From Bacteroidota bacterium (GTDB taxonomy: Bacteria > Bacteroidota > Ignavibacteria > Ignavibacteriales > Ignavibacteriaceae), in assembly GCA_021815405.1 (NCBI GenBank), contig JAKAGV010000014.1, positions 62,001 through 126,000 of the forward strand: a stretch of DNA of 64,000 nucleotides. Direction: 5' to 3'. Of this stretch, positions 1 to 64,000 are shown piece after piece. A program made the position numbers and the translations under genes. The stretch's first letter is position 1. Each line of letters begins with the position of its first letter. The notes beneath the pieces were generated by a model, which worked only from the letters and a program-made list of their open reading frames with translations, ran no database searches and was not told the origin of the DNA.

Positions 1-557
1 CTGACTGGGACAGCTTGAGCGTGAATAATATAAAAGTTGGTGAAGATATTGTTGATTTGAAAATCCTCCGCTCAAAAGGTACGCTGGTTTTGACAGCTAA
101 AAACAATGGCGGAAACGATGTTGAAATCAATTTTGAGCCGGCACTTGGTTTAGGAACCAAAGCTGAGTCAGTAAAGCTTGATAGCAGCCCGTATCATTTT
201 GAAGAAGCGAATGAATCTCAGGCAGTAATTGTAAAAACTAATTTCAAAGTGAAGAACAATTCATCGCTTGAAATAAATTATAAACCGGTTCCGGAAATTT
301 ATATCCTGCCGTTAAAGACTTATCGCGGCGAAAATAATCAATCATTAAAAATAATATCGGAAAGGTTTGCCGATGGAAAGCTTCACATTCAGGTTGAAGG
401 ATTGAGCGGAAGAGATTATCAGATCGGAATTACCAATCCGGATAAAATCTCTTCGATTGAAGGCGCGAAAATTATGGGAGATAGACTTAAAATTCAATTT
501 CAATCTGGTATGAAGAATAATTATGTTAAACAAGAAATTGTAATAGCAATAAAATAA
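1..557 (+). CDS. C-terminal part of a probable glycoside hydrolase-like protein (5' truncated)
   Basis: The reading frame is open to the left edge (first full codon at base 3), so the TTG at 15 and GTG at 21 are probably internal codons and the gene starts outside the window. The visible 180 or so residues are rich in beta-strand-type sequence and begin DWDSLSVNNIKVGEDIVDL, a pattern I associate with the C-terminal beta-sandwich of (alpha/alpha)6-barrel sugar hydrolases. There is no T9SS sorting domain at the end, which is IAIK. It is followed by 393 bp without an intact gene. The hydrolase assignment rests on this loose resemblance and on the neighbouring GH38 gene; catalytic residues are not in view. 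Confidence 0.55.
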   Translation, partial: DWDSLSVNNIKVGEDIVDLKILRSKGTLVLTAKNNGGNDVEINFEPALGLGTKAESVKLDSSPYHFEEANESQAVIVKTNFKVKNNSSLEINYKPVPEIYILPLKTYRGENNQSLKIISERFADGKLHIQVEGLSGRDYQIGITNPDKISSIEGAKIMGDRLKIQFQSGMKNNYVKQEIVIAIK

Positions 558-950
558 TTATAGTTCATTTTAAATTCGCTAGATTGAAGGGAGGAATGAT
601 GATAATTGTAGGATAAATATTTATTTTGAAAAGTAGAAAAATTAGAGCTTTTGGGGTGACTTGGCATGGATGAAATAAAGAAAATATAGGGATTGTTTTG
701 CCAATATCTTAATGGTTATCCAATATTATTCCGATTACCTGGTAGTGAAAGTTTATTCGATGAACATCCCGAATACAATAAAATAATTTTTCTTCCAGCA
801 GCTATTGATACACATATTAACTTTGAGGCTGACTCTTATTTTTTTAAATGAATGATGCAGCTTTCTTTAAAATAAAAAATCAGGGTATATTCTGAATCGA
901 TTTGTAGAAATTTACTAACCATATTATCTCTTAAAATTATTGAGGTACAA
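558..950. other. Intergenic stretch with a gene fragment
   Basis: A 393-bp AT-rich gap between the truncated upstream gene and the GH38 gene. It contains a short open frame at 693-851 (listed separately). Otherwise I see no intact gene. The GH38 promoter should lie in the last 100 bases; a GAGGTA ribosome-binding site sits just before ATG 951. Confidence 0.6.
693..851 (+). pseudogene. Possible gene remnant, 52 codons
   Basis: A frame starting at TTG 693 (in-frame TAG at 687-689) and ending in TGA 849-851 encodes a peptide of ordinary, non-simple composition including LPGSESLFDEHPEYNK and FLPAAIDTHINFEAD. No good ribosome-binding site or ATG precedes it. It reads like a piece of a soluble protein rather than random AT-rich sequence, so it may be the end of a decayed gene. 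I do not recognise the family. It could also be chance. Confidence 0.3.
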
Positions 951-3900
951 ATGAAATTTTTGATTACCATTTTTTTAATTTTCTTTTTTCATCTATTAGT
1001 ATTGGCACAAACGAATACATCAGAAAAACAAACGCCGGTGGATAAGCTTGCAATTCAGCTTGAATACTTAAGCAGCTTTTCTTTTGACAACTGGAAGATA
1101 AGTCCGAACCTGACTAAGAACGTTGTGTTCAAAGGAAATCCTTACGACATAAATTTTGATGATTTCGCCTGGGGTACTTTGAAGATCGGAGAAAACAATT
1201 ATGATGATTCTTGCTGGCTAAGGAAAGAAATTATTCTACCGGATAAAATTCTCGGCGAACCTGTAAAAGGTAAAATTATGCTCCTACTTAGCGTTGATGA
1301 TTACGGCTATCTTTGGATCAACGGCGAGAGCAAAGGCTATTTTCCGTGGGACGGTGATTTCGTTTTAACTGAAGATGCGAAGCCCGGCGAAAAATTTTCA
1401 ATCGCAATTAAAGCGATCAACACAGGTGGACCGCTGCGGCTGCTGCGCGCGGAAATTCAGTCTGAGAATTCCGCACCGGTGCAGCAAAAGATAAAAGATT
1501 TTGCCCTGAGTATGAGAGTCGGACAAAAGCTGTTGTCATTCGATACTTATCAAACAAACTCTCACGTTAAGTACGATCCGCATATTGATAAATCAACAAT
1601 CAACAAAGAAGAAAAAGTTAAACTGAATGACCTTCTTCAAAAGCTTGCTGGAGAAGTTGATGTGGATGCTCTGAAAGCAGGCGACATGACAAAATTTGAT
1701 CGCTCACTTGAAGCCGTTCGATCTCAGCTTACGCCGATTAAAGAATTCGCAAAAAAATTTACTTTATACTTCGATTCGAACGCGCACATCGATGCGGCGT
1801 GGCTGTGGCGTTCCAAGGAAACGAAATTAGTCTGCCGGAATACTTTTGCTTCGGTTCTTCACATAATGGATGAACGACCGGAATTTACTTACACGCAAAG
1901 CGCAGCGCAGTATTTTCAGTGGATGCAGGATTTGTATCCGGAAGTTTACAAAGGAATAAAAGAAAGAATTAAAGACGGACGATGGGAATGCGTCGGCGGA
2001 ATGTGGATTGAACCAGACTGCAATTTGCCCGATGGCGTTTCGTGGGACAGGCAGCTTCTTTACGCGAAAGATTATTTCCAAAAGAATCTCGGCGTTGATG
2101 TAACTCTCGGCTGGAACCCGGATTCGTTCGGTTACAACTGGAACATGCCGATGTTTTACCGGAACGCAGGCATCGATGCTTTCATTACTCAAAAACTTGG
2201 ATGGAACGATACGAATGTTTTTCCTTACCGCGTGTTCTGGTGGGAATCTCCTGACGGTTCCAAAATACTTTCGTACTTTCCGTTCGATTACGTAAACACA
2301 ATTACGCAATCTTACCAGCTCGTTGACTGGCTGCGGCAGTTCGAAGCGAACACGGGATTTAAAAAATTTATGATTCTGTTTGGAGTAGGTGACCATGGCG
2401 GCGGACCGACAATCGGAATGATTGATCGCATCGAACACTTGAAGACGCTCGACATTTATCCGAACATTCAATATGGAACCGCTGGCAAATATATCGATTG
2501 GCTGAAGAGCCAAAATTTATCAAAGCTGCCTGTTTGGGATGATGAACTTTATCTTGAATACCACCGCGGAACATACACTACGCACAGCCAGATTAAAAAG
2601 TATAACCGGAAGAGTGAAAATCTTTTAACTGAAACTGAAAAATTTTCTTCGCTGTCAACTTTGTTTGGAAATAAATACGACGCCTCCGACATCAACGACG
2701 CATGGAAATATACGATGTTCAATCAGTTCCATGACATTCTTCCCGGCAGCGGTATTAGGGAAATTTATATTGATGCGATGAAAAAATATAAGAAAGTTCA
2801 AGAGATTGGCAACTTCGTTTTGAACGGCGCTCTTGGCGATATAAATAAAGATATTAACACTTCGAAGATAAAGGGCGGAGAGCCGCTTACGGTTTATAAT
2901 TCTTTGGCGTGGAGTAGAACCGACGTTGTGAAGTTCAAACTGACCGAAGGAGATAGAAACGATTACGTAATTCTGGATGAGAGTGGAAAAGAAATTCCAT
3001 CACAAATGGTAAAGATTGACCGCTTCACAAACGAAATTATTTTTGTAGCTGATAATGTTCCTTCGCTCGGCTATAAAACTTATATTTTAAAGAAAGGAAA
3101 ATCTTTAGATGAAAATTCCGGGTTGAAAACAAATCTTACAGAAATTCAAAATCAATTTTTCGATGTAAAGATTGATACTGCTACCGGTTGGGTAAAAAGT
3201 ATTTTCGATAAGAAGAACAACAAAGAAGTCTTAACCGGAGAAGGAAACAAGCTTCAGCTTCTGCAGGATGAGCCGAAGCAATGGGATGCATGGAACCTCG
3301 GATTGACTGGTGTGGAATATCCATCGCATTTTAGAAAAGCAGAAGTAGTTGAATCCGGTCCGGTAAGAACAGTCGTAAGATTGTACCGGGATTATTTAAA
3401 ACCCGGAGTGAGGAAAGATTATCCGACAGTTGATTTTCCAAATTCATTCTTTACACAGGAAGTAATTCTTTATAATGGAATCGACCGCATTGATTTTAAA
3501 ACTGATGCTGATTGGTGGGAAGCACACACAATGGTTAAGGTTGCTTTCCCGGTTTCGGTTCATGATACGAATGCAACTTATGAAATACCTTATGGAACAA
3601 TTCAGCGCTCAACACAGCGGATTACAAGCTGGCAAAAGGCTCGCTATGAAGTTCCAGCTGAGAGATGGGCGGATCTTTCAAATAACGGCTACGGCGTTAG
3701 TCTAATTAACAATTCAAAGTATGGTTACGATATTAAAGACAACATTATGCGCTTGTCTCTTCTCCGCTCGCCAAAGTGGCCCGATCCGACTGCCGACATG
3801 GGCAAGCACTCAATGGAGTATTCGCTTTATCCTCATTCCGGCGATTGGAAAGAAGCAAATACAATACGCCGCGGTTACGAATTCAATCAGCCGCTTATTG

Positions 3901-4202
3901 CTAAGCTTAACTCAATTCATAAAGGAAAACTCCCCGAAGAAAAATCTTTTATTAAACTTGAAGGTGATGATGTTGTTTTAGCTTCCGTAAAAAAAGCTTT
4001 GAACTCTGACGCCTGGGTAATTCAATGGTACGAAACAAAGGGAAAGAATGCCGAAGCGACTTTAACTTTGCCTGAAACTCCAAAGAAAGTGTTCGAGTCA
4101 AATTTTATGGAGCTTGATGGTAAGCCGATTAAGTTTGAAGGAAACGTTGTAAAGATTCCGACGAATAAATTTTCTGTGATGACTTTAAAAATTTATTATT
4201 GA
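951..4202 (+). CDS. Exported GH38 alpha-mannosidase
   Basis: A 1083-residue protein with an N-terminal signal peptide (MKFLITIFLIFFFHLLVLAQ), then a beta-sandwich module (about 45-170) resembling a galactose-binding-like domain, then a GH38 catalytic domain. The zinc-binding HxD motif is at His279/Asp281 (NAHIDAAW), the expected nucleophile is Asp391 in WNPDSFG, and a further zinc ligand is His594 in FHDILPGSG; together these are diagnostic of retaining zinc-dependent GH38 enzymes. The C-terminal half holds the usual GH38 beta-sandwich region. Exo-release of alpha-linked mannose from N-glycans or alpha-mannan is the family activity; linkage preference cannot be read. No T9SS domain, so probably periplasmic. 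A strong hairpin terminator follows. GH47 and GH125 genes further on suggest a shared substrate. Confidence 0.93.
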   Translation: MKFLITIFLIFFFHLLVLAQTNTSEKQTPVDKLAIQLEYLSSFSFDNWKISPNLTKNVVFKGNPYDINFDDFAWGTLKIGENNYDDSCWLRKEIILPDKILGEPVKGKIMLLLSVDDYGYLWINGESKGYFPWDGDFVLTEDAKPGEKFSIAIKAINTGGPLRLLRAEIQSENSAPVQQKIKDFALSMRVGQKLLSFDTYQTNSHVKYDPHIDKSTINKEEKVKLNDLLQKLAGEVDVDALKAGDMTKFDRSLEAVRSQLTPIKEFAKKFTLYFDSNAHIDAAWLWRSKETKLVCRNTFASVLHIMDERPEFTYTQSAAQYFQWMQDLYPEVYKGIKERIKDGRWECVGGMWIEPDCNLPDGVSWDRQLLYAKDYFQKNLGVDVTLGWNPDSFGYNWNMPMFYRNAGIDAFITQKLGWNDTNVFPYRVFWWESPDGSKILSYFPFDYVNTITQSYQLVDWLRQFEANTGFKKFMILFGVGDHGGGPTIGMIDRIEHLKTLDIYPNIQYGTAGKYIDWLKSQNLSKLPVWDDELYLEYHRGTYTTHSQIKKYNRKSENLLTETEKFSSLSTLFGNKYDASDINDAWKYTMFNQFHDILPGSGIREIYIDAMKKYKKVQEIGNFVLNGALGDINKDINTSKIKGGEPLTVYNSLAWSRTDVVKFKLTEGDRNDYVILDESGKEIPSQMVKIDRFTNEIIFVADNVPSLGYKTYILKKGKSLDENSGLKTNLTEIQNQFFDVKIDTATGWVKSIFDKKNNKEVLTGEGNKLQLLQDEPKQWDAWNLGLTGVEYPSHFRKAEVVESGPVRTVVRLYRDYLKPGVRKDYPTVDFPNSFFTQEVILYNGIDRIDFKTDADWWEAHTMVKVAFPVSVHDTNATYEIPYGTIQRSTQRITSWQKARYEVPAERWADLSNNGYGVSLINNSKYGYDIKDNIMRLSLLRSPKWPDPTADMGKHSMEYSLYPHSGDWKEANTIRRGYEFNQPLIAKLNSIHKGKLPEEKSFIKLEGDDVVLASVKKALNSDAWVIQWYETKGKNAEATLTLPETPKKVFESNFMELDGKPIKFEGNVVKIPTNKFSVMTLKIYY

Positions 4203-4218
4203 TGCCAATCTAAAATTC

Positions 4219-4246
4219 CAGCCGGTAACTTAATTGTTACCGGCTG
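4219..4246. terminator. Bidirectional hairpin terminator
   Basis: An 11-bp perfect stem (CAGCCGGTAAC, 4219-4229, with its complement at 4236-4246) with a 6-nt loop lies between the convergent GH38 and GH5 genes and is followed by a T-rich run on the + strand. Confidence 0.8.
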
Positions 4247-4256
4247 AAGTTTACTT

Positions 4257-5819
4257 TTATTTAAGAAGAATTAATTTTTTAGTTTCAAAAAAGTTTCCTG
4301 CCTGCATCCTGTAAAAATAAATTCCGCTCGCAAGATTGCTTGCGTTAAAATGAATTTTATAATTTCCCGCCGTCTTTTCTTCATTCACTAAGGTTGCAAC
4401 TTCTCTTCCCAAAAAATCATAGACTCTTATTGTTACAAAACTTGTTTTAGGAACTGAGTAATTAATTGTCGTGGCTGGATTGAATGGGTTGGGATAATTG
4501 TTAGACAACTCAAACTTTATAGGTGCATTATCTGTCTGTATAATCGCTGTAGCCGCGATATTTATCATTACCGGATAAGATTCAAGCACTACGGAATCTT
4601 TCATAATTATTTTTAATCTGTAGTAATAAGATGTTTGTAAGCTTATGGAGCTGTCAATAAATTGAGAAACATTAGGTGCGACTTTTAAATAATCTATAAA
4701 ACTACCATTACCAACTCTTCTTTGGATAATTATGCTATCGCTTTCCGTGTTTCTGTTCTGCCATTGAAGCAGTATAGAAGTGCCTGAAAGCTGGCTAATC
4801 TTCACACCATTAGGCGATTCCGGAAATGTATAAATTAGAATATCTTTTATTTCATTGAAGCTGCTGGTTGCTCTGTTGTAAATGGCAAAGTTGCCGCCGT
4901 CGTCCCACACAAATGCCGGTACACCATGTTGAAGCGCCTGATCCATGACAGTTGCATACGCGTACATTCGAGGGTTGTATGCACAATTTTTAACAAAGCC
5001 GAATTCACCGAGTATAACCGGGATACCTGTTTTCTTAGACCATGCCGAAACCTGGTCTAGTTTACCTTTTATAACATTGTAAATAGCCGAATCAGTAGTA
5101 TCGCCGCCATTAAGACCAAACGGATAAGGATCGTAAGAATGATAGTAGCCGATGAGATATCTGGTTGAAGTATCCGGGATAGCGGCTGTAACCAACTGAT
5201 CGGAGTTCGACCACATGTAGCCGGAATATGAAACAATTCGCGTTGGATTAGTTTGGCGGATTATCTTTAACTCACGGACATTCAACGCATTTACATTTGA
5301 CTCCGACATCGGATACGGTTCATTTAAGATTTCAAATATCAGACTGTCGGATGCGTTCTTAAAGTGAGCTGCTATCTGGCTCCAGATGCTGTCGAATCGT
5401 GCAAGTGAATCGCTTGCACTGGCGCTAACAGATGAACCGGTTAAAACGCTTTTTAACCATGCCTCGTGGTGTGCATTAATAATAACAAACAAATGGTTTT
5501 CGAGTGCCCAGTGCACTACGGTATCAACTCGCACTATGAAATCGCTGTCAATGGTATAGGGAAGTGTGAACATAGTATGGTCATTCCATGTTATTGGAAT
5601 TCTCACAGCATTGAAGCCTGCTTTTTTAAGATTAGCAAAATAACTTTCAACGATGGGTGGATTTCCCCATGAAGTTTCAGTTGGGGATGCATCAAGTGAA
5701 TTCCCGATATTGATTCCTCGTGTCATTCCTTTAACAGCCTCTTGAGAAGTAATTTGAGCTTTCAAATTAATTGCAGTAATAATTAGAAATAGTGCAGTTA
5801 TAAATAAATGTTTGATCAT
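4257..5819 (-). CDS. Secreted GH5 endoglucanase-type hydrolase with T9SS sorting domain
   Basis: A 520-residue protein with a signal peptide ending near AINLKAQ. The GH5 barrel spans about 25-320: RGINIGNSLD near 34-43, the acid/base Glu167 in EILNEP, and the nucleophile Glu272 in VILGEFG. A fibronectin-type III-like module follows (about 335-425), then a T9SS sorting domain (about 438-520; NNYPNPFNPATT, SGIYFYRMQAG, KKLILLK). The opening motif resembles cellulase subgroups of GH5 rather than mannanases, so beta-1,4-glucan or a mixed glucan is the likeliest substrate; this is inference. It is transcribed alone towards the GH38 gene, and the upstream gap of 75 bp separates it from the APC permease gene. 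Secretion through the outer membrane and surface attachment are expected from the tail. Confidence 0.9.
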   Translation of the reverse strand: MIKHLFITALFLIITAINLKAQITSQEAVKGMTRGINIGNSLDASPTETSWGNPPIVESYFANLKKAGFNAVRIPITWNDHTMFTLPYTIDSDFIVRVDTVVHWALENHLFVIINAHHEAWLKSVLTGSSVSASASDSLARFDSIWSQIAAHFKNASDSLIFEILNEPYPMSESNVNALNVRELKIIRQTNPTRIVSYSGYMWSNSDQLVTAAIPDTSTRYLIGYYHSYDPYPFGLNGGDTTDSAIYNVIKGKLDQVSAWSKKTGIPVILGEFGFVKNCAYNPRMYAYATVMDQALQHGVPAFVWDDGGNFAIYNRATSSFNEIKDILIYTFPESPNGVKISQLSGTSILLQWQNRNTESDSIIIQRRVGNGSFIDYLKVAPNVSQFIDSSISLQTSYYYRLKIIMKDSVVLESYPVMINIAATAIIQTDNAPIKFELSNNYPNPFNPATTINYSVPKTSFVTIRVYDFLGREVATLVNEEKTAGNYKIHFNASNLASGIYFYRMQAGNFFETKKLILLK

Positions 5820-5894
5820 AAGAGATTCTGATTTTTTCTTTTAATATTATAAATTATTTTAATGAATTCAGTCATGAGAATTTAAAATCTTTAT

Positions 5895-7202
5895 TTAACT
5901 TATCTTTCTCTTCCAATAGAAATACACCGGTAATCCCAAGCCAAGCATTATAATTCCTGCAATTGCTTGTTCCGGTTTTTCAATTAATGTATTTAGAACA
6001 AACCAAACTGCCACAGCAATAAAAAATAGCGGTGTGTAAGGATAACCCAAGGTTTTGTATTCACGTTTAGCATCAGGCAGTTTCTTTCTGAATATGAAAA
6101 TTGTTGCAGCAGTAAGTGCGAAGAAAATCCAATCTGTAAAGACTACGTACGAAATAAGATTTTCAAAAGTACCCCAGAATAAAACCAGAATTACTGCCCA
6201 GGTTGACTGAAATATTATTGCATAATATGGCGTGTTGTATCTCGGATGGATCTTGCTGACCTGCTTGAAAAAAATTCCGTTGCTTGCCATTGCAAAATAA
6301 ATTCGCGGCGCAGTTAAAGTATAAATTCCTGCCGTGCCGAATGTGGAGATGAAAATTGCAAGAGCAATTAATCCTCCGCCGGTTGTACCAATAACAGTTT
6401 GAACAGCATCTGCAGCAAGGCTTGATGATGCGGCAATTGAATTTACCGGCAGCAAATACATGTAAGCAATATTTATGATTACATAAATTGCAGTAACCAA
6501 TGAAGCAGCAATTATCATTGCAACTGGAACATCGCGCCTTGCATTCTTGGCTTCACCAGCTGTGTAGGTAGCATGCTGCCATCCGCCGTAGGACCAAAGC
6601 ACACCAACCATCGCAATAGCAATTCCGCTCCATTCGGTTCCTTTATTAAAAATTGAAATTGAATAATTTGTAATATGGCTGCTGCCGAGAAGGAATCCGA
6701 TTAATATTACTCCGAAAATTCCAACGAGCTTTAACAGTGTAAATAAATCGCTGAATATCCCACCGATCTTAACTCCGAAAACATTTATTAAGGTAAGGAC
6801 AAAAATTCCTGTAACGGCGACGATCTTAATTCCGATTATATTGAAATGAAAAAAGTATCCTAAGTAAGTAGCGAAAGCAACGCTAAGAGCCGCGATGCCG
6901 CCGGTATTAACAACTAAGAAGTAAGCCCAGCCATAAAGAAATCCGGCAAGCTTTCCATAACCTTCGGAAAGATAGACATAAACTCCTCCGGCGCCCGGCA
7001 TCATCGAGCCAAGCTCGGCAAAAGTTAAAGCGCCGCTGAGTGCCTGCATTCCGCCAATAAGCCAAACAAAAATTATTAATGAAGGCAGCGGGATTGCACG
7101 GGCGATTATCGATGGAGTTAAAAATATTCCTGAGCCGATCATTGATCCAATGGCAATCATCGTAAGATCAAAACGCGAGAGCTCTTTCTTCAGTTGAGGC
7201 AT
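5895..7202 (-). CDS. APC-superfamily amino acid permease
   Basis: A 435-residue polytopic membrane protein with about 12 hydrophobic segments. The first segment carries the APC signature (IAIGSMIGSGIFLTP), the unwound substrate-binding helix of LeuT-fold transporters; the second has the expected GALTFAELG. Length and organisation match L-type/cationic amino acid transporters of the inner membrane. Start ATG 7202 lies 6 bp after the stop of the upstream MEMO-like gene, with no clear ribosome-binding site, so translational coupling is likely. The substrate cannot be deduced. Confidence 0.9.
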   Translation of the reverse strand: MPQLKKELSRFDLTMIAIGSMIGSGIFLTPSIIARAIPLPSLIIFVWLIGGMQALSGALTFAELGSMMPGAGGVYVYLSEGYGKLAGFLYGWAYFLVVNTGGIAALSVAFATYLGYFFHFNIIGIKIVAVTGIFVLTLINVFGVKIGGIFSDLFTLLKLVGIFGVILIGFLLGSSHITNYSISIFNKGTEWSGIAIAMVGVLWSYGGWQHATYTAGEAKNARRDVPVAMIIAASLVTAIYVIINIAYMYLLPVNSIAASSSLAADAVQTVIGTTGGGLIALAIFISTFGTAGIYTLTAPRIYFAMASNGIFFKQVSKIHPRYNTPYYAIIFQSTWAVILVLFWGTFENLISYVVFTDWIFFALTAATIFIFRKKLPDAKREYKTLGYPYTPLFFIAVAVWFVLNTLIEKPEQAIAGIIMLGLGLPVYFYWKRKIS

Positions 7203-7208
7203 AAAGAA

Positions 7209-8282
7209 TTATTCCAAATAAAATCCTGCCGATAGCCATCCACACCAATGCTTTAATGAGAACGGCGCGGTAGTTCCGAGGTTAGTATGCAAAATAGGGA
7301 TTACTCCTTCAGTCCAAGTGTCGGAATATTTAAAAAGTTTTCCGGATAATTTCTTTCCGCTTACTTTCTCAATTATTTTATTTGTAGTCATAAGTCCAAA
7401 CGGAACGGAAAACTTACCGCACCAAACCGGAGAAGGAGGACTATCCTTAGGCGTGCCCCATAATTCGGTTGTTAAATTTTTAATTTTATTTTTTGTCAAG
7501 GTTCCGTTGAACGTCTCCATGGCAATTCTTTTGTCATTGCCGGTTGCTTCTTTATGAGCTTTCATATCTTCACCATATGGTATGTTGTCAAAGTCCCTTC
7601 CGTAATGGTCCGCGTCGGTAGAAATCAAAAAGAAAATGTCTCTACCCAACTTTAAATTATTCTGCCTAATGTAATCAGAAATAACACCGGCTAATTCTTC
7701 ACTTACTTTTTCCTCTCTATCAAACGACATTTGAGTAATCATAATCGGAGTAATTTTAATATCACGGTTGTAATATTGAAGGAATGGAACCAGCGCTTCA
7801 ATTGAATGCTCGATGTCCTGAGCTTTATCGCTGACCATAAAATCATTCTTATTCAATTTACTTTTTATAATTTCTCTTAAAGGCGATATGCCGACATTGC
7901 TATATGGTCCATGCCAGTATTTATAATCTTCAAAGATTAAAACATTCTTCGGATCATTCATTGCTTGACGCACGGTGCCGTGAGTAACTCCGAAAATCAC
8001 CACTTCTTTTGTCTTAATCAATTTATAAAGAGGATAGTAAACGCTGCCTGCATAAAGATAATCGTCGTGAGGAGAAATTGCAGCAACAAGATTCTTTGCG
8101 GAAAAATTGTCTGCTTTAGATGAATGAGATGAGAGATATTTCATCAGCATGTTCATCTCCGACGGAGTCCAGCAGAAACCGACATTATCGCGGATTGGTC
8201 TTACTTCTTGTGCCATAATTGGTTCCAGATTAAATGAGAATAATAAAATAAATAACCAGGAAAAATATTTTCTAAGTTTCAT
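7209..8282 (-). CDS. Exported MEMO1/AmmeMemoRadiSam-B-like protein
   Basis: A 357-residue protein with an N-terminal signal sequence (FSWLFILLFSFNL...MAQ) followed by a MEMO-family domain related to class III extradiol dioxygenases. Candidate metal-site residues are His72 (SPHDDYLYAG), His101 (GVTHG), His159 (IEHSIEAL) and the STDADHYG segment at 221-228. The family motif around the first histidine is usually PHAGY; here it is PHDDY. Most MEMO proteins are cytoplasmic and sit with AMMECR1 and radical SAM genes; this one is exported and sits 6 bp before an APC permease, so it may belong to a different branch. The biochemical role is unknown. Confidence 0.8.
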   Translation of the reverse strand: MKLRKYFSWLFILLFSFNLEPIMAQEVRPIRDNVGFCWTPSEMNMLMKYLSSHSSKADNFSAKNLVAAISPHDDYLYAGSVYYPLYKLIKTKEVVIFGVTHGTVRQAMNDPKNVLIFEDYKYWHGPYSNVGISPLREIIKSKLNKNDFMVSDKAQDIEHSIEALVPFLQYYNRDIKITPIMITQMSFDREEKVSEELAGVISDYIRQNNLKLGRDIFFLISTDADHYGRDFDNIPYGEDMKAHKEATGNDKRIAMETFNGTLTKNKIKNLTTELWGTPKDSPPSPVWCGKFSVPFGLMTTNKIIEKVSGKKLSGKLFKYSDTWTEGVIPILHTNLGTTAPFSLKHWCGWLSAGFYLE

Positions 8283-8360
8283 ATTAAACCCCGAAATTTA
8301 AAACACGAATAAAAGTTGTGGATAATTTAATGCACTTAATCTTGAAGTCAAAGAGGATAG

Positions 8361-8408
8361 AAAAAAGATGTTCCGGGCATCTTGTAGAAATTACATCTGA
8401 TGCCCGGA
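8361..8408 (-). terminator. Rho-independent terminator after the GH3 gene
   Basis: A 10-bp stem (TCCGGGCATC, 8372-8381, paired with 8399-8408) is followed on the minus strand by CATCTTTTTT, a classical U-tract. It separates the GH3 gene from the MEMO-APC pair, which therefore needs its own promoter. Confidence 0.85.
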
Positions 8409-8427
8409 GCACTATATGAAGAAAAAA

Positions 8428-10956
8428 TTATCTCAAGGTAATAATATCCTTCAATCTTATATCGCGTGAAGAATTGCCGATCATTATTTCATATTTACCC
8501 GGATCGACAGTCCATTTGTTGTTATCAGCATTGTAATAAGCGAAGGTATCTTTTCTGATTGACATTTCAACTATTCGGCTTTCGCCTGGTTTCAATTGAA
8601 TTCTTGTAAATGATTTCAATTCTATAGGAGCTCTTTCAACTTTGGAATCAATGGCGCCTACATATAACTGCGCAACCTCCGCACCAGCAATTTTACCGGT
8701 GTTCTTTATGTTGAAGGAAACTTTGTAAATAGTTTCACCATTAAGATTAGATTCATTTACTTTCAAGTTATCAAACTCGAAAGTAGTGTATGATAAACCA
8801 AAGCCGAATGGATACTGCGGCTCAATATTGTTTTTGTCGAACCATCTGTAGCCGACAAAAATTCCATCGGAATAATCCGAAACGCTGTCTTGAACTTTAT
8901 ATGTTTTATAGGCAGAGCAATCCTGCCAGCGCTTAGGAAAAGTAATTGGAAGCTTACCGGAAGGATTGAAGTTTCCCAGAAGTACATCGGCAGCGGCATT
9001 GCCAATCTCTTCGCCTGCAAACCAGGTTTCCATAATTCCTTTTACTTTGCTTTGCCATTTTTCCATTAACACAGGAGAGCCGGTAGTTAGAACAACAATA
9101 ACATTTTTATTTACCTTTGCTACTTCGTTTATCAATTCGTCCTGATTATCCGGCAGGATTAAATTCTCTCTGTCTTTCCCTTCTGTTTCAAATTCAGCAG
9201 AAGTTCCGGCAAATATTACTGCGACATCAGAATTTGCCGCTGCCTGAACTGCGTTTTTCATTAAGTCTTCGCCGGTTTTATTCCATGAGAAAATGCAAGT
9301 TGCATCGCCAACATTATCGTAGTATTCAATTTTGATTTTATATTTTTTGTCAGCTTGCAGATTCATCTTATAAGGATGACCTTCTGCCGAATGGTTTGTC
9401 CAATCATTTACAACTTCATCGTTATCGATAAATAATCTGCAGCCGTCATCGCTGACAATATTTAAAACGTAGTCGCCTGATTGCGGTACCTTAATGTAAC
9501 CTGTCCATCTAACTGAAAAATGATCTTCCGGGAAACCTTTTTTAGGCGACCCGGTTCCCCACATAAAATTAATTTGTTTATCGGTTCTTGTAAAAGATGG
9601 TTTGCCTTTAAGATTTTCATCCGGGAAATATTCACCAAGCAGACCATTAGCCTTACCATCCGGTGTAAAAAGATATTTTGACTCTACCGGCATTGCATCA
9701 CCTTCGAACACAACGCCAGGCGCATAATTTATTTTTACACTGCTGCCAAGCTTATCTTTCAATGCTGTCAGCGGATCAACAGAAAAAATCGGGGTAACAT
9801 TCGCGCTGCCTCCGCCGCCGGTCCTTGCAAAAGCTGCGTTGGGACCAATTACTGCGATGGATTTAATCTTACTTTTGTTAAGTGGAAGAATCCCATCTTC
9901 ATTTTTCAAAAGCACAATTCCTTCGCGCGCAACTTTTAAAGCTACTTCCTGATTTTGTTTCGAGTTTAACAACTGAGGTTCTGCTTTCCTGGGATGATCA
10001 TACAATCCGAGTTTAAAGATTACATATAAAATTCTTTTAACTTTATCGTTGATTGTCTGCTCACTTACTTCTCCGCTTTTTACAGCGTTATACAAAGTTG
10101 AATCATTTAAGTATTCACCAGTTGGCATCTCAAGATCAAGTGCGCTTTTGGCTGTCGGAATTGAGCTGTGCACTGCACCCCAGTCGGACATAGCCAATCC
10201 TTTGAATCCCCATTCGTCTTTTAATTTTTTCTTAAGAAGATAATTGTTCTCTGCGCAGAATGTTCCGTTAAGCCTGTTGTAAGCAGCCATTATGCATAAA
10301 ACATGACCTTCAGTTACTGCCGCCTTAAATGCCTGAAGATAAATTTCGTTCAAGGCGCGGCGGCTGACTTCTGCGTTAACAAACATCCTTTCATATTCCT
10401 GGTTATTAGCTGCAAAGTGTTTTACGGTTGCGGCAACATCTTCCTTTTGAACTCCCTTTATATAATTTACCGCCAAACGGGATTCAAGATAAGGGTCTTC
10501 GCCGAAGCATTCAAAATTTCTTCCGCCCATTGGAAGCCGGGCAATATTTACCTCCGGACCTAAAATAACATCGCGTCCTTTTGCTCTAACTTCTCTGCCG
10601 ATTGCGGAACCAAGCTGGTTGACTGCGGCAGTATCCCAGGTTGCTGCGGCACCGATCCCTCCGGCAAATGCCGAGGATTTATGCCAGCGAACTCCCAGCG
10701 GTCCGTCCGTCATTTTCAATTCAGGTATTCCGAGACGTTTTATCGGCTTGGTTGCAAAGCCAGTTCCGCCGAGAAGATCAATCTTTTCTTTTAAAGTAAT
10801 TCTGCTTATTAGATCCTGAATTCTATCTCCAATTGGCAAAGAAGTATTTTTATAAGCCGGCATTTGATTCTTCTGAATTTTACCTGCACCTGCAAATAAA
10901 AGTACAAAGAGGAAGGAAAACAGGATGGATGCAAAAGTTGTAATCCCTGGTTTCAT
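8428..10956 (-). CDS. Exported GH3 beta-glucosidase with inserted PA14 domain
   Basis: An 842-residue protein with signal peptide (about 1-24). The GH3 N-terminal barrel contains KHFAANN (180-185) and the catalytic nucleophile Asp258 in AMSDWG. The GH3 C-terminal alpha/beta domain (about 340-760) is split by a PA14 domain (about 437-560; LLGEYF, GYIKVPQSGDYVLNI, DDGCRLFID), and EGKDRENLILP lies in the region carrying the acid/base. A fibronectin III-like domain ends the protein. PA14-inserted GH3 enzymes are typically exo-acting on short beta-glucans or glucosides. A good AAAGGAC ribosome-binding site precedes ATG 10956. It lies 129 bp downstream of the GH94 gene on the same strand and may be part of that transcription unit, ending at the terminator at 8361-8408. 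Confidence 0.92.
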   Translation of the reverse strand: MKPGITTFASILFSFLFVLLFAGAGKIQKNQMPAYKNTSLPIGDRIQDLISRITLKEKIDLLGGTGFATKPIKRLGIPELKMTDGPLGVRWHKSSAFAGGIGAAATWDTAAVNQLGSAIGREVRAKGRDVILGPEVNIARLPMGGRNFECFGEDPYLESRLAVNYIKGVQKEDVAATVKHFAANNQEYERMFVNAEVSRRALNEIYLQAFKAAVTEGHVLCIMAAYNRLNGTFCAENNYLLKKKLKDEWGFKGLAMSDWGAVHSSIPTAKSALDLEMPTGEYLNDSTLYNAVKSGEVSEQTINDKVKRILYVIFKLGLYDHPRKAEPQLLNSKQNQEVALKVAREGIVLLKNEDGILPLNKSKIKSIAVIGPNAAFARTGGGGSANVTPIFSVDPLTALKDKLGSSVKINYAPGVVFEGDAMPVESKYLFTPDGKANGLLGEYFPDENLKGKPSFTRTDKQINFMWGTGSPKKGFPEDHFSVRWTGYIKVPQSGDYVLNIVSDDGCRLFIDNDEVVNDWTNHSAEGHPYKMNLQADKKYKIKIEYYDNVGDATCIFSWNKTGEDLMKNAVQAAANSDVAVIFAGTSAEFETEGKDRENLILPDNQDELINEVAKVNKNVIVVLTTGSPVLMEKWQSKVKGIMETWFAGEEIGNAAADVLLGNFNPSGKLPITFPKRWQDCSAYKTYKVQDSVSDYSDGIFVGYRWFDKNNIEPQYPFGFGLSYTTFEFDNLKVNESNLNGETIYKVSFNIKNTGKIAGAEVAQLYVGAIDSKVERAPIELKSFTRIQLKPGESRIVEMSIRKDTFAYYNADNNKWTVDPGKYEIMIGNSSRDIRLKDIITLR

Positions 10957-11085
10957 AGTTTAAGTCCTTTATTATTTTAGAAAAATTTTATGTAGAAGAT
11001 AAATTTCGGTTATAATTCTTTATAAAAATAATTTTCTTTAGAATAATCTAGTAATTCCGGTTGATCTCTTCAGATGAAAATTAAA

Positions 11086-13521
11086 TTATTCCAACACTGC
11101 TTCAACAATATTGGTTGAGCCTTCAGGACAAAGCGGAATAACATTTCCTAATACTTCCTTACCGTTGACGACAAGTTTCTTTATCCCTTTCGAAATATGA
11201 TGTGGATTTGATACTCTTATTATATATAATGCCTTTCTGAACTTCCTGTTTACTTCAAAACCGTTCCATAATTTTGGAATACAAGGATCAACTTTAAGTC
11301 CGTGATACTGCGGCTGAATGCCGAGAATAAATTGAGTAACGCAAACATACGTCCATGCTGCGGTACCGGTTAGCCATGAATTTTTTGCTTCACCGGGCTT
11401 GAATGCATCTTTACCGGCGATCATTTGTGAATATACATAAGCTTCGGTTTTATGTAAGTCGCTTATTTCTTCAAGATATGATGGAGTAATTTTTTTGTAA
11501 TAGTCGAATGCTCTGTCACCGTTTCCAACCAAAGTTTCTCCGATAATTATCCAAGGATTGTTATGGCAGAAAATTCCTGCGTTCTCTTTATAACCTGCCG
11601 GATAGGTAGAAATCTCCCCCATGTTAATGTAATATTTTGTAAATGCAGGATTGTTAAGTACAATTCCATATTCACAATCAAGATATTTTTTTACTGATTC
11701 GAGCGCTTGTTTTGCCTTGCCGTCTTCAAGACCAATACCCGCCATAATGCAGAAGCCTTGTGATTCAATAAAAATTTTCCCTTCCTTATTTTCTTTGCTT
11801 CCGATTTTTTCTCCGAAATAATCATATGCGCGAAGGAACCATTCGCCATCCCAGCCATGTGTATTTATTGCTTTAATCATATTATCGATATGGCGTTGAT
11901 ATTCAGCGGCTTCATCATCCTTTCCTAACTGTTTGCACAACTCAACAAATTCTTTTCCGTAGGCTACGAACAGTCCGGCTATCATAACAGACTCTGCAAC
12001 ACCGCCCGTTTTATTTTCCGTAGTTTGAAAAGGCTCATCGGGATTTTTTGAAAAACAATTTAAATTAAGACAATCGTTCCAATCGGCTCTTCCGATTAAA
12101 GGCAGCTTGTGCGGTCCCAAATTGTTCACCACATGGAAGAATGAGCGCTTTAAATGTTCAAATAAAGATTTAGCTCTTGAAGCATCGTTATCAAACGGAA
12201 CAATCTCATCAAGAATAGACCAATTGCCCGTTTCTTTTATATACGAAACAGTGGAAATTATCAGCCACATCGGGTCATCATTAAAATTTCCGCCGACGGC
12301 ATTGTTTCCTTTTTTAGTAAGCGGCTGATACTGATGATAAGCTCCGCCGTCTTCAAACTGAGTTGCGGCAATGTCAAGTATTCGCTCCTTCGCTTTCTCA
12401 GGTATCTGGTGAACAAATCCTAACAAATCCTGGTTTGAATCACGGAAGCCTATACCGCGTCCGATTCCGGATTCAAAATAAGAAGCGCTTCGGGACATAT
12501 TGAATGCCACCATGCATTGATATTGATTCCAGATATTAACCATGCGGTCGAGCTTTTCATCATCACTTTTAACTTGATAGACTGAAAGTAAAAGCTCCCA
12601 GTAATTTTTAAGTTCATTAAAAGCTTTGGCAACTCTCTCCGGAGTTGAAAAGGCTTCAATCATCTTAAAAGTTTTTTCTTTATTGATGATGCCTTTCGAT
12701 TCCCATTTTTTCTCGTCTTCGTTTTCAACATAGCCGAGAACAAAAATTAATTCTTTCGATTCTCCCGGCTTCAACTTAATTTCAATATAATGAGAAGCTA
12801 TAGGTGACCAGCCGTGTGCCACTGAATTCCTCGGCTTTCCTTCATATACTGCATCCGGTTTATCGAAGCCGTTATACAAACCAAGAAAAGATTCGCGGTC
12901 GGTATCAAATCCGTTTATCTTAGCGTTGACAGAATAGAAAGCATAGTGATTCCTTCTTTCTTTATATTCTGTTTTATGATAAATAACGGAATCTTTTATT
13001 TCGACTTCACCTGTCGAAAAGTTTCGCTGGAAGTTAGTCTGGTCGTCCCAGGCATTCCAGACACAAAACTCAACGAACGAAAATAACTTTAATGACTTTT
13101 GCTTGCCTGCGTTATTTGTCAGTCTCACTTTTTGAATTTCACAGTTTTCATTTGTCGGAACAAAAAATAAAACTTCGGCTTCAATTGAATTTCTCCGGCT
13201 CTTAATTATTGTATAACCCATTCCGTGCCGGCATGAATAATTTTCAACTTCTGCTTTAACCGGCTTCCATCCCGGCGACCAGACATCACCATCATCATTT
13301 ATATAAAAATATTTTCCGCCGTCATCAATCGGAACATTGTTGTATCGGTATCTTGTAATTCTTCTTAAGAGAGCATCTTTATAAAAACTGTAGCCGCCTG
13401 AAGTATTTGAAATGATGCTAAAAAAGTCATTGCAGCCCAGATAATTAATCCAGGGGTAAGGAGTGCGGACGTTTGTAATTACATATTCTTTATTCTTATC
13501 ATCAAAAAATCCGTACTTCAT
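11086..13521 (-). CDS. GH94 cellobiose phosphorylase-type enzyme
   Basis: An 811-residue cytoplasmic protein with no signal peptide. It shows the GH94 layout: N-terminal beta-sandwich ([19 protein letters not shown]), helical linker, (alpha/alpha)6 barrel ([30 protein letters not shown]) and the motif RADWNDCLN, in which Asp483 is the expected general acid. Length and motifs agree with cellobiose phosphorylase, which converts cellobiose and phosphate to glucose-1-phosphate and glucose; cellodextrin or other beta-glucobiose specificity is not excluded. A strong AAGGAGGT site precedes ATG 13521, 18 bp after the ROK kinase gene. In this operon the kinase can phosphorylate the free glucose it releases. 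Confidence 0.92.
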
Positions 13522-13539
13522 AATGACCTCCTTTTTTAG

Positions 13540-14502
13540 CTATATCATTTTAAGCTCATTCCAAATTAAAGCTGCTGCACCAAGTACTGCGGCGTTACCT
13601 CCCGGTAATGCAGATGGAAGCAGTTTTACTTTATCCCTAAAAATATTAAGCATAAATTCTTCCATATATTTTTTCGTAGGATTAAAAATCAGATCACCTG
13701 CAAGAGCGAGTCCGCCGAATAAAATTATTGCTTCAGGACTTGTATGAGCAACGGCATCAGCTAATTTTATTCCGAGAACCTTTCCGGTGGTATCAAAAGC
13801 TTCCAAAGCAATTTTATCTCCACGTAGCGCTGCATCATAAATCATTTTAGAAGTTAATTCATCGAAATTAAATTTTCGAAATTCACTTTCTTCATTGGTT
13901 TTTGAAAGAATCTCGAACACCGTGCGTTTAATTCCGCTTGCAGAAACGTAAGCTTCAAGGCAGCCTTTCCTGCCGCAGCCGCAAACTCTTCCTTCGGGAT
14001 CGTAAATTGTATGACCTATTTCTCCCGCGAATCCGTCTGCACCGTAAACGAGTTGTCCGTTTACAACAATGCCGCTACCCAATCCGGTACCGAGAGTGAT
14101 AACAATAAAATCTTTCATCCCCTTTGCAGCACCAAACTGCATTTCACCGATAGCTGCCGCATTTGCATCATTTGTTATCGCAGAAGGAAGGTCATAATAT
14201 TTCTTTACGATTTCCAAAACATTTACAATTCCCCATTTTAAATTTGGCGGAAGCTCAACAGTTCCTTTAAAGTAATTTGCATTTGGTGCACCGATACCGA
14301 TGCCAACTAGTTTATGTGTTTCGTGTACCGTGGAATAAAGTTCGTCAACTTTAAGATGAAGCCGCTTTAAAAGCACATCTGCAGGTTCATTAGAATTTGT
14401 AGGAATAGAAGATTCTGCAACACACTTTCCCTTTTCATCAACAAAGCCAAAGACAGTGTTGGTACCTCCAATATCAATTCCAAGTACGATGTCGGTTTTC
14501 AT
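13540..14502 (-). CDS. ROK-family sugar kinase (probable glucokinase)
   Basis: A 320-residue protein starting with the phosphate-binding motif GIDIGGTNT, with LGTGLGSG in the middle and the zinc-binding [12 protein letters not shown] motif typical of ROK kinases; E-x-GH appears as AGEIGH. There is no N-terminal helix-turn-helix, so it is a kinase rather than a ROK repressor. Its ATG overlaps the stop of the transporter gene (ATGA, 14499-14502), and the GH94 gene follows 18 bp later. This context makes glucose the likeliest substrate; mannose or another hexose is possible. Confidence 0.88.
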
Positions 14503-15833
14503 GCTTCTGCTGCCGCTAACTTTACGAATGACGGAACATGACCTTTTATTCCGTAATATGCAATAAACATATAGCAGATTACTGGAAGAATAAATGCATG
14601 ATGAACTCCGATATTATCCGCAATTACACCTTGTATTACCGGGATAATAGCACCGCCGACGATAGCCATACAAAGAATACCGGAACCCTGACCCGTATGT
14701 TTTCCAAGTCCATCTATTGCAAGTGTAAATATTGTAGGAAACATTATGGAGTTAAACAAACCAACAAGAAGAATCGACCACATAGCAAAATAACCATAGG
14801 TTGACATTGATATAATAACTAGTAATGCAGCGACAAATGCATTGAACGCTAAAACCATCGCTGGCTTAATTACTCTTTGAAGCCCGGATCCGATGAATCG
14901 CCCTACCATTGCACCGCCCCAGTAAAACGCAACAAAATTTCCTGCTTGTGCAGCAGGCATTGATAGAATATCTTTGCTGCCAAAATAATTAACAAGAAAG
15001 CTGCCGATGGAAACCTCTGCACCAACATAAACAAAAATTCCAATTGCGCCTAAATAAAGATGTTTATATCCCCAGGCACTTTTATGAATGTCATCATAGC
15101 TTTTACCGTTGCCTCCGCTTGCTGCTACTGAACCGGCTTCTATTTCAGGAAGTTTTACCATTGCAAAAATCCCTGCGATAATTAACAATGCTGCCGCAAG
15201 ACCTAAATATGGTGCTTGAACAGAGCTGGCTTCAGCAAGTTTGTATGCAGTAAGCTGGGATGGTGATAATTTCTGAAGTTCTTCAGCAGTTTTTACAGCT
15301 ACCGACAAAATTATAAGTGAACCAAAAAGTGGAGCGATTGTAGTTCCGAGTGAATTGAATGCCTGCGTTAAATTCAATCTGCTCGACGCAGTTTCCGGTT
15401 TGCCAAGAATTGCTACGTAAGGATTTGCCGCTACTTGAAGCAAAGTAATTCCGGAAGCCAGGATGAACAATGCAATAAGAAAAAGCGGATATGATCTTAA
15501 TCCTGCGGCAGGATAAAAAACAAGACAGCCTATACCGGCAGTTGTTAAGCCGATGATAATACCTCTTTTATATCCAATCTTTTCTACAATCATCCCGGAC
15601 GGAAGCGATACAATGAAGTATGCAGTAAAAAAGCAGAACTGAATAAGCATTGCTTCTGCGTAGTTTAATGAAAAAACCATTTTAAGGTGAGGAATCAATA
15701 TATCATTTAAGCAAGTAATGAAGCCCCACATAAAAAAGAGAGATGTAAGTGTTGTAAGTGCCGTTGTATAATTTATGTTTGAATTGTTAACCTTTTGGTT
15801 TACATTGTAAGTGGTAGTAGTTTGAACTGCCAT
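14499..15833 (-). CDS. MFS sugar transporter, FucP/GluP-like
   Basis: A 444-residue 12-helix major facilitator protein. The opening helix ([22 protein letters not shown]) with FFMWGF and N/D residues, and [15 protein letters not shown] in the first loop, match the fucose/glucose-galactose permease subfamily of proton symporters. AAGGAG precedes ATG 15833. As first gene of the three-gene operon with ROK kinase and GH94 phosphorylase, it probably imports glucose or a glucodisaccharide across the inner membrane; the exact sugar is not readable. Confidence 0.88.
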
Positions 15834-16230
15834 TATTAAACTCCTTAGTGAAAAAAGAAATACTGATTTTCAGGTCAAATCTTGTGCCCTTATTCCTCTT
15901 TTGTAAAATAGAATTAAGTAAATGGATTTAGCTTTTTAATGCTGAATTTAAAGTAATATAAGCATTGCTTCTATTGTCTTATCGAAATATTTATTTATTA
16001 TTTTGATAAACTTGTTTATTAAAATGATAATAAATCAATTGAACGAGAAAATCATTTATAAATTTGTTTGAATAGATTATGATTATGATATTTCTTGCAT
16101 GCTCACCGCTTCCTTCAACTTAGGCACTTAATTTGAAATATTACTTTCCGTAACTGTGTCAAATTTGTATTTTGAAATCCGGCTATGGTCCTTTTTCGTT
16201 TTAAGAATTAAATAATAGGGAACGGTTATC
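15834..16230. other. Divergent promoter region
   Basis: A 397-bp AT-rich region between the divergently transcribed transporter operon and the GH9 gene. It must hold both promoters. One imperfect palindrome is listed separately; otherwise no gene is seen. Confidence 0.6.
15994..16034. promoter_or_regulatory. Imperfect palindrome, possible operator
   Basis: Left arm TTTATTATTTTGATAAAC and right arm beginning GTTTATTAAAATGATAATAAA form an imperfect dyad about 160 bp upstream of the MFS gene and 200 bp upstream of the GH9 gene. It could bind a dimeric regulator of either operon; its AT richness means it could also be chance. Confidence 0.3.
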
Positions 16231-18240
16231 ATGAAAAAAATTACTTTTCTTCTTTCTGCTATATTCTTGTCTGCAAGCTTTGGGCAGAGCATAATGGTAA
16301 ATCAAGTTGGGTATCTGCCAGATCAGACAAAGATTGTATATTTTACGCAAGTTGCCGATAGCTTCTTTGTTGTTGAGAAAGATAATAACGAGATAGTTTT
16401 TAGCGGGAAACCTGTGCTGCATATTTCAAACGATCCTGCAACCGGGATGAATATTTACACGGGAGATTTTTCTTCTTTTAGTAAAGATGGAACCTACCAA
16501 ATTAGAACGAGCAATCAAGACACATCATTCAGCTTTTTAATTTCTCCGGCAGTATTTAATACAGTTTATGATAAATCCTTAAAAGGATTTTATTTTCAGA
16601 GATGCGGTACAGCTTTGTTGGCAGCTAATGCGGGAGATTATACAAGGACAGCATGTCATTTGAATGATGGAGTTTATCATTCAACCGCAGGAAAGACAGG
16701 TTCGATGAATGAAGTCGGCGGCTGGCACGATGCAGGCGATTACGGAAAGTATGTTGTCAATGCAGGAATCACTGTGGGGACATTGCTGATGGCGTACGAA
16801 CAATTCCCGGATAATTTCAAAAGTGATGATCTAAATATTCCTGAAAGTGGAAATTCTGTCCCGGATATTCTTGATGAAGTAAGATATGAATTGAACTGGT
16901 TGTTAAAAATGCAGGATACTTCGGATGGCGGAGTTTACTTTAAAGTAACGCCGCAAAACTTTGAAGGCTTTATTATGCCGAATACAGATAACTCCATTAG
17001 ATATATTTATCAAAAATCTTCAACTGCAACGGCAGACTTTGCTGCAATGATGGCTATGGCTGCGCGGATATATCTTCCATTTGATTCTACATTTGCCAAA
17101 TATTGTTTGGCTGCTGCTGAAAAAGCTTGGCGATATCTTGAGTCAAATCCATCAATCGTTCCTCCAGGGGGATTTCACAATCCGACAGGTACAAATACCG
17201 GAGAATACGGGGATGGTAATGATTCTGATGAACGGCTTTGGGCTTCAGTTGAGCTTTATAACACCACAGGAGATAACACTTATCAAAATTATTTTCTTAG
17301 TAATTATCAAAGCGTTGGATTAATTTATTATGCGATGGGCTGGGGAAGTGTAGGAGATCTGGCTCAATTGGAATATCTATTATCAAAGCAGTCCAACACA
17401 AACAATGCTGCGAAAGTAAATATTAAAAATTCATTGATAAATTATTGCGGCCAGCTTTATAACACTGCCAAAACTGATGGCTTTAATGTAACCCTTAAAA
17501 CAAGCGACTATTATTGGGGAAGCAATTCTGTGCCGCTTAATAATGCAATCCTTTTAATTATCGGTTACCAACTAACAGGCAACAAAAATTTTTACAACAC
17601 GGCGCTAGAACAGTTAAATTATATTCTCGGTACAAATGGTAATAACATATGTTACATAACCGGAGTCGGGAAACAGTATCCTATGCATATCCATCATCGC
17701 CCATCGGCGTCCGATGGAATTATTGATCCGGTTCCGGGATTGATGGCTGGCGGTCCCAATAAAAATATTAACCAAGATCCGGTTTTACAATCTCATTTTA
17801 CCGCCTCCACTCCGCCTGCTTTATGTTATATTGATGATCAAGGAAGTTATGCATCAAATGAAATTTGTATAAACTGGAACGCCCCGCTGGTTTTTGTTGT
17901 AGGCTTCTTCAGCGGCTTTAATAATCAGGACAATATAAAAAATGAGTCGGGCTTTGTTCCAAATGGAATAGATCTTCAACAGAATTTTCCAAATCCTTTC
18001 AATTCAACAACAGTAATAAACTTTACAGCAAAAACCTTTGAGAATGTGACTTTAGAAATTTATAATATAACAGGTAAGGAAGTTCTAAAAAAAATATTTA
18101 ATAATTCATCTGCGTGTAAAATCAGCTTTATATGGGACGGCAAGAATGACCGAGGCGAATTACTGAGTTCCGGTATCTATTTTTATAGGATTACTGGATC
18201 CGGTTTTATGCCGGTAAAAAAAATGGTTATGCTAAAATAA
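16231..18240 (+). CDS. Secreted GH9 endoglucanase with T9SS sorting domain
   Basis: A 669-residue protein with signal peptide (to about SFGQ), an N-terminal cellulase Ig-like domain (about 20-105; MVNQVGYLP), a GH9 (alpha/alpha)6 barrel and a C-terminal sorting domain. Catalytic aspartates are Asp167/Asp170 in GGWHDAGDYGKY; the conserved HHRPSASDG motif and the catalytic acid Glu544 (SNEICINWNAPLV) are present. The tail (about 585-669) has FPNPFNSTT and SGIYFYRI with a FlgD-like middle, so it is predicted T9SS cargo. Inverting endo-beta-1,4-glucanase activity is expected. The divergent operon carries the transporter, kinase and phosphorylase for cellobiose use, and a two-component system follows. 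Confidence 0.94.
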   Translation: MKKITFLLSAIFLSASFGQSIMVNQVGYLPDQTKIVYFTQVADSFFVVEKDNNEIVFSGKPVLHISNDPATGMNIYTGDFSSFSKDGTYQIRTSNQDTSFSFLISPAVFNTVYDKSLKGFYFQRCGTALLAANAGDYTRTACHLNDGVYHSTAGKTGSMNEVGGWHDAGDYGKYVVNAGITVGTLLMAYEQFPDNFKSDDLNIPESGNSVPDILDEVRYELNWLLKMQDTSDGGVYFKVTPQNFEGFIMPNTDNSIRYIYQKSSTATADFAAMMAMAARIYLPFDSTFAKYCLAAAEKAWRYLESNPSIVPPGGFHNPTGTNTGEYGDGNDSDERLWASVELYNTTGDNTYQNYFLSNYQSVGLIYYAMGWGSVGDLAQLEYLLSKQSNTNNAAKVNIKNSLINYCGQLYNTAKTDGFNVTLKTSDYYWGSNSVPLNNAILLIIGYQLTGNKNFYNTALEQLNYILGTNGNNICYITGVGKQYPMHIHHRPSASDGIIDPVPGLMAGGPNKNINQDPVLQSHFTASTPPALCYIDDQGSYASNEICINWNAPLVFVVGFFSGFNNQDNIKNESGFVPNGIDLQQNFPNPFNSTTVINFTAKTFENVTLEIYNITGKEVLKKIFNNSSACKISFIWDGKNDRGELLSSGIYFYRITGSGFMPVKKMVMLK

Positions 18241-18357
18241 AAATTAAATGGATTCATTTATAAGGTGAGTTTCGCTTTTTAATATTATATTAATAGCGTA
18301 AAATCCGGTGTAGTTCCGGAAATGATTTTTATTATATAGCCGGGAGGGGCGGTCAAA

Positions 18358-19512
18358 ATGAAAGAGCAGCAACTAAAGGAATATACAAGGCTTTTTTTTA
18401 GCTTCAACAATCCTATCTTCTATTCAATCTTTCTTGTTATTGTAGTTCTTGTACTGATTTACATTTTCTTTAAATACGTTGTCTTACCGCTTCAAAGAAG
18501 TCATGAGCTTGAAAAGAAGGAACTGGAACTAAAAAACAGCAAGCTTATGTCATTATTCGCAGAATTAGACCCAGATCCGGTGCTTAGAATAAATACTGTA
18601 GGGATAATTATATTCTGTAATGCTGCTGCTCAGAAATTGCTGACGTTAAATTTACCTGAAGGAAAACATATTTCCGAGATAATGCCGAAAATAAAATTTG
18701 ATGTTGCAAATTACATTCAAAAGGATAAGTCAAAGTCGTTTTCCACTAAGATCAACAATCATTATTATGCTGTTCTTTTCAGAGGTATATCGTCGCTGAA
18801 TATTGCACAAATTTATTTCCATGATTATACTGAGAAAAAAATCTATGAAAAAAGATTACTTCATTATAATCAGAAACTGAGAGAACTTTCAAACAGTCTG
18901 CAGGATAAACTCGAAGGCGAAAAAAGAAGGATAGCCGGTGGGCTGCATGACGGCATAGGACAAAACTTACTGCTGATGAAGTTAAAGCTTCAAAACCTTC
19001 AAGATAATTTGCCGCGGCAGGAAAAAGATGATGTGAAAAAAATCATTGATTCCCTGGAAAAAACTATTGCCGATTTAAAGAATATTATTCTCGATCTTAA
19101 ACCAAGAATACTTGAAGAGATGGGCTTAATACCGGCGCTTAGAACATTATGCCATAGAATTTCTGTGGAGACTTCTATTAACGGAACTGTTGATTTCAGC
19201 GGACTGGAAGAAAGATTAAACAGTAAAACGGAGGTTGCGATTTACAGAATTATTCAGGAAGCGCTAAATAATATTATCAAACATTCAGGTGCTAACGAAT
19301 TTAATATTCAACTGATAAATACCGATAATATCTTAAGATTAATGATATCAGACGATGGAAGAGGCTTTGCCGAAAAAGATAAAATTAATTCACGTGGAAT
19401 AGGATTAATGAATATGCGTGAACGAGTAGAAAACATGAAAGGCAGCTTTAAGATAGATTCTGATATAGGCAAAGGGACACTATTGGTTTTCGAAATTCCT
19501 AAGGAGATTTAA
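18358..19512 (+). CDS. NarL-type (HisKA_3) sensor histidine kinase
   Basis: A 384-residue inner-membrane kinase. One hydrophobic segment (about 21-43) is followed by a linker, a PAS-like domain (about 62-160) and the HisKA_3 dimerisation/phosphoacceptor region with His197 in GGLHDGIGQNL. The HATPase_c domain contains EALNNIIKHSGA, ISDDGRGF and a C-terminal G-box (SDIGKGTLLVFEIP). There is no large periplasmic sensor. The gene is preceded by GGGAGGGG and lies 117 bp after the GH9 gene; its response regulator starts 2 bp after its stop. The signal and targets are unknown. Confidence 0.92.
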   Translation: MKEQQLKEYTRLFFSFNNPIFYSIFLVIVVLVLIYIFFKYVVLPLQRSHELEKKELELKNSKLMSLFAELDPDPVLRINTVGIIIFCNAAAQKLLTLNLPEGKHISEIMPKIKFDVANYIQKDKSKSFSTKINNHYYAVLFRGISSLNIAQIYFHDYTEKKIYEKRLLHYNQKLRELSNSLQDKLEGEKRRIAGGLHDGIGQNLLLMKLKLQNLQDNLPRQEKDDVKKIIDSLEKTIADLKNIILDLKPRILEEMGLIPALRTLCHRISVETSINGTVDFSGLEERLNSKTEVAIYRIIQEALNNIIKHSGANEFNIQLINTDNILRLMISDDGRGFAEKDKINSRGIGLMNMRERVENMKGSFKIDSDIGKGTLLVFEIPKEI

Positions 19513-19514
19513 TT

Positions 19515-20198
19515 TTGGATTCAAATTTAATAAGAATATTTATTGCAGATGATCATCATCTTTTTAGAGAAGGCATCGTAAGTTTATTAAGAGATGCACA
19601 AGATATTATTGTTGCTGGTGAAGCAGAAAACGGCGAGCAGCTTTATACAAAATATTTCGAAATATTACCCGATATAATTCTTTCGGATATTTCCATGCCT
19701 TTAATTTCAGGAATTGAAGCAATCTATAAAATCAAGCAAATGGATAAATCTGCAAAGGTTCTTTTCCTTTCGATGTATGATAGTGAGGAATTTATTTATT
19801 ATACGCTAAAAGCCGGAGGACTTGGACTTGCAAGTAAGAATATAATTAAGAGCGAATTAATCAATGCAATTAGAATTGTAAACAAAGGAAATTATTATTT
19901 TGGGAAGAATTATAATGAAGAAGATATTTCATTATTAATAGAAAAATTTGATTCGATTCTATCACCTCAGATTGATCTAAATGATATTTCATTGTCGCCA
20001 AGAGAAATTCAAACACTTAAATTTATAAGCGAAGGATTTACAAGTAAAGAAATAGCTGATAAGCTTGAAGTCAGCAAGCGAACCGTTGATACCCACAGGA
20101 CACACCTTATGTCAAAACTTAATCTGCGGACATTACCTGAACTTATAAAATTTGCTATTCAGTTTTCTTTTAAAGAACAAATGAAGGAGGAAAAGTAA
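19515..20198 (+). CDS. NarL/FixJ-family response regulator
   Basis: A 227-residue partner of the preceding kinase. The receiver domain has the acidic pair in ADDHH and the phosphoacceptor Asp58 (DIILSDISMP), with the conserved Ser/Lys positions further on (LFLSMYD, ASKN). The LuxR-type helix-turn-helix is at about 158-220 (LSPREIQTLKFISEGFTSKEIA...RTVDTHRTHLMSKL). The start is TTG 19515, 2 bp after the kinase stop; GGAG lies in the kinase end and supports this start. It activates or represses promoters when phosphorylated; the adjacent GH9 gene is a candidate target by position only. Confidence 0.93.
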   Translation: MDSNLIRIFIADDHHLFREGIVSLLRDAQDIIVAGEAENGEQLYTKYFEILPDIILSDISMPLISGIEAIYKIKQMDKSAKVLFLSMYDSEEFIYYTLKAGGLGLASKNIIKSELINAIRIVNKGNYYFGKNYNEEDISLLIEKFDSILSPQIDLNDISLSPREIQTLKFISEGFTSKEIADKLEVSKRTVDTHRTHLMSKLNLRTLPELIKFAIQFSFKEQMKEEK

Positions 20199-20401
20199 AA
20201 TAATATTGTGGGAAAGCAATTTTATATTTGCTAAAGACGTAATTTTAATATAATTTATATTCAGAGTTAAACTAAAAAATTTAATTATAGATTTAATCGC
20301 CACGCTGTTTTTATTTGGTCGGCTATTTTTAATTGGGGGAATCACAGGCTGAGTAATTGTTCAATAAAAATAATTTAATACTAATTCAATAGGAGAGTGC
20401 T

Positions 20402-20716
20402 ATGAATATTTTTATCGGGAACCTATCTAAAAGCGTAACCGAAGACGATTTGGTAAGATTGTTCTCCGAATACGGGCATGTCCACAGTACAAAAATTATA
20501 AGGGATATGTTTACTCAAGAATCCAAAGGTTATGGATTTATTGAAATGCCCGGACAGAATGAAGCCCAAAAAGCTATAGAGAGCCTTAATATGAAAGAAT
20601 TTATGGGCAAAAAGCTTACGGTAAACGAAGCCCGTTCTAGAGTCGGTAGGGATAGAAGATCCCGGGACTCCCGATATAGCGGCAGAAGCAATGGGAGCCG
20701 ACCTGGAAATAGATAA
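20402..20716 (+). CDS. Small RRM-type RNA-binding protein
   Basis: A 104-residue protein consisting of one RNA recognition motif (about 1-78) with RNP2 IFIGNLS (3-9) and RNP1 KGYGFIEM (42-49), then an Arg/Gly/Ser-rich tail (GRDRRSRDSRYSGRSNGSRPGNR). Such stand-alone RRM proteins are common in Bacteroidota and cyanobacteria and bind RNA post-transcriptionally, often in stress or cold response. AGGAGAG precedes ATG 20402. The 203-bp leader upstream is long and AT-rich and may carry its promoter or a regulated 5' UTR. Confidence 0.93.
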   Translation: MNIFIGNLSKSVTEDDLVRLFSEYGHVHSTKIIRDMFTQESKGYGFIEMPGQNEAQKAIESLNMKEFMGKKLTVNEARSRVGRDRRSRDSRYSGRSNGSRPGNR

Positions 20717-21098
20717 TACCTTGATCGGGTAAATACTATTTCGTGAAAAGAAGCAGCCAACGTTTACGGCAACGGCAACATAAACAATACAGATGCCTTG
20801 TTGATTGCAAGAAGGTAAAAAGGATTACTCCGGTTTTACTCTAAGCCGAGGCGGTACTTTGATATTCCGGCAACAATTACTTTTGTAATAGAGAAAATAG
20901 TCTGAATTCCAAAGCCCTCACAATATGCGACATAAATAAATCTGACTAATCCGCTGCAATTGCTAAGCATAAATGAGTTCGCTCTAAAAAGCTAAAAAAC
21001 GAAATGTCATCCCCACGAAAGTGGGAATCTATTCGATAATCAAAACTTTTTGGATTCCCATTTCCATGGGAATGACCTTTTTAGAGAGGGTTTATAAA
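20717..21098. other. Intergenic stretch carrying a palindromic element
   Basis: A 382-bp gap between the convergent RRM and GH47 genes. Its right part is a palindromic repeat element (20982-21086). The left 265 bp show no gene or clear terminator. Confidence 0.6.
20982..21086. repeat. MITE-like palindromic element with terminal inverted repeats
   Basis: The ends are perfect 10-bp inverted repeats (CTCTAAAAAG at 20982-20991, CTTTTTAGAG at 21077-21086). Inside are two hairpins built on GTCAT...CCCAC/GTGGG...AATC and GGATTCCCAT/ATGGGAATGAC. Length is 105 bp with no coding capacity. Its overall plan (terminal repeats plus two GTCATTCC-type hairpins) resembles the elements at 31063 and 59875, though the sequence differs. 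Confidence 0.65.
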
Positions 21099-22505
21099 TC
21101 ATTTAAAATTTTTCTGCATTGGATGACCTTCTGTATTAAAAATTATTTTACTGAAGTCTAGAGTTCTTTCCGGTGCAAAAAGTAAATAAAGATATTTCAA
21201 AGTCTCTGCAAAGAAAAAGCTTTCCATTGCGTCTCTCTTCTCTTTAGTGATAACACTTTTTAACTCGGCAAAGCCGCTGTTTGTTTTGCAGTACTTTACA
21301 ATGTTGTCGAGGAAAGTTTTACCCATTTCCAAATACCTTTGATCGTGTGTGTAATGGTATAGATAGTAAGCGGATTCAATTATTTCCGGACGAAGCGGAT
21401 ATCCTGGAGAAATTATTTTCATAGTACTGTAATCAATTTCCTCAGGTTCTATACCTTCAAGGTTCCACATTTTATAACATGAATTTTCAAGCGCTTCAGC
21501 TCTTTTTAAATCTCCGCTAAGTGCTAATTCAGCAGGGAAGAAAGCATCGAGAGCACCAAAATGTGTCGAAATTCTTTTACCTGTATTCATATCTGTATGT
21601 CCGTACCAAAACCCTGTTGCTGCTTTATCAGCAAGATATTTATTGACTGCTTTAATACTCGCCTTCCACATTCTTTCCAGATCCTTATCTCCAAAAAGCT
21701 TCCATCCTTTAAGAAGATATTCATAATAAGAATCTATTCCACCGGTAATACTGCTATTAGTATTAACCCATTTACCTGTTTCGATATTTATTTCCGAACC
21801 GACTAAACCAAGTTTAGATCTTCTGTTAAACAATGCTTCTAGTGCATTTTTTGCTTTGTTGAAGTAAATAAGTTTTCCGGTCAGTTTACTCAGAGTACCA
21901 AGTTCAATAATGCAAGAACCAATCTCTGCAGGATTGCTTACTTCTCCGCTGACCACGCCGGTTTTCAAATTAATATAACGATAAGGCATTCCGGTTTTGG
22001 AATTAAATACCGGCATCAGTCTGTTTGCCAAATTCTCCGCTAATTTTAGAAATCCTTTATCGTGTGTTAATTCATAGCTTGAAAGTAAACCGCCGACAAG
22101 CCGTATGTTAATTTCAAAAAATTTGACAGTAATATTTTTATCGAATGAGAGACTGTCGAGAATAAGTTTTTTCGTTTCGTCTGCTTCTTTCTTTAATCCC
22201 ATTAAGTACATAGTATCGAAAGCATCAACCGGTGTCATCAGCAGTGAAGAAGAATACCAGTCTCTGTAAGTATTGCTAATCGGTTTTAATTCGTCGTGTT
22301 CCCATGCATATTTTTTATAGCCGTTCCACGCAAAAAGAAATTCTCTTTTTACTTTTTCCGCCATTTCCTTTTTGTTAATCTTTTTATTATTGATTAATAA
22401 AGAATTAGAATGATAATTTTTTGTTTTACCTAGAGATGAACTGCTGCACGTTAAGTAGATGCAAGATGACAGAACAAGTAGAAAATATGGCAATTTAAAA
22501 TTCAT
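21099..22505 (-). CDS. GH47 alpha-mannosidase, lipoprotein
   Basis: I place the start at ATG 22505 (MNFKLPYFLLVLSS) because AAGGA lies 8 nt upstream and the resulting N-terminus is a lipoprotein signal with Cys20 in IYLTC-SSSS; a longer frame to 22532 would overlap the upstream gene. The mature protein is a class I (GH47) alpha-mannosidase: MTPVDAFDTMYLMGL, RPEIIESAYYLYHYT, DAMESFFFAETLKYLYLLF and the C-terminal NTEGHP, whose Thr coordinates calcium in the family. Family members are inverting alpha-1,2-mannosidases. It follows the GH125 gene by 19 bp; the two form an operon for trimming alpha-mannan or high-mannose glycans at the cell envelope. Confidence 0.92.
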   Translation of the reverse strand: MNFKLPYFLLVLSSCIYLTCSSSSLGKTKNYHSNSLLINNKKINKKEMAEKVKREFLFAWNGYKKYAWEHDELKPISNTYRDWYSSSLLMTPVDAFDTMYLMGLKKEADETKKLILDSLSFDKNITVKFFEINIRLVGGLLSSYELTHDKGFLKLAENLANRLMPVFNSKTGMPYRYINLKTGVVSGEVSNPAEIGSCIIELGTLSKLTGKLIYFNKAKNALEALFNRRSKLGLVGSEINIETGKWVNTNSSITGGIDSYYEYLLKGWKLFGDKDLERMWKASIKAVNKYLADKAATGFWYGHTDMNTGKRISTHFGALDAFFPAELALSGDLKRAEALENSCYKMWNLEGIEPEEIDYSTMKIISPGYPLRPEIIESAYYLYHYTHDQRYLEMGKTFLDNIVKYCKTNSGFAELKSVITKEKRDAMESFFFAETLKYLYLLFAPERTLDFSKIIFNTEGHPMQKNFK

Positions 22506-22524
22506 TTCGTAGTCCTTAAATAGT

Positions 22525-23967
22525 TTAGTCAAAATTTAATTTTAAAAGATTTGGTTTCTCATTGTAAATTTTTATTATCAGCTCACCGAATAAAGTATTT
22601 GCCCATGCAAACCATTTTCTTGTAAATTTCTTCGGATCATCTTTCTCGAATGACTCATGGATAAATCCTGTTCCCGCATTTGTATTTATTAGAGATCTTA
22701 TGCATGAGGAAATTTCTTTATCATTTGAAGAGGTAAGAGCCTGCATGATAAAACTGAGAGGCCAAATTTTTCCTAAGCCTGTATGCGGACTTCCGATTCC
22801 ATCGCCGAATTTTCCTTTAAAGAAATAAGGATTGCTATCGCTGAATACAAACTTTCTAGTATTCTTATAAATTGGATCGGTTTCCGAAAAGCTGCCGTAA
22901 TAAGGAAGCGATAATAATCCGGGGAAGCTTGGATCATCCATAAACAGACGGTTTCCAAAGCCGTCTGCCTCGAATGAAATCATTTCTCCGAAATCAAGAT
23001 GTTTTGTCAGCGCATATTTCTTCAATGCAGTTTCTACTTCGTCTGAAAGAGCAGAGCATTCGTTTGCAAAATCTTTGTCACCGATTATCTTTGTGAACAT
23101 TTCCGAAAGCTGTCTAAGCGAAACAACTGCAAAGTAATTCGAAGGAACAAAGAAAAGAAAAATTGTTGAATCATCGGAAGGTCTGAAAACTGAGCATATC
23201 AATCCTACCGGCTTAATCGGATTTCCGTAACCGCCGCCTGCAACGGTATCCGTTTGTGTTGCAGTTACTCTCTGAAATTTATATGGACCATGACCGTTTT
23301 TTCTTTGTTGCTGCTTGAAAGTTTTCAAGACAAGCTTCATAGCCGACTGCCATTCGCTATCAAAGCAGGAAGTGTCACCAGTAATTTTCCAAAAATTGTA
23401 TGCAAGTTTTATTGGATAACAAAGCGAGTCTAATTCCCATTTCCTTTCATGCAATTCCGGTTTCATAGTAGTCAGATCTTTATCCCACGGACTTCCAGTC
23501 GGTCCGTAATTAAATGCATTTGCATAAGGATCGATCAGTATACATTTTGTCTGCCTGTTGATTACACCGGCAAGAAGTTGTTTAAGCTTAACATCTTTAT
23601 TTGCTAATTGAAGATAAGGAGTGACTTGCGCTGTGGAATCTCTCAGCCACATTGCGTTAATATCTCCGGTAATGACAAATGTATCCGGCTTTCCATCTAT
23701 CATTTGAAATTTAACAGTGGTATCGAGAGTGTTCGGATAACAATTTTCAAACATCCATGCAAGTTCTTTATTCTTAATAGCTGATTTAACTTTCTGGATT
23801 TCTTCCTCAACGGCAGTGCTGGTGAATTTTCGATCTTCAGGTTTAGGACGTTGGCTTATATAGCCGCCATCCATATGAAGAGACGGAATTTTTAATCCAG
23901 ATATTGAAAGTCCTGCTAAAGCAATCCCACCCGTTTTAATAAATTCTCTTCTTGACGACATGGACAA
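22525..23967 (-). CDS. GH125 exo-alpha-1,6-mannosidase
   Basis: A 480-residue protein with a Tat-like leader (SSRREFIKTGGIALAGLSISG), so export folded is likely. The rest matches GH125 (formerly DUF1237), metal-independent inverting exo-alpha-1,6-mannosidases: TGDINAMWLRDSTAQVTPYL (short conserved substrate-binding motif), YANAFNYGPTGSPWDKD, HERKWELDSLCYPI and GFIHESF with a candidate catalytic Glu. It is first in an operon with the GH47 gene. Combined alpha-1,2- and alpha-1,6-demannosylation is the sensible joint function; the GH38 enzyme at 951 could finish the job. Confidence 0.93.
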   Translation of the reverse strand: MSMSSRREFIKTGGIALAGLSISGLKIPSLHMDGGYISQRPKPEDRKFTSTAVEEEIQKVKSAIKNKELAWMFENCYPNTLDTTVKFQMIDGKPDTFVITGDINAMWLRDSTAQVTPYLQLANKDVKLKQLLAGVINRQTKCILIDPYANAFNYGPTGSPWDKDLTTMKPELHERKWELDSLCYPIKLAYNFWKITGDTSCFDSEWQSAMKLVLKTFKQQQRKNGHGPYKFQRVTATQTDTVAGGGYGNPIKPVGLICSVFRPSDDSTIFLFFVPSNYFAVVSLRQLSEMFTKIIGDKDFANECSALSDEVETALKKYALTKHLDFGEMISFEADGFGNRLFMDDPSFPGLLSLPYYGSFSETDPIYKNTRKFVFSDSNPYFFKGKFGDGIGSPHTGLGKIWPLSFIMQALTSSNDKEISSCIRSLINTNAGTGFIHESFEKDDPKKFTRKWFAWANTLFGELIIKIYNEKPNLLKLNFD

Positions 23968-24183
23968 TCCTATTAAAAAAGTGGATGAAAATATAGCTAT
24001 AATTGTTTTAACAAGACACCCTTTTATAACTATAACTTTAATTTATTGCCCAAATCAAATCTGAATTGTTTATCCTAATAAAATTGAAAGAGAGAGAATA
24101 GAATCTATGATGTAAGATTGGAACAAAAAAAGAGGAGAACCTTTGTCAGATTCTCCTCAAGGTAAGTTAGAGCAATGAAAAAT

Positions 24184-24669
24184 TTATCTTTCCCAATAGA
24201 CTCGAATTCCTTTTTCACCGTTAAGATATTTGAAAGTGAAATTGCCTTGATATGATCTTGATAGAGCTTCACCTATTCTTCTAGCAATATGAACGCCCGT
24301 AGTTGTTAACTGTGCAAACCCCTTACTCAATTTCATTGAAATTATTCGTTCGAGAGGTCTTTCGTTTTTTTCCAGTTTTTCGGTATTGCGGATTAGGTTT
24401 TCTATTTCTTTTTCATGTCCTTCGAAGAACCTGCCTTTGATTTCTATAAATCCGGCAGGGTAGTTGTCGCTTATTCTTCTGCAAGCAGGACACATTGTTT
24501 TAATTGCATGATTTTCTATTTCATTCCATGTCCATCTGCCGTTCATAAATACGGCTCCGCAAGATGTACAAGTTTGAATTGCCGGAAGTGTGTTTTTCCC
24601 TCTGTAGGTGTCTTTTCTTTTCTCCTTTATCAATTTGTCATTTCGTCTTTGTGAGTTTCTCATTCTCAT
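24184..24669 (-). CDS. Zinc-ribbon protein of unknown function (NMD3-like N-terminal zinc module)
   Basis: A 161-residue basic protein. Two CxxC knuckles (Cys34/Cys37 in CTSCG and Cys60/Cys63 in CPAC) form a probable zinc ribbon; the remainder (about 70-161) is an alpha/beta domain ending YLNGEKGIRVYWER. It resembles small conserved bacterial proteins annotated as NMD3-like/BCAM0308 family, but I am unsure of the name. GAGGAG sits 6 nt before ATG 24669. It stands alone between GH125 and recD2. RNA or ribosome binding is a guess from the zinc module and charge. Confidence 0.7.
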   Translation of the reverse strand: MRMRNSQRRNDKLIKEKRKDTYRGKNTLPAIQTCTSCGAVFMNGRWTWNEIENHAIKTMCPACRRISDNYPAGFIEIKGRFFEGHEKEIENLIRNTEKLEKNERPLERIISMKLSKGFAQLTTTGVHIARRIGEALSRSYQGNFTFKYLNGEKGIRVYWER

Positions 24670-25198
24670 ATTTACTCCTCATTGAATTTTTTAAGGATAT
24701 AATTTGACTTTTATGATTTACCAGGGCTTTTCTTTTAATGAAACCGGTGAATATTGAAATGAGTTTTATTGTTGATTTATCTACCTCCGATATTTATTGT
24801 AAATGTTGAAACGAGAAAATGATTGATATTCCTATGCTTTTCCTCCTTAGTTTTTTTTGTGATTGATATTTATTGAAGTGAAGATTTGAAATCATGTTAA
24901 ATTTCATGATACTGTTCTTTTTCAATGACAATGTAGTCTTCTTTTACCGGATTGTCAATTGAATTATTCGTGAATCTTCTTGAAATTGATTAATTCCACA
25001 ATCTGCATCAATCGAAGATTAATCGGCAAAATTGTCAAATTATTCTCTATATCAAAATATTCAAGTATAATTTATAATTGGTCAAAATTTTCCATAAAAG
25101 AAGCTTAACGTTTTTCTTTTTATTCATAAATCTTATACTCTGCAACAATATTTCTTATATTTCGTATTGAATATCTTATAAGAAATAAACCGGAGATT
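24670..25198. other. Long AT-rich intergenic region
   Basis: About 530 bp between the divergent zinc-ribbon and recD2 genes. I find no convincing gene in either strand. TGATTGATATT occurs twice (about 24820 and 24860). A 10-bp inverted repeat near the recD2 start is listed separately. Confidence 0.5.
25150..25186. promoter_or_regulatory. Inverted repeat in the recD2 promoter region
   Basis: ATTTCTTATA (25150-25159) and TATAAGAAAT (25177-25186) form a perfect 10-bp inverted repeat with a 17-nt spacer, ending 13 bp before the recD2 ATG. It may be an operator or a leader hairpin close to the ribosome-binding site CCGGAG. Confidence 0.35.
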
Positions 25199-27310
25199 AT
25201 GCAGACACTTCACGGTACAATCGATGTTTATATCTTCCGAAATAACGATACCGGCTACAGTGTTATCAAACTGGAAGACGGCTCTACCGTCGTTGGAGTA
25301 TTGCCTAAATTCAGCAGCGGCGAAACTGTAGAATTTAACGGTGATTGGATAACTCATTCAAAGTTCGGAAGACAGTTTAATGCCGAAGGGTTTAAGATGA
25401 GTCTACCAGTTACTAAGGAAGGCATTATTAAATTCTTAGGTTCAAGAATAATAAAAGGAATTGGCGAACGAACCGCAAAAAAGATTGTCGATAAATTTGG
25501 AGAACAAACGCTCGATATTTTGGATAACAACATTGAACGCCTGCATGAAATAAAAGGCTTTAGCAGAAGGAAAATTGAAGAGGTTCGTGAAGGCTGGAAA
25601 GCTCAGCGCGGTGTTAAAGATGCAATGATTGCCCTACAATCTCTTGGGATTACTTCCGGGATGGCTATGAAGATATACAAAGCATATGGCGAGCAATCTT
25701 TAAATATTGTTAAAACCAATCCATATCAATTAACGTTTGATGTTTGGGGAATTGGATTTAAGCTTGCTGATAGGATTGGAGAAAGTGTCGGCATAAGTCG
25801 TGATCATCCTTTTCGAATTAAAGCCGGAATTATTTTTATTCTTAATGAAGCCGGAAAGAACGGACATGTTTATCTTCCAGAACAAGAATTAATTCAACAT
25901 TGCAGTCGAATGCTTGAGTATGAGCTTTCACAATCCGATCAGATACTTATTGACCTGGAACGTGATGGTCAAATAGTTATAAAGGAGAACAAAATTTATC
26001 CTGCAGAACTTTTTTATGCAGAAACCGGAATTGCTCAAATGATTAAGAACCTTATGAGCACCGAACCGAATAGGAAGTATGAACTTGAGAAAATCTTGAA
26101 TTCGGTTTCTCAACGGTTTTCCAATGAACAGGTCAGAGCAATAAAAAGTTCGTTTGAAAATAAAATCCTTATACTAAATGGTGGACCGGGTACGGGAAAG
26201 ACCGAAACATTAAAAGGTATAATTAAATGTTATGAAACTTCAGTTTCCGGCAGCACAAAGAGCATGAAAATTCTTCTTGCAGCGCCAACCGGCAGAGCAG
26301 CAAAAAGAATTTCCGAAGTGGTTGGTCGTGAAGCGAAGACTATTCACCGTATGCTTGAATACAACCCTACACTTGGCTTATTCAGTTATAATGATGAAAA
26401 TAAACTTGAAGCTGATTTGATAATTATCGATGAGGTTTCAATGATTGATACTTATTTGATGTACCACCTTCTTGAAGCGGTAAATGAAAATACGGTACTT
26501 GTACTTGTCGGCGATACAAACCAGCTGCCTTCGGTTGGTCCGGGTAATGTCCTTCATGATTTGATAAATTCCGATTTAATTCCTGTCGTAACATTGACAA
26601 AAATTTTTCGACAAGCCGAGCAGAGTGAAATTGTAATCGCAGCTCATCAAATAAATAACGGAACGCTTCCTAATATCTCTAATAATAAAGAAAGTGATTT
26701 CTTTTTTATAGAAGAAAATGACGAGACAAAAATACCAGATCTGATTCTGGATTTATGCAAGCGTAGACTTCCTTCAAAATATAATTTTAATGTATTAAAT
26801 GATATTCAAGTTCTTAGTCCAATGCACAGAGGCGAAGCCGGCACAATTATTTTGAATAATACCTTACAGGAAGGATTAAATAAGGGTGCAGTAATCTTAA
26901 AGCATGGCGGCTATAATTATAAGATCGGTGATAAGGTAATGCAGCTAAAAAATAATTATGAGAAAGAAATTTTTAATGGAGACCTCGGTATTATTCTTAG
27001 CGGCAGCACGGAGAAAAAATCATTATCAATAGAATTTAACGACAAGGTTTTTAACTACGATGCAGCTGAACTAGATGAGATTACACTTGCATACGCAGCA
27101 ACAGTCCATAAAAGTCAGGGAAGTGAATATCCGTGTGTAATACTTGCTTTATCTTCTTCCCATCATGTCATGCTTCAAAGGAATCTTTTATATACCGCAG
27201 TTACTCGCGCAGTAAAGCTGATGATTATCGTTGGAACAAAGCGTGCATTATCAACGGCGGTGAGGAATAATAGAATTAGCGAAAGATATACAACCCTATT
27301 TAAATCTTAA
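25199..27310 (+). CDS. recD2: RecD2-type SF1B DNA helicase
   Basis: A 703-residue protein with the RecD2 plan: N-terminal OB-like and helix-hairpin-helix region (about 1-190; FLGSRIIKGIGERTAKKI, GFSRRKIEEV), then an SF1 motor with Walker A GGPGTGKTE (328-336), Walker B IIIDEVSM with Asp411/Glu412, GDTNQLPSVGPG, and a C-terminal UvrD-like motif (YAATVHKSQGSEYP, LYTAVTRA). The long N-terminal extension separates RecD2 from RecBCD-type RecD. It is a 5'-3' DNA helicase in repair or recombination. ATG 25199 is preceded by CCGGAG. No RecB/RecC genes are nearby, as expected for RecD2. Confidence 0.93.
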   Translation: MQTLHGTIDVYIFRNNDTGYSVIKLEDGSTVVGVLPKFSSGETVEFNGDWITHSKFGRQFNAEGFKMSLPVTKEGIIKFLGSRIIKGIGERTAKKIVDKFGEQTLDILDNNIERLHEIKGFSRRKIEEVREGWKAQRGVKDAMIALQSLGITSGMAMKIYKAYGEQSLNIVKTNPYQLTFDVWGIGFKLADRIGESVGISRDHPFRIKAGIIFILNEAGKNGHVYLPEQELIQHCSRMLEYELSQSDQILIDLERDGQIVIKENKIYPAELFYAETGIAQMIKNLMSTEPNRKYELEKILNSVSQRFSNEQVRAIKSSFENKILILNGGPGTGKTETLKGIIKCYETSVSGSTKSMKILLAAPTGRAAKRISEVVGREAKTIHRMLEYNPTLGLFSYNDENKLEADLIIIDEVSMIDTYLMYHLLEAVNENTVLVLVGDTNQLPSVGPGNVLHDLINSDLIPVVTLTKIFRQAEQSEIVIAAHQINNGTLPNISNNKESDFFFIEENDETKIPDLILDLCKRRLPSKYNFNVLNDIQVLSPMHRGEAGTIILNNTLQEGLNKGAVILKHGGYNYKIGDKVMQLKNNYEKEIFNGDLGIILSGSTEKKSLSIEFNDKVFNYDAAELDEITLAYAATVHKSQGSEYPCVILALSSSHHVMLQRNLLYTAVTRAVKLMIIVGTKRALSTAVRNNRISERYTTLFKS

Positions 27311-27313
27311 AAT

Positions 27314-27350
27314 TTAGAGATGGCATCTTTTTGAATGATGCCATCTCTAA
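27314..27350. terminator. Bidirectional hairpin terminator
   Basis: A perfect 14-bp stem (TTAGAGATGGCATC with its complement at 27337-27350) between the convergent recD2 and M4 peptidase genes, with T-rich loop and A/T-rich flanks. Confidence 0.85.
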
Positions 27351-27362
27351 CTCTGAAATGAA

Positions 27363-30300
27363 TTACTTCATTAGTACGAGTTTCTTCGTAGTAACAAAAT
27401 TTCCTTCTCTTAATTGGTAGAAGTAAATTCCGCTTGATAATCCGCTCGCGTTAAAATTAACAGTATAATTTCCTTGATATCTATACCCATTTACCAAGGT
27501 CTTCACTTCGTTTCCGAGGATATCATAAACTTTAAGCGTAACATATCCGCTTGTTGAAAGCTGATAGTTTATAGACGTCGTCGGGTTAAACGGATTAGGA
27601 TAATTTTGCTCAAGCATAGTTGTCCGTGGGATATTGCTATGCTCTTGCTTAACATCCGTAACGCGAGTGCCTATCACAAACCAAACCGGGAAAGTAGCGC
27701 CTTGAAGATAAGGCTGCGATGTTCCCGTACCGGAGATCAAATCAGAATTCAATGGCATCATTTGAACATAATTTTGACCACCTGTGTAGTTATGATAAAC
27801 GATTGTTTTGTCGTCACCCGAATAGCTTGGATAGCCAAGCGAAGTAATAGTGTTATCTATTACACCTGTTTTCCCCGTATTGAAATCCGCAGCAAACACT
27901 TCAAACTTATTGGTATTTGTATTCTCGTAATCAAACGTGAATCTCGTTTGAGATGTTTTAGAGAATGAAGGATCGTCAACATTCTCGCCTTGTGCAAGAG
28001 CCGGGAAAACAGTTTCCATTCTTCCTGATTGAATATCGAGCAGGTTTATATTCCAGTAGCTTATTGTATCACCGGCAGCGCCTTTCATCTGATTATAAGT
28101 ATCGAAAATAAGGTACTGACCTGTGGGATCAAATGACAGCGCATCTGCATATAATGCCGTATTTACGGTATCGGTTGCGTCGTAAGTCGGCGTAACTATT
28201 TTATATTCCTTATTTGTATTGTTCGTAAGATCGATATAGTAAATAGTAGTATCGATGTACCTTGAAGTAAGCGCAATGCTGCTTAGTCCAGGTCCGATTG
28301 CTACGCTCCACCAAACTTTATCAGTATCAAGTACAGTTTCTTGGGGATTAGTAGGATCGGCATATATTGCTCTTAGCTCATAATTCTGATCAACAAATAA
28401 AATTAATCCTGAAGTATCGCTGACTGCCGGCTTAGTTAAAACAGACGTTGTCGTCAAAGGATCCAGTTGGGTAGGAGTTACGTTTGGATTAGTTATATAA
28501 ATTGAATTTCCATAAGTAGGATCAGTATTTACTGCCAGTATCCAATTTTGTCCAACAATCTGAGTTGATGGCGGCGGCGGCGGCGGAGTGCTTTCATAAA
28601 CTCCAACATTATCCCAAGCGCTTTTAACCGCACTAACCTGGCTGCTTGATGCACCAAATAATTCTGTTGCTGCTTGTTCGAAAGCAATTCTTGCATCTAG
28701 AAATTGAGCTGTATGGGTTAAATAAGAAGTTTCTGCCTTATACCAAATCTTTCCTGCATCACTTCTGCCGATAACAGATGCGACGAGATAAAAAACATAA
28801 TTTGGAATGCCGCTGTTTACATGAACTCCGCCGTTATCTTCAGTTGTGTTCACGTACTCGCTCATATTAGCAGGCTGCCAGCATGGATCTCCCGGATTAC
28901 CGCCGTTATGAGGATTGCTCATATCTCTTAAAGCACCTGATGGAAAAGTTACAAAGTCTTTTACAACTGAAGCTCCTATTTTCCATGAGGTAGTATCAAC
29001 TAATTTCCCGAAAACATCCGACATAGATTCATTAAGCGCACCGGACTGATCCTGATACTGAAGATTCGAAGTATACTGAGTAACCCCATGTGTCATTTCA
29101 TGAGCGGCAACATCAAGTCCGCCTGCAAGCGGTTTAAAATATGTATCTCCGTCGCCGTAGCACATTACTTTGCCGTTCCAGTAAGCATTATCCATCCCTT
29201 GACCGTTCTGTGTAACATGGATAATTGAATAAATTGTCATGCCGTTATTATCAATTGAATTTCTGCTGTAAGTTGAATTGTAATACTGATATGTTGTTAT
29301 TGCATTGTAGTTAGCAGAAACAGAAACCGGATCGTTCCACTGGTTGTTGGTTGAAGTAACATAGTAAAATTGCGAACTGCTTGAAAGATCCGTGTTTTTT
29401 AAGTCCAGGCAAACAATTGCACCGACCGGATTATTTGGCATTTGCGATTGAGCCGCATTAAACATAGGCTGGCTTGCGTCCATCATATAATAATTGCTGC
29501 CAACCTGGTAAGTGCCGAATGTTCTTGTAACTCCGTTAAGATCAGTACCTGTTGCAGGTGCGCCGCCGTCGTAGCAAACATTGTTGTAAGAATTCATTAT
29601 GGCTCCGCTGTTTGCATCAATGAAGTAATACCAATCCTGCGAAAGCCCTGAACGCACTTCAACAAACCATGCTAAGTGAGGCTGCTGTTGTTTATCGTAC
29701 CAAATAATTTCCTTCGAAGCCGGTCCATAGTAATCAAGAAGCTTTTCAAATTGCGGTGACATTGTTGAAACCGTTGTCCTGCTTTTCAAGTCATTAACAG
29801 CAGTTAATGTAGCAGTTGATGATAAGACCTGTGGAGTAATACTTTGAATCGATGCTGGAGTTGGGGCATAACGCCCGTTCATTGATAGTATATCTCCGTG
29901 ATTATCTATATGAACATAAATGTCTTTGCCCCAGACTTCCAATCCTTTGTAAGTCTGTTCCAGACGAACGTGAGTCATTCCTAATTTATCCGTATGAATA
30001 CTTTCTAACTTAAATTCGTTTTGCGGATCAGATATCTTCAATAAATTCTTGTTTGCGGATAAAAAATTAAAAGCTGCTGTGGTATATCCGGCATTAGATT
30101 GAATGACAGCAGATTTTTTAACTTGCGATGGATGAACTTCAATAAATCTCGGAGTTCCGTATTTCTTGTCTATAATTAATTTATCGAATCCATTTACATT
30201 TAGTCTTAATTGAACCGGAAGCGAATTATTACCGATATTATTAAATGAAGCTGTCTTTAATAGCGGAGAATTTACCGCATGAAGCTTTGCTGTCGCAGGA

Positions 30301-30500
30301 TTCAAGCCGACCTTCTTCATAAAGCTTGTCAGCCTGCCGGAAATATTCAACAGAGTTTGCGGCTTGTTTAAATTATTAAGGATAGCCTGATTAGATGTTG
30401 GCGAGGGCAGCTTCTTTACCTTTTTAATTGGCTGTCCTGCAAAAGCAGCATAGGAAATGATAAGAGTAAGAATAAAAAATTGGTATCTAAGATATTTCAT
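27363..30500 (-). CDS. Secreted thermolysin-like M4 metallopeptidase with T9SS sorting domain
   Basis: A 1045-residue protein: signal peptide (to about AFAGQ), FTP/PepSY-type propeptide (about 80-300), M4 catalytic domain with zinc motif HEMTH (His467, Glu468, His471) and the downstream Glu in NESMSDVFG, the family's active-site histidine region GGVHVNSGIPN, then a Pro-rich linker (six prolines near 650). Residues about 660-950 look like TolB/WD40-type propeller blades (DPTGQYLIFDTY, SYSGDDKTIVYH). A T9SS tail ends it (NYPNPFNPTT, SGIYFYQLREG, KKLVLMK). The gene follows a small lipoprotein gene by 11 bp and ends at a strong terminator. It is expected to be autoprocessed and surface bound, degrading extracellular protein. 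Confidence 0.94.
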   Translation of the reverse strand: MKYLRYQFFILTLIISYAAFAGQPIKKVKKLPSPTSNQAILNNLNKPQTLLNISGRLTSFMKKVGLNPATAKLHAVNSPLLKTASFNNIGNNSLPVQLRLNVNGFDKLIIDKKYGTPRFIEVHPSQVKKSAVIQSNAGYTTAAFNFLSANKNLLKISDPQNEFKLESIHTDKLGMTHVRLEQTYKGLEVWGKDIYVHIDNHGDILSMNGRYAPTPASIQSITPQVLSSTATLTAVNDLKSRTTVSTMSPQFEKLLDYYGPASKEIIWYDKQQQPHLAWFVEVRSGLSQDWYYFIDANSGAIMNSYNNVCYDGGAPATGTDLNGVTRTFGTYQVGSNYYMMDASQPMFNAAQSQMPNNPVGAIVCLDLKNTDLSSSSQFYYVTSTNNQWNDPVSVSANYNAITTYQYYNSTYSRNSIDNNGMTIYSIIHVTQNGQGMDNAYWNGKVMCYGDGDTYFKPLAGGLDVAAHEMTHGVTQYTSNLQYQDQSGALNESMSDVFGKLVDTTSWKIGASVVKDFVTFPSGALRDMSNPHNGGNPGDPCWQPANMSEYVNTTEDNGGVHVNSGIPNYVFYLVASVIGRSDAGKIWYKAETSYLTHTAQFLDARIAFEQAATELFGASSSQVSAVKSAWDNVGVYESTPPPPPPSTQIVGQNWILAVNTDPTYGNSIYITNPNVTPTQLDPLTTTSVLTKPAVSDTSGLILFVDQNYELRAIYADPTNPQETVLDTDKVWWSVAIGPGLSSIALTSRYIDTTIYYIDLTNNTNKEYKIVTPTYDATDTVNTALYADALSFDPTGQYLIFDTYNQMKGAAGDTISYWNINLLDIQSGRMETVFPALAQGENVDDPSFSKTSQTRFTFDYENTNTNKFEVFAADFNTGKTGVIDNTITSLGYPSYSGDDKTIVYHNYTGGQNYVQMMPLNSDLISGTGTSQPYLQGATFPVWFVIGTRVTDVKQEHSNIPRTTMLEQNYPNPFNPTTSINYQLSTSGYVTLKVYDILGNEVKTLVNGYRYQGNYTVNFNASGLSSGIYFYQLREGNFVTTKKLVLMK

Positions 30501-30511
30501 ACTTCAGTCCT

Positions 30512-30952
30512 TTACTTTTTTATATTTTTTATTTCGGAAATTAAATTCGTGACTGCTTGTGGAAAATTTTTAGGCGGGTCGCTATCATTGAAAGAAATAT
30601 CATTCAATTGAATATCTTTCATTATCACAAGATGCGTGGTGTAATTACCGGTGAACTTATTGCTGTAAGAAAATAATTCCGGATTGTTGATCATATCTAC
30701 GAATCCCTTCATCTGATCGGAGGATAGACTTACGCTATCGGTTATTTCGCGATCGGAAGTCGGCATTTTCTTCCAGAACTTTGCCCAGCCTTCGCATGAA
30801 ATGGTAACACCTTGCTGCATGCCGGTAAAACCTCCTCCGGAATAAAAATCAATCCGGAAATTCCCATTTGCAGTGCAGTTGTCTGCGCTTGAACAAGAAA
30901 CAAACGGCAAAGATAATAAACTTGCCAGAGCCATTATTAAAAATTGCTTCAT
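30512..30952 (-). CDS. Small lipoprotein upstream of the M4 protease
   Basis: A 146-residue protein with a lipoprotein signal (LSLPFVSC, acylated Cys20). The mature part contains FYSGGGFTGMQQGVTISCEGWAKFW, a GGFTG-type motif I have seen in small uncharacterised envelope proteins, and a C-terminal LVIMKDIQLNDISF region. No catalytic motif is visible. It is cotranscribed with the secreted M4 peptidase, 11 bp apart. By position it could be an inhibitor, foldase or secretion partner of that protease, which is inference only. Confidence 0.75.
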   Translation of the reverse strand: MKQFLIMALASLLSLPFVSCSSADNCTANGNFRIDFYSGGGFTGMQQGVTISCEGWAKFWKKMPTSDREITDSVSLSSDQMKGFVDMINNPELFSYSNKFTGNYTTHLVIMKDIQLNDISFNDSDPPKNFPQAVTNLISEIKNIKK

Positions 30953-31329
30953 AATTATCCTTTTGGATTTATTTTGTGGGATGATTCGCTATAAGAAAAA
31001 CAAGTTATTTAAAGACAGCAAGAAAATAATTTTTTTAATCAATTATGTCAAACCGGATGGTGAAATTATTTAAATAACTCACGTTACGCACATGTAATGC
31101 TGAACTTGATTCAGCATCCCAAAAATGTTGAAAAATGAGATTCCGAACCAAGTTCGGAATGACAAAGTAAATTAGATCCTTAATTGTGCGTAACGTAAGT
31201 TAAATAATTTTCAATTATTTGATTCAAGTTATAAATCAATCATTATAATGTAAATGGTAAGTAAATGATTTTTGAAATCTACCGCAACTTAAAATTTCTA
31301 AGATAAATTATCACTAAATGAGAGAATTA
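30953..31329. other. Intergenic stretch carrying a MITE-like element
   Basis: A 377-bp gap between the lipoprotein gene start and the end of the TPR gene. Its middle is the palindromic element at 31063-31210. The remainder is AT-rich without a gene. Confidence 0.6.
31063..31210. repeat. MITE-like element, copy A of the ACTTA/GTTACGCA family
   Basis: Outer arms AAATTATTTAA... and ...TTAAATAATTT enclose a perfect 12-bp terminal inverted repeat (ACGTTACGCACA at 31081-31092, TGTGCGTAACGT at 31185-31196). Inside are hairpin ATGCTGAA/TTCAGCAT (31097-31117) and hairpin ATTCCGAAC/GTTCGGAAT (31140-31160). The element at 59875-60002 has the same two hairpins in the opposite order and related ends, so the two are inverted copies of one family. 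No coding capacity. Confidence 0.8.
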
Positions 31330-32568
31330 TTATGAGGCAAGAAGCAGTTCGTTTATTCTATCTATTTCCTGATGATCTCCGATACGTTTATAATATTTAA
31401 TCGCGCGACGGAAGTAGTTTTTGCTTTCTATTTTATTTCCAACTTGATTAAACAATTTACCAAGCTCCAATTCAGCTTCAGCTTTGTTTAATTGATTTTT
31501 AAGTTCTTTATTTAGCCGGAGGCTGGTTAGTAAATAAGTAGCAGCGTTGTCATAATTCTGAAGCTCACGCTGAATGATACCCTGAATTTTATAAATGTCG
31601 GCAATTGAAAGCATATCTTTGGATTCATGACAAACTTCCAATGCCTTCCGGGCAAATTTATCACCGAGTAAAAATTCTTTTTGAACTGCATAAAGATATG
31701 CCTTGCCAATAAACGAAAGACCAAGCGTTTGTATGTCCCCCAGTTTCTGTGAAAGTTTTATACTTGTGTTAAATTCTTTATGGGCAGAATTATACTTCCG
31801 GATCTTACTGTACAACATTCCAAGGTTATGCCTAACCTCAGCCATTCTTCTTAGATCCTTAGCAGTTTCAAAATCTACAAGAGCACTCTTGTAATATTCA
31901 AGTGCCTTCTCAAAATTTCCGGCAATATTATTTACAATGCCTAAGTTGGTCTTTATTTTACTTGCAAGCTGACTTTTTATAAACTTACCTTTTAACAAGG
32001 AATAAGCTTTTTCGAAATGAACCTGGGCGTCGTTTAAATTTCCTAAATCACCATAAATTGTTCCAAGAAGATTTTCACATTCGGCTATGCCTTCCGTGTC
32101 TTTCAGCTTGGAGTAAGTTTCAATTGCACGCTTTATATAATTAAAACTGATTTCCCATAGTGCTTGCCGGCTGAATACTTCTCCTAATGAACGGAGAGAA
32201 TGCGCGGTGAAAATTTGCAGATCACTCTTAGCCTTAGTTTTATGTAAGATTTTTTCAAAGATATAAACTGCCGAGGCAAATTCACCGGTACTGATTGAAT
32301 ATTCGCCCAGTTGAAGTAAGAGTTCAATGAATTTTTGAAAGGGGAGGTTATCTTCGGCATATGTAATTATTAGGTCGATCTGAACATTTACCTTTAAGAA
32401 ATTGCGGGGCTCTGCTTTCTCTGATAAAGATAACTGAGAGGAATTCGCATTACTGGATAGATTCGGCATAATATATTTTTTTGAAAATTTTGCGACAGTT
32501 TTTTTGTCGAAAAATCCGAGTAGAATTTCCAAAAGCATTATTTCCATATTCTCACCGGTTGTATTCAA
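31330..32568 (-). CDS. Tetratricopeptide-repeat protein
   Basis: A 412-residue soluble protein made mostly of TPR helices (about 75-405): repeated patterns such as LRSLGEVFSRQALWEISFNYIKRAIETY, LLGTIYGDLGNLNDAQVHFEKAYSLL and NLGIVNNIAGNFEKALEYYKSAL about 40 residues apart (three short segments of a longer array). No enzymatic or DNA-binding domain is visible. The listed start is a TTG; ATG codons at 32547 and 32538 are alternatives, and none has an ideal ribosome-binding site. It lies 41 bp downstream of the lipoprotein gene at 32610 on the same strand. A scaffolding or regulatory role is all that can be said. Confidence 0.8.
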   Translation of the reverse strand: MNTTGENMEIMLLEILLGFFDKKTVAKFSKKYIMPNLSSNANSSQLSLSEKAEPRNFLKVNVQIDLIITYAEDNLPFQKFIELLLQLGEYSISTGEFASAVYIFEKILHKTKAKSDLQIFTAHSLRSLGEVFSRQALWEISFNYIKRAIETYSKLKDTEGIAECENLLGTIYGDLGNLNDAQVHFEKAYSLLKGKFIKSQLASKIKTNLGIVNNIAGNFEKALEYYKSALVDFETAKDLRRMAEVRHNLGMLYSKIRKYNSAHKEFNTSIKLSQKLGDIQTLGLSFIGKAYLYAVQKEFLLGDKFARKALEVCHESKDMLSIADIYKIQGIIQRELQNYDNAATYLLTSLRLNKELKNQLNKAEAELELGKLFNQVGNKIESKNYFRRAIKYYKRIGDHQEIDRINELLLAS

Positions 32569-32609
32569 TTTTCAATCTTAAAAGTAATTATCTCAATAAA
32601 AGATATTTA

Positions 32610-33173
32610 TTATTTGGCAAACGCATATCTTGAAAAATGATCTATCCTTGCGCCTACTACCATAAGAGAACCCAAAAAGTTATTTGCAACAACTCCATTA
32701 TTAGAAATAGGGGTCATGTTTCCTTGATCATCAATAAAATAAAAACCAATTTTACCGTTTGACAAATTCAGATCGCTTAAATCCAATCCGGCAAATGCCA
32801 GGGTCAGACTAAGTGGTTTTTCAAATGTCATGTGCGGATAAAAATCTACTCCAGCATATTCGTCATCAGTCGACATAGTAATTGTTCTTTCACCTTCGAA
32901 AGCATGCGCTGGAATTACTAATGTGCCATAAACTTCTACGCGTTTACCTTCTAAGCTCATGTAGCTTCCTCTTAAAATAATCAAGCCTCCGGTTTTTCCG
33001 TTGATTGTCTTGGTAGTTGAAAGTTCAGATTCTTTACTTAAACCTGCTTTTTGAGGAAGTTTTATAAGTTGTTTTTGATTTGTTGTTGGCTGGTTAACGC
33101 TCGTCCCATTTTCCGAACAACCTGCAAGCAATATAATAAATGCTGCCGCTACAAAGTAAATAATGCTTTTCAT
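32610..33173 (-). CDS. Putative lipoprotein, ZU5-like
   Basis: A 187-residue protein with a lipoprotein signal (IILLAGC, Cys19), a Ser/Thr/Lys-rich linker, and a beta-rich domain with GGLIILRGSYMSLEG, IPAHAFEGERTITMS and GVDFYPHMTFEKPLSLTLAF. The pattern of a pro-like beta sheet with hydrophobic strand pairs recalls ZU5-type modules found in bacterial envelope proteins; this is a weak match. The function is unknown. It is transcribed towards the TPR gene with a 41-bp gap. Confidence 0.7.
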   Translation of the reverse strand: MKSIIYFVAAAFIILLAGCSENGTSVNQPTTNQKQLIKLPQKAGLSKESELSTTKTINGKTGGLIILRGSYMSLEGKRVEVYGTLVIPAHAFEGERTITMSTDDEYAGVDFYPHMTFEKPLSLTLAFAGLDLSDLNLSNGKIGFYFIDDQGNMTPISNNGVVANNFLGSLMVVGARIDHFSRYAFAK

Positions 33174-33505
33174 GGTTTTTCTCCCAGTTGTTTTTGTTAT
33201 TTGTTTAGTTCCAATATGTTATTTGAGTATTCCAATCCAATGATTATGCCATAAATCTGTAAATATTTCCATTAAGGAATATTTGATTAAAGCATGGAAT
33301 CATAATTACTACAGATGACTCAAATCTTTTGAGTACTAATTTGAGATTGTGGATCAATTTATTACAACTTTATAAACTGTAAAGTTACAGTGAAAAAAAT
33401 ATTTTAATATAGGAGAATAGACTAATTAGCCGTCGATTTTATTATTATTTTTGCTGCGTAAGTTTTATGAAAAAATTTTTTATTAAAATAAAATAGAGGA
33501 ACTAC
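33174..33505. other. Divergent promoter region upstream of gnd
   Basis: A 332-bp AT-rich region between the lipoprotein gene and gnd, transcribed divergently. It holds a perfect short dyad (33376-33391, listed separately) and weaker ones (ACTCAA/TTGAGT near 33318). No gene. Confidence 0.55.
33376..33391. promoter_or_regulatory. Perfect dyad ACTGTAA-AG-TTACAGT
   Basis: A 7-bp perfect inverted repeat with a 2-nt spacer, about 115 bp upstream of the gnd start. Its size and symmetry fit an operator for a dimeric helix-turn-helix regulator. The regulator is unknown. Confidence 0.4.
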
Positions 33506-34957
33506 ATGAAGAAAGCTGATATCGGTTTAATAGGATTAGCAGTAATGGGCGAGAATTTAGTTTTGAATATGGAAAGCAAAGGCTTTACTGTTGCCGTCTA
33601 TAATCGTACGGCTGAAAAAGTTGATGCTTTTATAAATGGACGAGCTAAAGGTAAAAACATAATCGGTACTCATTCATTTGAAGAGTTGATAAGCTCGCTT
33701 GAAAGACCAAGGAAAGTAATGTTGATGGTTAAGGCTGGAAAGCCTGTCGATGATTTCATCGAGATGCTTATACCGCATCTTGAAGAAGGCGATATTATCA
33801 TTGACGGAGGGAATTCATATTTCCCGGATACAATCAGGCGGACAAAATATTTAGCCGGCAAGGGAATTTTGTTTATCGGTACCGGAGTTTCTGGCGGCGA
33901 GGAAGGCGCTTTAAAGGGTCCTTCAATTATGCCTGGTGGAAATCCAAAAGCTTGGCAATATGTTAAGCCTATCTTCCAGGGTATCTCTGCTAAAGTTGAA
34001 GACGGAACACCATGCTGCGATTGGGTCGGCGAAGACGGCGCAGGGCATTTTGTTAAGATGGTTCACAACGGTATTGAATACGGCGACATGCAGATGATTT
34101 CCGAAACATACCAGATAATGAAAGACATCCTCGGCTTATCTCCGGCAGAGATGCATGATGTCTTTAAGCAATGGAACAAGGGCGAACTTAATAGCTACCT
34201 TATCGAAATTACCGCAGACATTTTAGCGTATAAAGATGAAGATGGAAAACCACTGGTAGATAAAATTTTAGATTCTGCAGGACAAAAAGGAACCGGCAAA
34301 TGGACTGCAATTGCCGCGCTTGATCTCGGTGTGCCGTTAACTTTAATCGGCGAAGCTGTTTTCGGCAGAACTCTTTCTTCTTTGAAAGATGACAGAGTTG
34401 AAGCTTCAAAAGTTTTCTCGAAACCTAACTCGAAATTTACCGGAGATAAAAAAACTTTTATAAATGATCTTGAGAAAGCGCTGTATGCTTCAAAGCTTGT
34501 TTCATACGCTCAGGGCTACTTGCTGATGAGAGCCGCAGCTAAGGAATACGGCTGGAATTTGAATTACGGGGGAGTTGCTTTAATGTGGCGCGGCGGCTGC
34601 ATTATCCGCTCTGTCTTCTTAGGAAAAATTAAAGATGCTTTCGATAAGAATCCGAACCTTTCAAACCTGCTGCTTGATCCTTTCTTCAAATCTAAAATTG
34701 ATGATGCTGTTGAAAGCTGGAGAAGAGTAATATCAACTGCGGTACTAAACGGAGTTTGGGTTCCTGCAATGTCAACAGCGCTTGAATATTTTGACGGCTT
34801 CAGGAATGATAGGCTGCCGGCTAATCTTCTGCAGGCTCAAAGAGATTATTTTGGCGCGCATACTTATGAAAGAGTCGATAAGCCGCGCGGGGAATTTTTC
34901 CATACAAACTGGACAGGTAGAGGCGGAAGCACGGCATCTACGACGTATAACGCGTAA
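33506..34957 (+). CDS. gnd: 6-phosphogluconate dehydrogenase, decarboxylating
   Basis: A 483-residue cytosolic enzyme of the pentose phosphate pathway that converts 6-phosphogluconate and NADP+ to ribulose-5-phosphate, CO2 and NADPH. The N-terminal Rossmann motif is GLAVMGENL, followed by YNRT, whose Arg favours NADP. The substrate-binding signature GVSGGEEGALKGPSIMPGG and the catalytic HFVKMVHNGIEYGDMQ are present, as is the C-terminal RANLLQAQRDYFGAHTYER-like segment (here LPANLLQAQRDYFGAHTYER). Length is normal. AGAGGAAC precedes ATG 33506. A bidirectional hairpin follows. Confidence 0.97.
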   Translation: MKKADIGLIGLAVMGENLVLNMESKGFTVAVYNRTAEKVDAFINGRAKGKNIIGTHSFEELISSLERPRKVMLMVKAGKPVDDFIEMLIPHLEEGDIIIDGGNSYFPDTIRRTKYLAGKGILFIGTGVSGGEEGALKGPSIMPGGNPKAWQYVKPIFQGISAKVEDGTPCCDWVGEDGAGHFVKMVHNGIEYGDMQMISETYQIMKDILGLSPAEMHDVFKQWNKGELNSYLIEITADILAYKDEDGKPLVDKILDSAGQKGTGKWTAIAALDLGVPLTLIGEAVFGRTLSSLKDDRVEASKVFSKPNSKFTGDKKTFINDLEKALYASKLVSYAQGYLLMRAAAKEYGWNLNYGGVALMWRGGCIIRSVFLGKIKDAFDKNPNLSNLLLDPFFKSKIDDAVESWRRVISTAVLNGVWVPAMSTALEYFDGFRNDRLPANLLQAQRDYFGAHTYERVDKPRGEFFHTNWTGRGGSTASTTYNA

Positions 34958-35054
34958 CACCTATATCTCGCAACTTTTTAATTGAAGTTGGATGTCATCC
35001 GGTTCAGCTCTTTATTCTAACATTTATCTGTTTAATAAAAAGCATATCAAAATA

Positions 35055-35085
35055 ATATAGGGCGACTTGCCAAGCCGCCCTATAT
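35055..35085. terminator. Bidirectional hairpin terminator
   Basis: ATATAGGGCG (35055-35064) pairs with CGCCCTATAT (35076-35085), a 10-bp stem between gnd and the convergent broken cargo gene, followed by TTTAG on the + strand. Confidence 0.75.
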
Positions 35086-35096
35086 TTAGCTATGAA

Positions 35097-36893
35097 TTAT
35101 TTAAGAACTATCATCTTCTTAATAGAGATATAATCGCCGGCTTTTAATTTATAGAAATATATTCCACTTGAAAGGTTGGAAGCATTAAAATTAATATTAT
35201 ATCTTCCTTTATCTTGATATTGATTAACAAGCGTACTTACCTCTTTGCCGAGGTCATCATAAATTATTAAAGTCACCAGCCCGTTTGCAGGTATTTCATA
35301 ATGAATTGAATTTGATGGATTAAAAGGGTTAGGATAATTTTGATCCAATTTATAAGAAGAAACTTCAGCAATTTTATTAGACTGTTCCGATTCGAAATTA
35401 TTTAACTTTGCATCAGCAGCTTTATTTGCAGTCTCATTCGACGAAGAATATCTTACACTTATAAATATTATGTTTGACGTACCTGTTAATCCCTTTGAAT
35501 CAGTTACCACGCACTTAAGCTCCGCATTTTGAACGAATGATGTATATAAAGTAGTGCTGTTTGTTCCAAGTGGGTACCATGTATCAAGAGGTAAAACATT
35601 TGGTTTTATAGAACCTGTAGAAATTGCCGGATGTGCACCTCCGCCGGAACTTGGATACATATAATACCATTGGTAAGTGTATGAAGGAAACCCCATGGAA
35701 ACATTCGCCGTCCATGTTGCATAATTACCGTAGATTAATGATGTCGGACCTGAAGCTGAAATTGCATCCTGGCTTATTAAGTAAGCAGTGTAGGTTGTAT
35801 TTGAAGTAGGATATAATGTTTCTGAATAACTTGTATTCCCGTCTCCCTAATTGTGGAAGTAATATTGCTTTCCGTTGGATGTTTGATCTAAGGCTTGTAC
35901 GGCTATTGGATTTTGTTCTACAACCTGGTAACCGGAAGAAGGTGAAGATACGGTATTACCATTAACTTTTATGCTGCCTCCGTTACCTCCAATGTCCAAG
36001 CTGTTTTGAACAGTGATATTACAGCTTTTCATTGACTCTGCAATATATGTAGTGGCATTATCAGAGGCGGAAACGGTAAAATTATATTGGGAACTATTGG
36101 TTTTGAAATTATAAGAGCCATTGTACTGCTCCCAACTGCTTAGACTATTTTGAACCCCAGACGTATTCCAAATTCTTTGGTATCCTAAATTATCTGTCTG
36201 CGGACTTACCGCTTGTAAAGATATGTTCGTCCCCTGGTTCATATTATTAAAATGGTAAGGAGCGCTTTGCTGCGCTCCATTGATAATCACTTTACCGTCG
36301 CTTCCATCCGATGCCTGAAAATTATTATCTATGGTAAATGAGGGGAGAAGTGTATAATCAACAATTAATCCAAGCGCAACTATTGCACTTGAGCCGATTT
36401 CACTTTCAGCGGTAGAAAAAGCGTCTAGAAAAATATATCCCCCTTTGTTATTATTTACTAAAGATGTAAGAGAACTGCTTGAAACAGATGAAGTGCCGTA
36501 ACCAATATTTGAAAATAATTGATTTGACTGTCCAAGCCTATTATATAATGTAGCCAAGTCGCTAGTATTGCTATTTTCAGTTATATTAACATTAAAAGGG
36601 CCATTTGAAATTGTATATGTTAGGTAAACATTATTAATTATACAATTGGAAGGAATGCCGGTTAGATTAAATTTATATTCTGTACGGTCAGTCATAGAAT
36701 AATTAACATAAACAGCAGTACCAATATTATAAAGATCGCCATCAGATACATAAGTTCTATTACCATTATTATCGATTTTGAGACCAACAATCGTATTAGA
36801 AGGATATATAGTAGTCCCAAATAATTCGCATATGCTTAAAATAATTATTAGGCTTGAAAAAAGAAGGAAACTATTTTTCATATTAAACTCCAT
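35097..36893 (-). pseudogene. T9SS-sorted secreted beta-rich protein interrupted by one in-frame TAG
   Basis: From ATG 36893 the frame encodes 348 residues (signal peptide to about CELFGT, then Ig/adhesin-like beta repeats such as GYQVVEQNPIAVQALD), stops at TAG 35847-35849, and then stays open in the same frame for 50 codons and a further 199 to the end at 35097. The downstream part begins GDGNTSYSETLYPTSNTTY and ends with an intact T9SS sorting domain (NYPNPFNPSNS, SGIYFYKLKAG, KKMIVLK). The context YYFHN-stop-GDGN suggests a lost Trp (TGG to TAG), since W-x-DG-N/S motifs are common in these repeats. If the stop is real the product lacks its sorting signal. It may instead be a sequencing error. 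Confidence 0.85.
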
Positions 36894-36936
36894 TTTTATA
36901 AAAAAAATATTATTTTTAAAAATAGAATAGCCTTCG

Positions 36937-36953
36937 ACATTCCATTGGAATGT
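36937..36953. promoter_or_regulatory. Perfect dyad ACATTCCA-T-TGGAATGT
   Basis: An 8-bp perfect inverted repeat around one central base, 44 bp upstream of the start of the broken cargo gene; it is itself inside a wider imperfect dyad (AGCC...GGCT). A candidate operator. Confidence 0.35.
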
Positions 36954-36987
36954 ATTAATTAACGTTGACGATGGCTACTCAAAACAG

Positions 36988-37015
36988 ACGGGGAAATGTT
37001 CCAGCATTTCCCCGT
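36988..37015. terminator. Hairpin terminator after the propeller lipoprotein gene
   Basis: ACGGGGAAATG (36988-36998) pairs perfectly with CATTTCCCCGT (37005-37015) around a 6-nt loop. It follows the stop of the minus-strand gene at 37056 by about 40 bp; a short T-rich run follows on both strands. Confidence 0.75.
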
Positions 37016-37055
37016 TATTTTATAAATTTATTCACCTATATACCTCCTTTCATTT

Positions 37056-38180
37056 TCAATTTAGTTTTCCCCTTATTATAAAGTTAATTTGATTTGTAAA
37101 ATCATAACAAAGTATAAAAATTTCCTTATCGAAAAGAACCATGCCGCCAATACCGACCTGATAGGTATTAAAGTGAAACAAATACGCTATATTACTTCCA
37201 TTGTAATGAGCAATTCCGTCATACAATCCAAGAAAAATATCATCTTTGTTTCGTCCCCAAATTCCTCCCCAAAAATTATTAGTACTAATTTTACTGACAA
37301 ATTCTAGATTCTTCGAAAAGACTGCTTCATGACCTGATAAAGCATAAATATTATTATTAGATACTAAAAAAATTTGTGAAGAAATGCTTGCTATGTCTAA
37401 ATGGATCTGTGCTGGTGATGAAAATGCTTCTAATAAATTTTTCCCATTAAATTGATAGATATTGATAGAGTCTGTGTTATTGTTATCATCATTCCTTTCG
37501 GATAATATATAATAATTGTTTCCAGACAAATTACCTCTAAGTATCTTAACAAAATCTTCATTCTTGTTGGAGATGTAAACTGTCTGCCAAGTCGTACCAT
37601 TAAAATTTCGGATTATTCCTCTTAATACATTGCTGCTGTCTGCAACACCTACAGCATAAACATTATTCGGGTTATCACCCCAAATATTTTCTATACCAGC
37701 CCAAGGATAATTAGGAATTGTATAATCCTGAAAGTCTGAAAGAGAATTACCATCATAGTGCCAGATATTATTGCCATAGCCGCCAAACCAAACATTATTT
37801 TGAGCAAATCCAAAGACGCAGCGAGGAGCTAATGATCTCGATATACCATCATTATTCCATTTTGTGCCGTCAAAATGATAAATTGTCTTATCCTTATCCC
37901 CTCCGGGTCCAACAGCCCAAATATCGGTTGGTGAACTTCCCCAGATGCTTTCTAAAACAGTGTATGGTATATTTAAAGTGTCCACTGTCCATGTATAATC
38001 TCTTCTTCCCGGCTGCAGGGCTTCAGGTCCGGTTGGGCTTTTGCAGCTTTGTGCATTAACAAAAAGTAGAAATATAAACGGCAGTACTTTTATTATTTTC
38101 AGTCTATACACTGGAAACAAGTTCCTTGCCATTTTTTTATAGAATAATATTTTATCACTCATAACAAATTTGTTCTTCAT
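37056..38180 (-). CDS. Beta-propeller lipoprotein
   Basis: A protein of up to 374 residues. A hydrophobic stretch ends in a lipobox (FLLFVNAQSC-KSP), so the mature protein is probably an outer-membrane lipoprotein. The rest is made of propeller-type blades with the motif SIWGSSPTDIWAVG, NIWGDNPNNVYAVG, GIWGRNKDDIFLG, each followed by I-x-HFDGTKW-type strands. The lipobox lies unusually far from the first Met, so a start at codon 7 or at codon 17 (MARNLFPVYRLK, 38132) may be the true one. Function unknown; similar propellers often accompany secreted glycan-active proteins. Confidence 0.75.
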   Translation of the reverse strand: MKNKFVMSDKILFYKKMARNLFPVYRLKIIKVLPFIFLLFVNAQSCKSPTGPEALQPGRRDYTWTVDTLNIPYTVLESIWGSSPTDIWAVGPGGDKDKTIYHFDGTKWNNDGISRSLAPRCVFGFAQNNVWFGGYGNNIWHYDGNSLSDFQDYTIPNYPWAGIENIWGDNPNNVYAVGVADSSNVLRGIIRNFNGTTWQTVYISNKNEDFVKILRGNLSGNNYYILSERNDDNNNTDSINIYQFNGKNLLEAFSSPAQIHLDIASISSQIFLVSNNNIYALSGHEAVFSKNLEFVSKISTNNFWGGIWGRNKDDIFLGLYDGIAHYNGSNIAYLFHFNTYQVGIGGMVLFDKEIFILCYDFTNQINFIIRGKLN

Positions 38181-38333
38181 TATTTTCTTTGGTTAGAAAT
38201 TCTATGGTTAAAATTGTACCTTCACCAGTAATGTTAAAATAAGAAACAATAAAACACTTTATGAAAATAGTATAAGTGTAAATATGTTTCTATAGAAGAA
38301 ACTTATAATTTACTTATAAGATTCTTATAATTT

Positions 38334-39179
38334 TTAGCTTAGCAGTCCATTTAATAGTAGGAGAGCAAGTACAGATAAGCTTTGTGTAGATTTTAAACCG
38401 AGCTTAATCAATATGTGGGCTTTATGCTGCGAAATAGTATCCGCTGAAACATGAAACTCATCCGCTATTTTGTAATTCTTTTTCCCTTCCGCTATTTTCA
38501 ATAATATTTCCCTTTCTCTTTTTGAAAGTAAGTTCATTTTATCAACAGCTTCAGACAATTCACTTTTAAAGGACATTAAACCCTGCGAAAGTTTATCGTT
38601 GTTTGTTTCCCTCATTGCCCAATTAAAGCCCCTCAAAGTTATTGAATCAATTACAATACTATCATAGCAATAACAGCCGCTGTTGACTAATCTAATTATT
38701 CTAATAAGCTTCTCATTTACTTTTTCCCACGCAGGTACTGTATTAGTGGAATTCAAATGTGTTTGTATTATTCTTTGGCTCTGTTCTTCTTTTAACAGAA
38801 GCAGAGAATCCATTACAGGCGTTTCATGGTCGTGCAATATACTCATTACGTTGGATGAAATTAGTCCATGTAAATATTCCGGATTAACGCTGTCGGTATA
38901 AACTATTGTTTTAATTTCTTCAAGCTTGAAATCCCCACAATAGCTTTTAAGAAAATCAACCGTCTCTGCTTTATCAAGAGAAAGGTCTTCGATAAAAACT
39001 ACTTTATTATTTTTAAGAGAAGTGGAATCTATATAAAAATAGTTCAGAGCAGAATTTAAGCTGCGGAAACAATCGTGGAGATATATTTCATTGTTTTGTT
39101 TAAGCAGGCTTGTTAAGCCGGCAGAAAAAGATAGGCTATTTGAAATTGTATATAAATCAATTTTTTGTATCATCCCCAT
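38334..39179 (-). CDS. LuxR-type regulator with degenerate receiver and hydrophobic C-terminal tail
   Basis: A 281-residue protein. The C-terminal helix-turn-helix (about 215-270; LLSKREREILLKIAEGKKNYKIADEF, DTISQHKAHILIKLGL) is clearly of the LuxR/NarL type. The N-terminal 120 residues have a receiver-like length and hydrophobic pattern (VVFIEDLS, TIVYTDS) but lack the acidic pair, so phosphorylation is doubtful. After the helix-turn-helix the chain ends in SVLALLLLNGLLS, an unusually hydrophobic tail. An 11-G tract lies about 80 bp upstream of its start. No sensor kinase is adjacent. A second, distantly similar regulator lies at 40712. Confidence 0.8.
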   Translation of the reverse strand: MGMIQKIDLYTISNSLSFSAGLTSLLKQNNEIYLHDCFRSLNSALNYFYIDSTSLKNNKVVFIEDLSLDKAETVDFLKSYCGDFKLEEIKTIVYTDSVNPEYLHGLISSNVMSILHDHETPVMDSLLLLKEEQSQRIIQTHLNSTNTVPAWEKVNEKLIRIIRLVNSGCYCYDSIVIDSITLRGFNWAMRETNNDKLSQGLMSFKSELSEAVDKMNLLSKREREILLKIAEGKKNYKIADEFHVSADTISQHKAHILIKLGLKSTQSLSVLALLLLNGLLS

Positions 39180-39257
39180 TTTTTTACCCCGGGAATTAAA
39201 TTAATAAAAATTCAATATCGCACTAAGAACCTTTATACTTACATTGCAAAATATATT

Positions 39258-39268
39258 GGGGGGGGGGG
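39258..39268. repeat. Homopolymer of 11 G (C11 on the minus strand)
   Basis: An uninterrupted 11-base G run in AT-rich surroundings, 79-89 bp upstream of the ATG of the minus-strand LuxR-type gene. Runs of this length slip during replication and often drive phase variation when placed in promoters or reading frames. Confidence 0.9.
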
Positions 39269-39319
39269 TAAATGTCAAGTGTTTAAAAAATTTGATGAAA
39301 AGAAGAACCCAGTCATATC

Positions 39320-39352
39320 AGACACCCAATGTCTTCAAGATATTGGGTGTCT
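39320..39352 (-). terminator. Hairpin terminator after the Fn3 gene
   Basis: AGACACCCAAT (39320-39330) pairs perfectly with ATTGGGTGTCT (39342-39352). It lies 26 bp beyond the stop of the minus-strand Fn3 gene and separates it from the LuxR gene. The T-tract is weak. Confidence 0.65.
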
Positions 39353-39378
39353 ATCTCCTTACTCTCTACTCTTTACTT

Positions 39379-39996
39379 TTATTGTACCCTGCTAACCGCC
39401 TCGCTCCAGGCACCTGCGCCCGCCGTGTTCGTTGCCCTTACACGGTAAAAGTATCTTACACCTTTTACAACATCGTCGTCAACAAAGGTTGTCTTCTTTG
39501 TTACTTTGAATAATTTCATCTCCGGTATTACATCCGTCTTAGATGCATCCGTTGATGACCCTCTCTGCCATTCATACATTGATGCATCGGGGTCGACATT
39601 CGTTGAAGCTATTATTCCTTCGCCGTCAACATCATCCTTTAAAGTTACGAGGTGTGAAGTAGAAGGGATAGATTTGGGAGTAGATGATTTCTTAACATTT
39701 ATTCCATAGTCGTTGCTTAACTTTTCTGGGCTGCCTTTCTCCAATCCAATTGCAAGGTTAATAATACTGTCTGCTTCAAGCTCAGCTGCGGCGGCAACGC
39801 TCCTGGCTTCTGAAAGCTTAGTTATTGCTGCATTCTGCGCATCATCGGCTTCTTTGTCCACTTTGTTTAATCCGTCCACAGTTAACTGTATGGATTCCGG
39901 TGTTACAGACTGTCCGGTCCATTTACCGGGATTCTTTTCAATGCCGCTCTTTAATTTAAGAAGCTTGCCAACGGGTTCTAAAATGTACTTTAGCAT
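39379..39996 (-). CDS. Fibronectin type III domain protein
   Basis: A 205-residue protein without signal peptide. The first 85 residues are helical and Ala/Glu-rich (VDGLNKVDKEADDAQNAAIT, SVAAAAELEADSIINLA), suggesting a coiled coil. The C-terminal part (about 105-205) is an Fn3 fold (MYEWQRGSS, YFYRVRATNTAGAGAWSEAVS). Its ATG overlaps the stop of the upstream heptad-repeat gene (ATGCTAA), with AAGGAT just before, so the two are translationally coupled. Function unknown; a structural or carbohydrate/protein-binding role is plausible. No export signal is visible, which is odd for Fn3. Confidence 0.8.
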   Translation of the reverse strand: MLKYILEPVGKLLKLKSGIEKNPGKWTGQSVTPESIQLTVDGLNKVDKEADDAQNAAITKLSEARSVAAAAELEADSIINLAIGLEKGSPEKLSNDYGINVKKSSTPKSIPSTSHLVTLKDDVDGEGIIASTNVDPDASMYEWQRGSSTDASKTDVIPEMKLFKVTKKTTFVDDDVVKGVRYFYRVRATNTAGAGAWSEAVSRVQ

Positions 39997-40544
39997 TTGT
40001 TTATCCTTTTAGTTTGTTGATGAAAAATGATTATTCCCCGTCCGGGAAATAAATTAAATTGTTCGATTTCGCTGCAAATTGCCCTATTATGTTTTATTTT
40101 ACCCCTCTCTTCATCAGAAATACCCCTCTGCCGGTTGAAAATACCCCTCTTACCATCAAAAAAACCCCTCCTTCCGTCAGTAATACCCCTCCGGCTGTCG
40201 GACATACCCCTCTCATTACCTAAAATACCCCTCCACCGGATGAAAATACCCCTATTTCCGTTGGTTATACACCTCTTTCTCTTAGCGGTAGGGCTGTTTT
40301 CATCAAAAGGAAGCCTGTTGCCTGCTAAGATATCCCTCTTCCAATCGGTAACAGCCTGGGTATTGATTGACATTTCTCTCCTACTGCAGGTTACAAGCAT
40401 GCTATTAAATGAGCAATAGTTATCAATTGTAAAGCTTCTGTTTTGGGTAAGGTTTCGGGAGGACTTCTTTTTAGATAAGATACCGGAAGATTGAATACTT
40501 CCACTTATACTTTTATTCGGAACACTTTGTTCTGCTGAAAACAC
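39990..40544 (-). CDS. Putative heptapeptide-repeat (RGI-x4) protein
   Basis: A 184-residue frame from GTG 40544 (GGGGA 7-8 nt upstream) whose central part (about 65-165) is a run of 7-residue units RGI-FIRW, RGI-LGNE, RGM-SDSR, RGI-TDGR, RGF-FDGK, RGI-FNRQ, RGI-SDEE. The protein is strongly basic. Its stop overlaps the start of the Fn3 gene, which supports this strand as coding and suggests an operon. I know no family with this repeat. The opposite strand is also open for 130 codons, so coding status is not certain. Confidence 0.5.
   Translation of the reverse strand: MFSAEQSVPNKSISGSIQSSGILSKKKSSRNLTQNRSFTIDNYCSFNSMLVTCSRREMSINTQAVTDWKRDILAGNRLPFDENSPTAKRKRCITNGNRGIFIRWRGILGNERGMSDSRRGITDGRRGFFDGKRGIFNRQRGISDEERGKIKHNRAICSEIEQFNLFPGRGIIIFHQQTKRINKC
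40100..40274. repeat. Tandem 21-bp periodic repeat (TACCCCT core)
   Basis: TACCCCT or a one-mismatch form begins at 40100, 40121, 40142, 40163, 40184, 40205, 40226, 40247 and 40268, exactly 21 bp apart, with variable sequence between the cores. Weaker copies in phase occur at 40079 and 40331. The repeat unit equals seven codons of the minus-strand heptad gene and also two helical turns of DNA. Confidence 0.85.
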
Positions 40545-40711
40545 TAAAAATCCCCGAAAAAAATTATCAATTAAATTTGGTGTTTAATTTATCCCGTAGA
40601 AGGATTTCTGTCAACCAGTGTTTTACGGATAATTTTCTACAAATTCAATTTGTAATAATGGAGTGTTGAAGTAATGGAGTAAGCGATGTAATCCGGTATT
40701 TCTTTATTCCA

Positions 40712-41440
40712 CTATTCTAACATACCGCAACTCCAAAGCCAGTCCATTAAGCAAAGTGAGTTGAGTAAAAGCGGAATAACCACTGGCATTAAGTTTTTGG
40801 CAGCCCATATTAATAAATCGCTAATATGCCCCATGTTTAGTTTTACTTTTGCAGAATATAAATACGACTCTACAGTCCTGATGCCTAATTTTAGAATTTG
40901 GGCAATCTGCCGGTTCGTATTGCCTTCTAATCTAAGTGAGATAACCTGTCTCTCTCTAAAGCCAAGTTCAGGAAGGTTGTGAGAAAGCTTTTCATCTTCC
41001 GAACGTACATTTTGAATAAACCTGCTGTAGTATTTATTATTTTTATAGACGTGCAGCATACATTCTTCTATAGCTTCAAAGCCGTCTCTTTTGCTTACAA
41101 TTCCGTCAACTCCTCTACTAAGAAAGTAATCAATCTGCTTTTTGTCTTGCAATGAAGTATAAAGAATCTTTTTTATTTCTTTATTATCTGAAGTCAAAAT
41201 ATTTCTTATTAATTCAGATTCAGATTCGTTAGCAGCGTCGACGTCAAAAATCAATAAGTCGCATTTCTCTTCTTTAATTTTAATCCTGCTGCCGTTTTTC
41301 TCCGGCTGTTTATCAATTATATTTAATGCGGTGATTAGCTTGGTTGTTAAGTGTATTCTTTTTGATTTTCTAAAATAGTTCTCGAAGGAAAAAAGTGCGG
41401 TCGGTATCTGTGATGTAAACAAGACATTTATGCTCTCCAT
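40712..41440 (-). CDS. NarL-like regulator with hydrophobic C-terminal tail
   Basis: A 242-residue protein: receiver-like domain (about 1-130) with a candidate phosphoacceptor Asp in LLIFDVDAAN and a conserved-type Lys in GIVSKRDG, then a LuxR helix-turn-helix (about 150-205; LGFRERQVISLRLEGNTNRQIA, RTVESYLYSAKVKL). Unusually, about 35 further residues follow the DNA-binding domain, and they are strongly hydrophobic (NLMPVVIPLLLNSLCLMDWLW). This could be a membrane anchor or dimer interface. No kinase is adjacent. The orphan state and the tail are shared with the regulator at 38334. Confidence 0.8.
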   Translation of the reverse strand: MESINVLFTSQIPTALFSFENYFRKSKRIHLTTKLITALNIIDKQPEKNGSRIKIKEEKCDLLIFDVDAANESESELIRNILTSDNKEIKKILYTSLQDKKQIDYFLSRGVDGIVSKRDGFEAIEECMLHVYKNNKYYSRFIQNVRSEDEKLSHNLPELGFRERQVISLRLEGNTNRQIAQILKLGIRTVESYLYSAKVKLNMGHISDLLIWAAKNLMPVVIPLLLNSLCLMDWLWSCGMLE

Positions 41441-41513
41441 TCTGCCTCCAATTATTTTGTTGGCGCAAATTAAAGGTTTTATAAGGAAATATCAATTACA
41501 GTGCTGTGAATGA

Positions 41514-42821
41514 CTAATCTTTAACCTGAGTAATTGATAACTTTCCTATTCGAGGATTAACCGTAAATATTTCATAGATGAATAACAGCAGTACCGGTGC
41601 ATATTCTATTGCTAACACTGAAGTATAATCTTTCCAGATTCCGTTTAGCTGATAATTTAGAACGGTGAACGCTGTTAGACTTATTAAACTTACGTAAGTT
41701 ATTCCGCTCCACCTTGGAATTATAGGAAGTAGAATTACAAACCAGCTTAAGTACCACGGGTGCACTACCGGTGAGAAAATGTATAAGAGAAAAATCGATA
41801 GGTAAAGCTTTTCTAAAATATCTTTCTTGGTAAATAAAATTCCGAGGTAAGATATAAAAAGAAGTCCGGCACAGATGAGTCTTGCTCTTTGATTATCTTT
41901 AATGAAAGAATCGAGAATGTTGAAGACGACGCCGTTGAAAGTCCAGTTCTCCGTAAATTCCATTAAAGCCTTAAAGGGTGTGCCGGTAAAAATGTAGGGG
42001 ACGTATGATAACCCATAAATCAACACAGGGATTACCGCGGCTTTAATCTTTTCTGTAAATTTTTTTTCATTAAAGAAATAAATTGGGACCAGAATCAGTC
42101 CCAGAGGCTTAACGCAAAGTGATAATCCGAGAAGGACGTAGCTTAAAGTATTTTTTTTATCAAGATAGAAGTACAAAGAGAAAATCATAAACGGCAAGCC
42201 GAAACCATCGACATGTGCATCTATAAAAAATTGGAAAAGAATGAGCGGACATAAAATATAAATCAGAAGATATTTTTCAGGAAGCTTTAGCTTTTTCAAA
42301 ATCAAATAGATTCCCCAGATCGTCATCAAATCAAAAATGAGTATTAAAATTTTTATACCGAAGAAGCTTTCTCCTCCGATTAAGTAGGAGACGAAAAATA
42401 ATATTTCACTAAGCGGCGGATAGATTGTTTTCATCTCCGGATGATTAACTAATCTTGGAAGAATATCGGAATGAAGATTGTTTAATGCCGCATCATCCGG
42501 GGCATAACGGTAAGGATTTATTCCGTTCATATGTACTTTGCCGTCCCAAACGTACCGATAATAATCATCCGAACCGATCGGGTGTAAATTGATTAAAATT
42601 ATTCTGATAACGATAAAGCCAATCGTAAAGCCTGCTATGAATTTCCATGGTAAATCATATTTCTTAATAAGGAAGCAAAGCACAAGGAAAATTGCGGAAG
42701 CTGAGATTTCTCCTATTGTATAGAGTTTAATTGGTTTAATGCCCGGCAGAAAGACAACAAAGATTGCCGTAATAAATAAAATAGTTAAAAGTAAGAAAAT
42801 GTTTTTAGGAAAATTTTTCAT
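41514..42821 (-). CDS. Polytopic GT-C-type glycosyltransferase (GT87-like)
   Basis: A 435-residue integral membrane protein with about ten or more hydrophobic segments. The first large extracytoplasmic loop holds HPIGSDDYYRYVWDGKVHMNGINPY, whose acidic pair corresponds to the catalytic Asp motif of GT-C polyprenol-phosphate-sugar transferases. FFIDAHVDGFG and HPWYLSWFVILLP fit the same family. It probably transfers mannose or another hexose from a lipid-linked donor to an envelope glycan or lipid. It is a single gene; donor and acceptor are unknown. Confidence 0.75.
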   Translation of the reverse strand: MKNFPKNIFLLLTILFITAIFVVFLPGIKPIKLYTIGEISASAIFLVLCFLIKKYDLPWKFIAGFTIGFIVIRIILINLHPIGSDDYYRYVWDGKVHMNGINPYRYAPDDAALNNLHSDILPRLVNHPEMKTIYPPLSEILFFVSYLIGGESFFGIKILILIFDLMTIWGIYLILKKLKLPEKYLLIYILCPLILFQFFIDAHVDGFGLPFMIFSLYFYLDKKNTLSYVLLGLSLCVKPLGLILVPIYFFNEKKFTEKIKAAVIPVLIYGLSYVPYIFTGTPFKALMEFTENWTFNGVVFNILDSFIKDNQRARLICAGLLFISYLGILFTKKDILEKLYLSIFLLYIFSPVVHPWYLSWFVILLPIIPRWSGITYVSLISLTAFTVLNYQLNGIWKDYTSVLAIEYAPVLLLFIYEIFTVNPRIGKLSITQVKD

Positions 42822-42952
42822 TTAAAGAGTGTCTTTCTTTTCGAATACTTTTGAATTCTCGGCGGCGAAAAGATAATTAAAACCTGTCTAATCCCAAAGG
42901 CTTGATGAAATATCGAATTAAAGATTTTATATTTGCATCAAAAAAATAAAAT

Positions 42953-43900
42953 ATGTCAAAAGTTAGGGCTCCGAGAAACAAGACAATAACGCTTTCGGAA
43001 AAAGAGAAAAAAGTTTTTCAAAAGAATATCAGACACCTTCATCAAGTTGGGGAAGAGCTTCCTATTAATGAAGTTATTCTCGGCGATATTCTGAAGGCTT
43101 ATAAATTCATTCCGCAGAATTCAGTTGATCTGCTGTTCTTAGATCCGCCGTACAATCTAAGCAAACAGTTTCACGGAAACAGTTTTAATAAAACTTCCGA
43201 AGAGAAATATACAGAATGGTTCAAATCATGGTTTGATTTATTGCTGCCTGCTCTAAAACAAACGGCAACGGTCTACATCTGTTGCGACTGGCAAACTTCA
43301 ATATCAATTTACCATGCAATTAAAGATAAGCTGATTATACAAAACCGGATTACCTGGGAAAGAGAAAAAGGCAGAGGCGCCAAATCAAATTATAAAAACT
43401 CTTACGAAGATATTTGGTTTGCAACAAAAAGCTCAAACTATAAATTTAATATCGATGCCGTTAAATTGAAGAGAAAAGTTATTGCGCCGTACAGAGAAAA
43501 TGGAACGCCTAAAGATTGGGAAGAAAGCGGTGACGGAAATTTCAGACTTACCCATCCGGGAAATTTATGGACTGACATAAGTATTCCATTCTGGAGTATG
43601 CCGGAGAATACCGACCACCCTACACAGAAGCCTGAAAAGCTTCTTGCAAAATTAATTCTTGCCAGTACCGATAAAGGCGATGTAGTTCTGGATCCTTTTG
43701 CCGGCTCCGGAACGACTGCGGTTGTGGCAAAAAAATTAAATAGAAATTTTTATGCTGTTGAGATATCGGAAGAATATGTTTGTCTGGCTAACAAAAGATT
43801 GGAAATAGCTGAAACTAATAAAAGCATTCAAGGCTACCAGGACGGAGTTTTTTGGGAGAGGAATACCTATTCTTTGCGGAAGAAAAACAATAACAAATAA
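42953..43900 (+). CDS. Orphan beta-class DNA methyltransferase (adenine or N4-cytosine)
   Basis: A 315-residue protein with catalytic motif IV DPPYN at 64-68, a central target-recognition region (about 100-215, including THPGNLWTDISIPFWSMPENTDHPTQKPEKLL) and SAM-binding motif I DPFAGSGTTAVVAKK at 247-261. The order IV-TRD-I defines the beta class. HPTQKPEKL is the usual motif preceding motif I. There is no restriction endonuclease gene on either side, so it may act in epigenetic control or be the remnant of a restriction-modification system. The recognition sequence cannot be read. Confidence 0.9.
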   Translation: MSKVRAPRNKTITLSEKEKKVFQKNIRHLHQVGEELPINEVILGDILKAYKFIPQNSVDLLFLDPPYNLSKQFHGNSFNKTSEEKYTEWFKSWFDLLLPALKQTATVYICCDWQTSISIYHAIKDKLIIQNRITWEREKGRGAKSNYKNSYEDIWFATKSSNYKFNIDAVKLKRKVIAPYRENGTPKDWEESGDGNFRLTHPGNLWTDISIPFWSMPENTDHPTQKPEKLLAKLILASTDKGDVVLDPFAGSGTTAVVAKKLNRNFYAVEISEEYVCLANKRLEIAETNKSIQGYQDGVFWERNTYSLRKKNNNK

Positions 43901-44298
43901 CCGAAGCCGTTACTTTAGCTACAGTCCTCGTTTTTTTATTCATTTAAAATTTTGAAATACCTTCATATAAAATTTGTTGCTTAGTACTTGAACAGATGGT
44001 ATATTGACGCCGGTTTTTATAAAATATTGAATTATGCTGCGGTAATTTTGATTACTATTGCTTTCTCTCATCATTTTTAAGATGCAGAGTTTGGGTTTAG
44101 CAAATCAGCTATAGTTCAAAAGTAAGTAATAATTTCAAAACGATGATTCTCCTTTGGGGGAAATTCAGAAGGGCATTTTGAATACGCATCTTTTTATTCT
44201 TACCGGATCGACTTTCGGAAAAGACAACACCGCCAATTTATGGTTGGATTTTATTTCTAAGATAAATTGTAATCCGGTTAATAATCAGGGAGTAATAA
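43901..44298. other. Intergenic region upstream of the TonB operon
   Basis: About 400 bp with no convincing gene. It must contain the promoter of the TonB receptor operon. A T-rich run (CGTTTTTTTATT, about 43928) could end transcription of the methyltransferase gene. Confidence 0.5.
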
Positions 44299-46560
44299 AT
44301 GAAAGTAATATCATCTAAGAATTATCTTTTATTTATTATTTCAATATCATTCCTTTTCGTTGGAATTTTTTCTTCAATAAACAAAGCTCAAGAAAAGGGA
44401 ACGTTAAGAGGCTTGGTAACCGATTCAACTAACGGCGAAGTTCTTCCTTTTGCAAATGCGTTAATAAAAAATTTAAATACCGGCGCGGCAGCAAACTCAA
44501 GCGGATATTTTTTCATTCCTTCAATTCCCGCAAACAAAACTTACACTCTTACTGTTTCGTTTATGGGATATGTAACTAAATCTATCAGAGTTTATATTCA
44601 GCCAAATAAAATTAATGATATAAAAGTCAGATTAACTCCTACAAATATAATGCTGCAGCCGGTTGAAAGAATCGGCAAACGGAGAGTAGAAAAAAATGCA
44701 ACCGACTTGGGACTCCAGCGAATTTCTTTAAGAGGCATGGAGATGTTTCCTAAAGGAGTTGAATCGGATGTTTTCAGATCGCTGCATTTTATTCCCGGCG
44801 TTCAATCGACAGGAGACGTATCCGCACGTTACTATGTTAGGGGAAGTCCGAGCGATGAGAATTTAGTTTTAATAAACGGAATTACAATCTATAATCCATT
44901 CCATGCTTTCGGTATATTCAGCGTTGTAGATCCCGATATGATCAATAGCCTTGAATTCTATAAAGGCGGCATTCCGCCTGAATACGGCGGCAGGCTTTCT
45001 TCGGTGCTAAACATAATTACAAAGGACGGGGATAAAAATAAATTCGATGCTATAGCGAGCACCAGCTTTATTACGGGCAAAGCTTTAGTTGAAGGACCAA
45101 TTCCGAACGGCTCTTTTATCGCTACGATCAGGAAAAGCTACCCTACGGAAATTTGGAGAAAATTTTTAAACAACCAGAACGCACCGATAGATTTTTACGA
45201 TGCATCATTTAAACTTAATTATTCTAATCCGGACGTAATCCGTGGTTCAAAATTTGTGGTTGACGGATTCTTCAGCGGAGACAAGCTTATCAGCAACGAT
45301 CCGAGATCTGAAGATATGAAGTGGTCCAATAATGTTTTGGGGATGAGCTGGTTCCAGATAACCGATTCACCTTTGTACTTTGAAATAGATTTATCAATGA
45401 GCAATTTTGAGGGTGATGTTATTCCCAAGTTAAGCGGTGTCGCTCCCAAGATAAATACTGTTAATGACATCTCCTTCAATACAAAATTTACTTATATATA
45501 TGATTCAAAAGACGAGCTTCACTCCGGAATTGAAATTAAAAATATCGAGACAAAGTTATTACTTCAGAATTCTCTAGGTGCAATTTCAAACATCGGCTCA
45601 AGCGGAAGCAACATTGATTTTTATGCCTACTATAAATTTTTAAGATTTTCGGATTTCGGCGCGAGCTTTGGTACCAGAGTAGTGTTAACCGGCTTATCGC
45701 AGTCAGATGCTGCTAATTTTATTTTTGATCCTTATGTGAACATGACATATAATTTATCTCCGCTAATTACTCTTAAAGCCGGATGGGGTATTTATGATCA
45801 GCAGATTACAACTCTGTCGGATGAAAACGAAGTTATATCTTTATTTGAGCCGTGGATCATTACACCGGGTTATCTTAAACCGGCAACAAATATAATGTAT
45901 TCTGCCGGTGCTGATATTTATTTTACTGATTTCCTATCGCTGGATGCACAAACATATTACAAAGCCATGCACAACATTCCTACTTTGAATGACAACAAAG
46001 TACTGGATTCCGATCCGGATCTTCTGCCTGCAACCGGTGAATCTTACGGCGATGAGTTTCAGCTTAAATATCAAAAGGATCCATTGAATATTACTGCTGC
46101 TTATACTTTAAGCTGGGCTTATAAAGATCTTAACGGCTGGGTTTATTATCCGAGGTACGATGTCAGAAATTCTTTTAACATAATGGTGGCTTATAACTTT
46201 GGCTCCGGCTGGCAGGCAAGTGCCGTTTGGGTTTTCAACTCTGGCTTGCCGTTTACACAGAATATGGGATATTATAACAAATTTTATTTTAATGACTTTT
46301 ATTCCACCTTCCCGATTTTTGAAAGTTACCAGCCATATGGAATATTATCCGATAAAGACCTTGCGCGTCTGCCGGATTATCACCGCCTTGATTTAAGTGT
46401 AAGTAAGTATTTTGAGATTTCGCCATTTAAATTTACCGTTGATGCTAGCATAATAAATGTGTATAACAGGAAGAATATTTTCTACTTTGTCCGAAGTACT
46501 GGAGCCGAGGTTTACATGCTGCCGTTTCTGCCAACTGCAACAATAAGAGTTGAACTATGA
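44299..46560 (+). CDS. TonB-dependent outer-membrane receptor with carboxypeptidase-regulatory domain
   Basis: A 753-residue protein with signal sequence (to about INKAQ), a CarboxypepD_reg-like beta-sandwich (about 34-118; GTLRGLVTDSTNGEVLPFANA), a TonB plug (about 130-245; YYVRGSPSDENLVLINGITIYNP, PPEYGGRLSSVLNI) and a short-to-medium beta-barrel ending in an aromatic-rich C-terminus. There is no SusD gene next to it, so it is not a SusCD pair. The DUF4249 lipoprotein gene overlaps it by 4 bp (ATGA), a pairing common in Bacteroidota and suspected to serve import of a small ligand such as a metal complex or peptide. Ligand unknown. Confidence 0.88.
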   Translation: MKVISSKNYLLFIISISFLFVGIFSSINKAQEKGTLRGLVTDSTNGEVLPFANALIKNLNTGAAANSSGYFFIPSIPANKTYTLTVSFMGYVTKSIRVYIQPNKINDIKVRLTPTNIMLQPVERIGKRRVEKNATDLGLQRISLRGMEMFPKGVESDVFRSLHFIPGVQSTGDVSARYYVRGSPSDENLVLINGITIYNPFHAFGIFSVVDPDMINSLEFYKGGIPPEYGGRLSSVLNIITKDGDKNKFDAIASTSFITGKALVEGPIPNGSFIATIRKSYPTEIWRKFLNNQNAPIDFYDASFKLNYSNPDVIRGSKFVVDGFFSGDKLISNDPRSEDMKWSNNVLGMSWFQITDSPLYFEIDLSMSNFEGDVIPKLSGVAPKINTVNDISFNTKFTYIYDSKDELHSGIEIKNIETKLLLQNSLGAISNIGSSGSNIDFYAYYKFLRFSDFGASFGTRVVLTGLSQSDAANFIFDPYVNMTYNLSPLITLKAGWGIYDQQITTLSDENEVISLFEPWIITPGYLKPATNIMYSAGADIYFTDFLSLDAQTYYKAMHNIPTLNDNKVLDSDPDLLPATGESYGDEFQLKYQKDPLNITAAYTLSWAYKDLNGWVYYPRYDVRNSFNIMVAYNFGSGWQASAVWVFNSGLPFTQNMGYYNKFYFNDFYSTFPIFESYQPYGILSDKDLARLPDYHRLDLSVSKYFEISPFKFTVDASIINVYNRKNIFYFVRSTGAEVYMLPFLPTATIRVEL

Positions 46561-47507
46561 AAAAATTCGGAATGCTTTTCTCCGCAATATTTCTGGCAAT
46601 GCTTTGTTATTCTTGCAATAATACTTTTGATCCGAACGCGCCATTCAGAGAAAGATATGCCTTAAACGGAATTATGAGAAGCGATACTACTTTGCAGATA
46701 GTAACTCTTACACGAAGCTACCAGCCGTCAGATGGGGTTAATCCTTTATCAAATACTCAGGATCCTGCAATCGTTGGTGCGGAAGTAAATCTTTGGTACA
46801 AAGATACTTTATATCCGATGAGAGATACCGCTTTTGTAAGAACAGATACTTCGCGTTACAAAGATTCCGTTCATTGCTATTATGTTAATAACCTGATGCC
46901 GGAAGATAATCAATATATTGATATAGAAGCTTTACTTCCTAACGGCAGGCTTCTGAAGTCAAGTACACAGCTTCCCGATGTAGGACCTGAAAATTTTTTT
47001 GATATTAGCAGCGACCTGACAGTTCCGCCGACCGGCAAGGATTTTATTTCTGTAACATGGGCATCGAAGCCGGAAATTATTTATTCTCCGAGAGTCTATA
47101 TTGTATATTACCCAGCGGGTTCGTCAGAGCCGAAACAGTTTCAGGTTCCTTTATTTTATATTAATCAAAATGGAACCCAGATTCCGGTATTTACTAATCC
47201 GTCAAAGACTAATTTTGTCCGGATAGATATGGCAACAATAGCTCAGTACCTGAATGAAATTCCAAACGGCGGTGATAAGAAAAATTTTTCAATCGGCGGT
47301 TTAACTATTGAAGTGCTTGTTTACGACCAATATCTTTCAACGTATTACTTATCATTGCAGACCGGTTTGGATGCTTTTACCGTTAAACTTGACGGCCCCG
47401 ATTTTACTAACATTCAAGGCGGATATGGAATTTTCGGCTCGTACGTAAGAACAGTTTGGGATTTGAAATTCACATATAATTATTTAAAGTCACTGGGATT
47501 TTATTAA
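46557..47507 (+). CDS. DUF4249-family lipoprotein
   Basis: A 316-residue lipoprotein (LAMLCYSC, Cys19) whose N-terminal half has RYALNGIMRSDTTLQIVTLTR followed by beta-strands (GAEVNLWYKD, YYVNNLMPEDNQYIDIEALLPNGR), the pattern of DUF4249. It overlaps the TonB receptor gene (ATGA) and probably forms the surface-exposed partner of that receptor. The WKFTYNYLKSLGF-like C-terminus (DLKFTYNYLKSLGFY) is beta-strand-rich. Ligand unknown. Confidence 0.8.
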   Translation: MKKFGMLFSAIFLAMLCYSCNNTFDPNAPFRERYALNGIMRSDTTLQIVTLTRSYQPSDGVNPLSNTQDPAIVGAEVNLWYKDTLYPMRDTAFVRTDTSRYKDSVHCYYVNNLMPEDNQYIDIEALLPNGRLLKSSTQLPDVGPENFFDISSDLTVPPTGKDFISVTWASKPEIIYSPRVYIVYYPAGSSEPKQFQVPLFYINQNGTQIPVFTNPSKTNFVRIDMATIAQYLNEIPNGGDKKNFSIGGLTIEVLVYDQYLSTYYLSLQTGLDAFTVKLDGPDFTNIQGGYGIFGSYVRTVWDLKFTYNYLKSLGFY

Positions 47508-47518
47508 GAGGCTGATTA

Positions 47519-49000
47519 GTGAAGATAAGTTTTAACAAGGCAATAAAATATTTTCCGTTATTTTTTCTTACCGGAATTATCTTCTATTCATGCAGCAGAC
47601 AGGTATCTGTTACTCCGCCGGATGCGCCGCCGCCAACCGGTTTTATTTATGTCTCAACTAAACCGGAAGGGTTTCAAATTTATTTAAATGGAAAAGAACA
47701 AAGAAGAGTTACTCCTGATAGTATCAAATGGCTCAACAGCGGTGTTTATCAAATTACTTTGAGGAAGGATCTTTACAGAGATACATCTATTTACATTAAA
47801 GTTGATGAAGGATTTAAGGATTCTGTTTTTGTAGATTATTCTTTAAACTCATCCATGACAGGAAGCATTTATTGTTTCAGTAATCCTCCGAACGCTGAGA
47901 TATTTATTAACGACAGCAGCACAGGGAAATTTACACCGGCAACATTAACCAATATTATCCCCGGGAACTATGAAGTAAGATTCCATATACCGGACTATAG
48001 AGACGACAGCGTTTATGTTACCGTATACAGCGGCAGCGGCAGCTTTACAAACACTGTAATGATGACCTTATTGGATACTTTGTTATGGAATCAATATACT
48101 ACCGGCAATTCGCAAATCGGCTCGAACAATTTAACTGCTATCGGCATTGACCAAAATGATGTTATATGGGTTGGAACTGCCGGCGAAGGCGTGTTTAGTT
48201 TTAACGGCAGTACCTGGGGCGGCAATCAAGTTTATGCTATTCTTCCGGATAAAAATATAAACTGCATAACCGTAGACAAAAATAATACGATGTTCTTTGG
48301 AACTAACCGCGGATTTGTAACCTACGACGGCTCGCAAGAGCATATGTATGGATTTAAAACTTCCGGGCTGCCCAATTTTACAATTAAATCTATCTGCTTT
48401 GATCATTCGGGCAATTGGTATATTGGGACACAAGGAGGTGCTGCTAAATCTTATTTATTTAATGGTGAAAGGAACTGGATAACTTACGGCGATTCAATGG
48501 TGCCGGATAATAATATTAATTGTTTGCTATGCGATAATTCCGATAACCTTTGGGTTGGAATGAACAGCAAAGGTTTATCGATAATTAATAAATCTATAAC
48601 GGATTGGCAGCTGGTTAATAATTACAATAGTCATATTACAAATGATAATATTAGAGCTTTAGCAATATCACCGTCCGGTACAATTTGGGTAGGCTTTGGT
48701 TCAAATACTATTTACGGCGGCGGGCTTTCATATTATGACGGCACTTCATGGCATAATGTCGGTTTTATTCCCTCTACAAGTCAGACCAATGCAATCTTAA
48801 TTGATAAGAACGATAACAAATGGGTAGCAACAGATCAGGGGCTGGTGGAAATTTCTGCTTCAAACAAAGTTACAATTTTTAATCAAGCCAATACAAACTT
48901 ACCCATTAATGATGTAACCGGAGTAGCGGGAGATTCCAAAGGCAACATCTGGATATCTACTTACGGCGGAGGATTGGTGGAGTATAAGGGGAACCATTAA
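47519..49000 (+). CDS. Lipoprotein with PEGA domains and two-component-type propeller
   Basis: A 493-residue protein from GTG 47519, 11 bp after the previous stop. Lipobox IIFYSC is followed by two PEGA-type repeats (about 40-95 and 108-165; GFIYVSTKPEGFQIYLNG and GSIYCFSNPPNAEIFIND), then a seven-bladed regulator-propeller region (about 185-490) with repeats IGIDQNDVIWVGTAGEGVFSF, CDNSDNLWVGMNSKGL, AISPSGTIWVGFGS and DSKGNIWISTYGGGLVEY. Third gene of the TonB/DUF4249 operon. It has no kinase domain, so it could be a sensor-like or peptidoglycan/surface-binding component. Confidence 0.82.
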   Translation: MKISFNKAIKYFPLFFLTGIIFYSCSRQVSVTPPDAPPPTGFIYVSTKPEGFQIYLNGKEQRRVTPDSIKWLNSGVYQITLRKDLYRDTSIYIKVDEGFKDSVFVDYSLNSSMTGSIYCFSNPPNAEIFINDSSTGKFTPATLTNIIPGNYEVRFHIPDYRDDSVYVTVYSGSGSFTNTVMMTLLDTLLWNQYTTGNSQIGSNNLTAIGIDQNDVIWVGTAGEGVFSFNGSTWGGNQVYAILPDKNINCITVDKNNTMFFGTNRGFVTYDGSQEHMYGFKTSGLPNFTIKSICFDHSGNWYIGTQGGAAKSYLFNGERNWITYGDSMVPDNNINCLLCDNSDNLWVGMNSKGLSIINKSITDWQLVNNYNSHITNDNIRALAISPSGTIWVGFGSNTIYGGGLSYYDGTSWHNVGFIPSTSQTNAILIDKNDNKWVATDQGLVEISASNKVTIFNQANTNLPINDVTGVAGDSKGNIWISTYGGGLVEYKGNH

Positions 49001-49155
49001 AGTTTTTTGAAGAAGAATTTATTAATACACCGCTTCTGATCATCATCACTTAAATCAATTGTGATTTAGAGAAAACCAATTTGATTAGACAATCTCTTTG
49101 TTATAAGTTTGAAATAATTTAATGCTATTTTCAAACTAAAATTTTGAGGTGAAAT

Positions 49156-49626
49156 GTGAAAACGAATATTGGAATAACCGATAGCAATCTTCAAAAAGCT
49201 GCAAACTTGTTAAATAATTTATTAGCTGATGAGTATGTGCTTTATACAAAAACACGAAACTACCACTGGAATGTTACAGGTCCAAATTTCCAGGAGCTGC
49301 ATAAATTTTTTGAAAGCCAGTACGAAAAACTGGACGAGATAATTGATGATGTTGCCGAAAGGGTAAGGTCTCTCGGGCATTGGTCGCTGGGTAATTTGAA
49401 AGACATGCTTAAGCTTGCAAGGTTGAATGAAGACATTCAAGCTTCTTCAGCCGCTTCTATGCTGAAGAATTTGCTTGACGATCATGAAACAGTAATCAGA
49501 ATTTTAAGAGAAGATGTTAACACTGTAATTAATAAATATTCAGACTTAGGCACCGCCGATTTCTTAACAGGTCTGATGGAGGATCATGAAAAAATGGCTT
49601 GGATGCTGAGAGCCTATCTTTCTTAA
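49156..49626 (+). CDS. dps: Dps-family DNA-protecting ferritin-like protein
   Basis: A 156-residue four-helix protein. The inter-subunit ferroxidase residues are present: YHWNVTGPNFQELHKFFE (ligand His and surrounding) and YEKLDEIIDDVAERVRSLG (Asp/Glu ligands), with a C-terminal EDHEKMAWMLRAYL. Dps dodecamers oxidise ferrous iron with hydrogen peroxide and protect DNA in stress. The N-terminus lacks a long basic tail. Start is GTG 49156 with GAGGTGAA upstream. A single gene. Confidence 0.94.
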   Translation: MKTNIGITDSNLQKAANLLNNLLADEYVLYTKTRNYHWNVTGPNFQELHKFFESQYEKLDEIIDDVAERVRSLGHWSLGNLKDMLKLARLNEDIQASSAASMLKNLLDDHETVIRILREDVNTVINKYSDLGTADFLTGLMEDHEKMAWMLRAYLS

Positions 49627-49987
49627 CAGATAGTAAAAATTGAGAATTGAATATTATTGAATATTCAATTCTCAATAATCAATATTCAATGCCTTTTAAT
49701 TCTAACTTCATTTCTTATCAAAATTATAAAAAATTATAACGGTGATAAAACTCAATTAAATATTTTCGGATAAAACGGGAACAAAACTTAGGATGAAGAA
49801 ATTATAAATTGAAAATTTAAGACGGGGATTTTCAGTTTACGCCTGCTGTTCATGTAAAAATTCGTCAGTTCCAAATGATGAAATTAAGTTTTTGAATTCA
49901 CTATACTCTTCATTAGATTCTCTACTGAGAAATAATTAGTGGTGTGGTTTTTGTTGAAATAGCTCTAAATATTTTGATGGAGTTGAA
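49627..49987. other. Intergenic region between dps and the beta-mannan locus
   Basis: A 361-bp AT-rich region. It holds a long perfect inverted repeat just after dps (listed separately). The right half should contain the promoter of the GH5/CBM35 gene; no further gene is seen. Confidence 0.55.
49639..49676. terminator. Perfect 17-bp inverted repeat after dps
   Basis: ATTGAGAATTGAATATT (49639-49655) pairs perfectly with its complement at 49660-49676 around loop ATTG. It begins 13 bp after the dps stop. The stem is AT-rich, so it may be a weak terminator or an mRNA-stabilising hairpin. Confidence 0.6.
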
Positions 49988-52219
49988 ATGAAGATATTTT
50001 ACCGCAGTTTTTCTAAAGTAATCTTGACTTTTATTATTTCCTTTCTTGTAATATCCGGATTACATGAAGCTTTGTACGGGCAGTCAAGAATAAAATACCG
50101 CGGTAAAGAAATTTTCTTAAGCGGAATAAATGCGGCATGGGTAAGCTTTGCCGCTGATCTTGGTCCAGGTGCGCCGGATCTAAACCAATTTAGAATTGAA
50201 TTTCAAACCGTCAGGGACAGCGGCGGTAATGCAATGCGGCTGTGGCTTTTTACAAACGGTGCAAATGCACCAGCATATAATTCAAACGGATTTGTTACCA
50301 ATCCCGGCGCGGTAGCAATTCAAAACTTGAAACAGATTCTTTCACTCGCTCATCATTATAACATCGGCTTAGTACTATGTCTGTGGTCTTTCGATATGTT
50401 GAGGAGACCGGAGCTTGATACTGCGAGACTAAATGCTAATCTAAAAATGTTGACCGATACTTCTTATACATGGTCGTTTATCAGGAACGCACTTATCCCA
50501 ATAGTGGATTCGGTAAAAGGAGATTCGGCAATTCTTGCGTGGGAAGTTTGCAATGAACCGAACGGCATGACAACAGGAATGAATTATTATCCGGTTGATC
50601 CTACGGTTTCCCAAACAGATGTACAGAGGTTTACAAATTTAATTGCAGGTGCAATTCATCGGACTGATCCGAATGCTCTTGTAACAACTGGACCTGGTAG
50701 TTTCCAGACTTTAACTGATGTAAACCCGATTGCAAAAATCTCAGCCAGCCAACTTTCATTATCTCAGCTCCGGAATATAACCGGCGGATTCAATGCTTCT
50801 CATAGAACAAGCTTAACAGTTCAGCAAATGAAAAATTATATTGAAAAGATTTCGGTTATTCCCGACAGTAATTATTACAGAGATGACCGCTTAATAAGAG
50901 CCGGCGGAGATTCATCAGGCATCCTGGATTTCTATACGGTCCATTATTACTATTACGGATCAACTGCACTTTCTCCGTTTTCTCATCCTTTTCAATATTG
51001 GAATTTGACAAAGCCGACTGCGGTTGCAGAATTTTATATGCAGCCGACAGACGGAATGCCGGATTATAATCTTTATCCCGCTCTTTATAATTATGGTTAT
51101 GCCGGTGCATTAGCTTGGTCTTGGACCGATTTTCCTAAAACGCCGAACAACCCTCTTAATGCCGCTAACGATACTTGGGCATCGCTTAGATACATGAAAA
51201 ATTATTTCGGGCAGGATATTGATCCATACCAAATAGATTATCCGGCAGTTTCTATTATCAGCCCGAAAGACAGCGCTTGGTTTAATGACAGCACTTCAAT
51301 TATAATTACCGTTATGGTAAAGGATACAGGCTCTTCAATAGCTTATGTAAAATTCTTTTCCTCAGACAGCCTGCTTGCGGAAGTTATAGTTCCGGATTCA
51401 ATTTCATCGGGTACTTCTTTTTATTCTTTTAATTGGAAGAATATCCAAAATGGAATTTACAATTTAACAGCCTTAACTGAGAACAGTTTAGGTCAGCAGG
51501 AAATATCTTCTGCAGTAAGAGTTAATTTCGGTACGGTTACAATGACAAAACTCGAAGCAGAGAAAGCAGCAATTAGCGGTTCCGGGATAACTGTTAAATC
51601 CGATCCTGCAGCAAGCGGCGGTGCTTTTCTCGATGCAGCTACAAATGATTCCAATGCAACCGTCACCTGGCAATTTGTAAATGGATCTTCTGCAGGAAAT
51701 TATCCAATATCTATTGGCTACAAACTTTTTTATCAATCACCAAAGACTCAGTACATAAACGTTAACGGCAAGCGGGCAGATACAGTTACTTTTTCCGGCT
51801 CTACTTCTGCATGGTTGGAACAAACTATAAATGTAAATCTTATTCAAGGTACTAATAAAGTTCAAATGCAGATGTACTGGGGATGGATGTATCTTGATTA
51901 TCTTGCGGTGCCAACAAGTATTTTAACTTCAGTTGAAGATAATAAGGAAATTCCAAATACGTTTTCTCTTTCGCAGAATTATCCTAATCCGTTTAATCCG
52001 TCGACGGTTATCAATTATCAGCTTTCGGCAGCCAGCTATGTCACTTTAAAAGTTTATGACATATTGGGAAGAGAAGTTTCAACTTTGGTGAATGAAGAAA
52101 AACCTGCCGGTAAATATAAGATTGAGTTAAACGCATCTCATCTTGCAAGCGGAATTTATTTCTATACCTTACGCGCAGGCAGTTTTGAAATGACAAAGAA
52201 GATGATTCTTCTCAAATGA
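49988..52219 (+). CDS. Secreted GH5-like mannanase with CBM35-type module and T9SS sorting domain
   Basis: A 743-residue protein with signal peptide (to about ALYGQ). The barrel (about 25-420) has SGINAAWVSFAADLG, acid/base Glu190 in WEVCNEPNG and nucleophile Glu348 in AVAEFYMQ, as in clan GH-A enzymes close to GH5 mannanases. An Ig-like domain follows (about 420-515), then a CBM35/CBM6-type beta-sandwich (about 520-650; KLEAEKAAISGSG, WGWMYLDYLAV), and a T9SS tail (about 660-743; QNYPNPFNPST, SGIYFYTLRAG). Mannan binding by CBM35 and the neighbouring mannan genes point to beta-mannan as substrate. First gene of the locus. Confidence 0.88.
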   Translation: MKIFYRSFSKVILTFIISFLVISGLHEALYGQSRIKYRGKEIFLSGINAAWVSFAADLGPGAPDLNQFRIEFQTVRDSGGNAMRLWLFTNGANAPAYNSNGFVTNPGAVAIQNLKQILSLAHHYNIGLVLCLWSFDMLRRPELDTARLNANLKMLTDTSYTWSFIRNALIPIVDSVKGDSAILAWEVCNEPNGMTTGMNYYPVDPTVSQTDVQRFTNLIAGAIHRTDPNALVTTGPGSFQTLTDVNPIAKISASQLSLSQLRNITGGFNASHRTSLTVQQMKNYIEKISVIPDSNYYRDDRLIRAGGDSSGILDFYTVHYYYYGSTALSPFSHPFQYWNLTKPTAVAEFYMQPTDGMPDYNLYPALYNYGYAGALAWSWTDFPKTPNNPLNAANDTWASLRYMKNYFGQDIDPYQIDYPAVSIISPKDSAWFNDSTSIIITVMVKDTGSSIAYVKFFSSDSLLAEVIVPDSISSGTSFYSFNWKNIQNGIYNLTALTENSLGQQEISSAVRVNFGTVTMTKLEAEKAAISGSGITVKSDPAASGGAFLDAATNDSNATVTWQFVNGSSAGNYPISIGYKLFYQSPKTQYINVNGKRADTVTFSGSTSAWLEQTINVNLIQGTNKVQMQMYWGWMYLDYLAVPTSILTSVEDNKEIPNTFSLSQNYPNPFNPSTVINYQLSAASYVTLKVYDILGREVSTLVNEEKPAGKYKIELNASHLASGIYFYTLRAGSFEMTKKMILLK

Positions 52220-52402
52220 GTTTAAAACTATTGCCGTTCGATTTATCGAACGGAATTAGAGGTATTAAAAATTAATAGACTATAGCCGCAAGAAATTTGT
52301 TCATATAATATTGAGTAAAAGTCTAACAAGTGTATGGAATTCTAAACTGAAATTAAGCTTCGGAACAACTAATTTTTTTTTGACTTAAATAATGAGAAAA
52401 CA

Positions 52403-53755
52403 ATGCGGAAGATTTTTGCAGTACTTTTAATTATCCTAATTTCATTTTTCTTCTATGCTTGTTCTGCCTCCTTTCCGGGAGGCAGGGCTAATTTTGTCAA
52501 AGTGAATGGAACTCATTTCGAACTTAACGGCAAGCCATATTATTATACCGGGACAAACTTATGGTACGGCTGCTATCTTGGTTCGTTGGGAAAGACCGGA
52601 GATAGAAAAAGATTAAAAAGAGAATTAGATAAATTAAAATCTATCGGAGTAACTAACTTAAGAATACTTGGCGCTTCGGAAGAGTCTTACATAAAAAATT
52701 CTCTGAAGCCGGATATTCAAATTAAGCCGGGAGTTTATAATGAAGATCTTCTTGACGGATTGGATTATCTTCTTTTCGAGATGAAGAAGCGAGGAATGCA
52801 TGCAGTCATCTTCTTGAATAATTATTGGGAATGGACAGGTGGCATGGCTCAATATGTAGATTGGGCAAACGGCGGCGGCGGCGTTGATCCAGGATCCGGT
52901 AATTACGGAAAGTTTATGGATTACTCCGCATCATTTTATGGTAACGAAAAAGCCGATGAAATTTTCCTGCACTTTGTTTATCAGCTAATAACAAGAAAGA
53001 ATAATTACACCGGTGATTATTATTATGAGGATCCAACCATAATGTCTTGGCAGCTTGCCAATGAACCGCGCCCTGGAAGAAATAGATACTGGCTGCCGGA
53101 ATATTATACATGGATAAAAACCACTGCAAATTTTATTCATGAAATAGACCCAAATCATTTGGTTACAACCGGAAGCGAGGGACTTGCCGGTACACTTGAA
53201 GACTCTACAATATATCTAACATCTCATGAAATGAAAGGCATCAATTATATGACAATGCATCTCTGGCCCAAAAACTGGGGCTGGTTTGATGCAAAAAATA
53301 TTGCGGAGACTTATCCCAGAACCGTGAAGAATGCTGAAAATTATATTGATGAACATATTCGTTTTGCAAGAGAGATTGGAAAGCCCCTAGTAATGGAAGA
53401 GTTTGGTTTACCAAGAGACAGTGAAAAATGTACAGTTGGAACTCCCACTACTGCAAGAGATAAGTACTTTAAAAAAATATTAGGAATAATTTATGACAGC
53501 GCTGCTGCCGGTGCGCCAATTGCCGGAACAAACTTTTGGGGTTGGGGCGGTGAAGGCAGAAGTATTCATCCGGATAATAAATGGCAGCCTGGGGATCCAT
53601 TTACAGGAGACCCGCCGCAAGAACCGCAAGGATTGAACTCGGTATTTAATGTTGATACTTCTACTACAGAAATTATTAAGAACAGTGCACAGATGATGAA
53701 TGAACTTGATGAAAAACTATTAAAGCTTTATTCAAAAAAAATTACTTCGAAATAA
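52403..53755 (+). CDS. GH5_7-type beta-mannanase, lipoprotein
   Basis: A 450-residue lipoprotein (lipobox FFYAC-SAS). The catalytic domain matches the GH5 subfamily 7 mannanases: GTNLWYGCYLGS, RILGASEE, FLNNYWEWTGGMAQY, acid/base Glu221 in QLANEPRPG, and nucleophile Glu333 in MEEFGLPRD. Anchored in the membrane, it would process mannan fragments close to the cell, complementing the T9SS-secreted enzyme encoded 183 bp upstream. The GH2 gene follows 44 bp later. Endo- or mannobiohydrolase mode cannot be told. Confidence 0.92.
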   Translation: MRKIFAVLLIILISFFFYACSASFPGGRANFVKVNGTHFELNGKPYYYTGTNLWYGCYLGSLGKTGDRKRLKRELDKLKSIGVTNLRILGASEESYIKNSLKPDIQIKPGVYNEDLLDGLDYLLFEMKKRGMHAVIFLNNYWEWTGGMAQYVDWANGGGGVDPGSGNYGKFMDYSASFYGNEKADEIFLHFVYQLITRKNNYTGDYYYEDPTIMSWQLANEPRPGRNRYWLPEYYTWIKTTANFIHEIDPNHLVTTGSEGLAGTLEDSTIYLTSHEMKGINYMTMHLWPKNWGWFDAKNIAETYPRTVKNAENYIDEHIRFAREIGKPLVMEEFGLPRDSEKCTVGTPTTARDKYFKKILGIIYDSAAAGAPIAGTNFWGWGGEGRSIHPDNKWQPGDPFTGDPPQEPQGLNSVFNVDTSTTEIIKNSAQMMNELDEKLLKLYSKKITSK

Positions 53756-53799
53756 ATATGATATTATTAAATTTGAGTACCGAAGTCTGAGGTATATAG

Positions 53800-56382
53800 A
53801 TGAAATTAAAACTCATTTTTGCTGTATACATACTGTCCTTTTCAACATTTTCTTTTTGTGCCGTAAAGGATTCTTCTTCTGTTATTAATTATTCACTTAA
53901 TTCTAATTGGCAGTTCAGGGAATCCGACAGCACACAATGGTATCCCGCCGATGTTCCGGGATGTGTCCATACCGATTTAATGAATAACAAATTAATCGGT
54001 GATCCTTTTTACGGTTTGAATGAACAAAACCTGCAATGGATCGGAAAAGTTGATTGGGATTATCAGTCCACTTTTAATGTGCCGGACAGCGTCTTCAGCA
54101 AAAAAAATATTGAACTCATCTTCGAAGGTTTAGATACTTATGCCGACGTTTATTTAAATGATTCTCTTATCCTTTCTGCAGAAAATATGTTTAGAACGTG
54201 GAAAATCCCGTGTAAAAAATTACTTCGGCATTACGACAATCTTTTGTGGATTCATTTCAAAAATGTATTTGAAGTAAACATGCCTAAGATTGAAAATGCA
54301 CCATTCAAATTATTGAATGGAGATAACAATGATCAATCCGATACCATGAGTGCGATGTATGCCCGCAAGGCTCAATTCCATTTCGGCTGGGACTGGGGAC
54401 CGCGCTTAATTACCTGCGGAATCTGGCGGAATGTTTTCATTCAAGCCTGGAATGATTTTAAAATTGAAAATGTACAGGTAATTCAAAACAATGTTTCCAA
54501 AGCTAAAGCTGATATAACCACTAATATAAATATTAAATCAACTTCGGATGAGCAGGCAGTTGTTAACGTAAAAGTTGACGGTAAGAATTATGCTTCGGTT
54601 AATTATCAATTAATTAAAGGCGAGAATAAAATTCCGGTTAGCTTTGAAATTGATAATCCGAATCTCTGGTGGACTAACGGACTCGGCAGTCATTATCTTT
54701 ATACTTTTATTTTTAATGTTAAATCTGAAAGCGGAGAAGTTGATGCCGATACGGAGAAGATCGGAATCCGTTCTCTAAGGGTAGTAAGGGAGAAAGATAA
54801 ATACGGAATCAGTTTTTATGTTGAGTTGAATGGAGTTCCGGTTTTTATGAAAGGCGCAAATTACGTTCCGCAGGATAATTTTCAGAACCGTGTTACAGCA
54901 GCAAGATACGAACATATGATTAAGTCCGCCGCTGACGCCCATATGAATATCCTTAGAGTTTGGGGCGGCGGAATATATGAGGATAATGAATTTTATAATT
55001 TATGCGATCAATACGGAATATTAGTTTGGCAGGAATTTGCTTTTGCATGCGCAATGTATCCTTCCGATTCTTTATTTCTGAATAATGTTAAGTATGAAGT
55101 AATTGATAATGTTACTCGTTTAAGAAACCACGCTTGTCTTGCACTTTATTGCGGCAACAATGAAGATGTTATCGGCTGGTATAATTGGGGTTGGAAACCG
55201 CAATATACAAGAGCGGTTCAACAAGAGTACGAACATGATATGGATGTGCTTTACAAGCAGGTTATTCCGGGTGCTCTGCATAAAGTTGACACAACAAGAT
55301 ATTACCATTATACAAGTCCAAGTGCCGGCTTTTTAGGAATTACTAACTCGGAAGGCGATATTCATTACTGGGGAGTTTGGCACGGTAAGCAGCCTTTCTC
55401 AAGCTTTAATGACATGGATAATATTGCAAGATTTGTTAGCGAGTATGGCTTTCAATCTTATCCGGAAATAAACACAATTAAAAAATTTGCCGCACCTGAA
55501 GATATGCAGCTTCATTCTGCCGTTATGCTTTCTCACCAGCGATGTATGGCAGAGGATAGAAAAGATAAAGAATACGGCAACCGTTTGATTCAATGGTATA
55601 TGGAACGCTGGTTTAAGCAGCCGAAAAATTTTGATATGTATGTTTATGTCAGCCAGCTGCTTCAAGCAGAAGGCGATAAAGTTGCAATGGAAGCTCATCG
55701 TAGAAATATGCCTTACTGTATGGGCAGTATGTACTGGCAAATTGATGACTGCTGGCCTGTTGCTTCATGGTCAAGCATTGATTATTACGGCAACTGGAAA
55801 GCGCTTCAATATTATGCCGAGCGTGAATATAGAACTTTCCTAATTTCTACCGTGCCGCAGAATAATGAACTCGGATTTTATGTCGTCTCGGATAGCCTTT
55901 CCGCAATTTCTGCTTCATTAGAAGTAACGGTGATGGATTTTTATGGTAATAAAATTTATGATAAAGAATTTCCTTTAACTGTTGAAGCGGATTCAAGTCA
56001 TGAATATGTCAGCATAAATAAAAATGATCTGATAGGAAATTCAAATCAATCAAAAATTGTATTGATTGCTCAATTGAAATCCGGTGGGAAAATTCTTACA
56101 AAAAATACTTTCTTCTTTAAGAAGCCAAAAGACCTTCAACTTGAAAAACCGGACATTAAGGTTTCTGCCGTTAAAATTCCGGATGGCTATGAACTCACTC
56201 TTTCATCAAACAAGTTTGCCAAGGATGTATATCTTAGCTTTGACAAAGATGAGGGATTCTTTACTGACAATTATTTTAATTTATTTCCGGGAGAAGTTAA
56301 AGAGGTTAAGCTTCAAACAAATAAAAATATTGAAGACATAACCGGTAAGTTAAAAATTATTAGTCTGGTAGATAGTTACTAA
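53800..56382 (+). CDS. GH2 beta-mannosidase
   Basis: An 860-residue protein with signal sequence (ending near FSFCAV, possibly a lipoprotein signal). GH2 architecture: jelly-roll (about 30-205; WQFRESDSTQWYPADVPGCVHTDL), Ig-like domain (about 210-330), barrel (about 335-690) with GANYVPQDNF, WGGGIYEDNEFY, acid/base Glu455 in YCGNNEDV and nucleophile Glu548 in VSEYGFQSYPE, and C-terminal Ig-like domains. The DNF and VPGxVHTDL motifs are those of beta-mannosidases, not beta-galactosidases. It releases mannose from mannooligosaccharides, probably in the periplasm. It follows the GH5_7 gene by 44 bp. Confidence 0.94.
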   Translation: MKLKLIFAVYILSFSTFSFCAVKDSSSVINYSLNSNWQFRESDSTQWYPADVPGCVHTDLMNNKLIGDPFYGLNEQNLQWIGKVDWDYQSTFNVPDSVFSKKNIELIFEGLDTYADVYLNDSLILSAENMFRTWKIPCKKLLRHYDNLLWIHFKNVFEVNMPKIENAPFKLLNGDNNDQSDTMSAMYARKAQFHFGWDWGPRLITCGIWRNVFIQAWNDFKIENVQVIQNNVSKAKADITTNINIKSTSDEQAVVNVKVDGKNYASVNYQLIKGENKIPVSFEIDNPNLWWTNGLGSHYLYTFIFNVKSESGEVDADTEKIGIRSLRVVREKDKYGISFYVELNGVPVFMKGANYVPQDNFQNRVTAARYEHMIKSAADAHMNILRVWGGGIYEDNEFYNLCDQYGILVWQEFAFACAMYPSDSLFLNNVKYEVIDNVTRLRNHACLALYCGNNEDVIGWYNWGWKPQYTRAVQQEYEHDMDVLYKQVIPGALHKVDTTRYYHYTSPSAGFLGITNSEGDIHYWGVWHGKQPFSSFNDMDNIARFVSEYGFQSYPEINTIKKFAAPEDMQLHSAVMLSHQRCMAEDRKDKEYGNRLIQWYMERWFKQPKNFDMYVYVSQLLQAEGDKVAMEAHRRNMPYCMGSMYWQIDDCWPVASWSSIDYYGNWKALQYYAEREYRTFLISTVPQNNELGFYVVSDSLSAISASLEVTVMDFYGNKIYDKEFPLTVEADSSHEYVSINKNDLIGNSNQSKIVLIAQLKSGGKILTKNTFFFKKPKDLQLEKPDIKVSAVKIPDGYELTLSSNKFAKDVYLSFDKDEGFFTDNYFNLFPGEVKEVKLQTNKNIEDITGKLKIISLVDSY

Positions 56383-56480
56383 AGAATTCTTAAAGTATAT
56401 TCTTTTAAATTGATTAGTTGGCTAATTGTTTTATACAAATTTTCTGACAGTCAATATTGCCTAATCCCCGGAAATTTTTA

Positions 56481-56522
56481 GATTATAAATTTTATAATCG
56501 TTTATCTTTTTGATAAAAGATA
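56481..56522. promoter_or_regulatory. Two adjacent perfect palindromes upstream of the symporter gene
   Basis: GATTATAA-ATT-TTATAATC (56481-56499) and TATCTTTT-TGAT-AAAAGATA (56503-56522) lie side by side 120-160 bp upstream of the symporter start, in a 260-bp gap that probably holds a second promoter of the mannan locus. Candidate operators; AT-rich, so chance cannot be excluded. Confidence 0.4.
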
Positions 56523-56642
56523 ATATTCCAAAAACTTCCAATACTTAATCCATTATAAGAAAATATCATATGCCTAAATGGCATTATTTGTGAAGATTAC
56601 AGGGATAAAAACCATTTAATATTTTAAAAGAACAGTCAAATT

Positions 56643-58601
56643 ATGAAGTTGAGTATTATTGATTTATCGATAATAATTATTTACTTAATAGCCAGTATAA
56701 TTCTCGGCTTTTGGATCTCTAAAAGAGCTTCAAAAGACATAAAGAATTATTTTCTCGGTGACAATGTTCTTCCTTGGTGGATGCTTGGTATTTCAAATGC
56801 TTCCGGTATGTTTGATATTGCAGGTACGATGCTTCTTGTTTACTGGCTGGCAGTTTACGGAATGAAAAGCATGTGGCTTCCTTGGCTTTGGCCCGTCTTT
56901 AATCAAATCTTCTTGATGGTTTATCTTTCTGCCTGGCTTAGGCGCTCAAATGTAATGACCGGCGCAGAATGGATTAAAACCCGTTTTGGCTCGGATAGAG
57001 GTGCTACATTATCCCACATTATCGTAGTCATTTTTGCCCTAATTAGTGTAATAGGATTTTTATCTTACGGCTTTAAAGGAATCGGCAAATTTGTGGAAGC
57101 ATTTTTACCGCCGCTTGTCTCTGATCCTTCAACATTGATGAAGTACCCGCAGATAAATGCAAATCTTTATGGACTAATTCTTATGGCAATAACCACGGTG
57201 TATGTTGTTAAGGGCGGAATGTTCAGCGTGGTGATTACCGAGGTATTGCAATACGCTATCTTAACAATTTCTTCAATTGCAATTGGAATAATTGCAATGT
57301 ACACTGTCTCTCCGGAAACGATAAATAGTGTATTACCGGAAGGTTGGAAAAGTTTATTCTTCGGATGGCATCTTCATCTTGATTGGACAACGATTCATAT
57401 GGCGCTTTCAACAAAAGTTAATGCATTCAATCAATGGATTGAAAATGACGGCTACTCACTCTTCGGATTGTTTTTCGGGATGATGCTTTTCAAAGGATTA
57501 TTTATTGCCGCCGCTGGTCCTGCACCTAATTATGATATGCAGAGAATTTTATCTACACGCAATCCGAAAGAAGCAGCAAAGATGAGCTCTCTTGTAAATG
57601 TTGTTCTTAATCCGGCAAGATATTTTATGATTGCCGGCTTAACAATAATAGCACTTACAAATTTTAATGCTCTCTACAAAGGTGGAATCACAAGTCCGGA
57701 TTTTGAAACAATCCTTCCAGAAGTACTTGCGCACTATATTCCGGTCGGACTGTTAGGATTTTTAATGGCTGGTTTGATTGCAGCCTTCATGAGCAATTTT
57801 GCAGCTACAGTTAATGCGGCGCCTGCGTATATCGTAAACGATATTTATAAAAAATATATTAATCCAAATGCCGAGCCCAAAAAATATGTTCATCTTAGTT
57901 ATCTTACATCAATACTGGTTGTTATTGTCGGAGTATCTTTCGGTTTTCTGATTGAATCTATTAATCAGGTAGTACTTTGGATTGTTGCTTCACTGTGGGG
58001 AGGCTACACTGCAGCTAATGTTCTTAAATGGTATTGGTGGCGCTTCAATGGTTACGGTTATTTTTGGGGGATGGTTTCAGGAATTCTTACTTCACTTGTA
58101 CTTCTTCTTCTGGATAATCTGGGATTAATTAATTTCCTGCACAATTTTCCTCTTGCAAATAATGTAAGCATGAATTCCTTCCCGGTAATTTTTATTTTAT
58201 CGATTATCGGCAGCTTGTTAGGTACTTTCCTAACTCCAGCCGAGAATGATGATGTTTTAATGAAATTTTACACAACTGTAAATCCCTGGGGTTTTTGGAA
58301 ACCTGTCCGTGAAAAAGTTTTGAAGTTGAATCCGGGCTTTGTGCCTAATAGAGATTTCAAAAGAGATATGTTTAATGTCATTATTGGGATGATCTGGCAG
58401 ATTACGCTTATGGCTGTACCGGTCTTCCTGGTAATAAGGGATTATTCTTCTTTTATAATTTCAACAGCAATTATGATAGTTACTACCATTATTTTGAAAT
58501 TTACCTGGTGGAATAAGCTTGACCAAACTTTCGGTGAGGATCATAAAATAAAAATCAAACTTAAAAAGAATGATTTGCAGATTGTTGAGGAGGCACAGTG
58601 A
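56643..58601 (+). CDS. Sodium:solute symporter (SSS family)
   Basis: A 652-residue inner-membrane protein with about 13-14 hydrophobic helices. The SSS signature is visible: [22 protein letters not shown]-like first helix, [12 protein letters not shown] in helix 2, and the region around [31 protein letters not shown], which carries the family sodium-site Ser/Thr. The extended C-terminus is typical of sugar-type SSS proteins in Bacteroidota. The GH130 gene overlaps its stop by 4 bp (GTGA). It probably imports a mannodisaccharide or mannosylglucose for phosphorolysis. Confidence 0.92.
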
Positions 58602-59785
58602 CTCAGGAAGAGTTCGATAATAAAGTTAATAACTTATTTAACGAACATGAAAAATTAATTACAAGGAAGAACGAGCCTTCATCCGATAATGGTGTTTACA
58701 TCCGATATAAATATCCGGTGTTAACAGCAGAACATACACCGATATTCTGGCGGTATGATTTAGATTATAATTCAAATCCTCATCTCCTCGAACGGCTTGG
58801 TGTGAATGCATCTTTCAATTCAGGTGCGATGCAGTTCAAAGGCAAATTTATTTTGATGACAAGAACCGAAGGCTATGATAGAAAATCATTCTTCGCTGTT
58901 GCTGAATCGCCTAACGGAATAGATAATTTTAGATTTTGGGATTATCCTGTAACTATGCCGGAGATTGAAGGGAATCCTGATACCAATGTTTATGATATGC
59001 GATTAGTTCAGCATGAAGACGGATGGATTTACGGACTCTTCTGTACGGAAAGAAAAGATCTTGAAGCTCCGGTTAGCGATACTTCAGCCGCAATTGCTCA
59101 AGGCGGTATTGCAAGAACGAAAGATCTGAAGAACTGGGAACGTCTTCCTGACTTGAAAACAAAATCTCCGCAGCAAAGAAATGTTGTTCTGCATCCTGAA
59201 TTTGTTAACGGTAAGTATGCCTTTTACACAAGACCGCAGGATGGCTTTATAAGCACCGGAACAGGCGGGGGTATCGGTTGGGGATTATCAGATCAAATTG
59301 ACGGTGCTGTTATTGATAATGAAATTATTATTGATGACAGACAGTATCATACAATTAAAGAAGTAAAGAACGGAATGGGACCGGCGCCTATTAAAACAGA
59401 TAAAGGCTGGCTGCAGCTTGCGCATGGCGTAAGGAATACTGCCGCAGGTTTAAGATATGTCCTTTACATGTTTCTTACAGAGTTGAAAGAACCTTATAAA
59501 GTTTTAGCTGAACCTGCCGGATACTTTTTAGCTCCGCAAGGAGAAGAGAGAGTAGGCGATGTTTCAAATGTCGTTTTCAGCAGCGGCTGGATTAAAAAAG
59601 AGGATGGCGAAGTTTTTATTTACTATGGTTCATCAGATACAAGAATGCACGTTGCTGTTTCTTCTGTTGATAAACTTCTCGATTATGTTATCAATACGCC
59701 TCCGGACGGATTAAGAAGCGCCGAAAGTGTTAAACAAAGAAATAAATTGATTGAAAGGAATTTAAAACTGTTAAGTGAAAAGTGA
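58598..59785 (+). CDS. GH130 mannoside phosphorylase (mannosylglucose phosphorylase type)
   Basis: A 395-residue cytoplasmic protein, a five-bladed propeller phosphorylase. Motifs follow GH130 subfamily 1: [34 protein letters not shown] (two adjacent segments), the proposed catalytic Asp133 in [28 protein letters not shown] and [12 protein letters not shown]. The family splits beta-1,4-mannosyl-glucose (or mannooligosaccharide) with phosphate to mannose-1-phosphate and glucose (or shorter glycan). Start GTG 58598 overlaps the symporter stop (GTGA). No mannobiose 2-epimerase, which would supply mannosylglucose from mannobiose, is found in the window. Confidence 0.93.
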
Positions 59786-59874
59786 ATAGTTAAAAGTAAA
59801 TAAGGAATAGTGAATATGAAAGATTTGAAGAGAAATCCAATTATGGCTGTGGAAAGCTAATAGACGAAAATTAA

Positions 59875-60002
59875 TAACTGAAGTTACGCAAAATGAATAA
59901 AATGATCCATTTGTCATTCCGAACTTGTTTCGGAATCTTTATTTTTAAGCTGTTTTTAGATGCTGAAACAAGTTCAGCATGACAATTGTGTAACTTCAGT
60001 TA
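59875..60002. repeat. MITE-like element, copy B
   Basis: A 128-bp element with perfect 13-bp terminal inverted repeats (TAACTGAAGTTAC at 59875-59887, GTAACTTCAGTTA at 59990-60002), and inner hairpins ATTCCGAA/TTCGGAAT (59916-59936) and ATGCTGAA/TTCAGCAT (59960-59980). It is inverted relative to the copy at 31063. It lies between the end of the GH130 operon and its hairpin terminator, so it would be transcribed. No coding capacity. Confidence 0.82.
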
Positions 60003-60161
60003 ATAAATGAAAATTCTTTTAATAATATAAATTCGAAACTAGAAAACTTGGTACCGCAGACAATTAATTTTATAAATGCAGCAAGAAATAAGTGAAGCAG
60101 CTTTTAACTTTTCTTTATTCACTTTGCCCTAAAGATCTTTCTTCATATAGCTGCTCCTTTA

Positions 60162-60203
60162 ATGCTATGCATTCTTCTCCATTAGATGCATAGCATTTTT
60201 TTT
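60162..60203 (+). terminator. Rho-independent terminator of the beta-mannan locus
   Basis: ATGCTATGCAT (60162-60172) pairs with ATGCATAGCAT (60186-60196) and is followed by an uninterrupted T8 run on the + strand. It is 380 bp beyond the GH130 stop with the repeat element in between. Confidence 0.85.
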
Positions 60204-60206
60204 GCG

Positions 60207-61403
60207 CTATTCCATTGTTCCGGTTAAGTAAATATTCTTTGAGGGTTTGGCAGAGCCGGTCAACGGTTCTTCACTTACCAAAAATACTGTCTTCCCTTGA
60301 TTGGTAAGAGCAGGAAGCTCGAACGGATAAAAATAACTTTTATCGGCAGGATTTATTACGCCGAGTGAAACAAATTTTTTATTTATGATAACCCAAAGCT
60401 GGTAGCCTTCATTTACCTTAAGCTGGGGCATATTGTTTAAATGTAGGTAGCCTTTGCTTGTCTCCAGATTTATGATAAGCTTGCCAAAGCTGTCTTTGCT
60501 TATATCGGTGCCGGAGAGATTAATTAATCTTGCATTTTTCGATTGTAATATATTTTGAATTTCCTGGTTATTACCAAGCTTTGAAGAAAGATCTTTAATC
60601 TGATTATCCAGCTTTTCAATTCCTGATTTATAAGTTTTCACATCTGCAGTGATTTTTGTGTAAAAATAAACTAGCCCAGCCACTACAATCAAAAAGAGAA
60701 TAAACGACAAAATTATTCCGCTATTATTCTTTTTGGTTTCTTCTTTTTCTGCAATACCATGAAGCTGATAAGGCTTTTTCTCTTTTAGTTCCGGTTTAGC
60801 TTTTACATTTTCGCTGACCGATCCGCCGGTATCAATTTCTAAATGATCAGTAATAGAAGAATCGGTTTTAATTTCGTCTTGCGGTTTTGTTTTATGAATA
60901 TCTTCCCAAAGCTTTTCTTCCAGTTCAGGTAATTTTTCCTTAGTTACTACTGGTTCATAGTCTTTGACAGGCTCTGGTTTAGTTACTTCTTCCTCTGTGT
61001 TTTTAGACTGCTGAAAAGAAGCATTTTGCTCAGTCTCTTTTTCGTTCATCTGTATTCTTGTCCTGCTGAAAAAGCTGGACAGCCTTTCCTCCGACAAAAC
61101 AGGAATTTGCTTTTGCTCTTCAAGAATATTTTTATGAACTTTTTCTTCTACCGGTTTAATTCGTTTTTCATTTCTTATCCTATACAAACTCCGTGCTACT
61201 TTATCTTTAAGCTCAGTTCCCGGTGTTTCGATATTCAAAATTGAAGGAAGCAGCGCAGTCAGATTCTGGTATTCGCCTAATTCCTGCCAGAAGAATTCCT
61301 CGCCTGTATCAAGATATTCAGTTAGAATATTTAATTCTTTCTGATCAAGACATCCAAGCGCGTATGCATGCAGGAGATCGTAATATTGTTCCTCAGTCGA
61401 CAT
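60207..61403 (-). CDS. RskA-type anti-sigma factor
   Basis: A 398-residue membrane protein. An N-terminal anti-sigma-like region (about 1-75; YYDLLHAYALGCLDQKE) lacks the zinc HxxxCxxC motif. A long charged linker (about 80-225, Glu/Lys-rich) precedes one transmembrane helix (about 229-249) and a periplasmic anti-sigma-K factor (RskA) domain (about 285-398; GYLHLNNMPQLKVNEGYQLWVI). It holds the ECF sigma factor inactive until proteolysis or a signal releases it. Its start overlaps the sigma gene stop by 11 bp. Confidence 0.9.
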   Translation of the reverse strand: MSTEEQYYDLLHAYALGCLDQKELNILTEYLDTGEEFFWQELGEYQNLTALLPSILNIETPGTELKDKVARSLYRIRNEKRIKPVEEKVHKNILEEQKQIPVLSEERLSSFFSRTRIQMNEKETEQNASFQQSKNTEEEVTKPEPVKDYEPVVTKEKLPELEEKLWEDIHKTKPQDEIKTDSSITDHLEIDTGGSVSENVKAKPELKEKKPYQLHGIAEKEETKKNNSGIILSFILFLIVVAGLVYFYTKITADVKTYKSGIEKLDNQIKDLSSKLGNNQEIQNILQSKNARLINLSGTDISKDSFGKLIINLETSKGYLHLNNMPQLKVNEGYQLWVIINKKFVSLGVINPADKSYFYPFELPALTNQGKTVFLVSEEPLTGSAKPSKNIYLTGTME

Positions 61404-61983
61404 TACTTTCTCCTTTAATCAAATTTTCTCTAAGATTACTTAATGCAATTTTAATTTTAGATTTTACGGTAGGCAGCGGGATATTTAGCTTCTCAGCAAT
61501 TTCTTTTTGAGTTAAGCCCTCGTAATATGCAAGATAGATAACATATTGCTGTGCATCAGTTAACTTATTTAGAGCAGACTCAACATTTCCTTTTATATGT
61601 AGAGCAGTTTTAATATCAAGCTGATCGATGACAGGCGACAATCTTGGTATTATAAATTTATCTTCAAACTTCTCGTTATATGGTTTAAGTTCACCGTCTT
61701 GCCGCGCGCGTCTTAGATAGTCAACAGCTTTGTTGCGGGTGAGTGAAATGATCCATGTATAAACATCTCCCGTGCTGAAATCGAAGCGGTTAGCTTTTCG
61801 CCAAATAATTACAAATACATCGCTGAGCACTTCTTCAGCGGCGGTTTCTTCAGTAACTATTTTTTTTATTAGGGTATAAAGGATAGGAGAATAACGGTTG
61901 TAAAGCGCCTCTAATGCTTTAGAATCATAGGCTACTACGCGCTGCATCAACTCGATATCTGTCGAAGGTATGTTTAATGCCAA
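61393..61983 (-). CDS. ECF RNA polymerase sigma factor
   Basis: A 196-residue sigma-70 of the ECF class with region 2 (about 25-95; YNRYSPILYTLIKKI, VLSDVFVIIWRKANRF, TWIISLTRNKAVDYLRR) and region 4 (about 130-190; LNKLTDAQQYVIYLAYYEGLTQKEIAEKLNIPLPTVKSKIK in segments). The linker is short, as expected. It is cotranscribed with its RskA-type anti-sigma factor (11-bp overlap). Its regulon is unknown; the adjacent envelope barrel operon is a positional candidate. Similar SigK-like pairs respond to envelope or redox stress. Confidence 0.92.
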   Translation of the reverse strand: MALNIPSTDIELMQRVVAYDSKALEALYNRYSPILYTLIKKIVTEETAAEEVLSDVFVIIWRKANRFDFSTGDVYTWIISLTRNKAVDYLRRARQDGELKPYNEKFEDKFIIPRLSPVIDQLDIKTALHIKGNVESALNKLTDAQQYVIYLAYYEGLTQKEIAEKLNIPLPTVKSKIKIALSNLRENLIKGESNVD

Positions 61984-62060
61984 AGTAAGCGGCTCATTTA
62001 TTAACTGTTAAATTCATTGCAAAAGTAAATCTAAGGAATGTAAAATGCAATTACTCAAAA

Positions 62061-62103
62061 TGTTTGTAGTTTGTTATTTGTAGGGAACACCAAACTACAA
62101 ACA
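62061..62103. terminator. Perfect 13-bp inverted repeat between the sigma gene and the lipoprotein gene
   Basis: TGTTTGTAGTTTG (62061-62073) pairs perfectly with CAAACTACAAACA (62091-62103) around a 17-nt loop. It lies 14 bp after the outermost stop of the minus-strand operon (62117), so a transcription-ending or mRNA-protecting role is likely. Confidence 0.6.
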
Positions 62104-62116
62104 ACAAACTATGTTA

Positions 62117-62767
62117 TTAATTGAATTGATAACTGTATTTGTATCCGTGTATCCAACCGATTACCGGTACGGCAGCTATTATAATTATAGCTCCTATAAA
62201 TCCGTTCAGCATAGTATTTTTATCTCCCCGATAGTTATTTGAAAAGCCATTAGCAAGAATATCAAATCCAAAGCCTCCTGCTATGCCGAGAAATAATCAT
62301 AGTTCTGCACCGAACCAGCGGTTTCGATATGAAATTTCTTTTATCCGTTCTATGTTGATAGACAAATCAGTCGTAGTGTCAGCGTTGAATGATAATGAAG
62401 AATCAGAAAGAAACTTAATATCAGTACAGTTCAGCTTGTTACCGTTTTTTAGTTCAACTAAGCCGGAAAGATTTGAAAAATCCGTACCGGAATATTTTAT
62501 ACTTTTGATTTCTTTTTTGGATATACTTTTAGATCTTTTAATAAAAATGTCTTTTGCGTAAAGAGTATTATTCGAAATGTAAGCGCCGTTCGAAGGATAA
62601 AGCAGGTTGTCATCTGTTAATACCAACGTAAGACTTTTATTCTTTGCTGTCTTATTAAACTCTTCATAAAAATTTTCTTTAGAAGAAAAATCGCTTATTA
62701 GGTAAGTAGTTGTACAACTAAAGGAGATTAATGAGATTGCTAACAATATATAGTTTATCTTTTTCAT
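62117..62767 (-). pseudogene. Lipoprotein gene interrupted by one in-frame TGA
   Basis: From ATG 62767 the frame gives a 156-residue lipoprotein (LISFSC-TTT) with YPSNGAYISNNTLYAKDIFIKRSKSIS and KEISYRNRWFGAEL, then TGA 62297-62299. The same frame then stays open for 59 codons to TAA 62117: LFLGIAGGFGFDIL, a loop, and a hydrophobic helix (GFIGAIIIIAAVPVIGWIHG). The upstream text plus G-rich helix is the usual pattern of small Bacteroidota envelope proteins (GALEG...G-helix), and the stop falls where a Gly codon (GGA) would be expected. It is 8 bp after the barrel gene at 62776. Truncation or sequencing error are both possible. Confidence 0.8.
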
Positions 62768-62775
62768 TTTTCTGT

Positions 62776-63363
62776 TTAAAATATGAAGTAATTTATTCCG
62801 ATGCCAAAAGATAAATTACTATTATTTTGTGTATACGATAATCCACCAAAAGTAGTTTTATAATTTATATAGTTGTACGATATAAACGGCTCAAGTGTAA
62901 CACTGCCGGACAAAAATATTTCCATTCCTCCTTTTACGCCTATATTGTAAGAGTTTTCTGAACTCTGCGGTTGAAGATCATATATTCCGTAATTGAATGA
63001 GGCTTCTATAAATGGAACTACAGGTTTTGCAAAAAAATAATATCTTAAAGAAGGACCAAAGGTGATAGAAGAATTAGTTACAGGTCCGGCTCCGTTATGT
63101 CCGCCATCGTAAGGAGTGTGAAAATAGTTATAGTTTATAGCTGCACCGATAGCTAAATGATCCTTTATAAAATAAGTGAATTGAGGCGAAACAACAATTG
63201 TTGTTTGTGAGTAAGACTCAAAATCACTTTCCTGATTGTAATAGCTATACTGTATAGAGCCTGCAATTGAATAAACACCTTTGTTCAAAGCTTCCTGCGC
63301 TCTAACTGTAATAAAGGATAATATAAATAATATAACTGCTAAAATTAATTTTGTTTGCTTCAT
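62776..63363 (-). CDS. Small outer-membrane beta-barrel protein
   Basis: A 195-residue protein with a signal peptide (to about ITVRAQ). The mature part has eight alternating aromatic beta-strands (SIAGSIQYSYYNQ, VVSPQFTYFIKDHLAIGAAINYNYF, RYYFFAKPVVPFIEASFNYG, VGVKGGMEIFLSG-like, LEPFISYNYINY) and ends GIGINYFIF with terminal Phe, typical of OmpA/OmpW-like barrels. It is a paralog of the next gene (63385) and is 21 bp downstream of it. Function unknown; a lipoprotein gene (interrupted) follows 8 bp later. Confidence 0.87.
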   Translation of the reverse strand: MKQTKLILAVILFILSFITVRAQEALNKGVYSIAGSIQYSYYNQESDFESYSQTTIVVSPQFTYFIKDHLAIGAAINYNYFHTPYDGGHNGAGPVTNSSITFGPSLRYYFFAKPVVPFIEASFNYGIYDLQPQSSENSYNIGVKGGMEIFLSGSVTLEPFISYNYINYKTTFGGLSYTQNNSNLSFGIGINYFIF

Positions 63364-63384
63364 TTTATTTTCTCCCTGGTCATT

Positions 63385-63930
63385 TTAAAAGATAAAATAA
63401 TTTATACCGATGCCTACATTAACAGTTATAGTAGTTGTAGGAAAGGCTACGTTAGTTGCTAACGAATTTGTCATATAGTTGTAAGAAATGAACGGTTCTA
63501 CGGCAACACTTGTTGACAGGAAATATTCCATTCCACCTTTCAATCCGAATCCTACGTTTGTATAGTGATCGCCGATTGAGATATTAAAGGAAGCCTCCAG
63601 AAATGGATTAACATCTTTAACATAAAAGTAGTATCTAAAAAGCGGACCAAGGGCTGCCGTGGAGGTATTAGGCGAAATGTCGTAATATGAAATAAATCCT
63701 CCCAATGAAAAATGATTGGCAACAAAGTATGTGAACTGCGGAGTTATAGCTAAAGTGCCCACGTTGTTTGAAAAATAACTATCCGACATAGAACTTGAGC
63801 TGTATTGAATAGATCCAGATAAAGAGTAGGAGCCTTTATTTAATGCTTGCCCGCCATATTGAGCGTTTTGTCCGTACAAGCAGGAAAAGCCTGCAAGTAT
63901 CAAAAGAAGAGAAATGAATATTTTTCCCAT
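63385..63930 (-). CDS. Small outer-membrane beta-barrel protein, paralog of the 62776 gene
   Basis: A 181-residue protein with signal peptide (GFSCLYGQ) and eight predicted strands: SLSGSIQYSSSSM, LAITPQFTYFVANHFSLGGFISYYDIS, FRYYFYVKDVNPFLEASFNISIG, GLKGGMEYFLSTSVAVEPFISYNYM, and terminal VGIGINYFIF. The two barrels share the opening LNKG-SL/VYSxxGSIQYS and the terminal strand, so they arose by tandem duplication. First gene of a three-gene minus-strand operon whose promoter lies in the last 70 bp of the window or beyond. Confidence 0.88.
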   Translation of the reverse strand: MGKIFISLLLILAGFSCLYGQNAQYGGQALNKGSYSLSGSIQYSSSSMSDSYFSNNVGTLAITPQFTYFVANHFSLGGFISYYDISPNTSTAALGPLFRYYFYVKDVNPFLEASFNISIGDHYTNVGFGLKGGMEYFLSTSVAVEPFISYNYMTNSLATNVAFPTTTITVNVGIGINYFIF

Positions 63931-64000
63931 GATTGTTCCCTTATGTTTTTAGTAAAAGTTAAAATACTTTCTAATATTTCAAAGACACACAGCGTTTCCA

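Follow-up and report, generated by a model that had tools for sequence, protein, structure and literature searches.

The window, by which we mean the whole 64-kb stretch of DNA analysed here, carries a tandem array with a 21-bp period directly upstream of a gene for a small protein with a predicted helical hairpin and an Fn3-like domain, and this pair is flanked by two regulator genes. The features of the locus are as follows:

38334..39179, minus strand: LuxR-type (GerE) regulator gene, the downstream neighbour, outside the conserved module
39379..39996, minus strand: gene for the 205-aa helical-hairpin plus Fn3 protein, the window array ending 103 bp upstream of its start codon
39990..40544, minus strand: 184-aa open frame with a GTG start, the RG-heptad protein of the initial annotation, judged spurious
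40027..40419, plus strand: 130-aa open frame crossing the window array on the opposite strand, judged spurious
40100..40342, minus strand: non-coding 21-bp-period tandem array of ~11.6 units with sense core AGGGGTA[TTT], fainter units extending to ~40079-40373
40712..41440, minus strand: LuxR-type (GerE) regulator gene, the upstream neighbour, outside the conserved module

The minus-strand LuxR-type gene at 38334-39179 is preceded, at about 80 bp from its start, by an 11-G run (39258-39268), which could render this gene phase-variable in expression.

The pattern TACCCCT-N14-TACCCCT, with up to two mismatches, matches the window nine times, all on the plus strand and in a single run (40079-40274), against a mean of 0.11 and a maximum of one match in 100 shuffles. 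The initial annotation had described nine TACCCCT cores 21 bp apart; the spacing stands (40100, 40121 and so on to 40268), but only seven of the cores are exact, that at 40163 reading AACCCCT and that at 40268 TACACCT. Fainter in-phase copies on both flanks, reported at the same time, are indeed visible. By autocorrelation (periods 15-31, at the threshold used) the stretch 40100-40342 is the sole array in the window, and a search of the window's genome for its exact core-pair pattern returned no other copy.

As described earlier, a 184-aa frame is open across the array on the minus strand, with a stop that overlaps the start of the Fn3 gene (ATGCTAA), and it had been read as a protein of RG-heptad repeats. 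The 130-aa frame on the plus strand is open too, so openness over the window array is not strand-specific. The 184-aa frame has no match in Pfam and its best NCBIfam match is at chance level (E 0.25). It does find matches in six of 97 genomes, its own included, the other five being of low identity; the four non-self matches that span the repeats (L007-L010) turn out to be 21-bp arrays too, and those of L007 and L009 contain stops. Arrays at the same position before related genes keep the DNA period without the frame: 30 of the 48 arrays described below have stops in every sense frame, the outcome that the initial annotation had named as refuting the protein, and the 18 with an open sense frame compare with 15.3 expected from permuted units. 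The window array is non-coding and holds no protein repeat, and we regard a real RG-heptad protein as next to impossible. The case also serves as a warning that open frames over 21-bp arrays can pass for repeat proteins without being genes.

The gene downstream of the array encodes a protein modelled by AlphaFold (mean pLDDT 91.3, pTM 0.52) with predicted helices at residues 3-21, 33-85 and 90-97 followed by strands, so that the predicted hairpin includes one 53-residue helix and the Fn3-like domain is C-terminal to it. Pfam fn3 (PF00041) matches this protein with E 0.0092 and a score of 16.6, below the gathering cut-off of 25, and the predicted structure aligns with structures of Fn3 type across about 100 columns (e.g. 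3mpc_A, E 1.1e-4). Relatives of this Fn3 family are patchily distributed, in 11 of 97 relatives and, in a sample of the phylum, in 4 of 395 genomes, with at most nine matches per genome. Where a contig with a close relative is named, it comes from a MAG labelled Ignavibacteria or 'Bacteroidetes', Stygiobacter included, and we take the window to belong, most probably, to the Ignavibacteria group. Two weaker relatives (L060 and L061, labelled Chitinophagaceae and Chitinophaga) are both without an array at threshold. Comparison with PHROGs gave weak matches only, the best being a tail protein against the Fn3 half (7.2e-6), and the Fn3 alignment found no relative among viral contigs. Against NCBIfam, NF052641 included, the 205-aa protein has no match at E<=1, and it stays below the 80-bit cut-off of that model.

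NF052641, the 'PQLLE family protein' model, came into view through a second family. An array met by chance (L160) precedes a gene for a protein of ~240 aa, predicted to be all-helical, whose family (hereafter F2) has members in 12 of 97 relatives and, across the class, in 35 of 391 genomes; some F2 proteins carry an extra C-terminal part that looks Fn3-like by sequence. Several F2 relatives match NF052641 with scores short of its 80-bit cut-off, the highest at 48.3 bits and that of L168 at 16.1. Over the phylum, it is found in 5 of 198 and 9 of 395 genomes, and the window's own genome has a gene above the cut-off (G000:C17, 131.5 bits). Profile comparison links PQLLE and F2 via an intermediate set (A4-A3, E 3.7e-13; A4-A2, E 4.1e-20), and judged by these profiles the helical ~240-aa F2 proteins and PQLLE are one superfamily. 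Between the Fn3 and PQLLE profiles the E-values are 0.00099, 0.0014 and 0.013, with probabilities of only 21.7, 17.7 and 3.4%; the alignment covers the C-terminal hairpin and ends in PEKLxxYGI on the one side and PQLLEKLGI on the other. With E around 0.001 and a low probability, the tie of the Fn3 family to the PQLLE superfamily is suggestive.

Known relationships beyond these are scarce. A Foldseek search with the F2 model gave no match at E<=0.001, and further structure comparison returned helical bundles, the best being LemA (2etd, Z 9.7, rmsd 3.1, 121 aligned), a match which for a predicted helical model would be within what chance gives. A sequence search of the PDB yielded no meaningful match, PADLOC run on four proteins gave none, and the PQLLE protein of L223 found no relative among plasmids and phages. 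The literature searched contained no paper with the word PQLLE. One PQLLE gene above the cut-off (L255, G086:C24) contains one in-frame TAA and is possibly decayed; its array is still present.

The pairing of gene and array was counted in a main set of 69 loci found by protein homology, 65 of which have at least 300 bp of upstream sequence; an array was called at a score of at least 20 within 900 bp upstream, score thresholds having been set after the first arrays had been seen. A 21-bp array lies upstream of the gene in 48 of the 65 (Fn3 19/26, F2 9/17, wider F2 set 20/22), against 4/65 downstream and 1/69 inside the gene, and twelve other periods (15-27) pooled reach 4/65. Two of the four downstream arrays are heptamer repeats by eye (L188, L207). 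The coupling to the Fn3 gene noted at the window is thus real and general, as the count of 19 among the 26 Fn3-family loci with at least 300 bp upstream attests. Seventeen of the 65 loci have no upstream array at threshold, for example L014, L018, L021 and L030 of the Fn3 family and L176 and L187-L190 of F2. Arrays have ~10-15 units, and the median distance from array to gene is ~100 bp.

These counts leave out repeats of known loci (such as L191-L195, L199 and L208) and partial or weakly matched genes (L013, L022, L032, L034, L037, L038, L062, L064, L177-L179 and L186), and they are not fully independent, since near-copy loci are counted (L206/L239; L212/L213). The period-21 scan has false positives in heptamer repeats (e.g. 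L042:3081-3321 and L188) and in low-complexity coding stretches (L132, L149). The repeat in L042, an AGGCAGT-like heptamer repeat, is of a kind that needs filtering in surveys.

A second set of 20 previously unexamined loci, from which L244 was dropped for too little upstream sequence, has an array in 14 of the 19 usable loci at a score of at least 18 within 700 bp, or in 13 at a score of at least 20; L231, L234, L235 and L248 are without one, and in L236 the array sits farther up. In a further sample, a 21-bp array precedes the gene at 8 of 11 PQLLE-type loci, some of them weakly scored (L221 18.4, L257 18.6; L252 scores 13.0). When the 17 loci from the PQLLE search are combined, 12 of 16 distinct usable ones have an array, and two of these come from a GC-rich genome that belongs to a different class; in this tally L225 was dropped (upstream sequence lacking), L227 is the same gene as L218 and counted once, and L229, with its array more than 1.1 kb upstream, was counted as without. 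A 21-bp array together with a gene of the PQLLE/Fn3 group is a recurrent two-part module.

What is shared among these arrays is the step and not the sequence. Each array of the Fn3 loci has its own unit, for example GGAAATT-rich in L028, AGAAAC in L023 and AAATGTT in L016, and array GC spans 0.11-0.60. Of 400 clearly matching neighbour units 387 keep a step of exactly 21 bp, a figure biased upward by the arrays having been found at lag 21, and the phasing noted in the window's array is supported across loci. Conservation inside the units is uneven (median z 4.1; >3 in 26/35). Distance between units costs little similarity: over eight units the value goes from 0.654 to 0.554. Higher-order repeats of 42 and 63 bp are present among the arrays. 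Both ends degenerate alike (0.50 against ~0.60 mid-array), with no polarity. Near the 3' end of the arrays a border motif like AATTCGCACTTTTT scores 65.6 against at most 37.0 in shuffles (width 10), and this motif may be the last degenerate unit of the array.

The unit motif tracks the relatedness of the proteins (Mantel r 0.57 for Fn3 and 0.61 for F2, p 0.0002), mainly through pairs above ~50-60% identity, and between proteins that are less than ~0.5 identical the similarity of the motifs is close to background. Over all pairs, same-strand motif similarity is 0.295 against 0.285 for reversed motifs, and the reversed-motif r is 0.50 for Fn3 and 0.01 for F2. The orthologues L168 and L169, with 211 of 236 protein residues identical and 63 of 81 fourfold sites conserved, give a closer view of turnover. 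The core ATCAACTGG, picked from the motif by eye, is identical at 93 of 106 positions against 93 of 140 for the rest of the unit (Fisher p 9e-5); identity over the full array is 186/246, lower than in the flanks (61/68 and 53/63), and one of the two arrays is longer by exactly one 21-bp unit.

Arrays also occur away from these genes. Across 862 kb sampled of the window's genome 21 bp is by far the commonest array period, with nine intergenic arrays, three of which came from stretches picked for Fn3 genes; an additional match, in L149, is coding. Five 21-bp arrays in these ~862 kb are not directly before a superfamily gene, two of them lying between convergent genes:

L070:7933-8139, orphan array, window's genome
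L080:14047-14214, orphan array, window's genome
L151:19442-19629, orphan array, window's genome
L163:1699-1896, orphan array, window's genome
L165:16080-16491, orphan array, window's genome

In 400 kb of G013, from a related genus without these genes, we found no 21-bp array, and in 400 kb of G078, from another family, no clear intergenic one; the weak matches in L110 and L113 lie in an open frame and in mixed-period sequence. An array in G007 (L007:1530-1859) has the window's AAATACCCCTCT unit and orientation, with a similarity of 0.90, and the gene directly after it reads, by its sequence, as an ABC permease of the FtsX/MacB type; an array can thus stand without a superfamily gene. The idea that orphan arrays are trans targets of modules in the same genome was rejected, only one of 11 (L070, 0.56 with L024) exceeding the 95% background of 0.48 in comparison with the linked arrays collected from its own genome. 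The orphans L007 and L009 match linked arrays of other genomes (0.90 and 0.79). An intergenic array of 41-bp period in the window's genome (L074:9180-9509, G000) is apparently unrelated to the 21-bp class.

When the neighbouring genes were clustered, none proved common to most loci. The clusters present in at least four loci are both families themselves, one of 24 loci, one of 7 (5 of them distinct, all Fn3) and one of 4. In our reading, the 24-locus cluster consists of secreted-type proteins that share a C-terminus. A protein that we read as membrane-type lies beside five distinct Fn3 loci (L030, L036, L043, L054 and L055), two of which have arrays.

We propose that the array acts in cis together with the downstream gene of the PQLLE/Fn3 group, as a set of same-face sites for cooperative binding that controls expression or scaffolds the gene product, a reading to which we give an even chance. 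Twenty-one base pairs are two turns of B-DNA, and a two-turn step that outlasts full sequence change, across very different base compositions, fits recognition sites lined up along one side of the helix. Every unit would hold one recognition site, the two-turn step would set all sites on the same face, and a single protein or assembly would bind the whole array cooperatively and set the expression of the gene downstream. The array would most likely work as DNA upstream of the promoter, our first choice, with a transcribed leader as the alternative, and both can hold. A scan with a Bacteroidota promoter consensus, whose signal is weak and not decisive, found matches somewhat enriched between array and gene (5/40 against 1.9 +/- 1.2 in shuffles). 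Since no other gene adjoins most arrays, the first candidate binder is the encoded protein itself. The encoded proteins are acidic, with median pI 5.2-5.9, which speaks against their binding nucleic acid directly. For the proposal as a whole speak the pairing, the exact register, the uneven conservation within units and the tracking of protein relatedness by the motif; against it weigh the 17 loci lacking an array at threshold, the loss of motif similarity among distant proteins and its near equality on either strand, the faster change of the L168/L169 array than of its flanks, the arrays without such a gene, and the purine excess described next.

The strongest competitor is transcription of the array, into a leader or a separate small RNA, with repeats that the encoded protein or a different RNA-binding protein would bind, much as happens with the repeat RNAs of type III toxin-antitoxin loci or with sponge RNAs. 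The purine fraction of the sense strand is 0.553 in the arrays (above 0.5 in 41 of 48) and 0.556 from array to start codon, against 0.490 before the array, and such an excess, common to the array and the gene-proximal region, would point to transcription of the array. The sense strand also has an excess of GAA, GAAA and AAA (GC skew 0.112, AT skew 0.105), the arrays are higher in GC than either flank, and 12 of the 48 end 0-57 bp ahead of the start codon used, which leaves scant room for a promoter. T-runs, considered as putative parts of an intrinsic terminator, occur near the array end in 10 of 40, a raw count. Against an RNA, however, structure is mostly no greater than in permuted units (mean z -0.81; below -2 in 6 of 35), Rfam gives no match at gathering score for five sources, promoter matches before the array are not enriched (4/44 against 3.2 +/- 1.7 in shuffles), the acidity of the proteins counts here as well, and in RNA nothing other than a protein footprint would obviously call for a step of 21 bases. 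On balance we consider an RNA role unlikely, while treating it as a serious contender.

We think it improbable that the arrays are satellite-like repeats whose spread or growth between genes is neutral and whose period reflects the mechanism that generates them. Such an origin would sit well with the non-polar decay at both ends, the higher-order repeats, the arrays found away from the gene family, the whole-unit indel and the faster change of the array than of its flanks. It would leave unexplained the strong one-sided association with the genes (upstream far more often than downstream), the uneven conservation within units, the core kept between orthologous arrays, and the lack of such arrays in the sampled sequence of G013 and, as clear intergenic ones, of G078.

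Intrinsic curvature, with bends summed at the two-turn step, is very improbable. The window array beats 97% of 60 permutations of its units and L028, L029 and L182 at least 92%, and an aligned pan-array profile has weak shared A/G-rich positions ~10 apart (3.69 bits against 2.74 +/- 0.08); yet under our crude wedge model 29 arrays average 0.086 against 0.094 when permuted, and only 13 of the 29 are more curved than half of their permutations. At lags of 10 and 11 identity is 0.268, less than the 0.288 that composition predicts, and a half-turn (10-11 bp) repeat is not seen by lag identity, despite the weak pan-array pattern above its null. An operator array for the flanking LuxR-type regulators can hardly be the answer: the window array has such a gene on either side, and L041 and L044 each have one upstream, but they are near only 5 of 29 Fn3 loci (flanks of at least 1.5 kb, some cut by contig ends) and do not recur as neighbours in the wider set.

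The gene-array module can be set beside several known systems. Plasmid iterons and arrays of the parC/tubC type are direct repeats in helical register that are bound cooperatively, some of them upstream of the gene for the binder, features that the arrangement proposed here would share. Our loci appear to differ in that no replication or partition gene was noticed among the clustered neighbours and in that several arrays are present per genome, each with its own unit. Type III toxin-antitoxin systems (ToxIN, CptIN, TenpIN) have repeats of ~34-48 nt in 2-6 copies, and their toxin is an endoribonuclease. The likeness, which counts in favour of the RNA alternative, is that a non-coding repeat in tandem copies immediately precedes the gene for a small protein, whereas here the period is 21 bp, the units number ~10-15, the proteins are predicted to be helical and there is mostly no folded repeat RNA; the indirect tests for such a system gave no Rfam match, no PADLOC match for the four proteins and mostly no folded repeat. 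A CRISPR array was rejected on the short 21-bp unit, the graded conservation and the ends that degenerate alike. The PQLLE family (NF052641) exists as a protein family model only, while 6 of 9 loci above its cut-off have an upstream 21-bp array, and we know of no description of arrays for it.

The nearest description of repeats that the literature searched offers is that of the TAACTGA heptamers, direct intergenic repeats before start codons, which occur also in some Bacteroidetes (MacGregor 2015, PMC4679880). They have a period of 7 and one fixed heptamer, whereas the 21-bp arrays vary by locus; a period-7 repeat was rejected for our arrays (0 of 48 flagged; mean lag-7 identity 0.27). The 21-bp arrays themselves were found described nowhere in that literature. 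As far as these searches reach, the gene-array module is of a kind that was not described before.

A superfamily that extends across one class and reaches another class of the phylum thus carries a non-coding partner at most of the loci examined, and the arrays give the PQLLE family its first functional handle. A bolder version of the proposed cis-acting array is that each superfamily protein reads its own array, whether this takes the form of a same-face filament on DNA or of repeat RNA, so that protein and array would co-evolve in pairs while the period stays fixed, and orthogonal pairs would coexist in one genome as a new class of bipartite element. This we put forward tentatively, as possible and rather more doubtful than control in cis as such. 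What it is that reads a fixed period and not a fixed sequence becomes a directly testable question, and if the encoded protein is the reader, these loci would supply many candidate orthogonal protein-array pairs.

A separate observation concerns a short transposon-like element in the window (59875-60002) with inverted ends TAACTGAAGTTACGCAA. The 15-base end sequence of this element has 70 copies in the genome, and two copies of the element lie between array and gene (in L168 and L024, both of G000), the element being missing in the orthologue L169.
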